Assembly (NCBI GenBank): GCA_937921555.1
Contig: CAKZUV010000172.1
Span: 1 to 41,849 of the forward strand
DNA: 41,849 nt
Direction of reading: 5' to 3'
DNA from: an uncultured Saprospiraceae bacterium
GTDB taxonomy: Bacteria; Bacteroidota; Bacteroidia; Chitinophagales; Saprospiraceae
Below are positions 1-41,849 of this stretch, piece by piece. The stretch's first letter is position 1. Each line of letters starts with the position of its first letter. A model generated the notes under the pieces. It saw only the letters and a program-made list of their open reading frames with translations. It did not search any database and had not been told where the DNA came from. Position numbers and translations under genes: made by a program.

Positions 1-117
1 TCTTTGGAGAGAAAAGCGAGCAGCTGGAACAAAAAAATCCGAGGATGGCCTAATATTGAAAGAGAACTTGTTCAAAGATACGGGGAGCGATATACTAAAT
101 ATTTAAAAAATGACTAG
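1..117 (+). CDS. C-terminal fragment of an unidentified protein
   Basis: An open frame runs from the first base of the window to a TAG at 115-117, giving 38 residues of a protein that begins outside the window. The tail is basic and aromatic (it contains RGWPNIERELVQRYG and ends YTKYLKND). No motif is decisive and I do not recognise the family. The stop is followed by about 200 bp of repeat-rich DNA before the next gene, which fits the end of a real gene, but a chance frame cannot be excluded. Confidence 0.45.
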   Translation, partial: SLERKASSWNKKIRGWPNIERELVQRYGERYTKYLKND

Positions 118-143
118 ACACAGTTAAATGAACATTCCCTATT

Positions 144-224
144 GCGTTCGCGATAAAAGATATACACGTTAAAGAATCTCTGCGTTCTCTGCTCCTTTGC
201 GCGAAAAACACTTTACCAAAGCAG
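144..224 (-). repeat. Dispersed CGCGCAAAG repeat, copy 1
   Basis: Read on the minus strand this stretch has CTGCTTTGGTAAAGTG, then TTTTTCGCGCAAAGGAGCAG, AGAACGCAGAGA and finally CGTGTATATCTTTTATCGCG. The same ordered blocks recur at 28492-28568, 30614-30728, 31548-31627 and 31701-31780, with a shorter trace at 26551-26592. It is non-coding and lies between the first gene fragment and the GH3 gene. Confidence 0.8.
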
Positions 225-227
225 TCC

Positions 228-306
228 CACCAATAAACTGATAACCAATAACTGATTAACCGATAACTAATCACCAATTAACCGACAACTAACAACTGAT
301 ACAACT
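228..306. repeat. Low-complexity AACTGATAACCAAT-type repeats
   Basis: About 80 bp of imperfect short repeats built on AACTGATAACCAAT, AACCGATAACTAATC and AACCGACAACTAAC. The stretch ends just before the ATG of the GH3 gene at 314 and so forms its leader or promoter region. No ribosome binding site or clear -7 box can be picked out. Confidence 0.6.
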
Positions 307-313
307 AAAAAAC

Positions 314-3226
314 ATGAAACGAATCCTAACGCTACTATGCTCCCTCCTCTTCCTCAGTGCCACCCATCCTCCCAACGATGCCCGCGAAGAATGGGTAGAA
401 AACACCTTCAATTCACTGACCCAAGACCAGCGAATTGCACAGTTATTTATGATCCGGGCGCACTCTGACAAAGGCCCCGACCACATCAATAAAGTTACCA
501 AACTGGTCCGCGATTATCAGGTGGGCGGTCTCTGTTTTTTTCAGGGAACACCCGAAAAACAAGCCGAATTGACCAATAAATATCAGCAGCTCAGCAAGGT
601 ACCGCTCATGATTTCTATGGACGCAGAATGGGGACTGGGGATGCGCCTCAAATCTTCTACCATCAGCTTTCCGCACAATTTGGCGCTCGGGGCGATTCAA
701 AATAATAATCTATTGTATGACATGGGACTGGAGGTCGCCCGGCAGTGTCGCCGCCTCGGGGTACACGTCAATTTTGCACCGGTAGTGGATATTAATAACA
801 ACAAAGACAATCCAGTCATCAATTACCGTTCGTTCGGGGAAGACCGCTACAACGTGGCCTCCAAATCGTACATGTATATGAAAGGAATGCAGGATGGAAA
901 TCTGATGGCTTGCGCCAAACATTTTCCCGGACACGGAGATACCAACGTGGATTCTCACTATGACCTCCCGATAATTCAACACAACAGGGCCCGACTGGAC
1001 AGCATCGAAATGTTCCCTTTCCGGGTACTGGCACAACACGGGATGCAAAGTATGATGATTGCCCATCTGCACGTTCCCGCAATCGATCCTACGACCAACC
1101 GTCCCACGACGCTTTCTCCCAGGGCGGTCAACGAAATTTTAAAACAGGAAATCGGTTTTGACGGACTGATCTTTACCGATGGTTTGGGTATGAAAGGGGT
1201 TACCAAACATTTCCGCGCGGGCGAAGTGGAAGCCAAAGCCCTCGTCGCTGGCAATGATATTCTGTTACTGCCACAGGATGTTCCCGCTGCCCTGAAAGAA
1301 ATTAAAAACTACATTGCTTCCGGCGAATTATCCGAAGCGGACGTAAATGAAAGTGTACGCCGGGTGCTGCGCGCCAAGTACGACCTGGGCATTTCTGAAC
1401 CACAACGGGTCGCCGCCACCAATTTACGTACCGACCTGAACACGCCCGCCGCTCAAGTGCTGAAAAGAAAACTGATCGATAATTCGCTGACCCTGGTCCG
1501 CAACGATCAGCAGATTGCTCCTATCGAAGATATTGATAATAAAAAAATTACCGTGTTAAGCATTGGAGAAAACGCCCGTACGCCTTTTCAGAATACACTT
1601 GCTAAGTACGGTGAGTTTACACAAAAAAATATTGGAAAAGAAATCAGCGGCAGCCAAAGCACCCGGTTATTACAACAATTCAAGTCACAGGATTTGGTCA
1701 TTGTCAGCCTCCACGACATGAGTAGCAGATCTTCCAAAAATTTTGGTATTACGAGTAGTACCCGGAACTTTCTGGAAAAACTGGGACAACAAAATAAGGT
1801 ACTTTTGGTTGTTTTTGGAAATCCTTACAGCTTAGAATATTTTGATAATTTGAATAATATTCTGCTGGCATACGATGACGATGAGATGGTACAGGAATCT
1901 GCTGCTCAGGCTATTTTCGGGGCTACGGGTATCAATGGTCGCTTGCCCGTAACTGCATCTCCACGATCCCATTTCAACGCCGGCGTGACCACGAATCCCC
2001 TCTTTCGTTTTGGCTATGACATTCCGGAAAGTGTGGGTCTGAACAGCATGGTACTCAACCAGATTGACGACCTGGCTAAAGACGCAATTGCCACCAAAGC
2101 GACCCCCGGATGTGTCGTATTAGTGGCCAAGGATAATAAAATTGTTTTTCACCGTGCCTACGGTCACCACACCTATTCCAAGCGTACCAAAACTCAAAAA
2201 GACGATATCTTTGATCTGGCTTCTATTACCAAAATAGCGGCGGGAACGCTCTCCGCCATGAAGCTCTACGAAGAAGGAAATATCAATATTTATCAGCCGA
2301 TGAGCACTTATATTCCCGAGCTGCAAAACACCGACAAAAGAGACCTGGTCATCTACGATATCATGGCCCACAAAGCCGGACTAAAACCGTGGATTCCTTT
2401 TTTTGAACAAACAGTCAGCGGCTCCAAACGCAATCCTCGTCCTTCTTCCAAAATTTATAAAAAACAAGTAAACGGTAATTACTTTGTTCCGGTAACCAGC
2501 AAATTATTTATGCTTTCCAGTTTCCGGGATACAATGTGGAATCAGATTTTTCGCTCTCCCCTGCGGGTAAATAAAAATTATAAATACAGCGACCTTGGTT
2601 TTTATCTCGTAGACCGGATGGTAAAAAACAAATCCGGAATGACCCTGGATCAATACGCCGACAAAAACTTCTACCAACCATTAGGATTGTCCAATACAAG
2701 TTTTAATCCGTGGAAAAAATATCCCATTCAGCGGATTGTACCTACGGAAGAGGACAAGTACTGGCGACGTCAGCGCGTACAGGGTTACGTACACGATATG
2801 GGCGCGGCCATGCTTGGAGGCGTGAGCGGGCATGCGGGTTTGTTTTCCACAACTACCGATCTGGCCGTGATCATGCAAATGCTCCTCAACGGCGGTTACT
2901 ACGGTGGCCGGCAATTTTTACAGCCCGGTACGGTACAAACTTTTACGACCCGCCACAGCGGAGATACCCGGCGGGGCATTGGCTTTGACATGCGCGAACT
3001 CGATCCCAGCCGCTCTCAGAACATGAGCAGTCTGGCTTCCGCCAATACATTCGGTCATCTCGGTTTTACGGGCACCTGTGTCTGGACCGACCCCGACGAA
3101 AATCTCATTTATATTTTTCTCTCCAACCGTACTTACCCTTCCATGCGTAACAATAAACTGGGACGCGACGATTACCGCCCCAGAATTCAGGATGTGATCT
3201 ACCGGGCGCTAGACCCGGCGCTTTAG
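314..3226 (+). CDS. Glycoside hydrolase family 3 / serine beta-lactamase-like fusion protein
   Basis: A 970-residue exported protein with two catalytic modules. Residues 1-16 form a hydrophobic signal sequence. Residues about 30-360 are a GH3 N-terminal barrel of the NagZ type: the signature KHFPGHGDTNVDSH lies at 202-215 and the candidate nucleophile Asp289 sits in FTDGLGMKG. A linker resembling the GH3 C-terminal domain follows to about 575. Residues about 590-965 are a class C beta-lactamase/penicillin-binding-like serine hydrolase with SITK (Ser637, Lys640), a YSD motif at 758-760 where YxN is usual, and HAG at 840-842. The family acts on beta-linked N-acetylglucosamine and D-Ala-containing peptides, so a role in peptidoglycan turnover in the periplasm is likely but inferred. 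This fusion recurs in Bacteroidota. The ATG at 314 places the signal peptide correctly. Confidence 0.9.
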   Translation: MKRILTLLCSLLFLSATHPPNDAREEWVENTFNSLTQDQRIAQLFMIRAHSDKGPDHINKVTKLVRDYQVGGLCFFQGTPEKQAELTNKYQQLSKVPLMISMDAEWGLGMRLKSSTISFPHNLALGAIQNNNLLYDMGLEVARQCRRLGVHVNFAPVVDINNNKDNPVINYRSFGEDRYNVASKSYMYMKGMQDGNLMACAKHFPGHGDTNVDSHYDLPIIQHNRARLDSIEMFPFRVLAQHGMQSMMIAHLHVPAIDPTTNRPTTLSPRAVNEILKQEIGFDGLIFTDGLGMKGVTKHFRAGEVEAKALVAGNDILLLPQDVPAALKEIKNYIASGELSEADVNESVRRVLRAKYDLGISEPQRVAATNLRTDLNTPAAQVLKRKLIDNSLTLVRNDQQIAPIEDIDNKKITVLSIGENARTPFQNTLAKYGEFTQKNIGKEISGSQSTRLLQQFKSQDLVIVSLHDMSSRSSKNFGITSSTRNFLEKLGQQNKVLLVVFGNPYSLEYFDNLNNILLAYDDDEMVQESAAQAIFGATGINGRLPVTASPRSHFNAGVTTNPLFRFGYDIPESVGLNSMVLNQIDDLAKDAIATKATPGCVVLVAKDNKIVFHRAYGHHTYSKRTKTQKDDIFDLASITKIAAGTLSAMKLYEEGNINIYQPMSTYIPELQNTDKRDLVIYDIMAHKAGLKPWIPFFEQTVSGSKRNPRPSSKIYKKQVNGNYFVPVTSKLFMLSSFRDTMWNQIFRSPLRVNKNYKYSDLGFYLVDRMVKNKSGMTLDQYADKNFYQPLGLSNTSFNPWKKYPIQRIVPTEEDKYWRRQRVQGYVHDMGAAMLGGVSGHAGLFSTTTDLAVIMQMLLNGGYYGGRQFLQPGTVQTFTTRHSGDTRRGIGFDMRELDPSRSQNMSSLASANTFGHLGFTGTCVWTDPDENLIYIFLSNRTYPSMRNNKLGRDDYRPRIQDVIYRALDPAL

Positions 3227-3359
3227 ATTTCACAAAAAATCAAAAATTTTAAGCTAGAAGGGTTTAATCAATAGACTTAATTTTTAACCTTTAGTTCACT
3301 TACATTTGGACTTAGTACTCCGTACACTATACCAATACCATCACTCAAAACAAATCCCA

Positions 3360-3453
3360 GACCGCAGAGCGGTCTCATTATGTTAGCCACCATAGGTGGC
3401 GATCAATCGACCCCGTAGGCGGTCGCATTATTTTTTTTGACAAGCAGATCGAA
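3360..3453 (+). repeat. Tandem hairpin array (GACC..GGTC family)
   Basis: Two perfect hairpins, GACCGC-AGA-GCGGTC (3360-3374) and GCCACC-ATA-GGTGGC (3386-3400), are followed by an imperfect third with arms GACC and GGTC (3409-3424). The first is followed by TCATTATGTTAGCC, the third by GCATTATTTTTTTTGACAAG and CAGATC. The tail of the third is matched on the minus strand at 27910-27957, which makes this a dispersed family rather than a one-off terminator. Confidence 0.75.
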
Positions 3454-3543
3454 AAATACCACAATAATCATATTTGACAAATTCACCCATTTACGTATCA
3501 AACAATCCGTACATCAAAAAATCCGTACATCCACAGAATTAGT

Positions 3544-3551
3544 TATCTTTA
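3544..3551 (+). promoter_or_regulatory. Probable -7 box (TATCTTTA) of the permease gene
   Basis: TATCTTTA differs at one base from the Bacteroidota -7 consensus TAnnTTTG and lies 17 bp before the ATG at 3569, which gives a very short leader. No TTG-type -33 element is evident. Confidence 0.4.
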
Positions 3552-3568
3552 CGCATACAAAATTGTAA

Positions 3569-4786
3569 ATGAATCTACCGCTAAAAATAGCCCGACGTTA
3601 TCTTTTTGCTAAAAAAAGTACCAATGCCATCAACATCATTTCCGGCATTTCTGTCTTTGGTATTTCCGTCGGAACCGCGGCGCTGATTCTTGTTTTATCC
3701 GTATTTAATGGTTTTGAAGATTTGATTACCGGATTATTCAGCAATTTTAATCCGGATATCAAGGTGACCATCACCGAAGGAAAAACCTTTGACGCTGATA
3801 CCGTGATGATTGAAAAAATAGCCGCTTTACCCGCCATTTCCATCGTATCACAAACCCTTGAAGAAACTGCGTTATTTGTTTATAATAAAAATGAAAGTGT
3901 CGGCATCCTGAAAGGCGTAGATGATTACTATAAAGATGTGACGGGTATTGACACCACTTTGCGCGAAGGCGAATACCGTTTTCAGGATGGGAAACGCGAG
4001 ATGGCCGTGCTCGGAGTCGGCATCCGCAATAAGCTTTCGGTCAACGTGGGAGATTATCTGTCAGCGCTGGAAGTATACATGGCCAAAAGAAAAAACACGG
4101 GACTGATGTCCAAACCATTCAATAAAAAACTGATCTATCCCACGGGAACTTTTGTCATTCAGCAGGATTTTGACAGCCAGTATATTTTGAGTTCGCTTTC
4201 CTTTGCGCAAAATATTTTACAACTAAAAAATAAAATTGGTGCACTGGAAATTCAAATCAACGGGGATGCGGACCCACAACTGGCCGCCGCCGAAATCCGT
4301 AAGATTGTCGGAAATAAATTTACCGTCAAGGATCGTTACCAGCAGGACGAAGCTTTCTTTAAAATTATGAATATTGAAAAATGGATGAGCTACGCCATTC
4401 TCTGTCTGACCCTGATTTTGGTGGCCTTTAATATGATCGGTGCGCTGTGGATGATTGTGCTGGATAAAAAACAGGATATTTCAATTCTCCGCTCTATGGG
4501 AGCTACCCGTAAGGTTATCCGGCAAATATTTTTGAGTGAAGGAATACTGCTCGGCGTTCTGGGCATGTTGTTGGGGTTCTTTTTTGCGGTAGCATTTTAT
4601 GTGGCCCAGAAATCATTCGGAATCGTTCCGATTCCCGCAGGATTTGTGGTCGATGCCTATCCGATCAGTATGCGGCTTCCCGACTTTATCGTGGTGGCAA
4701 TTACCGTACTTGGTATTACGCTGATTGCGTCGCTTCCGGCCGCTTTTCGGGCCGCCAGAGTTCCTGCCATCATCGCGGCGGATTAA
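3569..4786 (+). CDS. ABC transporter permease, LolC/LolE (FtsX) family
   Basis: A 405-residue inner-membrane permease. It has an N-terminal membrane helix (about 22-47, in SGISVFGISVGTAALILVLS), a large periplasmic MacB-PCD-like domain (about 50-270), and three C-terminal helices within about 272-400. The conserved FtsX cytoplasmic loop ISILRSMGATRKVIRQIF is present. Its length and layout match the lipoprotein-releasing permeases that extract lipoproteins from the inner membrane. The matching LolD-like ATPase is not adjacent; the only candidate here is at 37652-38326, on the opposite strand. The lipoprotein-release role is assigned by family; a related FtsX-type exporter is the alternative. 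Confidence 0.85.
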   Translation: MNLPLKIARRYLFAKKSTNAINIISGISVFGISVGTAALILVLSVFNGFEDLITGLFSNFNPDIKVTITEGKTFDADTVMIEKIAALPAISIVSQTLEETALFVYNKNESVGILKGVDDYYKDVTGIDTTLREGEYRFQDGKREMAVLGVGIRNKLSVNVGDYLSALEVYMAKRKNTGLMSKPFNKKLIYPTGTFVIQQDFDSQYILSSLSFAQNILQLKNKIGALEIQINGDADPQLAAAEIRKIVGNKFTVKDRYQQDEAFFKIMNIEKWMSYAILCLTLILVAFNMIGALWMIVLDKKQDISILRSMGATRKVIRQIFLSEGILLGVLGMLLGFFFAVAFYVAQKSFGIVPIPAGFVVDAYPISMRLPDFIVVAITVLGITLIASLPAAFRAARVPAIIAAD

Positions 4787-4801
4787 TTCCCAAACCATTC
4801 G

Positions 4802-4809
4802 TATATTTG
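4802..4809 (+). promoter_or_regulatory. -7 box TATATTTG
   Basis: An exact match to TAnnTTTG, 38 bp before the ATG at 4847 and 15 bp after the permease stop. It suggests that the small gene downstream has its own promoter. No clear -33 element is seen at the expected distance. Confidence 0.45.
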
Positions 4810-4846
4810 TAAGCGTTATTTAAGAATTTTTAAAAATTCAGAAATC

Positions 4847-5203
4847 ATGGAAGAGTGGCAACTCGATTTTAAGTGGCTGGAAGTGCGACATTACGTTAAA
4901 GATAGTTTGAGCCGGAAGGAACTTCCCGACCTTAATGGAATTCTGTTTATGATCGGTATCCAGGAACTCGGACGCTGGCAGGAAAAATTTACCAAAGAGG
5001 AAAAACAGGACTTGATGCACATTGCTGTCTGTCGCCTGCTGAGCATTGATGGTTTTTACGAATTTGCGGGCCGGGATGCCGATGGATGGCCGCACTGGAA
5101 AGCGCTGAGAGGATTTACCATGAAAGGGGTCAAAGACCAGGAATCACTGTTGAAAGAAAAAATCATTCAGTATTTCGCCGCTGAAAAAGAACAGTCCAAT
5201 TAG
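4847..5203 (+). CDS. Conserved hypothetical protein, about 118 residues
   Basis: A compact soluble protein without signal peptide or membrane helix. Its notable features are charged and aromatic runs: WLEVRHYVKDSL near the N-terminus, LPDLNGILFMIGIQELG (about 27-43), FTKEEKQDLMHIAVCRLL (about 49-66) and FAGRDADGWPHW (about 74-85). From memory this resembles small uncharacterised proteins seen across Bacteroidota; no function is known to me. It follows the permease by 60 bp on the same strand and may be read from its own TATATTTG box. Coding is well supported by composition and clean boundaries. Confidence 0.75.
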   Translation: MEEWQLDFKWLEVRHYVKDSLSRKELPDLNGILFMIGIQELGRWQEKFTKEEKQDLMHIAVCRLLSIDGFYEFAGRDADGWPHWKALRGFTMKGVKDQESLLKEKIIQYFAAEKEQSN

Positions 5204-5210
5204 GAAAGAC

Positions 5211-5252
5211 ATTGAATATTGAATATCCAATATTCTATATCCAATATTGAAT
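5211..5252. repeat. ATTGAATATCCAATATT short repeats
   Basis: A 42-bp AT-rich tract built from GAATATTGAATATCCAATATT followed by an inverted or near-repeated CCAATATTGAAT. It starts a few bases after the stop of the small hypothetical gene and can fold on itself, but there is no T-run to make it a convincing terminator. Confidence 0.5.
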
Positions 5253-5347
5253 CCCGGATGGCCTTCCATGAAACAAGGTAATCTTTTTAATAATTGAATA
5301 TCCGCTAAATAAAACTCAGCCTATAATTCGCAACAACCTATTTTACA

Positions 5348-5992
5348 ATGAAAAAAATACTATTCCCGATCTTTTTATGTTTAATGATGTTTTCAGCTTG
5401 TGACAACAACAAGAAAACTTATGCCCTGATAGAGACCGACTTTGGAAATATCAAAGTCTTGTTATACGATGATACACCGTTACACAAAGCAAATTTCGTA
5501 AAACTCGCCAACGAAGGGTTTTACGACGATCTGCTTTTTCACCGGATCATCAAAGGGTTTATGATGCAGGGAGGAGATCCCGATTCACGGGAAGCAACAC
5601 CCAATCGTCCCTTTGGTAGTGGTGGTCCTGGCTATCAGGTACCCGCCGAACTTGGTCACCTGCATTACAAAGGTGCCCTAGCAGCGGCCCGTAACGGAAA
5701 TCCAGAAAAGAAATCTTCCGGCTCCCAGTTTTATATTGTTCATGGTAGTCCGGTACAGGATGCAACGCTGAACTCGATCGAAAAAAGACAAGGTTTTACC
5801 TATAACGAAGCGCAACGAAAAAAATACGCAGAAGTAGGGGGTACGCCGCAACTGGATATGGATTATACTGTTTTTGGAGAAGTAGTCGAAGGACTGGACG
5901 TAGTAGATAAAATTTGTAGCGTTCCCAAAAATCCGAGTTTGGGTGACCGCCCCATTGAAGATGTCAAGATGAAAATCAGTATTGTAAAATAA
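5348..5992 (+). CDS. Cyclophilin-type peptidyl-prolyl isomerase, lipoprotein
   Basis: A 214-residue cyclophilin that isomerises proline bonds during folding of exported proteins. The signal sequence ends in a lipobox with Cys18 (MMFSAC), so the mature protein should be lipid-anchored in the cell envelope. The cyclophilin core covers about 25-212, with LLFHRIIKGFMMQGGDP containing the catalytic Arg of the FHR motif, a later SGSQFYIV strand, and DYTVFGEVVEGLDVVDKI near the C-terminus. It carries the insert common in Bacteroidota cyclophilins, between the SQFYIV strand and the VFG strand. The next gene, 47 bp downstream, is a close paralogue, so the pair probably arose by tandem duplication and may be co-transcribed. 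Confidence 0.93.
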   Translation: MKKILFPIFLCLMMFSACDNNKKTYALIETDFGNIKVLLYDDTPLHKANFVKLANEGFYDDLLFHRIIKGFMMQGGDPDSREATPNRPFGSGGPGYQVPAELGHLHYKGALAAARNGNPEKKSSGSQFYIVHGSPVQDATLNSIEKRQGFTYNEAQRKKYAEVGGTPQLDMDYTVFGEVVEGLDVVDKICSVPKNPSLGDRPIEDVKMKISIVK

Positions 5993-6039
5993 ATTTTAAA
6001 CAAGCTCTAAACTTCAAAAATTTCGCTAAATATTTTTTC

Positions 6040-6921
6040 ATGCAATTATTCCGTTTTTTACTATTTATCAGTACGCTGCTCTTTTTGAGTTCTTGCGCAA
6101 AAACCATCGCTAATTTTGGTTTTACCGAACCCGAAAAGCCCGCTCCCGCGGTCGTTAATTTTGACAATCAGTCTAAAAATGCGGAATCCTACGAATGGAA
6201 TTTTGGAGATGGCACCATCAGCAACGAGGCAACACCACAGCATACTTTTAAATCTTCTGGCAGTTATGTTATTTCCTTAAAAGCCATGAAAGGTGGTAAA
6301 GTTTCAACGATCAACAAACAACTGACTATTCAGCCTCCAAAAGTTTGTCTGGTAGAAATCGAGACGACCCTCGGAACTATGAAGGCAGTCCTCTACGATG
6401 CCACGCCGCAACACCGGGACAATTTTCTGAAACTGGCCGAAGAAGGATATTATGATGATCTGCTTTTTCACCGGGTCATTAATGGTTTTATGATTCAGGG
6501 TGGAGATCCGGAATCCAGAAATGCGGACGCCAAAGCAAGATTAGGCGGTGGAGGTCCCGGCTATCAGATTCCGGCAGAATTTGTGGATACCCTGGCACAC
6601 GTCAAAGGCGCACTCGCCGCGGCCCGGACCAATAATCCAAAGAAAAAATCTTCCGGCTCGCAGTTTTATATCGTTCAGGGACGAAAATTGAGCGATGGTC
6701 AACTGGACATGATGGAAGCACAAAAAGATATTCGTTACACCCCCGAACAACGGGAAATTTATACTACTCAGGGCGGTACTCCGCAACTTGATCAGGAATA
6801 TACCGTATTTGGACAAGTAATAGAAGGACTTGACGTCCTGGACAAAATTGCGGCCACGGCCACAGCACCCGGTGACCGGCCCAAGATGGATATTAAAATG
6901 AAAATAAGACCTATAAATTAA
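6040..6921 (+). CDS. PKD-domain cyclophilin (peptidyl-prolyl isomerase) lipoprotein
   Basis: A 293-residue paralogue of the preceding cyclophilin with an added N-terminal domain. The lipobox is LSSC (Cys19). Residues about 36-98 form a PKD domain, recognisable by YEWNFGDGTISNEATPQHTF, an immunoglobulin-like fold usual in surface proteins. The cyclophilin domain (about 103-292) has LLFHRVINGFMIQGGDPESR, KKKSSGSQFYIVQG and EYTVFGQVIEGLDVLDKI. The likely role is folding of exported or outer-surface proteins; the PKD domain may position the enzyme or bind a partner, which is inference. Confidence 0.92.
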   Translation: MQLFRFLLFISTLLFLSSCAKTIANFGFTEPEKPAPAVVNFDNQSKNAESYEWNFGDGTISNEATPQHTFKSSGSYVISLKAMKGGKVSTINKQLTIQPPKVCLVEIETTLGTMKAVLYDATPQHRDNFLKLAEEGYYDDLLFHRVINGFMIQGGDPESRNADAKARLGGGGPGYQIPAEFVDTLAHVKGALAAARTNNPKKKSSGSQFYIVQGRKLSDGQLDMMEAQKDIRYTPEQREIYTTQGGTPQLDQEYTVFGQVIEGLDVLDKIAATATAPGDRPKMDIKMKIRPIN

Positions 6922-7109
6922 TAATTGCAGTCTGGATTTTAAATGAATGAGCAGCATCAAATAAGTAGCAATGACAGCGTTGTTTATCTGATTTTTTGCT
7001 TTTTGCTTTTGGCCACTTGCGCTTAAGCACTTTCGCTTTTATAGCAAATTAGATCAAAAAACAGCACTATAATTCTCTGTAAATCTCGTCTTGCACGAAT
7101 ACTAAAAAA

Positions 7110-7880
7110 ATGTCAAAAAAATTAATTCTTGGTGTGGATGTAGGAGCTTCGGGTATCAAAGGAGCACTCGTAAATATCAACACCGGAGAGATGGTTACCG
7201 ACCGGTTTCGGGTACCAACTCCTTCCCCCGCGACCCCAAAAAACATGGCAAAAGCCTTTAGTCAAATTGTAGAACATTTTGATTATCAGGGTCCCGTTGG
7301 TTGTGGGTTTCCGGCAATTATCAAAAAGAATGTCGCCAAAAGTGCTTCTAATATTGACAAATCCTGGATCGGTGTCAACATCAGTGAAGTCTTCGGAAAA
7401 GCGGCAGATTGTAACGTGTACGTGACCAACGACGCGGATGCGGCTGGTGTAGCGGAAATGAATTTTGGATTAGGAAAAAATAAAAAAGGTATAGTCGTAT
7501 TGATTACCATCGGTACCGGCCTTGGCTCGGCGATGTTTTTCGATGGAAAATTAATTCCCAATACCGAATTCGGACATTTTTATTTAAAAAATCAGTCTAA
7601 AGTGGCCGAGGCTTTCGCCGCAGATTCTGTTCGTAAAAAGAAAGATTTGTCCTGGGAAGAATTTGGTAAACGGTTTAACGAATACCTCGAAACACTGGAA
7701 AGAATCACTTCTCCCAACCTGATCATTCTTGGTGGTGGAAGTAGCAAAAAGTTCGATCTTTTCAAAAAGAAAATTAAAATAGAAACGGAAGTCGTTCCCG
7801 CACAGTTAAGAAACGAAGCGGGAATCATCGGCGCGGCGGCTTATGGTTTTCAGCAGGCCAAAAAGATGGTTACTTCGTAA
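7110..7880 (+). CDS. ppgK: Polyphosphate glucokinase-like ROK family kinase
   Basis: A 256-residue sugar kinase of the ROK family. The N-terminal phosphate loop is DVGASGIKG (10-18), the candidate catalytic Asp108 sits in TNDADAAG, and the second phosphate motif is GTGLGS (135-140), followed by EFGH (153-156) and LIILGGGSSKKF near the C-terminus. Its short length and the lack of the ROK zinc-binding cysteine cluster match polyphosphate-glucose phosphotransferases, which make glucose 6-phosphate from polyphosphate (some also use ATP). It stands alone, 188 bp after the PKD cyclophilin. Donor preference cannot be read from the sequence. Confidence 0.85.
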   Translation: MSKKLILGVDVGASGIKGALVNINTGEMVTDRFRVPTPSPATPKNMAKAFSQIVEHFDYQGPVGCGFPAIIKKNVAKSASNIDKSWIGVNISEVFGKAADCNVYVTNDADAAGVAEMNFGLGKNKKGIVVLITIGTGLGSAMFFDGKLIPNTEFGHFYLKNQSKVAEAFAADSVRKKKDLSWEEFGKRFNEYLETLERITSPNLIILGGGSSKKFDLFKKKIKIETEVVPAQLRNEAGIIGAAAYGFQQAKKMVTS

Positions 7881-8596
7881 ATGGCCTGGTGCTAAAGGTG
7901 TTTTTGTTGCGTGGTGTATTCTAAAAAACGAGTGTATTACAAATTGAAGGGCTAGCATAATTTTTTGCTGGTTAGCCTGTTGACTATTAACTGAGGTGTT
8001 CAATTAATAAGAAAAAATGGCTGCATTTTTTCATTTAAATTTTTCCAAAAATTCTGAGGTTCCTTTTACTCTGTTCATTTTTTTTGGCAGAAAAAAAAAC
8101 GAAACAAAAAAATCTGCCGCCTGTCGCATTTTTCGAACTCAGCACTTCTAAGAAAAAGTCAAATCGAATAAACTCGCATTTTACTTTTTGTACTCATTTG
8201 AGTATATTTTTTATTACACTCTTCAGATTAATTGTTATTATCTATGCTCACACAGTATTCGCTTTAAGACTTTTTCTTAATGCACTGAGTGGAAAAAAGC
8301 TCAAGGTCGGAAATTTCCCAAGGCAAGAGCAGTTCCGTTATAAAAGGAACATTTTGTCCGTATAAAACTACTATAAGAGTTCAAATTAGCTATTAGCTCG
8401 CTGGCTTTCCTCAACCGTAAAATACGCCAATAGATGGCTAATCAACAAATCCCCAAATTTATCACATAAAAAAAGTAGGTTTTATTTGCCGCTCCTACAG
8501 ATGACCCTGTCTTAATTTAATTCGCCCTCTTCTTATGTAAGAAGAGGGCGAACTCGCTAATAAGCAAAAGTCATATTAAGCAACAACATCCACACG
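7881..8596. other. Long intergenic region between convergent genes
   Basis: A 716-bp AT-rich gap between ppgK (+) and the M48-like gene (-). It holds a GGCAGA/TCTGCC inverted repeat at 8086-8118 around an A-rich stretch and a strong hairpin of the GCCCTCTT family at 8521-8552. A 93-codon frame at 8084-8365 starts inside the first inverted repeat and has a lysine-rich, low-complexity translation with no recognisable features; I treat it as non-coding. Confidence 0.6.
8517..8570 (-). repeat. GCCCTCTT hairpin repeat, copy A
   Basis: A perfect 15-bp stem TTCGCCCTCTTCTTA / TAAGAAGAGGGCGAA (8521-8535 and 8538-8552). On the minus strand it is preceded by CTTTTGCTTATTAG. The copy at 38591-38640 has the same ordered parts (CTTTTGCTAGTTA, then the GCCCTCTT stem). 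This copy is about 45 bp past the stop of the M48-like gene and could end its transcript, but it has no T-run. Confidence 0.7.
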
Positions 8597-9415
8597 TTAC
8601 AACTTCGCCACCATTGCCTGATAACGATCCGCAAAATCACTTTCATTACTACCACAACCCGGCGAAGGTTCTCCACTTAACTGTTCCAGTCTTTTTACCG
8701 TTCCGGGTCTGCGGACGAGCCAGTCCACGGTTTGTTCCGGGATGTTGTCCAGTCGCATGATGGCACTTCGGAGTCCTTCGTGGTCGTATAAATAAGGACA
8801 GATAACGTCCAATGCATACTGATCGGCTTCCAGCACTTCCTCTTCGCTGTAAGACAGATCCCGTAACCACAATGCCATATTATCAATGGAAGATACTGGA
8901 TTGCCCAGAAGAATATCTCCCATAGCCACACCACCAAATTCATTTTTAAGACTCAGAATGGTTTTGCTGTCGTCGGTATATTTTAATTCGTGCGCCATCA
9001 GTGCCAGCAGTTCTGCCTCGGAATTTAATGCTTTTAGCAATCCCGTATAAACAAAAAAGTGTCCGCCGGGCGCGGTAAAAATATGCATGTCCGGCGCGTC
9101 GATTACCGTTACGCTCCAGTTAAAACTATTGCGGTTGATGACCGGCGTAGAAATCGCGGCCGTTTGCAATAATCTGGTCAGATAAACGGTGAGTTCTTCG
9201 TTAAACGCGGTATTATCGGATGTAAAAACCGGAAAATTATGATCATCTTCTTTTACCTGATCGACCAGCCTTGCACCGATCGCATTCTGATCCTGGCTGC
9301 TGAATTCTTCTTGATTTTTGGCAGCAATGACAGCTTCTTCCTCCTGACAGGAAGAAAATAAAGTAAGGATACACATTAAGGTCATCGACCATAACAGGGT
9401 TGCAGTTATTCGCAT
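8597..9415 (-). CDS. M48-like metalloprotease-fold lipoprotein with altered zinc motif
   Basis: A 272-residue lipoprotein when started at the ATG at 9415, which gives MRITATLLWS... and a lipobox LFSSC (Cys23); the upstream extension of the frame has no export signal and was rejected. The fold matches periplasmic M48 peptidases: FTAPGGHFFVYTGLL (113-127), a helix LLALMAHELKY (136-146) at the HExxH position, and LEADQYALDV (195-204) matching the third-ligand ExxAD helix. The second zinc histidine is replaced by Tyr146 (HELKY instead of HExxH), so activity is doubtful. Family M48 lipoproteins such as BepA/YfgC and LoiP act in envelope quality control; whether this one does is unknown. Confidence 0.75.
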   Translation of the reverse strand: MRITATLLWSMTLMCILTLFSSCQEEEAVIAAKNQEEFSSQDQNAIGARLVDQVKEDDHNFPVFTSDNTAFNEELTVYLTRLLQTAAISTPVINRNSFNWSVTVIDAPDMHIFTAPGGHFFVYTGLLKALNSEAELLALMAHELKYTDDSKTILSLKNEFGGVAMGDILLGNPVSSIDNMALWLRDLSYSEEEVLEADQYALDVICPYLYDHEGLRSAIMRLDNIPEQTVDWLVRRPGTVKRLEQLSGEPSPGCGSNESDFADRYQAMVAKL

Positions 9416-9805
9416 GAGTAATTCTTTTAGAGTATGTTCAACAGGATACGACAAAAGGGGAAGCGTCGCTGAAAAGGGAGGAAATACAGTGATTGACGGG
9501 CAAAAAATATGCCATTGACCGGTAAAGATCAATGGCACGGTGTATCAGTAATTTTGCGGGTACCCGGAATGGTACCTCTAAGTAGTAGAAATTTTTATGA
9601 AATAATACTGGCCACGAAGTCACAAAGTCACGAAGAAAAATCTTAATGTTTTTAGTAAAAAACACCTATTAGTCGAGCGTCTTCTCCAAGTGTGTCAGCG
9701 CGTTGGCTTTCCCTTAAGGAATACAAGGTGCGGGATACCAAATAGCACACATAACCGTACAGTCTCTAAACCCAGTGCCTTCGGCAATAGGTCTTTGTCT
9801 TTTCT
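9416..9805. other. Intergenic region upstream of the M48-like gene
   Basis: A 390-bp gap between two minus-strand genes. It contains a copy of the CACAAAGTCACGAAG repeat at 9609-9641. No tRNA, clear promoter or terminator could be recognised in the rest. Confidence 0.5.
9609..9641 (+). repeat. CACAAAGTCACGAAG dispersed repeat, copy A
   Basis: CTGGCCACGAAGTCACAAAG followed by TCACGAAGAAAAATC. It matches 38443-38477, which reads CTGGCCACAAAGTCACC then AAGAACACGAAGAAAATG. Both are intergenic and in the same orientation. Confidence 0.65.
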
Positions 9806-11206
9806 TCAAACGTGCTGATATTTACATAGCAGACGAACGATGTCTTCATCAACTGTCAGAGCTGGTATCAGTCTGAAAATATAATGGTGTTCTTCGTAAT
9901 TTTCTATCAGTGCTTCTCCGAAATAATACAACGCCTCTTCGCGTTTCCCCAGATAAAACAAACAGGCAATCCGGCAGTAAAAGAGCGCTACCCCTTCGGT
10001 GTAAATTTCCGCATCATCCAACACTTTGATGGCCGCTTTGGCCTCTCCGATATCGAGTAAAAACTCTGCCCGCCGTAACCAGTAAACGGTCGTTTCCGGA
10101 GCCGTATCTGCTGCTTTCTGAAATAACTTACGGGCTTTTTCGATATCTCCTGTTTGGTAAAAAGCTTCCGCTAAACCCGTAATATACTCCTCCTTTCTCT
10201 GGTTTAAGAGAAAAGCTTTTTTGTAAGATTTCAATGCCTTTTTCCATTGGTTATTACGTCCATGGCATTCTCCCTGCTGAAAATAAGCGCGGTCATTCCT
10301 GGGGCAAAGTCTGATCGCCTGCTTATAATAAGACTGGGCCTTTTTAAGGTCATTGATCATTTCGTAGCAATATCCAATGTCTACGAGCAACGCCCCGTCC
10401 AGTTTAAATTTACCTTTGGTATCGTGGTAGCACTCAAGTGCTTTTTCGAATTGTTTTAGTTTGATGTAGGTATGGGTACATTCCCGGTAAGCGTATTCAT
10501 TTTCTTCGTTACTGATCAAAGCATATTCGTACGCCTCGATGGCCATTTCATCGTCTTCCAGACAAGTGTAGGCCTGTCCCAGATTATACCAGGCCTGATC
10601 GCAATAAGGATGCTGATCAATAATCGCGGAATGGATTTCTATACTTTCGTTGTAGTTGCCACTCATTTCTACGGCCCAGGTCATTCCTTCCAGGGCCTCT
10701 TCGTTGAGTGGATCTATGGTCAAAGCGTCACGGAGTGATTCGAACATCCGATTAAATTTTCCAGTGGACTCGTGCAGGATTGCTTCGCAACAATAGATTT
10801 GGCTCAGATCCTTTCCGAAGGCAATGGATTTAGTAGTATCAATAATTTCGAACGCATCCGGAATGTTCTTTAACCCCGTCAACGCCTTGACTTTTAAAAT
10901 AGATATCGTAACTGATGCGGGCGCATAAACGGCCGCTATATTTAAAGAAATTAAAGCTTCCTCGAATAATTCACTATAAAGCAGGATTTCACCCTTGCGA
11001 CTATAAAAACTGGCAGAATAAGGATATTGCTCAATCGCATACTCAATCACATCCAGCGCAGATTCAATCTTCGACGAAATACAATAATGATCTATCAGAC
11101 TATGAAATACCGTTTCCTCAATGAAACCTACCGTTCCTTTTTGTGACATGGCCTCATACTCAATAACTTGCGCTTTTGTTAAGTTTTCTGATTTGTAGTT
11201 TTTCAT
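9806..11206 (-). CDS. Tetratricopeptide-repeat protein
   Basis: A 466-residue protein without signal peptide or membrane segment, made almost entirely of TPR helix pairs (at least ten units from about residue 30 to 440; clear ones are CDQAWYNLGQAYTCLEDDEMA, NDRAYFQQGECHGRNNQWKKA and YITGLAEAFYQTGDIEKARKL). TPR arrays bind proteins, so a scaffold or adaptor role in the cytoplasm is the most that can be said. No catalytic domain is attached. It has an isolated position, 490 bp downstream of the DMT gene, with a plausible promoter of its own. Confidence 0.88.
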   Translation of the reverse strand: MKNYKSENLTKAQVIEYEAMSQKGTVGFIEETVFHSLIDHYCISSKIESALDVIEYAIEQYPYSASFYSRKGEILLYSELFEEALISLNIAAVYAPASVTISILKVKALTGLKNIPDAFEIIDTTKSIAFGKDLSQIYCCEAILHESTGKFNRMFESLRDALTIDPLNEEALEGMTWAVEMSGNYNESIEIHSAIIDQHPYCDQAWYNLGQAYTCLEDDEMAIEAYEYALISNEENEYAYRECTHTYIKLKQFEKALECYHDTKGKFKLDGALLVDIGYCYEMINDLKKAQSYYKQAIRLCPRNDRAYFQQGECHGRNNQWKKALKSYKKAFLLNQRKEEYITGLAEAFYQTGDIEKARKLFQKAADTAPETTVYWLRRAEFLLDIGEAKAAIKVLDDAEIYTEGVALFYCRIACLFYLGKREEALYYFGEALIENYEEHHYIFRLIPALTVDEDIVRLLCKYQHV

Positions 11207-11696
11207 ATTTCTTTGTGTTTTTATAGTGTTTGAGGTAAATATAGATAAAAAAATAGGACTTCCTGCAAAGAAACTTCTACCTTTTTTTCACAAAACTAAA
11301 AATTTTTTTCATATTAAAATAAATAAATAATTAATACAATCAACTATATATCAACTAATTACAAAATTTTTTAATTAGAATTTTTTATAATTAATTACAT
11401 TACTGCTTCTGTTTCTTTGGAGAAACATATCCATAAAAATAAGAATAGAGAAAAAAGGAAGAAATAAAAATACGAGGATTGTATTTTTTGCTAAAATTCA
11501 ATTTTTGTGACATTTAAATAAAGCCCTCCAAGGCAAGTCGTCGGGGTATCGCTCAAAGCTAAGCACCGTTAATCGGTAAATTAGTTAATCAGTCCCGCTA
11601 ACGTGTTCATCCGAGGCAGCGACTCGGAGAATTCTTATTGATTAACAAGAAATCAGGTTTTGTTAGTGGGAAAGAAAGCGTGGGAGGGAGTTTAGG
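11207..11696. other. AT-rich intergenic region
   Basis: A 490-bp gap between two minus-strand genes, very AT-rich from about 11270 to 11515. It includes a candidate promoter for the TPR gene (11236-11269) and an imperfect inverted repeat TCCCGCTAAC (11593-11602) / GTTAGTGGGA (11662-11671) enclosing a small CCGAG...CTCGG hairpin. No coding frame was convincing. Confidence 0.55.
11236..11269 (-). promoter_or_regulatory. Candidate promoter of the TPR gene
   Basis: On the minus strand TTTG (11266-11269) is followed after 22 bp by TATATTTA (11236-11243), close to the Bacteroidota pattern TTTG/TAnnTTTG. It lies 30 bp upstream of the TPR start codon. Confidence 0.4.
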
Positions 11697-12581
11697 CTAT
11701 TTCGAAGGCACTTTACTGACCAGGTAAACGCCTGTAAAAATCAGTACTGCTGCAAAAATTTTAGCGACACTCAGTGTATCGCGGCCAGCCAGTAAAGCCA
11801 CGATGGTCGCCATGATGGGTTGTAAAAAAATATAAATACCGGCGACCGAAGCACGTACGGTTTTCAAGGCAAAAGCATTCAAAAGATAACTGAAACAGGA
11901 AACGGCAATCAGCACGTAGGCAATTGCCAGCCAGATAGAAACGGGAAACGACTCCCAGGGAACGCCACGTAACTGCCCCGAACCGAAAGGTAAAACCAAC
12001 AAAAATCCAAGGCTGAAAATCCATTTTAAAATAGTAACGGGCTGGTAGCGCTTCATCAGTGATTTCACCAATACCAGGTATAAACCGTAGCTGGTGGCAT
12101 TGGCCAGAATCAGCAGATCTCCCTTTATATGTGCCATCTGAAAATCCAGAGATTGACCGTAGCTGATCACAAAAACGGCACCCGATAATCCCAGAAAAAT
12201 CCCCAGCAATTTTTGTCCGGTAATTTTTTCTTTTAAAATAACCGCCGCAGAGAGCAGTACCATCAGCGGCGTAATTGTCATAATGAGCGATGCGTTGATT
12301 GGTTTTGTGAGCTGTAAACCACTAAAGAAAAGCATTTGATTGATCGCTACCCCAAAAAATGCACAAAGTATGATTCTGACAATATCTTTGCGGTCAATCC
12401 GCTCAGAAGGCTGAAAAAAAGAAATTCCCCAAAACAAAATCGTTGCACTGGCTGCCCGTAATACGATAAATCCAAGCGGTTCCAGATATCCATTCATCAC
12501 TTCGCGGGCAATTGTATAATTGGCACCATAGATTAATGCTACCATTATCAGGGCAATGTGGGCACGGAGATTTTTGGACAT
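11697..12581 (-). CDS. EamA/DMT family transporter
   Basis: A 294-residue inner-membrane protein with about ten hydrophobic helices in two EamA repeats (about 5-135 and 150-290), for example IALIMVALIYGANYTIA near the start and VAGIYIFLQPIMATIVALLAGR in the second half. DMT exporters carry small metabolites or amino acids; no substrate can be assigned. I start at the ATG at 12581. A TTG five codons upstream keeps the frame open, but it is part of the -7 promoter box TATCTTTG, so it cannot be the start if that promoter is used. Confidence 0.88.
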   Translation of the reverse strand: MSKNLRAHIALIMVALIYGANYTIAREVMNGYLEPLGFIVLRAASATILFWGISFFQPSERIDRKDIVRIILCAFFGVAINQMLFFSGLQLTKPINASLIMTITPLMVLLSAAVILKEKITGQKLLGIFLGLSGAVFVISYGQSLDFQMAHIKGDLLILANATSYGLYLVLVKSLMKRYQPVTILKWIFSLGFLLVLPFGSGQLRGVPWESFPVSIWLAIAYVLIAVSCFSYLLNAFALKTVRASVAGIYIFLQPIMATIVALLAGRDTLSVAKIFAAVLIFTGVYLVSKVPSK

Positions 12582-12593
12582 CTTTTTTTGGGG

Positions 12594-12601
12594 CAAAGAT
12601 A
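12594..12601 (-). promoter_or_regulatory. -7 box TATCTTTG of the DMT gene
   Basis: Exact TAnnTTTG consensus on the minus strand, 12 bp before the ATG at 12581. Transcription from it would leave a leader of only a few bases. A TTTG (12626-12629) lies 24 bp upstream, slightly further than usual for a -33 element. Confidence 0.55.
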
Positions 12602-12664
12602 ATAGTAATCTGAATTAGAGCTTTTCCAAATTTTCATAATTGCCAGGCGTACGCTGAAAACCAA

Positions 12665-12705
12665 AAAAATAAAAACGGTACCCTCCGAAAAGAATACCGT
12701 TTTTG
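12665..12705 (-). terminator. Rho-independent terminator after the sigma-factor operon
   Basis: Perfect 10-bp stem AAAAACGGTA (12671-12680) / TACCGTTTTT (12695-12704) with a 14-base loop. On the minus strand it is followed by TTTTTATTTTTTT. It lies about 80 bp past the stop of the Spy-like gene. A second A/T-rich hairpin, GCAAAC...TTTGC, lies at 12711-12732. Confidence 0.75.
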
Positions 12706-12786
12706 GTATGGCAAACTTTTTAAAAAATTTGCTTACAGTAAATGTATAGTTGTGTGAGCTGCGTAACAGTACGAAAAGGTCCGTTA

Positions 12787-13245
12787 CTACTTCTTTCCGG
12801 GACTATGCACCGGCGCATTTTTTCGTCGTTCCTTGGCTGCTTTTAAAATTCTTTTTCGGAATTCCTGCTCTGTCGCTGAAAGCTTGGCCACTTTTTCTAC
12901 GGGAATCACCGCTTTCAACTGATCGTAGTATTTCTTCTTCAGTTCGATTTCTTTAGCATCGTTTTCAAAAGACCCTTCGATCATTTCTTCCGCCTCAACG
13001 GAAGTCATACCGGATTTTGGGGTCGTGGATCGCTTTTGCTTGCGGAGTGTGCGACGCTCGGCGGTGTAGGAATCATAGATCGGCCAAAAAGCTTTTGCCT
13101 CGTCGGCGGATAAATCCAGTTCCTGGGTAATAAAAGCAATCCGCATAGAATTTAATTTCTTTTGGAATGCGGCTCTATCATTTTGTGCGTGGGACCAGCC
13201 CGCAAAAAATATCATTGCTAAGGTCACCAATATTAACTTTTTCAT
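12787..13245 (-). CDS. Spy/CpxP-like periplasmic protein of a sigma-factor operon
   Basis: A 152-residue protein with a signal peptide (cleavage probably at SHA-Q, residues 18-21). The mature part is highly charged and helical, with the Spy-like segment LDLSADEAKAFWPIYDSY (43-60) and a basic tail ending HSPGKK. Small proteins of this kind are often found after ECF sigma genes in Bacteroidota, where they are annotated as sensors or chaperone-like factors. Here it is the third gene of such a run, 62 bp after the anti-sigma-like gene, and is followed by a terminator. The sensing role is inferred from context. Confidence 0.78.
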   Translation of the reverse strand: MKKLILVTLAMIFFAGWSHAQNDRAAFQKKLNSMRIAFITQELDLSADEAKAFWPIYDSYTAERRTLRKQKRSTTPKSGMTSVEAEEMIEGSFENDAKEIELKKKYYDQLKAVIPVEKVAKLSATEQEFRKRILKAAKERRKNAPVHSPGKK

Positions 13246-13307
13246 GTGTTAGGATTTTTAGGAAGGTTTCAGGAATAATTTCAATTAAAATGTCTGAGGA
13301 CCATTCC

Positions 13308-14012
13308 CTATAAATAAAATTCTAAGGTTTCTAAATCTATGTCTTCTCGTTGTAGTTCATCCAGCAAATCATCCACGTCGGTATCGTTAAAAAAGGTCTC
13401 CTCCACTTCCAGAAAATCCTCTTCTCCAAAACCTAATTCTATCAAACTCTCCGTATCGAATTCGTCCAGATTGGCCAGTACATACTCTGATGCTTCGTCG
13501 GCGGTCAAGCCGGCCATGACATCGGTCTGCTCGGCAGCAGGACGATTTATAAAAAATAATCCGGCTAAAAAAAGCAGCGCTACACCTGCGAGTTGTAAAG
13601 CCATCCGTGGTTGTAACAACCAGCTGATCTGCTGCACCAAACCATCCAGCCACGAGGTCTTCGGAGCGGGTTCTGATACCGGCTGCGGGGCGGGTTTTAA
13701 CTGCTCCCAAAGGTCGGCTTCCATCCGCGCAAAATAGTCATCGGGGACTTTGTATCCTTCCGACCGCTCCGGCATTGCGGAGAGCAAAGGTGCGTGGTTT
13801 TTTAATTCTTCTTTTATTTCCTTTTTTACCATTGCAGTTTGCGGAGCAGATTCAGTGACCGTTTTGATGGCAGGCTTTAGTTGTTCCCAAAGGTCCGCCT
13901 CCATCCGCGCAAAGTAACCGTCAGGGACTTTGTATCCCTCCGGCTGTCTGGACATGCCAGAAAGTGAAGGCGCATGGTCATTTAATTCTTCTTTTATTTC
14001 CTTTTTCATCAT
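13308..14012 (-). CDS. Anti-sigma-factor-like single-pass membrane protein with internal duplication
   Basis: A 234-residue protein directly after the ECF sigma gene; its ATG shares a base with the sigma stop (TAATG), so translation is probably coupled. Residues 1-60 and 61-120 are a direct duplication with an exact 60-residue period; each half carries KKEIKEEL, GYKVPDxYFARMEADLWEQL and KPA. One membrane helix follows at about 134-153 (ALQLAGVALLFLAGLFF), then an acidic C-terminal tail rich in Glu and Asp. Topology would put the duplicated part in the cytoplasm, where an anti-sigma factor binds sigma. There is no zinc-binding ZAS motif, so the anti-sigma role rests on operon position and topology. 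Confidence 0.8.
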   Translation of the reverse strand: MMKKEIKEELNDHAPSLSGMSRQPEGYKVPDGYFARMEADLWEQLKPAIKTVTESAPQTAMVKKEIKEELKNHAPLLSAMPERSEGYKVPDDYFARMEADLWEQLKPAPQPVSEPAPKTSWLDGLVQQISWLLQPRMALQLAGVALLFLAGLFFINRPAAEQTDVMAGLTADEASEYVLANLDEFDTESLIELGFGEEDFLEVEETFFNDTDVDDLLDELQREDIDLETLEFYL

Positions 14013-14653
14013 TACAATGAGTTATGTTCGACATTCTTTAAATAGGTTTCAACTTTTTTTAAGGCGTGGTGATAAGATGCTTTTAAAGCACCCACCGTAG
14101 TATCCAGCACTTTCGCCATTTCAATGTAGGGCATCTCCTCGTAGTATCGCAGATTAAAAACTGCTTTTTGTTTTTCCGGCAATATCGCAATGGCAGCTTT
14201 CAGGTGACGTTGCGCTTCGTCGGCGTCAAAATAACTATCAGCCGTCAATTGGTGCGCTACCGTGGACAATTCATCATCCAGTGAATTCGTCGCCTTTTTA
14301 TTTCTTTTGTTCAAAAAGGTAATTGATTCGTTGGTCGCAATCCGGTAAAGCCAGGTATATAATTTAGAATCTCCTTTGAATTTCTTTATATTCCTGAATA
14401 CTTTGATAAAAACATTTTGGATCACATCATTAGCGTCCTCGTGGTTATCCAGCATCCGGCGTACGTGCCAGTACAAGCGTTCCTGGTAAATACTCATCAG
14501 CGCTTTAAATCCCTGCTCGTAAGAAGCCTCGTTCTCCAGGAGGGATAATATCTGTTCGTCTGTAATCGAAGTTTTATCTGCCAAATCAACTGATTTATAC
14601 AAGTATTTAGACAATTTCCTTGAGTGCTGACCTGAATATTCGTCATTACTCAA
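14012..14653 (-). CDS. ECF-type RNA polymerase sigma factor
   Basis: A 213-residue sigma-70 family protein. Region 2 covers about 50-115 (EDANDVIQNVFIKVFRNIKKF and TWLYRIATNESITFLNKRNKK) and region 4 about 146-205 (LPEKQKAVFNLRYYEEMPY, then an HTH with MAKVLDTTVGALKASYHHALKK). Both promoter-binding regions are intact. The start is a TTG at 14653: a stop codon lies two codons upstream in frame and no in-frame ATG occurs before region 2. It is the first gene of a three-gene run with the membrane protein and the Spy-like protein, so it probably answers to an envelope signal. Confidence 0.9.
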   Translation of the reverse strand: MSNDEYSGQHSRKLSKYLYKSVDLADKTSITDEQILSLLENEASYEQGFKALMSIYQERLYWHVRRMLDNHEDANDVIQNVFIKVFRNIKKFKGDSKLYTWLYRIATNESITFLNKRNKKATNSLDDELSTVAHQLTADSYFDADEAQRHLKAAIAILPEKQKAVFNLRYYEEMPYIEMAKVLDTTVGALKASYHHALKKVETYLKNVEHNSL

Positions 14654-14801
14654 TGTTTATTTTGTCTTCGTACTTATGACTATGAAATAAAAGAAAGGTT
14701 TAAAGGTAATATTTACAGAAATGTTAAAACGGAAAGTTTACCATTTTTTGTCTGCATTTCACCGGCATCAGAAGTGATGTAAGAAAGCAGACCGTACAGC
14801 G

Positions 14802-17165
14802 TCAGGATACTCCTGCGGGCCGCTTCCGTTTTTGCCGCATCATCAACAGGAGTACGCCGCAGATAAATACGCCGATCCCTACCCCGATCCGCATCCACAA
14901 TTCCTGTTCGGCCTTAATACTGCTTTCCAGATAGTAGGGATTGGGGCGATTGGGCGTTCCTTTACCAGGATTGATCTCCCAGTTGTCAAAATCTCCATTA
15001 TCCAGAAATGGTAATAACAATCCAATGGTAAAAGCGCTATCCGTGGGCGGAACTTCGTAGGCTACACTGTCAATAGAGGCTCCGTGGCCATCAAACAGTC
15101 CCACTTTTTCCCGGCGCTTTCCGAGACCAAACCCAAAATTACCGACTACATTATCTACTTTGGGAAAATGCTCCCGGAAAGCAATCGAGTCTTCGCAAAT
15201 AATTAAATATGATTTGGATCGGATTTTAGCATTTGGAATATTAAAATATCTTTTCTTATCCGTAAAATACCAGTCTTTGAGATTGATGGTTTCTTTTGAA
15301 TCGTTGTAAACTTCCACCCAGTCTCCGGTTTTTTTATTATTACAACTTATCTCATTGATCATAATCTGACCAGCCAGCGGATGTACATATTTTTCAAAAA
15401 CCGCACTGATTTTGTGGATGCTTTTACCTTTTAAATCGACTTCCACGGCGTGCTCTTCCGCTCCGGTGGTTACCCCTTTCCAGTGGGAAAAACGGTAGCC
15501 GAAATCCGGCATGGCCTTGAGCGTAATCGGTGTATTTTCAAAATATAAACCCCGGAAATCTTCCGTTCTGATGTTGACAGTATTATTAAGAATAACCTGC
15601 CCGCCGTTATTTGTTAAAATAGAAACAGAAACAAGTTCGCCGGTTTCAAAAAATGAAGAAAGATGAAAACGCATATATTTCACCCGCTTGGAGGCAAATT
15701 CGCGCAATCTGCCTACGTGTTCCTCCCATCGTTTTTCGCTCAGTTGCCAGCGATCCAGATGCCGGTCCATTTCCGGCACTAAATCCTGGTGCAGTTTGTC
15801 GATTCTGGCAAGGACGCGTTCCGGCGTAAAAGAAGTATTCAACCGATCGGTAAACCGCCGGAGAAATTCTTTTTCAAAATCTGGATTTTCCAGCAGCTTC
15901 CGCAAAATAAGGGTACTCCACGGTGGATTGGGCCACGCGGGACCATTCGCTTCGGTGTAAAATTCAAGGCTGTTATTTTTATACGCTTCTTTGTCGTGAA
16001 GACCAAAACCCCAGTCTGTGTCGTACAGAATCCAGCGCCAGCGTCCGCTTTCCGTCTGTGGTCGCCAGAATTTGATATTACCACCCGCATCACGATTGTC
16101 AAAATAAATCTGAGCAATTTGATAATCCATAAAATTATCAACATCCATTTGTGTTTGCAGATATCGGTAACTGGCCGGATCGCTCAGATCGCTTTTTTCG
16201 ATAAAACGGACCATGTTGAGATAGTGCTGACGACTCCCCCGTTTGGTGCTGCGACGGTGTTCGATCAGGTCGATACTATCCTTATCTACCTCGGCGTGCG
16301 ACTGAATAAAGAAGCGGTTTACTTTTTCCCGGATATTATAAATCCCCCAGTATTTTCCGTTGAGATAAACGTGAGCGGGGCGAAAGTTTTGTTTTTCAAT
16401 ATCCCAATCATCCAGAAGTCCCGTCATGAGTCCATCCCGGAAATGAGATTTTCCCCAGTCACTACCGGAGTTTCGCAGGACTAAAAATTTATATTTTTTA
16501 AATCCGTCTTTGCCAAAAATCCGATGCTTGAAATGTTTTTTTCCGTAACGATCCCGGGCAATCAGGGTAATTGATTTTTGTGGAAATAACCGGCTCATTC
16601 CTCCGAAAAGCCGAAAACCTGTTACGCTGCGAAATTCGATTTTCCCATCCGTCTCAAAAATTTCGGTACTGACCTCTACTTCCCGCTTGCTCCAGAAATT
16701 TGCACCATCTTTGGTCCAAAGAGAGTCTACCGCATCCGGTCCCTGCATGTAAAGGCCCGTTTCGGCATCAAAGAGAATAGACGGAGTAATTGCCACCGAG
16801 ACAATCGGCAGCGTAGAAGCGGGTTCGTTAATAAAATAGGTATGACCGATGGCTTTGGTCTTCAATTTGTCTTTATAAGCGATCGCCCGAATCACCGTCG
16901 TTTTATTAATTTCTACTGGTTTCCGATAGGTTTGGCTGTATCCGTCGGGCGTAGAACCATCCAGGGTGTAAAATATTTTAGCACCGGGGCAACGCAATTC
17001 TACTGTTTGACCCGATTCATATAGTCCACCGGGCGTAGAAAATTCAAGGATCAGTTTTTCTTTTTTAGGTTCGGGAGCAGAATGAGATTGTCCGCTGACT
17101 TTTAGGGTCAGAAAAATCGAAACGAATAGTAAGAATAGAGCACTGTTTTTCACAAAAAAGATCAC
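14802..17165 (-). CDS. CotH kinase family surface protein with lamin-tail domain
   Basis: An exported protein of up to 787 residues. After the signal peptide comes a chitobiase/hexosaminidase C-terminal-like domain (about 40-110, with ALIFYTLDGSTPDGYS-like AKIFYTLDGSTPDGYS), then a CotH kinase-like domain (about 118-480) with YWGIYNIREKVNRFF, FDNRDAGGNIKFWR and ILYDTDWGFGLHD. A lamin-tail-like domain follows (about 605-735; GQIMINEISCNNKKTGDWVEVYN). The C-terminus has one membrane helix (WMRIGVGIGVFICGVLLLMM) and a basic tail. CotH proteins phosphorylate spore-coat proteins in Bacillus; bacterial surface members are uncharacterised. The start is a GTG, at 17165 or more likely at 17153, which gives a better signal peptide (MKNSALFLLF). 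Confidence 0.88.
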   Translation of the reverse strand: MIFFVKNSALFLLFVSIFLTLKVSGQSHSAPEPKKEKLILEFSTPGGLYESGQTVELRCPGAKIFYTLDGSTPDGYSQTYRKPVEINKTTVIRAIAYKDKLKTKAIGHTYFINEPASTLPIVSVAITPSILFDAETGLYMQGPDAVDSLWTKDGANFWSKREVEVSTEIFETDGKIEFRSVTGFRLFGGMSRLFPQKSITLIARDRYGKKHFKHRIFGKDGFKKYKFLVLRNSGSDWGKSHFRDGLMTGLLDDWDIEKQNFRPAHVYLNGKYWGIYNIREKVNRFFIQSHAEVDKDSIDLIEHRRSTKRGSRQHYLNMVRFIEKSDLSDPASYRYLQTQMDVDNFMDYQIAQIYFDNRDAGGNIKFWRPQTESGRWRWILYDTDWGFGLHDKEAYKNNSLEFYTEANGPAWPNPPWSTLILRKLLENPDFEKEFLRRFTDRLNTSFTPERVLARIDKLHQDLVPEMDRHLDRWQLSEKRWEEHVGRLREFASKRVKYMRFHLSSFFETGELVSVSILTNNGGQVILNNTVNIRTEDFRGLYFENTPITLKAMPDFGYRFSHWKGVTTGAEEHAVEVDLKGKSIHKISAVFEKYVHPLAGQIMINEISCNNKKTGDWVEVYNDSKETINLKDWYFTDKKRYFNIPNAKIRSKSYLIICEDSIAFREHFPKVDNVVGNFGFGLGKRREKVGLFDGHGASIDSVAYEVPPTDSAFTIGLLLPFLDNGDFDNWEINPGKGTPNRPNPYYLESSIKAEQELWMRIGVGIGVFICGVLLLMMRQKRKRPAGVS

Positions 17166-17344
17166 TTAATGTTGGTGTCTTGTTTATCAATAGTAAAATT
17201 AAAGAAAATAGTGGCATTTCGCCTAAGAATTGGTATAAATTTCCTACGTTATTTTGGGGAATATGTTGTGGGGGGGGTGATTCTTCTATTTAGTGCTGAT
17301 TCTTTGGCGATATGGGGCAGACTCCAGAAGGACATCTAACGGTG

Positions 17345-17398
17345 GCATACCCGAAGGCTGACTGATAAGAAAGCTTTTGGGTATGCAGTGTTCACTGC
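17345..17398. repeat. Double hairpin after the hypothetical lipoprotein gene
   Basis: A 15-bp arm pair GCATACCCGAAGGCT (17345-17359) / AGCTTTTGGGTATGC (17372-17386), 13 of 15 positions matched, overlaps a second hairpin GCAGTG-TT-CACTGC (17385-17398). Both lie just past the stop of the minus-strand gene ending at 17403. There is no T-run, so a structured 3' end or repeat element is more likely than a classical terminator. Confidence 0.55.
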
Positions 17399-17402
17399 TG
17401 GC

Positions 17403-17990
17403 TTACTTATTATTATACGACTCTTTTGTTTTAAACGAATTAATCATTTTAACTAAATTACACATTCTACTTTTAGGCTCTTTATCACCCAAAACATTGG
17501 CTAATATCCAAAAATAATGATTTTCATTTTCTATAAAAATTGCAAAAACAATACTATTTAGATCATCTTTTACGAATTCAGAACTTTGATAAAGTATCCA
17601 GTTTGCGTTTCTGAAATTATTTATTCCTTTACCCAGATCAATAATTTCTAGCTCATTATCTTTTTTTATTTTTTTCAGAACTTCTTCGAATGACTTATCG
17701 TAGTCGTATCCTTTACGAATATCATCAGTAACTGTTAAAGATTCAAAATTATAAAGATCAACCATCGTATCTTGAAACATACAAGTTCTATATGGCTCAT
17801 TAATAGAAGTTTGAACCTTCCAATTTTTAGGAATTTCCAGCTCATATAAATTTAAAGAATCACGATAAACGAATCCATTATTTAATGGCCTTTCAGAATC
17901 ACAGTTTCCCAGATACTTTGGAAAACCGCTTTTAAAATTACAACCCGCTATTCCTATTAACAATAGAATAAAATATCTGTAATCTTTCAT
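17403..17990 (-). CDS. Hypothetical lipoprotein
   Basis: A 195-residue protein with a clear lipobox (LLLIGIAGC, Cys17). The mature part contains LYELEIPKNWKVQ (about 48-60), a pattern typical of small Bacteroidota lipoproteins with a PsbP-like or SRPBCC-like beta-sheet fold, and ends with a lysine-rich segment. I do not recognise a named family. The gene is markedly more AT-rich than its neighbours, which may mean recent acquisition or relaxed selection. It sits alone between the CotH and lactonase genes. Confidence 0.7.
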   Translation of the reverse strand: MKDYRYFILLLIGIAGCNFKSGFPKYLGNCDSERPLNNGFVYRDSLNLYELEIPKNWKVQTSINEPYRTCMFQDTMVDLYNFESLTVTDDIRKGYDYDKSFEEVLKKIKKDNELEIIDLGKGINNFRNANWILYQSSEFVKDDLNSIVFAIFIENENHYFWILANVLGDKEPKSRMCNLVKMINSFKTKESYNNK

Positions 17991-18069
17991 TCAAAATTTT
18001 AATAATTCTACTTCAATGTCTAAAATTTGGAGATAGTTTTAATTATTTTTTCTTATGCTAGCAGTGAAC

Positions 18070-19221
18070 TCATTTATAAACCACACAAACCGGAGATTTA
18101 ACAGCAATCTTTTCCGGATTGTCGCCCAGCATACCCGTTTGCGGATTTCTTTTAAATAACAAAATAAGGTCATCATCCTGCAAAGCCACCGTCAGATTTT
18201 CTTCGTTGGGTGAAAAACACATAAAGCGCGGAGCCGATCCTCCGGCGTCTGTCCGTTGAATAATTTCCAGCTGATACGTCTCAGGTGCTATCTTTAAAAC
18301 CACCAATTCGTTGAATTCACCCCGCAAACTGGCGTATAAAAAACGACCGTCCCTGCTAACATGAATCGCGGCACTTCCCGGATATCCCTCCGCACCTTCG
18401 GCGGGTAAAGCGATCACCTGCCGACGCTCCCGGACCGCTCCGTACCACTCCCACAATTCTACCGTCCCGTTCAGTTCGTTGATGATGTAAACGTGGTCTC
18501 CTTTGGGGTGCCAGGTCAGGTGCCGGCATCCACCTCCCGGCGTTACGGATAAGCTATCTTCCAAATTTAAACCATCAGCCGCCGGCGAATAACGATATAC
18601 TTTATCCGCTCCCAGATTCACCGCGTATACTTTAGAACTTACCGGATGCTGGTGGATAAAATGTGCGTGTGGTCCTTCCTGCCGGTCTTTGCTGGGGCCG
18701 GTTCCTTCGTGTTGATGGGCGGTTCCATCGGCCAGTGTTCCGTCTTTTTTTATCTGGTATTGCACGACGTTCCCACTCCCGTAATTGGCCGCCCAGAGAA
18801 ATTTTCCCGCCCGGTCCGTACTGATATAGCAGGAACCATTTCCCAGGGACGGGACCGATTGTATTTCCTTGATTTTAAAATCAGCAGGATCGTAAGTCAA
18901 TACACTGATGGTACTTGGCCCCCCACTCCCTTCGCTGACCGCGTAGATGATCGGATGATCGGGCGAATGACAAATGTAAGAGGGATTGATAATATCCGAA
19001 AAGCTGTTTTTAAGCTCCCAATTTTTATAATCCGCATCGGTAGTGTAGATGCCTACCCCCATTCCACGACCGTCTACGTGTCCCTCTTTTTTGGTGTAAG
19101 TCCCAATGAAAGCCAGATGATTATTTTTTGAATTATTTTGTTCCATATTTTTTTCTTTCGGCTGGCAAGCCGGCATAAAAAAGAGTGTGATTAGCAGAAT
19201 AGTATAAGTTAGCGTTTTCAT
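18070..19221 (-). CDS. Lactonase-family (6-phosphogluconolactonase-like) beta-propeller lipoprotein
   Basis: A 383-residue seven-bladed propeller of the YbhE/lactonase family. The signal sequence ends in FFMPAC (Cys19), so this member is lipid-anchored in the envelope. Family landmarks are FIGTYTKKEG near residue 40, IYAVSEGSGGPSTISVLTYD (about 92-111), SCYISTDRAGKFLWAANYGSG (about 129-149), GPHAHFIHQHP (about 183-193) and GGGCRHLTWHPKGDHVYIINE (about 224-244). Cytoplasmic members hydrolyse 6-phosphogluconolactone; an exported one more likely acts on another lactone or serves a different role. No pentose-phosphate gene is nearby. Confidence 0.85.
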   Translation of the reverse strand: MKTLTYTILLITLFFMPACQPKEKNMEQNNSKNNHLAFIGTYTKKEGHVDGRGMGVGIYTTDADYKNWELKNSFSDIINPSYICHSPDHPIIYAVSEGSGGPSTISVLTYDPADFKIKEIQSVPSLGNGSCYISTDRAGKFLWAANYGSGNVVQYQIKKDGTLADGTAHQHEGTGPSKDRQEGPHAHFIHQHPVSSKVYAVNLGADKVYRYSPAADGLNLEDSLSVTPGGGCRHLTWHPKGDHVYIINELNGTVELWEWYGAVRERRQVIALPAEGAEGYPGSAAIHVSRDGRFLYASLRGEFNELVVLKIAPETYQLEIIQRTDAGGSAPRFMCFSPNEENLTVALQDDDLILLFKRNPQTGMLGDNPEKIAVKSPVCVVYK

Positions 19222-19302
19222 TAAAATTATTTGATTAAAAATTTGTTTGAGCGCTTGTCCGATTTTTTATGCTTGTGCGAAATTGAATAAATTCAAACAA
19301 GC

Positions 19303-22300
19303 CTAAATAGTATAGTCGATATTTTTACCTGCCACTACTTTCTTCTTCATGTTCGGCTGATTCACTTCGTTGAGTAGTTCTTCCTCCGGATCATTGGAGG
19401 GAACAAATAATCGTGAAGTTCCTTCCATTTCCAGGCCGGGTTGACCGTCCATTTCGACGGGCATTACTGGTATGTTTACCTCACTTCGATACAGGAATAA
19501 ATCCTTCACTTCCTGATCGTGATCAAAACGATACAACAGATCCTTAATAGAAAAATCGGGTGCCGGTTTTCTGTTGTTAAAATATTCACTGAGTCCTCTG
19601 ACGTCGAGTACTTCGGCACCGAGATATTGACCCAGCATATAATAGGCCTCCCACTGCACCGGGTCGAAGAACTGATCTGCCGTTGATTCGTGCGGAAAAT
19701 CGGGGTGGTAAATTTTGTATTTATACGCTCCGTACATCGTTTCGTCGTCCGTTACAATTTTCCCCTTCGGGGCTTTGACACTGGATTTGATGTAGACCAG
19801 CGTACTGGCTTTGATGTCATTTCTTACTTGCTCTTCGATCCGTTGAGAGACGAGTTGCATAACCTCCGTAACTTTAGGCTGTTGTTGTTTTCTCAGTTCC
19901 AGTACAGTAGCGGCGAGCGCGGGAGAAATATTAATTTCCGACAAGGCGTCCTCTATTTGAGTCATTAACGATTCCGGGTCGGGTGCTTCTTCGTTCAGCA
20001 ATTCATTTACCTTCAATAGGGCTGGCAGAAGAGCCGCAAACTCATTTTCGTTGAAGTCGCTTTCAACTTGCGATCTCTGAATTTCACCGATGGTTATTCT
20101 TCTGACATTGTCGCGCAGGGTATCACGTTGAGTAAATAACTGATCAACAATATCTGCTGAAATATTTTTTTTGATTAAAGCATCTTTTAACGTTTTATCG
20201 TCCGGTTCTTCCCGTAATATTTCTTTTAGTTCTGCCTGAGGCATTCCTCTTTGCTCCATGATATTTAGAAAATATTCATCTTCTATTTTTCGGAGTAAAT
20301 ATGCATTTACCAGTTTTTGGTCAACGCCCGCTTCAATTTGGGAAAGCAGTCTCAGAAAAATTTTCATTACCTGATAAGCATTGTCAATTGCCAGTTGATC
20401 CATTCCTCTCAGAATCGTTTGTTCGATCTCTCCGATGCCATCATCCAGCCGGCGAGCGATCAAATCCTCAATCACCGAATCGGGTAAATGCACATTGTCC
20501 TGAAATTGAGGAGGAAGTATTCCGGCCAGTCGCAAGATAGGTTTTATTTTTTCGGGCTCGTGTTCAATAGCATGTTGTAATACCTTTTTGATGCCCGCCG
20601 TCCGGTTGTGTTGTTTGTCTCCGTGACAAAATATCTTTTCATTAAGTAAGCCAATTACATCTTTATCATTACTAACATCCAGTCCGTTAAGCCGGCTACG
20701 CAATTCGTTGACTTCCTTAAATTCATTAATCACCCGAAAGATAATCCGGACCAATAATTTGCCACTATAATTCAACAATTTGATGGCATCTTTTAAATCC
20801 GGATAGTTAACCAACACTTCAAAGGATCGGTAATTTTCATCTTTTACCGGATTACCCGCCGCGTCCAGTGCCGCAATTTCATCCCACAGATGGTACACAT
20901 CGGCGATGGCAAAACGTTCCAGCGAATATCCGTAAGAAGGTTTGGGGCGAATCACATCTTCGGGAATGTGTCCTTCTCTGAATTCGATGGAAAGTCCCAG
21001 CTCGTTCCGGGCCCGCACGGTCAGGATTTCCAAATCCGCAAAACTATACAGAGGATCTGCACCCGCATCCACTGAGAAAATCAGCCGGCAACGACGACGC
21101 AATAATTCGTATACACCAAGATTTTCGATGTGACCTCCGTCGGAAATATTCAGCTTTCGGTTGGCCGTCCCGATTTTGGAAAAAAGTTCTTTAAAAAAAT
21201 ACCAGGGCCACCACACCCGCTCGGATTCGTTGCGCTTGAGTGGATTAGAAATCCAGAATCCCAAACGAACATTGAAGGTAGTCATCAACACACTGAGCAG
21301 CTTATTGGAGTACGTCCCCATCCCCGGATTGACGGCAGCGGCAGAGATTGTGGTCGCGGCGGGCAGGGTCAGTTCCTGATAATCTTTGAAGGTATCGGTG
21401 TCCACATATCCGGTTATTTTTGATCCAAAATAAAAAGGAGATAAAAGGAAGTAGTCACTGGCTTTGGCACCTTTAAAGTTTTCGTCTCCTCCTCCCAGGA
21501 GCTGTAAATTCAGGCAGGTATTGATCAAAGGATACGGAGCAACCAGATTTGCGGGAGCAGTATTGTTTTGTTCAATAAGCTTAGCTAATGCGATATTTTT
21601 ATTTTTTTCGGCAAAGTTCAAATAGGCTTCAGCCAACTGATTGCGATAAAACCGGTGAAAACTGATGGCGTTTGGATTGGCTACATATCCCAGTGCAATA
21701 GCAATGGCTGCGGCTAAAATGTGCAATCCAATAATTTCTGTTTTTCCAATCGAAAAATAATTCTGAATATCTTCGTAAAATACTACCTCAGCAGAACCAA
21801 TTTTTAATAATAATAAAAACCCTCCGGCCAGCAGTGTCACGGCCGCCAGTGCTGCTTCCGCCTGATTAAATTTCCGGGAAATTCCCAGATCATATTTCAT
21901 TCTTATATTATAAATAAAATGAACAACGTAAATCAGGAAAAAGAACGAGATTCCAATTTCAACAATATTATTACTTTCAATAAATTTATAAACTTCAAAC
22001 TGAAAATCATAACCGTCTACCAAGTTTCTGACTTTTCCGATTCCCGACAAAAGTGTCAAAGACAAAAAGATAAAAATCAACGGGCTGACCCAACTCATCA
22101 GCGTACTGACCAAATAACCAATCACCAGAATAAATGTATTCCATACTTTGCCTTTACCCACTCCCGGCATCATATATTCTCCCCGGGCCCGAAGATAGTT
22201 GATGTGTTCCTGATCGAATAATGCATCGTAAGGCGACGCCATACCCGCTTCTTTTTTTTGTGAATTTTCTTTCAACAAAGACTGCACGTAAGCGCCCGTA

Positions 22301-22548
22301 TACCCACCACCGGAAACGGTAGAGAGGTAATCGGCCTTTTCCAGAATGCCAAACTTATTGAGGGTCTTGAGAATGCCCAGATTGATGGTGGCGGATCGGA
22401 TACCACCACCGGACATAGCGATTCCGAAACGGGTATCATCTAGTTCATTTGCCTCGGCTTCACCGTTTCGATGTTTTCTTCTGGCTTTTAAGTACGCATC
22501 TTCCTCCTTGATGACCTGATTAAAATTGAGTTTTTTCTTTTTTGACAT
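19303..22548 (-). CDS. Large membrane-associated patatin-like phospholipase
   Basis: A 1081-residue protein. The split patatin domain starts with MSGGGIRSATINLG (45-58) as the oxyanion loop and VSGGGYTG with Ser79 as the candidate nucleophile, and resumes with NISDGGHIENLGVYELL where Asp470 completes the Ser-Asp dyad. Between them, about 125-300, lie some four membrane helices (e.g. FILVIGYLVSTLMSWVSPLI and LHILAAAIAIALGYVANP). Residues about 560-900 are a long charged helical region, and 900-1081 contain VYIKSSVKAPKGKIV and FPHESTADQFFDPVQWEAYY. Patatins release fatty acids from membrane lipids; the added segments suggest an enzyme fixed in the membrane. It stands alone, 93 bp after alanine dehydrogenase. 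Confidence 0.85.
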   Translation of the reverse strand: MSKKKKLNFNQVIKEEDAYLKARRKHRNGEAEANELDDTRFGIAMSGGGIRSATINLGILKTLNKFGILEKADYLSTVSGGGYTGAYVQSLLKENSQKKEAGMASPYDALFDQEHINYLRARGEYMMPGVGKGKVWNTFILVIGYLVSTLMSWVSPLIFIFLSLTLLSGIGKVRNLVDGYDFQFEVYKFIESNNIVEIGISFFFLIYVVHFIYNIRMKYDLGISRKFNQAEAALAAVTLLAGGFLLLLKIGSAEVVFYEDIQNYFSIGKTEIIGLHILAAAIAIALGYVANPNAISFHRFYRNQLAEAYLNFAEKNKNIALAKLIEQNNTAPANLVAPYPLINTCLNLQLLGGGDENFKGAKASDYFLLSPFYFGSKITGYVDTDTFKDYQELTLPAATTISAAAVNPGMGTYSNKLLSVLMTTFNVRLGFWISNPLKRNESERVWWPWYFFKELFSKIGTANRKLNISDGGHIENLGVYELLRRRCRLIFSVDAGADPLYSFADLEILTVRARNELGLSIEFREGHIPEDVIRPKPSYGYSLERFAIADVYHLWDEIAALDAAGNPVKDENYRSFEVLVNYPDLKDAIKLLNYSGKLLVRIIFRVINEFKEVNELRSRLNGLDVSNDKDVIGLLNEKIFCHGDKQHNRTAGIKKVLQHAIEHEPEKIKPILRLAGILPPQFQDNVHLPDSVIEDLIARRLDDGIGEIEQTILRGMDQLAIDNAYQVMKIFLRLLSQIEAGVDQKLVNAYLLRKIEDEYFLNIMEQRGMPQAELKEILREEPDDKTLKDALIKKNISADIVDQLFTQRDTLRDNVRRITIGEIQRSQVESDFNENEFAALLPALLKVNELLNEEAPDPESLMTQIEDALSEINISPALAATVLELRKQQQPKVTEVMQLVSQRIEEQVRNDIKASTLVYIKSSVKAPKGKIVTDDETMYGAYKYKIYHPDFPHESTADQFFDPVQWEAYYMLGQYLGAEVLDVRGLSEYFNNRKPAPDFSIKDLLYRFDHDQEVKDLFLYRSEVNIPVMPVEMDGQPGLEMEGTSRLFVPSNDPEEELLNEVNQPNMKKKVVAGKNIDYTI

Positions 22549-22641
22549 GGGGAATGTAAATTTTCGAATAAAAAAAGAAAAAACCAGCGTAGATTGAATA
22601 TTCTATCAAATAAGACCCGCCCCGCGTCCTGCGTTTTTCTT

Positions 22642-23880
22642 TTATCCCAGGTTACTGGTAATCAATAATTCCAAATCGGTGTATTTGATACCGAAACGTT
22701 CGCTCAGGTATTTGTTGGTGAGTGTCCCTTTGTAAATATAGACACCGTGCTGAAGTCCCGGATCGTTCTGGATGAGTCTTTCCAGGTTACCGGAAGCACC
22801 CGATCGCAACAGGATAGACACCAGAATATTACTGACCGCAATAGAAGCCGTACGGGCTACTTTTGACGGAATATTGGGTACACAATAATGAATGACATCG
22901 TGTTTTGTAAAAGTTGGCCGGTCGTGATTGGTTACTTCAGAGGTAGCAAAACATCCTCCCTGATCGATACTTACGTCAATAATCACGGCGCCCCTTTTCA
23001 TTTTAGAAACAATTTCTTCGCTGACAATAATGGGGGTACGCCCCGAAGGCGAATGCATTGCACCAATCGCCACGTCAGCCGTCAGTAATTCCTTTTCCAT
23101 TTGCATGGGATTCAAAGAAGACGTGTTCAGTTGACGACCTACCTGGCTTTGCAACCGCATCAGTTTGGATATATTGTCATCAAAAATACGAACCTCGGCT
23201 CCTAATCCGATGGCCACCCGCGTAGCAAATTCCGCCACTACTCCTGCACCTAAAATCACCACTTTGGCACAAGGCACACCAGATACTCCGCCGAGCAATA
23301 CCCCTTTTCCGCCATTGGAATTGGTCATCAGCTCTGCGGCTGTCAGCATAATACTCATGCCGGCCAGTTCGCTCATGATGCGTACGACGGGAAAAGCATT
23401 GTTCTCATCTTTGATGTATTCCATGGCCATGGCAATGACCCGTTTGGAACGCAATTTCTCGATATAATCGCGTGTGATAATAGGCAAGTGCAGCGGAGAA
23501 AATAAAATCTGATTCGGTCGCAGGTAATCTATCTCATCGATCGTTGGCGGTGCGATTTTGATGATAATATCCGATTTGTAAACCTGCTCCTTGCTGTACG
23601 CAATATCAGCCCCAGCTTCGGAATAACGATGATCAGAATAATTGGCTCTGAGTCCGGCTTCCGTCTCAATGACCACCCGGTGACCGTGATTGACCAGGGT
23701 AGCTACCGCCGAGGGCACCAGGGCGACCCTTCTTTCCTGTAAGGTTGTTTCCTTGGGAATCCCGATAAACAAAACATTTGACTTTCGCTGCACCTGCAGC
23801 ATTTCTGTCTGAGTCTGAAGTCCTCCTTCGGTAAAAATCTTAGGAATGGGTATCCGCTTCTTCTTCTTTTCGTCACTCAT
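22642..23880 (-). CDS. ald: Alanine dehydrogenase
   Basis: A 412-residue member of the alanine dehydrogenase/transhydrogenase alpha-subunit family, which interconverts alanine with pyruvate and ammonia using NAD. The N-terminal domain has FIGIPKETTLQERRVALVPS (about 38-57), the NAD-binding domain has VVILGAGVVAEFATRVAIG, and conserved IIDVSIDQGGCFATSE and HYCVPNIPSKVARTAS follow. It has an N-terminal extension of about 35 lysine-rich residues compared with classical alanine dehydrogenases, as in many Bacteroidota. The gene follows tsaE by 44 bp and is probably co-transcribed with it. A proton-translocating transhydrogenase subunit is unlikely because no beta-subunit gene is adjacent. Confidence 0.9.
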   Translation of the reverse strand: MSDEKKKKRIPIPKIFTEGGLQTQTEMLQVQRKSNVLFIGIPKETTLQERRVALVPSAVATLVNHGHRVVIETEAGLRANYSDHRYSEAGADIAYSKEQVYKSDIIIKIAPPTIDEIDYLRPNQILFSPLHLPIITRDYIEKLRSKRVIAMAMEYIKDENNAFPVVRIMSELAGMSIMLTAAELMTNSNGGKGVLLGGVSGVPCAKVVILGAGVVAEFATRVAIGLGAEVRIFDDNISKLMRLQSQVGRQLNTSSLNPMQMEKELLTADVAIGAMHSPSGRTPIIVSEEIVSKMKRGAVIIDVSIDQGGCFATSEVTNHDRPTFTKHDVIHYCVPNIPSKVARTASIAVSNILVSILLRSGASGNLERLIQNDPGLQHGVYIYKGTLTNKYLSERFGIKYTDLELLITSNLG

Positions 23881-23924
23881 GCCGTATTATTTGAATAATA
23901 TTAGATAGATCGCTAATCCGATCT

Positions 23925-24335
23925 CTACAAAAGTATAATTTTCCGCTTTGAATCTTCAACGATTTCAATTTTTATTTTCAGAACCTGCTCCGGCAGTATA
24001 GGAGCTACCAAATCGGGCCACTCAATCAAACAGCGCGACTCCCCGTAAAGCAGGTCTTCAATTCCGATATCAATCGCTTCGTCTATGTTGTTCAAACGGT
24101 ATAAATCGAGGTGATAGATAATACCTTCAGCGGAATCATACTGATTGATCAGTGAATACGTCGGACTGGTTATTTTTTCCGTTACTCCGTAATGTTGACA
24201 AATTCGCTGAATTAAAGTGGTTTTTCCCGCACCGATTTCCCCGGAAAACAGCCAGATTTTACGTTCTCCCGCATAAGCTGCGATTTTTTGGGCAGTTACG
24301 GGTAATTCGGTCAGATTTTCTACAATGATTTCCAT
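23925..24335 (-). CDS. tsaE: tRNA threonylcarbamoyladenosine biosynthesis ATPase TsaE
   Basis: A 136-residue protein when started at the ATG at 24335 (MEIIVENLTEL); the longer frame begins at a TTG and adds only eight residues. The P-loop is GEIGAGKTT (32-40), followed by the family motifs TSPTYSLINQY (about 56-66), HLDLYRL and LIEWPD. TsaE works with TsaB, TsaC and TsaD to make t6A at position 37 of ANN-decoding tRNAs. It is divergent from gyrB and followed closely by ald. Confidence 0.93.
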   Translation of the reverse strand: MEIIVENLTELPVTAQKIAAYAGERKIWLFSGEIGAGKTTLIQRICQHYGVTEKITSPTYSLINQYDSAEGIIYHLDLYRLNNIDEAIDIGIEDLLYGESRCLIEWPDLVAPILPEQVLKIKIEIVEDSKRKIILL

Positions 24336-24533
24336 AAAATATCGGGTGATTCCGGACAAATTTCGGTTATTTTTTGGTCTTAAAAACCAGAAGTGACCGA
24401 TTTAGGGAAAATTGGGAGAAAAACTGTTAATATTTCACATTTTTCAAGGGTTTTTCAACTTGAAATAACCGGCTTTTTTCGTAGCCCGTTTAAGTCGAAA
24501 TTGTCACCCAAAACCCCTCTGAAAACCGAATAA

Positions 24534-26534
<2,001 letters not shown>

Positions 26535-26550
26535 TTAATAAAAATTGAGA

Positions 26551-26592
26551 CTCCTCTGAAAAGTTTTTTGTCGCGCAGAGGCGCAAAATTGT
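26551..26592 (+). repeat. Short trace of the CGCGCAAAG repeat, copy 2
   Basis: CTCCTCTGAAAAGTTTTTTG followed by TCGCGCAGAGGCGCAAAATTG matches only the first half of the element found at 28492 and 31701. The second half (CGTGTATATC) is missing. It sits between the gyrB stop and its terminator. Confidence 0.5.
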
Positions 26593-26599
26593 ATTCTCA

Positions 26600-26634
26600 A
26601 AATACCGAAGTCCCCGGACTTTGGTATTTTTTTT
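26600..26634 (+). terminator. Rho-independent terminator of gyrB
   Basis: AAATACCGAAGTC / GACTTTGGTATTT stem with a CCCG loop, followed by a run of T. It lies between the convergent gyrB and glycosyltransferase genes. On the minus strand it is followed by a shorter T-run, so it may serve both. Confidence 0.85.
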
Positions 26635-26639
26635 GACAC

Positions 26640-27785
26640 TTACCGCACCACTCTCCCCTTCCAGCTATATTCCTTTTTCAGATTGGCCAGCAGACCGATA
26701 CCTGCCACGTAAAGGATGTGCAGAACTTGTGAAATCCAGAAGGTTTTTAGTAAATTGTTCCGGTCAAAAAAACGGGTCATCGTACTGAGCAACTGGTAAT
26801 CCATAAAAGATTTCACCAAAAACTGAACGATAAAAACACCAAACATTATTTTTCCAAAAAATGGAATCAACAGGAAACTAATCAGAATACTCCAGCAAAA
26901 AAAGAAGGTCATCGCCAGCATGAACGTCACCTGCCATTCCGGATAGGCGGCAGATTTAGAGGCCCAGCGTAATCGTTGACTGACAAAACTTTTCAGATCA
27001 GGCTGCGCGTAAGTGAAGGTGCAAGCCACAGGATTTTTCAAATAGCCAACGCTACCCGGAAACTGCCGGATTATTTTTTGCATCAATAGCATATCGTCGC
27101 CGGACGCCAGCTGATCAATTCCTGCGAAGCCATCCACCGCCTTGTACGCTGCCTTTTCGTAAGCCAGATTGGCACCGTTGCACATCCGCATAAAATCGCC
27201 TTCTATGCCTGCACCAGTAATCCCCATCATTCCCTGAAAATCCAGCGACTGAAATTTTTCCAGCGTATTTTTCTCCTCATAAAAATTAACGGGCGCTGCA
27301 ATAAATTTATGGTGTTGGGCTTCGTAAAAAGAGACCAGATAATTCAACCAGTCCGGATGCACCGTACAATCGGCGTCCGTGGTGACGATGAGTGTTCCAG
27401 TGGCCTGCTCAATGGCCGTTGCAATACCTATTTTTTTAAAAGACTGAATTTTGTTTCTGTCCACGTAGTCCGCCAGGGTGATAATTTTCAAATGCGAATA
27501 ATTTAACGCAGCGGCTATCTCACCCGTTTGATCGGTGGAATGATCATCGACCAATAAGACTTCGTAAAGTTTTGTTGGAAAATTTTGTTGGCAAACACTA
27601 TTAAGACAGGCAACGATATTTTCGGCCTCGTTGCGGGCGGGAATGATGACGGTGACTTTGGTTGTTGGTTGAAAGGAGACGGGAATTTCCCAAATGGGAA
27701 TTTGTTGCCAGAAACGGAGGTAGCGTCGCATCAGGCAGATGTAGTAGCCGGTCAATATTAAAGGAATTAAGAGCAGCCAGGTCAT
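26640..27785 (-). CDS. Family 2 glycosyltransferase, membrane-bound
   Basis: A 381-residue membrane glycosyltransferase. An N-terminal helix (about 2-18) is followed by a GT-A domain with VIIPARNEAENI (46-57), VDDHSTDQTGE (79-89), the DxD-like TTDADCTVHPDW, GDDMLLMQKII, and the acceptor-site motif QRLRWASK (QxxRW). Three or four helices follow (about 290-365). QxxRW marks processive or polyprenyl-related GT2 enzymes that build surface polysaccharides or glycolipids; donor and product are unknown. Its ATG overlaps the TGA of an upstream frame of uncertain status (ATGA). Confidence 0.9.
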   Translation of the reverse strand: MTWLLLIPLILTGYYICLMRRYLRFWQQIPIWEIPVSFQPTTKVTVIIPARNEAENIVACLNSVCQQNFPTKLYEVLLVDDHSTDQTGEIAAALNYSHLKIITLADYVDRNKIQSFKKIGIATAIEQATGTLIVTTDADCTVHPDWLNYLVSFYEAQHHKFIAAPVNFYEEKNTLEKFQSLDFQGMMGITGAGIEGDFMRMCNGANLAYEKAAYKAVDGFAGIDQLASGDDMLLMQKIIRQFPGSVGYLKNPVACTFTYAQPDLKSFVSQRLRWASKSAAYPEWQVTFMLAMTFFFCWSILISFLLIPFFGKIMFGVFIVQFLVKSFMDYQLLSTMTRFFDRNNLLKTFWISQVLHILYVAGIGLLANLKKEYSWKGRVVR

Positions 27786-27909
27786 CTGAATGATTGTGTT
27801 AAAACTACTTTATTTTTACAAAGATATTCAGATAGAATATGGTATCCAGCCGGGACAGGTAAAAATATATGCTGCATTTTAACATGAATTATTTCAAGCC
27901 CCGGAATTA

Positions 27910-27957
27910 CTTCTTTAATCTGCTCATCAAAAAATAATGCGACCTTCCTGGGGTCGG
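27910..27957 (-). repeat. GACC..GGTC hairpin repeat, partner copy
   Basis: On the minus strand GACCCCAGGAAGGTC is followed by GCATTATTTTTTGATGAGCA and GATTAAAGAAG, matching in order the third unit at 3409-3453 (GACC...GGTC, GCATTATTTTTTTTGACAAG, CAGATCGAAAAA). It fills part of the 189-bp gap between the small membrane protein gene and the glycosyltransferase. Confidence 0.65.
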
Positions 27958-27974
27958 CAAGCTCTCTAAGATTA

Positions 27975-28466
27975 TTAATCAAACAACTGTTCGTAATCGT
28001 CGCTGGAATTTTCTTCGGCTCTTTTTTGACGAATGGGTTCCGGTCTGCGTTTGGGAGGCAATTCCAGTTTTTCAAAATCTTCTTCGATGTCTTCCACCTC
28101 CTCGTAATCGACTATTTCTCCTTTGGTTTCAACGTCGTACTTTGATGCTATTTTTCGGACTTTTTTGCGCAGATAGGCTTTTCCAAATAAAAAACCTGCG
28201 ATAATCGGAAATCCAAAAACGGTCAGCATGATCGCCGCAATTCCCATCAGTGGATTTTCTTTCAGCATTTTAAAAACCCATTTCACGAAATCGGTAATCA
28301 CCGTATAGTCGATAATCGCCGCACCAATCAGCAATAGTGGCGACGCAAATACTAAAACCTGAAACGCTAATTTGGCTACCATAAATAATCCCCACAGGAC
28401 TAAAATTGCCACCAGGATTGCGCCAATCGCATTAAACGGATTTATATCAATTCTTCTTTGTGTCAT
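27975..28466 (-). CDS. Hypothetical small membrane protein
   Basis: A 163-residue protein when started at the ATG at 28466 (MTQRRIDINPF); upstream codons translate a copy of the dispersed repeat and were excluded. Two hydrophobic stretches lie at about 14-51 (AILVAILVLWGLFMVAKLAF and beyond) and 72-93 (MGIAAIMLTVFGFPIIAGFLFG). The C-terminal 60 residues are charged and probably cytoplasmic, with acidic EEVEDIEEDFEKLELPP and a basic-proline segment. No family was recognised; it may be co-transcribed with the glycosyltransferase downstream. Confidence 0.75.
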   Translation of the reverse strand: MTQRRIDINPFNAIGAILVAILVLWGLFMVAKLAFQVLVFASPLLLIGAAIIDYTVITDFVKWVFKMLKENPLMGIAAIMLTVFGFPIIAGFLFGKAYLRKKVRKIASKYDVETKGEIVDYEEVEDIEEDFEKLELPPKRRPEPIRQKRAEENSSDDYEQLFD

Positions 28467-28491
28467 AATTTTATGTTGAATCGTTGAGTCT

Positions 28492-28570
28492 ACTCTAAAG
28501 GTGATTTTCGCGCAGAGAAGCAGAGGACGCTGAGCGATCATGTATACCTTTTATTGCGAAGATGGTAGCA
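28492..28570 (+). repeat. Dispersed CGCGCAAAG repeat, copy 3
   Basis: CTCTAAAGGTGATTTTCGCG, then CAGAGAAGCAGAGGACGC, TGAGCGATCATGTATACC and TTTTATTGCGAAGATGG. Same block order as copies 4-6. Intergenic, between the small membrane protein gene and the MsbA-like gene. Confidence 0.8.
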
Positions 28571-28731
28571 GGTTTATTTCCAGGAATAAAAAGCTACCAA
28601 ACCAATATTAAAATCTTGCGGGGGCCTTACTTCAAGATAACTATAAATTTAAGCAATTGTTCTCAAAAAGCAAGAACGATTAGACCAGGAACGGGTTTTC
28701 GGGGATAAAAGAAGGCGTTTTTTAGTTGAAA

Positions 28732-30483
28732 TTACTGCTCTACCTGTAAAAACTGCATCTCGTACAATTCGCGGTAATGACCATTTTCTAGCTGTAATAA
28801 TTGTTCGTGCGGACCGTATTCGATGATCCGGCCTTTGTCCAGCACCAGGATATTGTCCGCGTGGCGAATGGTAGAAAGCCGGTGAGCGATGATAATTGAA
28901 GTCCGTTTGGCAATCAGTTTTTCGATGGCGTATTGGATGACGGATTCCGTCTCAGAGTCAATCGAAGAGGTCGCCTCGTCCAGAATGAGAATATCGGGAT
29001 CGAAAACCAGCGCACGGACAAAGGAAATTAGTTGTCGCTGTCCCATCGATAAGGTCGCGCCCCTTTCCATCACATCGTACTGATAACCACCGGGAAGTTT
29101 TTCGATAAATTCGTGGGCGCCAATTAATTTTGCGGCCTCCAGCACCTGCTCTTCGGTAATCCGGTCATCCCGCAGCGTGATATTGTCGTACACCGTTCCT
29201 GTAAACAAAAATACGTCCTGTAAAACGACCGCAAGCCGGTTACGCAGGGCTTGTAATTCGTAATCCCGGATATTGATTTCGTCGATTTTGATCTCCCCTT
29301 TTTGGGTTTCGTAGAAACGGCTGAGGATATTAATGATCGTGGATTTACCGGAACCGGTACTGCCGACGATGGCCAACGTTTGTCCGGCTTCGATTGTAAA
29401 ATTCAGATTCTTTAGTACGTAGTCTTTGGCCAGATACGCAAAAGAAACGTCCTTGAATTCAATACGACCTTTGAGTTTTTCTATTTTTTGGGTGCCTTTA
29501 TCTTCGATTACCTGATCCATATCCAGCAAATTAAATACCCGTTCGGCGGCGACCATTCCCATCTGGAGCGTATTGAATTTATCGGCCAGCATCCGGATCG
29601 GACGGAAAAGCATGGACAGGTAGATTGGGAAAGCGATGAGTACCCCCAGTGATATTTGTCCGCTGATCACACCTCTGGCGCCCCACCAGACCATCAGTCC
29701 CAGGGCGGCGGCAGAGATAATTTCTACCACGGGAAAAAATACCGCGTAGTATAAAATGGCTTTGAGGTTCGCGCCGGTATAAGCCTGATTGATCTCTTTG
29801 AATTTTTGCATCTCGTCCTCCTCTGCATTGAAAATCTGGACGATCCGCATTCCGGTAATCCGCTCCTGCAAGAAGGCATTCATTTTAGAAATTTGCGTTC
29901 TGACGCGCTGGTAACTGGCTTTTACTTTTTCTTTAAAAATATAACTCGCCAGAATCAGAAAAGGAACCACCGTAATACAGACCAGGGTCAGTTGCCAACT
30001 CGTGTACAACATCACAGCCAGCACTGCCACGAGTGTAAACATATCCGCAATGATGGTAATGGCGCCCTGCGAAAAAACGGTATTGATCGTTTCAATATCA
30101 TTAATGGTACGGGTCGTAATCGTTCCGATTGGTGTTTTGTCAAAAAAATTAAGCCGGAGATTAGTGATGTGTTTAAAAACCCGAATCCGCAAATCTCGGA
30201 TCACCGATTGTCCGAGCCAGTTACTGGAATAGATAAACAGATAATTCATACCTACTTCCACCAGTAACACGGCACAGAATATAAGTGCCATCATGCCTAG
30301 TCCGTCCAGATCATACTTAAAAATATAATCATCAACCATCCGCTGAATCAGGTACGGTCGTACGACGGCCAGGGGCGCCAGCACAACGGTGAGCGAGGTG
30401 GCGAGTATAAAAATTTTACGGTAAGGTGTGGCCAATCGCAAAATTCTTCCCAGCAGTTTAAAATCTATTTTATTCTGATCCAT
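28732..30483 (-). CDS. ABC exporter, fused permease/ATPase (MsbA-like)
   Basis: A 583-residue half-transporter. Six membrane helices occupy about 20-310, and the nucleotide-binding domain about 340-580 has Walker A GSTGSGKST (374-382), signature LSMGQ (478-482) and Walker B ILILDE (498-503) followed by ATSSIDS. Homodimers of this type flip lipids, lipid A precursors or drugs. The substrate cannot be told from sequence, so msbA is not assigned. It is a single gene with its own promoter box (30494-30501). Confidence 0.92.
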   Translation of the reverse strand: MDQNKIDFKLLGRILRLATPYRKIFILATSLTVVLAPLAVVRPYLIQRMVDDYIFKYDLDGLGMMALIFCAVLLVEVGMNYLFIYSSNWLGQSVIRDLRIRVFKHITNLRLNFFDKTPIGTITTRTINDIETINTVFSQGAITIIADMFTLVAVLAVMLYTSWQLTLVCITVVPFLILASYIFKEKVKASYQRVRTQISKMNAFLQERITGMRIVQIFNAEEDEMQKFKEINQAYTGANLKAILYYAVFFPVVEIISAAALGLMVWWGARGVISGQISLGVLIAFPIYLSMLFRPIRMLADKFNTLQMGMVAAERVFNLLDMDQVIEDKGTQKIEKLKGRIEFKDVSFAYLAKDYVLKNLNFTIEAGQTLAIVGSTGSGKSTIINILSRFYETQKGEIKIDEINIRDYELQALRNRLAVVLQDVFLFTGTVYDNITLRDDRITEEQVLEAAKLIGAHEFIEKLPGGYQYDVMERGATLSMGQRQLISFVRALVFDPDILILDEATSSIDSETESVIQYAIEKLIAKRTSIIIAHRLSTIRHADNILVLDKGRIIEYGPHEQLLQLENGHYRELYEMQFLQVEQ

Positions 30484-30493
30484 AAATTGAGCG

Positions 30494-30501
30494 CAAAGAT
30501 A
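30494..30501 (-). promoter_or_regulatory. -7 box TATCTTTG of the ABC exporter gene
   Basis: Exact TAnnTTTG consensus on the minus strand, 10 bp before the start codon at 30483. The sequence TATCTTTGC is the same as before the DMT gene. TTTG elements upstream are closer than usual for a -33 box. Confidence 0.55.
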
Positions 30502-30613
30502 GTTGATTTATCAAACAACAGGAATAGGTAATGGTTTTCGCTGCGACTACAGATTTGAAGGAAGAGCTAACTGGCAAAAAATATACAGCCCCTCCAACCT
30601 TTTATACACTGAG

Positions 30614-30728
30614 CCTGCTTTAAAAAGTGTTTTTCGCGCAGAGGAGCAGAGAACCATCCCTTTGGGAGGCAGGCGCTGAGCGATCGTGTATATCTTTACC
30701 GTGTATACCTTTTATCGCAAAGATGGTA
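30614..30728 (+). repeat. Dispersed CGCGCAAAG repeat, copy 4 (rearranged)
   Basis: CTGCTTTAAAAAGTGTTTTT, CGCGCAGAGGAGCAGAGAAC, then an insertion CATCCCTTTGGGAGGCAGG, then CGCTGAGCGATCGTGTATAT and CTTTAC. The end block is present twice (CGTGTATATCTTTAC, then CGTGTATACCTTTTATCGC), so this copy carries an insertion and an internal duplication. Confidence 0.75.
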
Positions 30729-30819
30729 TGTAATTAATTTTATTAAATGCGTTCCCAGGCTTTAGTTTTTCTAGTTTTTAGAGGGAGCTCTACACTCAAA
30801 AAAGATATTCTATCATCAT

Positions 30820-30840
30820 CAAAAACAGGAGCCTGCTCCT
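30820..30840 (-). terminator. Putative terminator of radC
   Basis: On the minus strand AGGAGC-AG-GCTCCT follows directly after the radC stop codon and is followed by G and a run of T. The stem is short (5-6 bp) and the loop tight, so the call is moderate. Confidence 0.5.
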
Positions 30841-31539
30841 TTACAATTTACCTTCGTCGGCAAAACTATAATATCCGCGATCAGAAATAATCAGATGGTC
30901 CAGTACCTGGGTATCCAGAAATTTACCTGCTTCTTTCAGTTTCCGGGTCAGCGATATATCTGCCTGACTGGGCGTCAAACCACCGGAGGGGTGATTGTGA
31001 AACAGCATCACCGAAGAAGCTCTTTTTTCCAGCGCTTTATTAAAAATCATTTTGGCGTCCACCATTGTGCCCGATACGCCTCCACTGCTGATCCTGGCTC
31101 TGCCCAAAATACGATTGGCGCGGTTGAGCAACAGTACCCAGAATTCTTCGTGCGGTAAATCCTGAATCATGGGCGCCATTTCCCGGTAGGCATCCTGGCT
31201 GCTGCGGATTTGTGGTTTTTCGCGCAAATCAGAGAGCTGACGACGACGGCCTAATTCGAGTGCAGCGATAATTGTGATGGCCTTGGCTTCTCCGATTCCT
31301 TTAAATTTCCTGAGGTCCAGTACGGTGCTTTTTCCGAGTTCATTCAAATTATGGTTTTTACTTTGTAAGACCAGTTGCGCCAGTCCAACGGCTGATAATT
31401 CCCGGCTGCCCGATCCCATTAAGATGGCAATCAGTTCTGCGTCGGAGAGATTTTGTTTGCCTTGTAACAGTAGTTTTTCGCGGGGACGGTCGGCTTCGGC
31501 CCAGGCTTTGATGGAAATTTTATTGATGTATTGGTTCAT
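30841..31539 (-). CDS. radC: RadC family JAB-domain protein
   Basis: A 232-residue protein when started at the ATG at 31539 (MNQYINKISIKAWAEADRPRE); a longer frame to 31653 only translates a repeat copy. The N-terminal part has RPREKLLLQGKQNLSDAELIAILMGSGS and a helix-hairpin-helix-like FKGIGEAKAITIIAALELG. The C-terminal JAB/MPN metalloprotease-like domain has FHNHPSGGLTPSQAD with the His-x-His...Asp zinc ligands. RadC was once linked to DNA repair, but its biochemical function is unsettled. It is a single gene between dispersed repeats. Confidence 0.92.
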   Translation of the reverse strand: MNQYINKISIKAWAEADRPREKLLLQGKQNLSDAELIAILMGSGSRELSAVGLAQLVLQSKNHNLNELGKSTVLDLRKFKGIGEAKAITIIAALELGRRRQLSDLREKPQIRSSQDAYREMAPMIQDLPHEEFWVLLLNRANRILGRARISSGGVSGTMVDAKMIFNKALEKRASSVMLFHNHPSGGLTPSQADISLTRKLKEAGKFLDTQVLDHLIISDRGYYSFADEGKL

Positions 31540-31547
31540 TTTTTTGT

Positions 31548-31627
31548 TGATTTGTTGAACTTGCTCTAAATAGTGTTTGTCGCGCAAAGAACGCGGAGAC
31601 GCTTTATCGTGTATATCTTTTATTGTT
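31548..31627 (+). repeat. Dispersed CGCGCAAAG repeat, copy 5
   Basis: An 80-bp copy starting TGATTTGTTGAACTTGCTCT and ending CGTGTATATCTTTTATTGTT. It differs from copy 6 (31701-31780) at two positions and begins 8 bp upstream of the radC start, so it forms the radC leader or promoter region. Confidence 0.9.
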
Positions 31628-31700
31628 AAAAAACTGTATTGTATTTTTATCAATAACTTTCAATATTTTCGTTTTTCTAGTTCTAGATCAGACGATTTCC

Positions 31701-31780
31701 TGATTTGTTGAACTTGCTCTAAATAGTGTTTGTCGCGCAAAGAACGCAGAGACCCTTTATCGTGTATATCTTTTATTGTT
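31701..31780 (+). repeat. Dispersed CGCGCAAAG repeat, copy 6
   Basis: An 80-bp direct repeat of copy 5, 153 bp away in the same orientation, differing by GCAGAGACCC against GCGGAGACGC. It lies about 70 bp past the stop of the first PUR-family gene. Confidence 0.9.
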
Positions 31781-31850
31781 GGCCAGTTGACTGCTCTTCA
31801 ACGTATATGAAAATTGTATTGAAAAGCAGCCAACCGGCTAACCAACTACC

Positions 31851-32273
31851 TCAGAGAATATACTTTTCTTCCAGTCTGAGTTTTACAATCCGGGCATGAA
31901 TGGCGGTTTCTGTTCTGCCTAAAATTTCGGATAGTTCGGTGAGGTTTTTTTCGTCCGCAAAATTAATTTCCAGGATTTCTTCTGCTTCTTTGGTCCAGGG
32001 TTTGGAGGCGTTTGGAAAACTTTTAAGGGTTTCTGCGTTTCGCTTTTCTTCTCCTGTTTTTTTGAAATTAATAACGGATCGCATCAGCGCCATGGAGAAA
32101 TCTTTCATCTCATTTTCAAAAACGGTAATTCCCTTGTTTCTAAATTCTCCGGTTTTATCCTTCCGGGAAATATTAATATTCAGGTAACTGGCACCTTTTT
32201 TTGTTTGTCTGATGTTAAAAAAATAAGTGCGGTCTCCGGCGGAGAAATAGTTAGAAGGTTGGGTGGTATTCAT
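31851..32273 (-). CDS. PUR-family DNA/RNA-binding protein with C-terminal helix-turn-helix
   Basis: A 140-residue protein. The N-terminal part (about 12-75; RTYFFNIRQTKKGASYLNINIS, GITVFENEMKDF) matches the PUR-alpha-like/DUF3276 fold of single-strand nucleic-acid-binding proteins in Bacteroidota. Residues about 90-140 look like a SANT/Myb-like helix-turn-helix: PWTKEAEEIL, LTELSEILGRTETAI and HARIVKLRL. It is a paralogue of the gene at 32360-32794 with the same layout. A role in transcription or nucleic-acid binding is inferred; the targets are unknown. Confidence 0.85.
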   Translation of the reverse strand: MNTTQPSNYFSAGDRTYFFNIRQTKKGASYLNINISRKDKTGEFRNKGITVFENEMKDFSMALMRSVINFKKTGEEKRNAETLKSFPNASKPWTKEAEEILEINFADEKNLTELSEILGRTETAIHARIVKLRLEEKYIL

Positions 32274-32307
32274 AATCGTATGTTTTTAAATTTTTTAAAA
32301 AAAGAAT

Positions 32308-32340
32308 AAAAAAGCTACCGGATTTGACCCCGGTAGTTTT
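32308..32340 (-). terminator. Terminator between the two PUR-family genes
   Basis: On the minus strand CTACCGG-GGTCAAAT-CCGGTAG is followed by CTTTTTTATTC. It lies 20 bp past the stop of the upstream PUR gene and 35 bp before the start of the next, so the paralogues are probably separate transcripts, or the second is reached only by read-through. Confidence 0.8.
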
Positions 32341-32361
32341 AAGAGCTTGTCTAAAATGTTT
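32339..32361 (+). repeat. Trace of the AGAGCTTGTC element
   Basis: TTAAGAGCTTGTCTAAAATG shares the left end of the element at 38514-38569. It overlaps the stop codon region of the second PUR gene and abuts the terminator. Only the left end is present. Confidence 0.35.
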
Positions 32362-32794
32362 AGAGGGTAGCAGCAGTGTACTTGGGATCAAGTTGCAGCT
32401 TTTCGATTCTGGCAATAATGGCATTTTCGTTGCGTCCCAGTTCCTGGGCAATCTCGATGATTTCCATTTCCTGCACATAAAAATCAGTCAGGGTTTTGTC
32501 TTCTGCTTTGCTCCACGGAGCGAAAGCATTGGGATATTTTTCGCGGGCTGTTTCGATGAGCGCTTCGCGGCCCGTCTGCCGGAAATTAATCATGGCCCGC
32601 ATGATTCCTTCTCCGAATTTTACGATCTCGTGTTCCATCACGGTAATTCGATCACGCTTGTAAGTTCCGTCTTCCTGCTTTTGGGTAATGTTGATGGTGA
32701 GGTAGGCGTTGCCCTTTTCAGATTGTTTGATATCAAAAAAGAAACTACGGTTACCTGATCTGATGAGTTCGGTGTGCAATGGTTTGATTTGCAT
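32360..32794 (-). CDS. PUR-family DNA/RNA-binding protein with C-terminal helix-turn-helix, paralogue
   Basis: A 144-residue protein when started at the ATG at 32794 (MQIKPLHTELIRSG); the upstream in-frame extension is AT-rich and lacks the family pattern. The PUR-like domain has RSFFFDIKQSEKGNAYLTINI and RITVMEHEIVKFGEGI; the C-terminal HTH-like part has PWSKAEDKTLTDFY, IAQELGRNENAI and IARIEKLQLDPKY. The layout matches the downstream paralogue, and the two are separated by a terminator. Single-strand nucleic-acid binding is expected from the family; the C-terminal segment suggests a DNA-binding regulator. Confidence 0.85.
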   Translation of the reverse strand: MQIKPLHTELIRSGNRSFFFDIKQSEKGNAYLTINITQKQEDGTYKRDRITVMEHEIVKFGEGIMRAMINFRQTGREALIETAREKYPNAFAPWSKAEDKTLTDFYVQEMEIIEIAQELGRNENAIIARIEKLQLDPKYTAATL

Positions 32795-32976
32795 GTTGTT
32801 GAATTTAAAAATTAGTTTGAAATAAAAGTGTCGGTACTTAGATGCTCGACTTTTAAAAATTCCATAAAATATTTTCAAAAAAAATTAAAATCCAAAAACA
32901 AAAATGTCGCAACCCACTGAATTTCAGCGAATTACGACACAATATTTTTTTCAGAAAAAACTAAATAATTTCTATC

Positions 32977-34545
32977 TTAGCGGACTACCACCAACTTCTG
33001 AGAGATTTTTTTACCATCCGTTTCCATCACGAGAAGATACGTTCCAATCGCTAAATCACTCACCTGCACCTGTGTGGCGTGGTTGCCGGCCATCTGCGCA
33101 GCGGACTGCCGGATACTTTTCACCTGCTTGCCTTCCAGCGTGTATAGTCCAAGACTGAGATCAGCCGGGGCGGGCAAGTAATAGCTGATCCGTACTTCGT
33201 CGTTGACCGGATTCGGAACCGGATTATATAATTTTACACTATTGTCAATTGCAATTTCTTCGATGTTCGTCAGCTCACCTCCAATGTCAATCAATTCGTC
33301 TCCTTCCTGATACGGCACCCAATTGAGCGCGATGATGTACATTTCATCCGTCGTACTTTCTCCCCACGTAACAAATGCAGGAGGATTGTTTGGGTTCAAT
33401 GGATTGTCAACCGTATTATCGTACGTTGCCAAAACGTGCATGACCGAGCCGCTCGGAATCTTCTGCATCCGGTCAAAAGTATAAGCCCCCTGCCAGTTAA
33501 AATCCCAATCTTCTATTTTGACCAGGTTGATCGTATCATTGGAAGGCGTCACCGCAAATACTTCCCAGTCGCGACAAAGCAAATGTGCGTGCGGATAGAT
33601 AGAAAACAAACTGATATCCTGATTGATGGGATAACGACCGTGGAAAGATTTTGTCTGATTGGGCTGCATAAAAAACTCATTCCAGCCACTTGGTAAAATA
33701 TTGGGCAAGACCAAACTCAGCTGAATGGGTCGCTCAATCGGATCACTGGATTCTTTAAAAAAGATATTCAGAGAAGACTGATCTGTTTCTTCGGTTGGCG
33801 TCGGCGCGTAGTGTACCTGTACCAGAACGTCCGCATTAGCGGGCAATATTTCCCCAATACCCTGCGGGTAACGAATCGTCTGAATACCGGGCGTGTATCC
33901 CGTACTGAAATCCGGAATACCAATACCAAAATCCCCGTAAGAAAAATAACCGTATTCGGGAGTCTGAGCATCCATGGCGGCCCCCGCTCCGGTTTCATCA
34001 AATGCGATCAAAGCATGGTGTACCACTTTCGCATTACCGGGTCGGAATTCAATCGCAGCCAGTTCGCGGTCCTGCATTTCACTGGTGGGTAAAACAAATA
34101 CCCGGTAGTCGTCTTCGTTGTTACCGGCGATGGTATAAGATTGCGACATTTCCAGTACCAGATCGGGGGTGCCGAGTTGAGAACCGTCGGGAAATTCCGA
34201 TGCGGGAGGTTCGTTGGCGGGGTCGCCCTGTGGCGTTCCATTGTCCACCCAGTTTCTGATAAGCTGGATCTCCTCGTCACTTAATCCTTTTTCTCCCACA
34301 AAAGTACTATAGTCGCGATCCGGTTTCCAGGGCGGCATATATTTTATTTCAGTTACGTAGGCGATGGTCTGGGCCCACTGGCTCACTTCCGTGTAATTGG
34401 TCAGCGGCATCGGTCCGATCTCTCCGGTCCGGTGACAGGTTGTACAATTATTGTAAATGATGGGCGCAATATCTTCACTGAAGGTTTGGGCGGTCATTAA
34501 ATTCAGGGTAAAGCAGAAAGTAAGTAATAGTATTAATCGCTTCAT
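32977..34545 (-). CDS. Secreted cytochrome c / copper type II monooxygenase-like protein with T9SS sorting domain
   Basis: A 522-residue exported protein with four parts. Residues 1-19 are a signal peptide. About 20-105 is a cytochrome c domain with heme motif CTTCH (34-38). About 125-425 resembles the copper type II, ascorbate-dependent monooxygenase fold (PHM/DBH family): His176-His177 in KVVHHALIAFD and His245 in VQVHYAP fit the first copper site, His319 and His321 in YPHAHLL and Met369 in GSVMHVLATYDNT fit the second. Residues about 436-522 are a type A T9SS C-terminal domain (NPVPNPVNDEVRISY ... GTYLLVMETDGKKISQKLVV), so the protein is exported to the cell surface. The substrate is unknown; activity is inferred from ligand conservation. 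Confidence 0.88.
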   Translation of the reverse strand: MKRLILLLTFCFTLNLMTAQTFSEDIAPIIYNNCTTCHRTGEIGPMPLTNYTEVSQWAQTIAYVTEIKYMPPWKPDRDYSTFVGEKGLSDEEIQLIRNWVDNGTPQGDPANEPPASEFPDGSQLGTPDLVLEMSQSYTIAGNNEDDYRVFVLPTSEMQDRELAAIEFRPGNAKVVHHALIAFDETGAGAAMDAQTPEYGYFSYGDFGIGIPDFSTGYTPGIQTIRYPQGIGEILPANADVLVQVHYAPTPTEETDQSSLNIFFKESSDPIERPIQLSLVLPNILPSGWNEFFMQPNQTKSFHGRYPINQDISLFSIYPHAHLLCRDWEVFAVTPSNDTINLVKIEDWDFNWQGAYTFDRMQKIPSGSVMHVLATYDNTVDNPLNPNNPPAFVTWGESTTDEMYIIALNWVPYQEGDELIDIGGELTNIEEIAIDNSVKLYNPVPNPVNDEVRISYYLPAPADLSLGLYTLEGKQVKSIRQSAAQMAGNHATQVQVSDLAIGTYLLVMETDGKKISQKLVVVR

Positions 34546-35056
34546 AACGCTATTTTTCGTTAAATAAATCTATGATTCCATTAAAAATAACCATTTTTGA
34601 AGTAATAAATTTTTACCGGAAGGAATTTTAACGCTGTTCGCAGTCATAAAACTTGCACTTAAAGCTGGCACATTGTATCTTTATATCTCGTATATATTTT
34701 TTACCCCCATTCTAAATCATCTTTCCACCCCAGAACACCTGCTATTTCCTATTAGAACTTGTCTGAACTTCCATTCATTGGTTGTAATTGACAAATTTAA
34801 TTCTCAACCCGTCCGCTTTACGGTTCAGGAGTATAATCGTTCGTACCTCATTCAGAATTAAGTTTTTCAATTTCGTACCATCAGGAAAATTTGGACAAAG
34901 TCTGAAAGCGTTATTCAGTTTTTGGCTGATTAACAAAAATCAAGTCAACTGAGCAATCAGTTGCACTGCGTCTAATAAGTACTGACATCTTCATCCCGGC
35001 ATGATGGTACAGCGCTTGCAGCAAGATGACTTTTTACCAATTAAAATAAACATACC
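34546..35056. other. Intergenic region between divergent genes
   Basis: A 511-bp gap between the cytochrome/copper gene (-) and the secreted TPR gene (+). It contains a degenerate AGAGCTTGTC element (34753-34798) and a small CTTGC..GCAAG hairpin near 35015-35025. No consensus promoter could be assigned to either gene. Confidence 0.5.
34753..34798 (+). repeat. AGAGCTTGTC element, degenerate copy
   Basis: AGAACTTGTCTGAACTTCCA then TTCATTGGTTGTAATTGACA and AATTT follows the copy at 38514-38569 closely over 45 bp. The right-hand inverted end has been lost. Confidence 0.65.
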
Positions 35057-35944
35057 ATGAATTTAATTTACCTGCAAAAAGGCCTCACGTACGGTGCTCT
35101 TCTTTTCTTTTTATTTGGAAATTTTTCTCTGTCCGCGCAGGACTGGGAGATTTCAAATAAGGAAGTATTGACCAAAATAAAAAACGGTGAATATAATATT
35201 GCGCTGGAAAAAGCCAAGTATTCCCGGGATCTGGCGGAAAAACAATTTGGCAATGCCCACGCCAATTATATTTGCAGTCTGCACAATCTGGCCAGTGCCA
35301 GATTTATGCTGGGACAGACTGAAGAAGCCCGGTTTATTTATTTACAATCTATTAAAATTGCGGCGGCCAAATATGGTCAGGAGGATGAAATCTTTGCCAT
35401 TGGACTTTATCGCCTGGCAGATTTGCAACAAAACATCGGGGATCTGAAACAATCAGAAACACTTTACGAGCAAGCGCTACCAATCCTAAAAAACGAGGGC
35501 GGCATGAGTAGCGAACACTATGTTACTTGCCTGAAAAATATCGGAACGTTGCAGGAAAAAATGGGCAATAATTTGCCCGCAGAAGCGTACCTGGTCCAAG
35601 CCATCGAGATTCACGAAACCAAAGAATTTCTGGATATTGACGAATATTCGGAGACGTTGCACGACCTGGCCAACCTCTACAAAAATACCTGGCGGTACGA
35701 CGAATCGGAGGCGCTCTACAAAAGAGTAATGGCCTTGCGCAGCGAAGAATTCGGAACGCTGCACCCGGATTACGCGGAGGTGCTGCACGACTTGGGAAGC
35801 CTTTACGAGATTCAGAAAAAATACGAGGACGCTGAAAAAATGTACCGCGAATCGCTGAAAATCAAGGCGTCAAAATTGGGTCGTTCTCATCCCAGTTATC
35901 TTCGTAATATGGAGGATTTGACGCAGTTGAGTCAGGTGAGGTAG
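35057..35944 (+). CDS. Secreted tetratricopeptide (kinesin light chain-like) repeat protein
   Basis: A 295-residue protein with a signal peptide (cleavage probably after SLSAQ, about residue 28) and five or six TPR units of the 42-residue kinesin-light-chain type, for example YICSLHNLASARFMLGQTEEA, YSETLHDLANLYKNTWRYDES and YAEVLHDLGSLYEIQKKYEDA, each with the HxxYxxxLxxL pattern. It should be periplasmic or surface-exposed. Such arrays bind proteins; in Bacteroidota they often sit at the N-terminus of CHAT or sensor proteins, but here the gene ends after the repeats. The clear terminator that follows supports a complete single gene. Confidence 0.85.
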   Translation: MNLIYLQKGLTYGALLFFLFGNFSLSAQDWEISNKEVLTKIKNGEYNIALEKAKYSRDLAEKQFGNAHANYICSLHNLASARFMLGQTEEARFIYLQSIKIAAAKYGQEDEIFAIGLYRLADLQQNIGDLKQSETLYEQALPILKNEGGMSSEHYVTCLKNIGTLQEKMGNNLPAEAYLVQAIEIHETKEFLDIDEYSETLHDLANLYKNTWRYDESEALYKRVMALRSEEFGTLHPDYAEVLHDLGSLYEIQKKYEDAEKMYRESLKIKASKLGRSHPSYLRNMEDLTQLSQVR

Positions 35945-35987
35945 GTTTTTTTATTTTTGATTAATAATGTTTTAATGAAGAATTAAT

Positions 35988-36030
35988 AATGCCCTTTTAT
36001 CGTGAGGAGATAGAAGGGCATTATCTTTTT
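35988..36030 (+). terminator. Rho-independent terminator of the TPR gene
   Basis: Stem AATGCCCTTTTATC (35988-36001) / GATAGAAGGGCATT (36009-36022), 14 bp with one wobble pair and a 7-base loop, followed by ATCTTTTT. Confidence 0.85.
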
Positions 36031-36110
36031 GTGAAGGTAAAAATTTGTATGACTCGATCTTGCAATATGGAACGGGTGACCGAAAGAAGCCTAATCTCAT
36101 TACCGGTTTG

Positions 36111-36893
36111 TTATGAGCTGGCGTTATTTTTTTTTGTCCAGATTACATAGATATCGAATACAATATATGACACCCCTAAAAGACAAAGAAATACCACTAA
36201 GAAACTAATTCCATCAGAATTCCAAATAGCGATTCCAAGGCTTAAAAAGCTAAGACAGAATAGATAAGCAATAATTCTCTTAAGTGTATTTTTAAAACTC
36301 CATTCAGGTTCGTTTTCTATGTCTTCTTCTTCATTTCTCAGGGTTTGAATAACTCGTTCGTTCAAATTTTCAACTTTATCAGACTGATAATAATAGTGAA
36401 AGAATATATTCCTATTTTTCCTGTTTATTCCAAAAAAATCTGGAACTGAAAAGAACCCAGGTTCAATTATACTGTTGATTAGAATTCTATCTTTTTGTCT
36501 TTCGATTCTAATTAATTGTGAATCTCTGCTTTTCCAAGCGTTATATCTAATGGCTTCAACTTTATTTTCATCCAAAATATCAATTCTCCAATTGAGTTTA
36601 TTCGCAGAGGTTAATACAGCATTTTCAAACTCATTATCAGATCTTGATTCCTCAAGTTGATAGTACGACAATTCTCTCCATTTTAAATATCCAATTACTA
36701 TACTGACTAATACAAAAATCAATTGGGCTGAAATTGAAAAAGTATTGACGGCAGTTTTACCACTTAACTTATAAAATAGTTCGAATGCAGGAAACATTAG
36801 AGGCACAAGCATAAATGAATAGTGCCCTATTGATTGCCAAGTTCTTAATACTACTCGTTTGTCAGATTTTGTATATTTAGTTCTACTTCTCAT
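36111..36893 (-). CDS. Hypothetical membrane protein
   Basis: A 260-residue protein with four predicted helices, two near the N-terminus (about 24-42 and 52-69) and two near the C-terminus (about 211-228 and 231-252). Between them lies a soluble domain of about 140 residues with alternating hydrophobic strands (DSQLIRIERQKDRILINSI, NIFFHYYYQSDKVENLNERV), which may be a PH-like fold. I know no family. The gene is much richer in A+T than its neighbours, so it may be a recent arrival. Coding is supported by length, clean membrane helices and a good ATG. Confidence 0.7.
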   Translation of the reverse strand: MRSRTKYTKSDKRVVLRTWQSIGHYSFMLVPLMFPAFELFYKLSGKTAVNTFSISAQLIFVLVSIVIGYLKWRELSYYQLEESRSDNEFENAVLTSANKLNWRIDILDENKVEAIRYNAWKSRDSQLIRIERQKDRILINSIIEPGFFSVPDFFGINRKNRNIFFHYYYQSDKVENLNERVIQTLRNEEEDIENEPEWSFKNTLKRIIAYLFCLSFLSLGIAIWNSDGISFLVVFLCLLGVSYIVFDIYVIWTKKNNASS

Positions 36894-37015
36894 TCTGCTT
36901 ACCCATGACGGATTCGTGACATATATCTCTATAAGGTACGAATAGATATGCCATCATCGCACATTGTTATAACACATTCATTTCCCCTTTTCAATTGGTA
37001 TCTTTTGATTTATTA

Positions 37016-37141
37016 TTATTTTATTTCTTTAATGTGATGCTTGCCAACATTATATATTTTCAAATTCAATGAGTCACTACTAATCTGAGAGGAGACCTCA
37101 TGACTAATTAGAAACAACATGTTGATCAAGAAGTATTTCAT
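37016..37141 (-). pseudogene. Short exported peptide or truncated gene start
   Basis: From the ATG at 37141 a 41-residue frame begins MKYFLINMLFLISHEVSSQ, which reads like a signal peptide, and stops soon after. Frames extending further upstream only translate the ATCCGCACATC repeats. It may be a decayed gene that has kept its signal peptide, or chance. Confidence 0.3.
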
Positions 37142-37160
37142 AATGTGATTAACAATATTC

Positions 37161-37220
37161 CATCCGCACATCCACCCATCAAAAAATCCGCACATCAAAA
37201 AATCCACCCATCCACCCATC
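37161..37220. repeat. ATCCGCACATC / ATCCACCCATC low-complexity repeats
   Basis: About 60 bp of CATCCGCACATCCACCCATC, AAAAAATCCGCACATC and AAAAAATCCACCCATCC units directly after the stop of the small lipoprotein gene. A shorter tract of the same kind (AATCCGTACATC) lies at 3498-3536. Confidence 0.7.
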
Positions 37221-37602
37221 ACTCATAAAAAGTCCTTTCGATTTTTTTTACGAAATCAAGTTTAGCAGTTTCAATTAAAATACTTTTCCAGTTTTCCTGG
37301 CTGGTAGTACCGAGGCAGAGTTGTTCGCCGCGGGTGCAGCCAATGCGTCCACGGCTTTTATCTAACATCTTGATGCCGGGATTCACCTTTTTCACAAGGT
37401 TTGCATATTCTTCCGAGCGGGGAATACAAAATTCGTAATCTACAGCCACCTTGCCGGAAACGGGTCCGGTCAGTCCGCGCTCGTCAATTTCATTCAGGTC
37501 AAATTTTATTTTTTCCATGACGGCCGGAGTAGCTTCGCTGCCTTTTGGAGTATTGCAGGCGAATAGTAATAAAAGAGATAAACTACAAGCTTTTAAAAAC
37601 AT
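37219..37602 (-). CDS. Small lipoprotein, hypothetical
   Basis: A 127-residue protein with a lipobox LLLLFAC (Cys16). The mature part contains GLTGPVSGKVAVDYEFCIPR (about 44-63), KVNPGIKMLDKSRGRIGC (about 72-89) and three further cysteines (Cys59, Cys89 and the one in GEQLCLG) that could form a disulfide. No family is recognised. It starts 49 bp after the LolD-like gene and is probably on the same transcript. Confidence 0.78.
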   Translation of the reverse strand: MFLKACSLSLLLLFACNTPKGSEATPAVMEKIKFDLNEIDERGLTGPVSGKVAVDYEFCIPRSEEYANLVKKVNPGIKMLDKSRGRIGCTRGEQLCLGTTSQENWKSILIETAKLDFVKKIERTFYE

Positions 37603-37651
37603 GGTAATTTTATTTTAAAAATCGGAAAATTATTGTTTCACTACTAAACGT

Positions 37652-38326
37652 TTATCCATTCACCAATTCCTCCACCAGTTTTCCGCCCCGTAATTTAATA
37701 ACTCTTTGCGTTTTTGCCGCCAGTTCCAGATCGTGTGTGACCATCACCAGCGTCGTGCCCGCTTCTTTATTTATTTCAAAAATAAGATTTTCTACCGTGG
37801 CGCTGGTTGCCTCATCCAGGTTACCCGTCGGTTCATCCGCAAAAAGAATAGCAGGTTTGTTGGCGAAGGCACGAGCCAGAGAAATCCGCTGTTGTTCTCC
37901 TCCTGACAATTGCGTGGGATAATGATCGTGGCGAGCGGCGAGTCCTACTCTTTCCAGCAGCTCCATACAATCTTTCCGGATACCTTTCATGCCCCGTAGT
38001 TCCATGGGCACCATCACATTTTCCAGCGCCGTAAGGGTGGGAATAAGTTGAAAATTCTGAAAAATAAATCCGACATTTTGATTGCGAACGGCGGCGCGTT
38101 CGTCTTCACTGAGATCATCCAGTTTGTGGCCATTCAGGGTAACCGATCCGCTCGTCGCACGATCCAGTCCAGCACATAAACCCAGCAAAGTGGTTTTTCC
38201 GCTTCCGGAAGGACCGACGATAGAAAAAGTTTCACCGGGCTGAATGGCAAAACTAACATGGTCGAGGACCGTCAGTGGCCGGGTATTACTTTGATAAGTC
38301 TTGGTTAAATTTTCTACGACGAGCAT
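37652..38326 (-). CDS. ABC transporter ATP-binding protein, LolD/MacB type
   Basis: A 224-residue ATPase when started at the ATG at 38326 (MLVVENLTKTYQ); the longer frame adds 14 residues without the domain pattern. Walker A is GPSGSGKTT (38-46), the signature LSGGEQQRISLARA starts at 140, and Walker B is AILFADEPTGNLD (159-171). Together with an FtsX-type permease such ATPases release lipoproteins or export peptides. No permease gene is adjacent; the LolC/E-like permease at 3569-4786 is a candidate partner, which is inference. Confidence 0.88.
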   Translation of the reverse strand: MLVVENLTKTYQSNTRPLTVLDHVSFAIQPGETFSIVGPSGSGKTTLLGLCAGLDRATSGSVTLNGHKLDDLSEDERAAVRNQNVGFIFQNFQLIPTLTALENVMVPMELRGMKGIRKDCMELLERVGLAARHDHYPTQLSGGEQQRISLARAFANKPAILFADEPTGNLDEATSATVENLIFEINKEAGTTLVMVTHDLELAAKTQRVIKLRGGKLVEELVNG

Positions 38327-38442
38327 GTGGTATGTTGTTAGTTGTTTTAGAATGGAATTACAGACCATTCTAAAGTTGATTATAATAATTAGTGAGCCAG
38401 TTTTTTTCAGTTGCCTTCGGCACTAAATTTCTATATTTTCAG

Positions 38443-38477
38443 CTGGCCACAAAGTCACCAAGAACACGAAGAAAATG
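38443..38477 (+). repeat. CACAAAGTCACGAAG dispersed repeat, copy B
   Basis: CTGGCCACAAAGTCACCAAG then AACACGAAGAAAATG; partner of 9609-9641. Confidence 0.65.
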
Positions 38478-38513
38478 CTTTGCATTTCTATTGCTTCGCA
38501 CATAAATTAACTA

Positions 38514-38569
38514 AGAGCTTGTCTAAACTTCCATTAATTGGCTACAATTGGCAAATTTGGACAAGCTCT
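38514..38569 (+). repeat. AGAGCTTGTC element with inverted ends
   Basis: A 56-bp element with perfect 10-bp inverted ends, AGAGCTTGTC (38514-38523) and GACAAGCTCT (38560-38569). The interior reads TAAACTTCCATTAATTGGCT then ACAATTGGCAAATTTG. Degenerate relatives lie at 34753-34798, 12614-12640 (minus, weak) and 32339-32361 (left end only). Confidence 0.75.
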
Positions 38570-38590
38570 AATTCATTGGGCAAGGCAGTA

Positions 38591-38640
38591 TCTTTTGCTA
38601 GTTAGCCCTCTTTTCACGTAAAAAAGAGGGCCAACTAACA
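38591..38640 (+). repeat. GCCCTCTT hairpin repeat, copy B
   Basis: TCTTTTGCTAGTTA followed by the stem GCCCTCTTTT / AAAAGAGGGC around CACGTAA. It matches the minus-strand copy at 8517-8570 in stem and left flank. It is about 70 bp past the asnS stop. Confidence 0.7.
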
Positions 38641-38711
38641 ATTAATTTCTAAGTATAAAACACGGTGACACGTAGTTTCCAATGTTAATACAAATAGTAC
38701 GATACTTTGGT

Positions 38712-40145
38712 TTAAAATTCTGCGCTGCCCGGCGTTCGTGGGAATGGAATGACATCCCGGATATTGGTCATACCGGTAATGAATAAAACCATCCGTTCAA
38801 ATCCCATCCCGAAGCCAGCGTGCGGACATCCTCCGAATTTTCTTAATTCGGTGTACCACCAGAGTTCTTCTTCGTGAATATCCATTTCGGCCATCCGCTT
38901 TTGCAAATAATCCAGTCTTTCTTCTCTTTGCGAACCACCGATCACTTCTCCAATGCCCGGAAACAGAACGTCCATGGCGGCGACGGTTTTGTCGTCATCG
39001 TTCATCCGCATATAAAAAGCCTTGATATCTTTGGGATAATCGACCACGATCACCGGTTTCTGGAATTTCTTTTCTACCAGCCAGCGCTCGTGCTCCGACT
39101 GTAAATCTTTACCCCATGCTACTTCGTATTCAAATCGTCCTTTCTTGTACGGTTTGGAATTACGTAAAATATTAACCGCTTCGGTGTAGGTAATTCTTTC
39201 AAAATCATTGTCTACTACAAAGCGCAGCGTTTCAATCAGTCCCATCGGACGACGCTCCTCTTTTTTCATATTCTTTTCCATCTTCGCAATCCGGTCATCC
39301 AGTATTTTCAGGTCATCCGGATAGTTGTCGAGCACATAATTGATCAGATATTTACTAAAATCTTCCGCCAGATCCATGTCATCGTGAATGTCCGCAAAGG
39401 CGATTTCCGGCTCAATCATCCAGAATTCTGCGAGGTGACGGGAGGTATTGGATTTTTCGGCCCGGAAAGTGGGTCCGAAGGTATATACTTTTCCGAGGGC
39501 CAGCGCGGCGATTTCCGCCTGTAGTTGTCCGGAGACGGTCAGGTTGGTGGCTTTCCCAAAAAAGTCTTTTTTATAATCCACCGCTCCGTCCTCGTCCAGG
39601 GGTGCTTTGTTGGTTTCAAAAGAAGTTACGTGAAACATCTCACCGGCACCCTCCGCGTCACTACCCGTGATGATGGGCGTGTGCATGTAGTAGTACCCTT
39701 TGTCGTTAAAATATTTATTGACTGCGTATGCCACGGCGTGTCTGATTCTGAAAACAGCACTAAATGTATTGGTTCGCATCCGCAAATGTGCTTTTTCGCG
39801 GAGAAATTCCATGGATTGGGCTTTGGGCTGCAGTGGATAAGTTTCCAGATTCGTAGAACCCAGCACTTCAATTTCTTCGGCGTGGATTTCCACGGCCTGA
39901 CCAGCTCCTTGTGATTCGACCAGCTTGCCAGTGATCGCCAGACAAGCGTGAAACCCAATATTTTTCACCAGTTCTTCCGGAAATTTTTCAAAATCCACCA
40001 CCACCTGTATATTATTAATGGTAGACCCATCATTGAGCGCGATAAAGCGGTTGCTTCGAAAGGCACGAACCCAGCCTTTGACGAGAATAGATTCGTTTAG
40101 AGTTGGTTTTTTTAAAACCTCGGCAATTTCAATTCTTCTTTTCAT
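38712..40145 (-). CDS. asnS: Asparaginyl-tRNA synthetase
   Basis: A 477-residue class IIb synthetase that charges tRNA-Asn with asparagine. The N-terminal OB-fold anticodon-binding domain (about 15-110) includes [20 protein letters not shown]. The catalytic domain shows motif 2 as [25 protein letters not shown] (starting near residue 224) and motif 3 as [26 protein letters not shown] at the C-terminus. The C-terminal motif IPFPRTPG and the overall length match bacterial AsnRS rather than AspRS. Single gene; a weak TATTTTCG box on the minus strand at 40175-40182 may be its promoter. Confidence 0.95.
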
Positions 40146-40480
40146 ATCTGATTTTAGTATTTCTTTGACTGGCGCGAAAATAATAAGAATATTTTAAGAA
40201 TATTTAATGTAGTATACGAGCAATCAATTATTTGTCCTCATCCCGGTCTTTGTACGCAGCTTAACATCAGAAAGATGCACCGCCAACCTGCAGATTGTTG
40301 TGTTTTATTATAATGAAAACCATCATTATTTTGCCAGAGTTCCCTATATTGGGGACTGAGCACTTCAAAAGTGTATCAATGTATATACCTTGCTTAAAAT
40401 ACGATTAAGGTGCGCATAGCAGATTGATACATTTGTTCACACCGTACCATTATTAAACAAACAAAAAAATACCTCTCAAG
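40146..40480. other. Divergent promoter region between asnS and the DinB-like gene
   Basis: A 335-bp gap. It contains a possible -7 box for asnS (40175-40182, minus), and for the plus-strand gene a long inverted repeat (40372-40431) with an exact -7 box (40428-40435). Nothing else was recognised. Confidence 0.55.
40372..40435 (+). promoter_or_regulatory. Inverted repeat overlapping the dinB-like promoter
   Basis: Perfect 9-bp arms TGTATCAAT (40372-40380) and ATTGATACA (40423-40431) are 42 bp apart. The right arm runs into TACATTTG (40428-40435), an exact TAnnTTTG -7 box, 45 bp before the start codon. The arrangement could let a dimeric regulator cover the promoter by looping; no regulator gene is adjacent. 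Confidence 0.45.
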
Positions 40481-41020
40481 ATGTCAAAATACCTTTCCTC
40501 CGGTCGGCCAGAATCTGGTACTTCTTCGGAATATTTCAGAAAATACATTGATCTGGTACCCGATGGAGATATTACCGCCATTCTGATCAGGCAGGAAGAT
40601 TCCGTAGCAGATTACTTCTCCGGGCTTTCCGAGTCTGACTGGGATATCCGTTACGCGGCCGATAAATGGACCGTCAAGCAAACCCTGCTGCACATTATTG
40701 ACGTGGAACGGGTCATGGCGTACCGGGCACTAACCATCAGTCGTGGAGATCAAACACCGTTGCCTGGGTTTGATCAGGATGCGTACGCTGAGACAGGGCC
40801 GGTGGATCACCGCTCCGGTGCATCTTTGATTGAGGAATACCGTACAGTCAGGAGGGCCAGTATCAGCTTATTTAAAAATATGACACCCGCTGATTTTAAC
40901 CGATTGGGAACGGCCAGTCAGAATCCGGCTTCTCCGCTTGCGCTCGCTTACATTATCGGCGGGCACGAGTTGCATCATATTCAGATTTTAGAAAAACAGT
41001 ATGCTCCTTTATTTTCGTAA
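40481..41020 (+). CDS. DinB-fold (DinB/YfiT-like) putative metal-dependent protein
   Basis: A 179-residue four-helix-bundle protein of the DinB superfamily. LSESDWDIRYAADKWTVKQ (about 49-67) leads into TLLHIIDVERVMAYRAL with the first metal-ligand His71, and GGHELHHIQILEKQY near the C-terminus supplies the others. Members are metal-dependent transferases or DNA-damage-induced proteins of mostly unknown function; some use bacillithiol or mycothiol. It precedes an alkA-like gene by 40 bp on the same strand, so the two may be expressed together. The link to DNA damage is inferred from this pairing. Confidence 0.85.
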   Translation: MSKYLSSGRPESGTSSEYFRKYIDLVPDGDITAILIRQEDSVADYFSGLSESDWDIRYAADKWTVKQTLLHIIDVERVMAYRALTISRGDQTPLPGFDQDAYAETGPVDHRSGASLIEEYRTVRRASISLFKNMTPADFNRLGTASQNPASPLALAYIIGGHELHHIQILEKQYAPLFS

Positions 41021-41060
41021 AAAAAAGGTACACTGCGTCAGACGCTCTCAAAAAAAATTA

Positions 41061-41849
41061 ATGTCCAAAATAAAAATTAAAATACCCGCTATCTTCGATT
41101 TTCAACATTGCCTGGCATATTTGAATCAATCACCTCTGGAAATTATGCACCGGGTGAAGAAAGATAATATCTATAAGCTGATGTATTTTACCGGTAAGCC
41201 GGTTGTCCTGAAAATAAAGCAGAAAGAAAATTTTCTGATTGTAGAAAATTTGAATGGTGGTAAACTGAACGTTGCCTGGAAACACGCCATTCATAATTTT
41301 ATTATCGACTGGTTCGATCTGGACCGCGACCTACAACCTTTTTACGAATTGGCGGACAAAGACAAAATCCTCAGTCCGGTTGTAAAAAATTACGGTGGAT
41401 TGCGGTTGATGGGGATTCCGGATATATTCGAAGCCGTTAGCTGGGCCATTCTGGGCCAACAGATTAATCTCAATTTTGCGTACCGGCTCAAGGAACGTCT
41501 GGTAAAAAAGTACGGGAAGTCTTTCAAATATAAAAACACGACCTACTACGCATTTCCCAACCCTGAAACCATCGCAAAACTATCGCCGGAAGATTTGCGG
41601 CCCTACCAGATTTCCCAACGGAAAGCCGAGTACCTGATCGGAGTTGCTAAAATAATGATGCAGGGATCACTTGATAAAGTTGCCTTGCTGAAACTTTCGC
41701 CGGAAGCGGCCAAAAGGAAATTGATAAAAGTCAGAGGCATCGGTAACTGGACCGCTAATTATGTGATTATGAAATGTCTTCGCTATCCGGATGGGTTTCC
41801 CCTCGAAGATGTAGGGCTGCACAATGCACTCAAACTACAGATGCAATTG
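41061..41849 (+). CDS. DNA-3-methyladenine glycosylase 2 (AlkA-like), 3' end outside window
   Basis: An open frame of 263 codons from the ATG at 41061 to the edge of the window, with no stop, so the gene is incomplete. The HhH-GPD glycosylase core is visible: SWAILGQQINLNFAYRL (about 135-151), a helix-hairpin-helix VRGIGNWTANYVIMK starting at 224, and the candidate catalytic Asp250 in FPLEDVGLHNAL. The N-terminal 110 residues form an AlkA-type beta domain. AlkA-type enzymes remove alkylated purines from DNA in base-excision repair. It follows the DinB-like gene by 40 bp. Confidence 0.9.
   Translation, partial: MSKIKIKIPAIFDFQHCLAYLNQSPLEIMHRVKKDNIYKLMYFTGKPVVLKIKQKENFLIVENLNGGKLNVAWKHAIHNFIIDWFDLDRDLQPFYELADKDKILSPVVKNYGGLRLMGIPDIFEAVSWAILGQQINLNFAYRLKERLVKKYGKSFKYKNTTYYAFPNPETIAKLSPEDLRPYQISQRKAEYLIGVAKIMMQGSLDKVALLKLSPEAAKRKLIKVRGIGNWTANYVIMKCLRYPDGFPLEDVGLHNALKLQMQL

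Follow-up and report, generated by a model that had tools for sequence, protein, structure and literature searches.

The window analyzed here, that is, the whole stretch of DNA under study (41,849 nt; contig CAKZUV010000172.1 of assembly GCA_937921555.1, from an uncultured Saprospiraceae bacterium), carries at positions 32977 to 34545 of the reverse strand an open reading frame whose 522-amino-acid translation joins a cytochrome c domain to a PHM/DBH-like copper domain and ends in a T9SS tail. The coordinates, strand, and frame given in the preliminary description are right, as are all of its residue numbers (CTTCH at 34 to 38, the His pair at 176 and 177, His245, His319-x-His321, and Met369). 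All parts of the protein described below are encoded on this strand. A predicted signal peptide of about 20 residues, ending in MTAQ at the presumed cleavage site (34486 to 34545), was read from the sequence and is followed by the cytochrome c domain at about residues 21 to 105 (34231 to 34485), the copper domain at residues 125 to 415 (33301 to 34173), and a T9SS type A sorting domain at residues 444 to 520 (32986 to 33216). The gene stands alone, flanked by a divergent TPR gene and, at its other end, by two DUF3276 genes, and the gene order around the fusion is the same in L012 and L018. The DUF3276 genes are paralogues downstream of the fusion gene (31851 to 32273 and 32360 to 32878), in an order kept in L012 and L018. 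Just past the stop codon, on the same strand as the gene, lies a terminator-like hairpin of 17 pairs with a T run (32904 to 32940), for which the evidence is weak because 2 such hairpins were found in the region and 2.2 were expected from shuffled sequence.

Conservation was judged in several sets of relatives. A contig search yielded 23 loci, all labeled as Saprospiraceae, Lewinella, Chitinophagales, or Bacteroidetes/Bacteroidia MAGs, and alignment A1 holds 22 of the resulting 24 sequences (window included), with the fragments L013 and L028 omitted. Of 395 Bacteroidota genomes searched with the A1 profile, 25 contain the family at E 1e-15; among 20 near relatives, PF03712 locates it in 11. 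The more diverse alignment A2 comprises 37 sequences: the window protein, 7 of the remaining 21 A1 rows, and 29 of the 36 open reading frames collected afterwards, leaving out L066 (the window itself), the close kin L034, L035, L038, and L040, and the fragments L047 and L059. L029, the most degraded paralogue, is present in A1 and absent from A2. A third alignment, A3, consists of 33 of the 37 A2 members together with L068, and the copper-domain tree was built without the near-copies L009, L010, L011, and L018. Only 21 of the 399 columns in A2 are invariant, and these include Cys34, Cys37, His38, Met70, His245, His319, His321, and Met402. The presence of the whole ordered motif set is not a matter of chance, since it does not occur in any of 20,000 shuffled versions of the sequence.

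The assignment of the N-terminal domain follows from a heme attachment motif, CTTCH at residues 34 to 38 (34432 to 34446), and from Met70 of an MPPW motif (34336 to 34338), the proposed distal heme ligand. Cys34, Cys37, His38, and Met70 are each found in all 37 A2 sequences, and the earlier reading of CTTCH as a heme c motif preceding the copper fold is thus borne out. The cytochrome models PF13442 and PF00034 match the window protein alone below their cut-offs (20.1 against 27 bits and 17.6 against 21.3 bits). Folded alone, the domain reaches a pLDDT of 84.3, and it is the least confident part of the full AlphaFold model. A Foldseek search with the domain model, which is apo, returned no significant match, and the sole match of note from VIA was the alpha subunit of hydrazine synthase (5c2v; Z 4.9, rmsd 2.1, 74 aligned residues); a weak fold match is unsurprising for a model without heme. 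Taken together, the motif, the conservation of the methionine, and the weak profile matches point to a class I cytochrome c, and the CTTCH domain is predicted to bind heme. The window's genome contains two matches to the cytochrome c assembly family PF01578.

Homology of the copper domain to PHM and DBH is not evident from the single protein, which scores 20.1 bits with PF03712 against a cut-off of 23 and does not match PF01082; in a genome-wide search, where neighboring residues in frame were included, the PF03712 match was 23.1 bits. A PDB sequence search with the single protein, or with the 22 close relatives, missed PHM. As the protein alone falls below the Pfam cut-offs and the direct PDB search missed PHM, both relatives and structure were needed to establish the relationship. 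When the A2 profile was searched, human DBH came up at E 4.8e-8 and PHM at values from 8.7e-6, and their HH, VHY, and HxH motifs lined up with those of the family. At E 0.01, PF03712 is matched by 30 of the 37 A2 members, PF01082 by 13, and PF13442 by 20. Structure prediction with superposition on PHM had been proposed as a check, and the fold expected there was recovered. The AlphaFold model (mean pLDDT 81.5, pTM 0.74) contains the two-domain jelly-roll fold of the PHM/DBH superfamily according to both Foldseek, in which rows 1 to 31 are all PHM or DBH (best E 1.8e-11, 3mll), and VIA, which aligns model residues 128 to 413 with PHM 3mih at Z 21.1 (rmsd 2.8, 255 aligned residues, 13% identity). 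The first 26 VIA rows are PHM or DBH at Z 17.8 to 21.1, and the next row drops to Z 10.2. On the basis of the family profile and the model fold, the copper part is a true PHM/DBH homologue.

The preliminary description had named six candidate copper ligands, and by its own criterion of conservation in homologues five of them stand and Met369 fails. The adjacent pair His176-His177 (34015 to 34020), aligned with the HH of DBH and PHM, is kept at each position in 35 of 37 A2 sequences, and His245 in QVHY (33811 to 33813), aligned with the VHY of both enzymes, is kept in all 37. By sequence, the adjacent pair and third histidine of CuH are thereby retained; PHM entries carrying H107A and H172A are named in their titles as lacking CuH. 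Gln243, which precedes His245 as in the LQVHY of PHM, is conserved in 19 of the 22 close relatives. For the CuM site, His319-x-His321 (33583 to 33591) aligns with the HTH of DBH and PHM, and each histidine is present in 37 of 37. The sixth proposed ligand, Met369 (33439 to 33441), is a methionine in 1 of the 37 A2 sequences and in 6 of the 22 close relatives and therefore cannot be a ligand; its place is taken by Met402 of a TTDEM motif (33340 to 33342), which is kept in 37 of 37 A2 sequences and in 21 of 22 in A1, the exception being L029 with Leu. In PHM, CuM is held by Met314, His242, and His244, and Met314 is the residue changed in the mutant entry 1yi9. The profile alignments to PHM and DBH stop before PHM Met314, as does that of a profile of the C-terminal half, which finds DBH at 0.004. 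Where a VIA row stops at model residue 411 or 412, its PHM range stops at 323 or 324, and Met402 would fall on Met314 if this stretch is ungapped. The CuM set of HxH and Met is thus kept across the family, with L029 lacking both His321 and Met402, and it appears probable that copper is bound at both the CuH and the CuM sites.

A T9SS export signal had also been proposed, and the tail exceeds the cut-offs of both relevant models: PF18962 (38 against 27 bits, E 2.1e-9) and TIGR04183 (32.7 against 23 bits, E 5.3e-8). Residues 434 to 522 of the model match T9SS C-terminal domains, those of the substrates 8glk_D, 8qb1_A, and 6za2_A, among other Ig-like folds, and the T9SS gene SprA is found in the window's genome. 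The type A tail and the translocon gene suggest that the protein is located at the cell surface. Export by the T9SS is not general across the family, since the tail is matched in just 18 of the 37 A2 members; the N termini of L062 and L067 read as lipoprotein-like.

The fusion is not peculiar to the window protein and is usual among PHM-type homologues of Bacteroidota. A PF03712 survey gave 38 matches in 35 of the 395 Bacteroidota genomes, of which 30 came with loci, and an N-terminal heme c motif is present in 28 of the 30 loci read (CX2CH with MPP in 16, CX2CH with MPLG in 4, and CX4CH with MPLG in 8). The two loci without the motif are L138, a fragment at a contig end, and L130. The CX4CH proteins with MPLG (L111, L116, L117, L122, L123, L129, L131, and L134), whose motif is, e.g., CATSGCH, include several that look like lipoproteins. 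In the copper-domain tree, the MPLG group and L130 sit on one long branch with an SH-aLRT of 100, and deeper forks are poorly supported. We withdrew the idea, drawn from a CxxCH-only pattern, that this second group is heme-less, as 12 of its 13 members carry a motif (CX4CH in 8, CX2CH in 4). Fusions of cytochrome c and PHM may also exist in Planctomycetota and Acidobacteriota. Relatives outside the phylum were looked for on plasmids, where one search gave a single PHM-like record, another none, and a third mainly thioredoxin-like matches to a fused N terminus, and a scan of viral contigs gave 111 pattern matches with no relative among them. The actinobacterial L068, from Nonomuraea gerenzanensis, has the copper motifs and lacks the heme motif; its PHM-like protein with SDEMC lies at L068:2806-3957, where the record has no annotated gene. 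With L130 and L068 both devoid of the motif, heme is not obligatory in bacterial members of the superfamily.

Many members of the family are accompanied by a second gene, the product of which is a predicted secreted thioredoxin-fold protein (AhpC-TSA/Redoxin) with an invariant cysteine and an invariant C-terminal Gly-Cys. Of the 36 family genes at 35 loci, 18 have this partner beside them, within 70 bp in 17 cases and at 1,028 bp in L022; in L075 the partner gene is on the opposite strand. At L082:6256-8055, the thioredoxin-fold, cytochrome c, and PHM domains form one protein of 599 residues, in which the partner is fused before the heme domain. The remaining 17 family genes have no partner in their vicinity, although in two cases (L023 and L076) the flanks are cut. 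The window gene has no partner nearby, and the partner is found on another contig of the same genome (E 1.1e-51, 194 aa). This unlinked homologue lies at G000:C138:1396-1890 (L089). No strong partner gene was found in the genomes of the syntenic loci L012 and L018, where the best matches are 1.2e-16 and 9.5e-18. Across the 395 genomes, the partner is detected at E 1e-30 in 14 of the 25 that have the fusion and in 20 of the 370 that lack it. When the 7 genomes that fed the partner profile are set aside, the counts become 7 of 18 with the fusion and 20 of 370 without (p 6.7e-5, with p-values for this association being too small because the genomes are related), and at 1.2e-38, a limit chosen after the scores had been seen and with the same 7 genomes excluded, 7 of 18 against 0 of 370. 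This association suggests a maturation factor or a reductant, and a thioredoxin-like partner may point to a reductant other than the heme. We do not favor a copper chaperone of the SCO type, as A4 holds neither a conserved His nor CxxxC.

The fusion gene of other lineages is clustered with SusD-like and TonB-receptor genes at 7 of the 35 loci and with FG-GAP/UnbV_ASPIC genes at 4, the Pfam names of these neighbors having been tested on L079 alone. The clusters of L078, L079, L083, and L086 contain ROK, TonB-receptor, SusD-like, thioredoxin-like, cytochrome-PHM, and FG-GAP/UnbV genes, and three of the four also have a PAP2-like gene. Such surroundings would suit an enzyme at the cell surface whose substrate is imported, which is no more than a hint.

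When these results are placed side by side, the reading we favor, with confidence somewhat above even, is that of a secreted noncoupled binuclear copper monooxygenase of the PHM/DBH superfamily that acts at the cell surface on an extracellular substrate and in which the protein's own heme, instead of ascorbate, would reduce CuH. The fused class I cytochrome, with heme attached through Cys34 and Cys37 and coordinated by His38 and Met70, would receive electrons from a donor in the cell envelope. Its heme would then reduce CuH, the task of ascorbate in animal PHM and DBH, and CuH (His176, His177, and His245) would hand on electrons singly to CuM (His319, His321, and Met402), where O2 would be activated. 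The reaction would presumably be a hydroxylation, and the proposed electron path would lead from heme to CuH and on to CuM.

The architecture alone does not fix the direction of the electrons, and fused cytochromes often serve as electron exits in secreted dehydrogenases. It is therefore conceivable that the flow is reversed, with extracellular copper sites oxidizing Cu(I) or a substrate and the heme delivering the electrons to an acceptor, as in a surface dehydrogenase or oxidase. We regard this as unlikely, given that every CuM and CuH position of the O2-activating PHM and DBH is kept and that PDB matches at Z above 11 are all monooxygenases. A peroxygenase, in which CuM would work with H2O2 in place of O2 and two electrons and the peroxide would be dealt with by the partner or the heme, seems to us less likely still. 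The conserved neighbor, with its match to AhpC-TSA/Redoxin, its invariant Cys and C-terminal Gly-Cys, and its fusion in L082, speaks for such chemistry, but its motif is ECPxC/S, which we take to differ from the active-site motif of peroxiredoxins, and the heme offers no open site for peroxide because Met70 is conserved at the distal position. There is little to recommend a protein that captures or stores copper and carries a heme without catalysis: ligands are there, and three paralogues have degraded sites, but the protein retains Gln243 and the two three-ligand sites of the catalytic enzymes, in place of additional Met/His-rich motifs. Peptide amidation by a strict bacterial PHM that hydroxylates a C-terminal glycine was rejected as highly improbable even though PHM provides the closest solved structures, because the residues that bind the peptide carboxylate in PHM (Arg240, Asn316, and Tyr318) are replaced by Tyr317, Ile404, and Ala406 (the latter two assigned by their distance from the DEM motif) in columns that vary in the family, while the cysteines for the PHM disulfides are missing except for Cys324, itself found in 6 of 22 near relatives, and the best profile match is DBH and not PHM.

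The proposed heme-driven monooxygenase can be compared with several known systems. PHM and DBH are well known, and PHM (1phm, 1sdw, and 3mih) shares with the window protein the two-domain fold and the HH plus H and HxH plus Met sites in the same order. Unlike PHM, the window protein is bacterial, has a fused N-terminal cytochrome c and a T9SS tail, and lacks the PHM disulfides. DBH (4zel) is the best sequence profile match, at the E value given above, and superposes at a VIA Z of 18.8; it has a DOMON domain in front and uses ascorbate as reductant, whereas the window protein has a CxxCH cytochrome in that place. The cytochrome domain resembles the heme domain of the hydrazine synthase alpha subunit (5c2v), with 23% identity over 74 residues and a weak profile match at E 0.031, a likeness that at a Z under 8 may be just a common arrangement. 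The window protein differs in its kept distal residue, Met70, and has no counterpart to the rest of hydrazine synthase. The Nonomuraea gerenzanensis protein (L068) is similar in its VHH, QVHY, HMH, and SDEMC motifs but has neither CxxCH nor a T9SS tail.

Two publications (PMC7435645, in its Table 3, and PMC8812541) place PHM in eukaryotes. A search of titles and abstract openings in the open literature, with most subscription journals outside its scope and hence no proof of absence, found no paper on a bacterial fusion of cytochrome c and PHM. Sequence databases may already show this domain combination.

Three paralogues bear on the role of the heme. In L029:1179-2744, L030:2195-3751, and L031:5917-7515, Arg-Ser stands for His176-His177 and His for Gln243, and the heme motif is kept. 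The HxH and EM motifs of CuM are intact in L030 and L031, His321 and Met402 are lost in L029, and the three form one clade (SH-aLRT 100). Judged by the prefix of the contig accession, a copy with all ligands is present in the same MAG as L029 (L010) and as L030 (L015). As the heme motif persists in three paralogues without His176 and His177, the heme may serve a separate purpose. It could be speculated, as a bold proposal that we would not expect to hold, that Bacteroidota possess a large, ascorbate-independent family of the PHM/DBH type with a covalent heme as the physiological donor to CuH, and that in L030 and L031 the heme replaces CuH to give a monooxygenase with one copper and one heme.

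How electrons pass from CuH to CuM over about 11 Å in PHM and DBH, and why ascorbate is needed, is a long-studied question. If the family described here indeed carries its own heme donor by natural fusion, it would provide a spectroscopic handle on single-electron delivery, and the paralogues without the His pair of CuH would be natural tests of the need for CuH.
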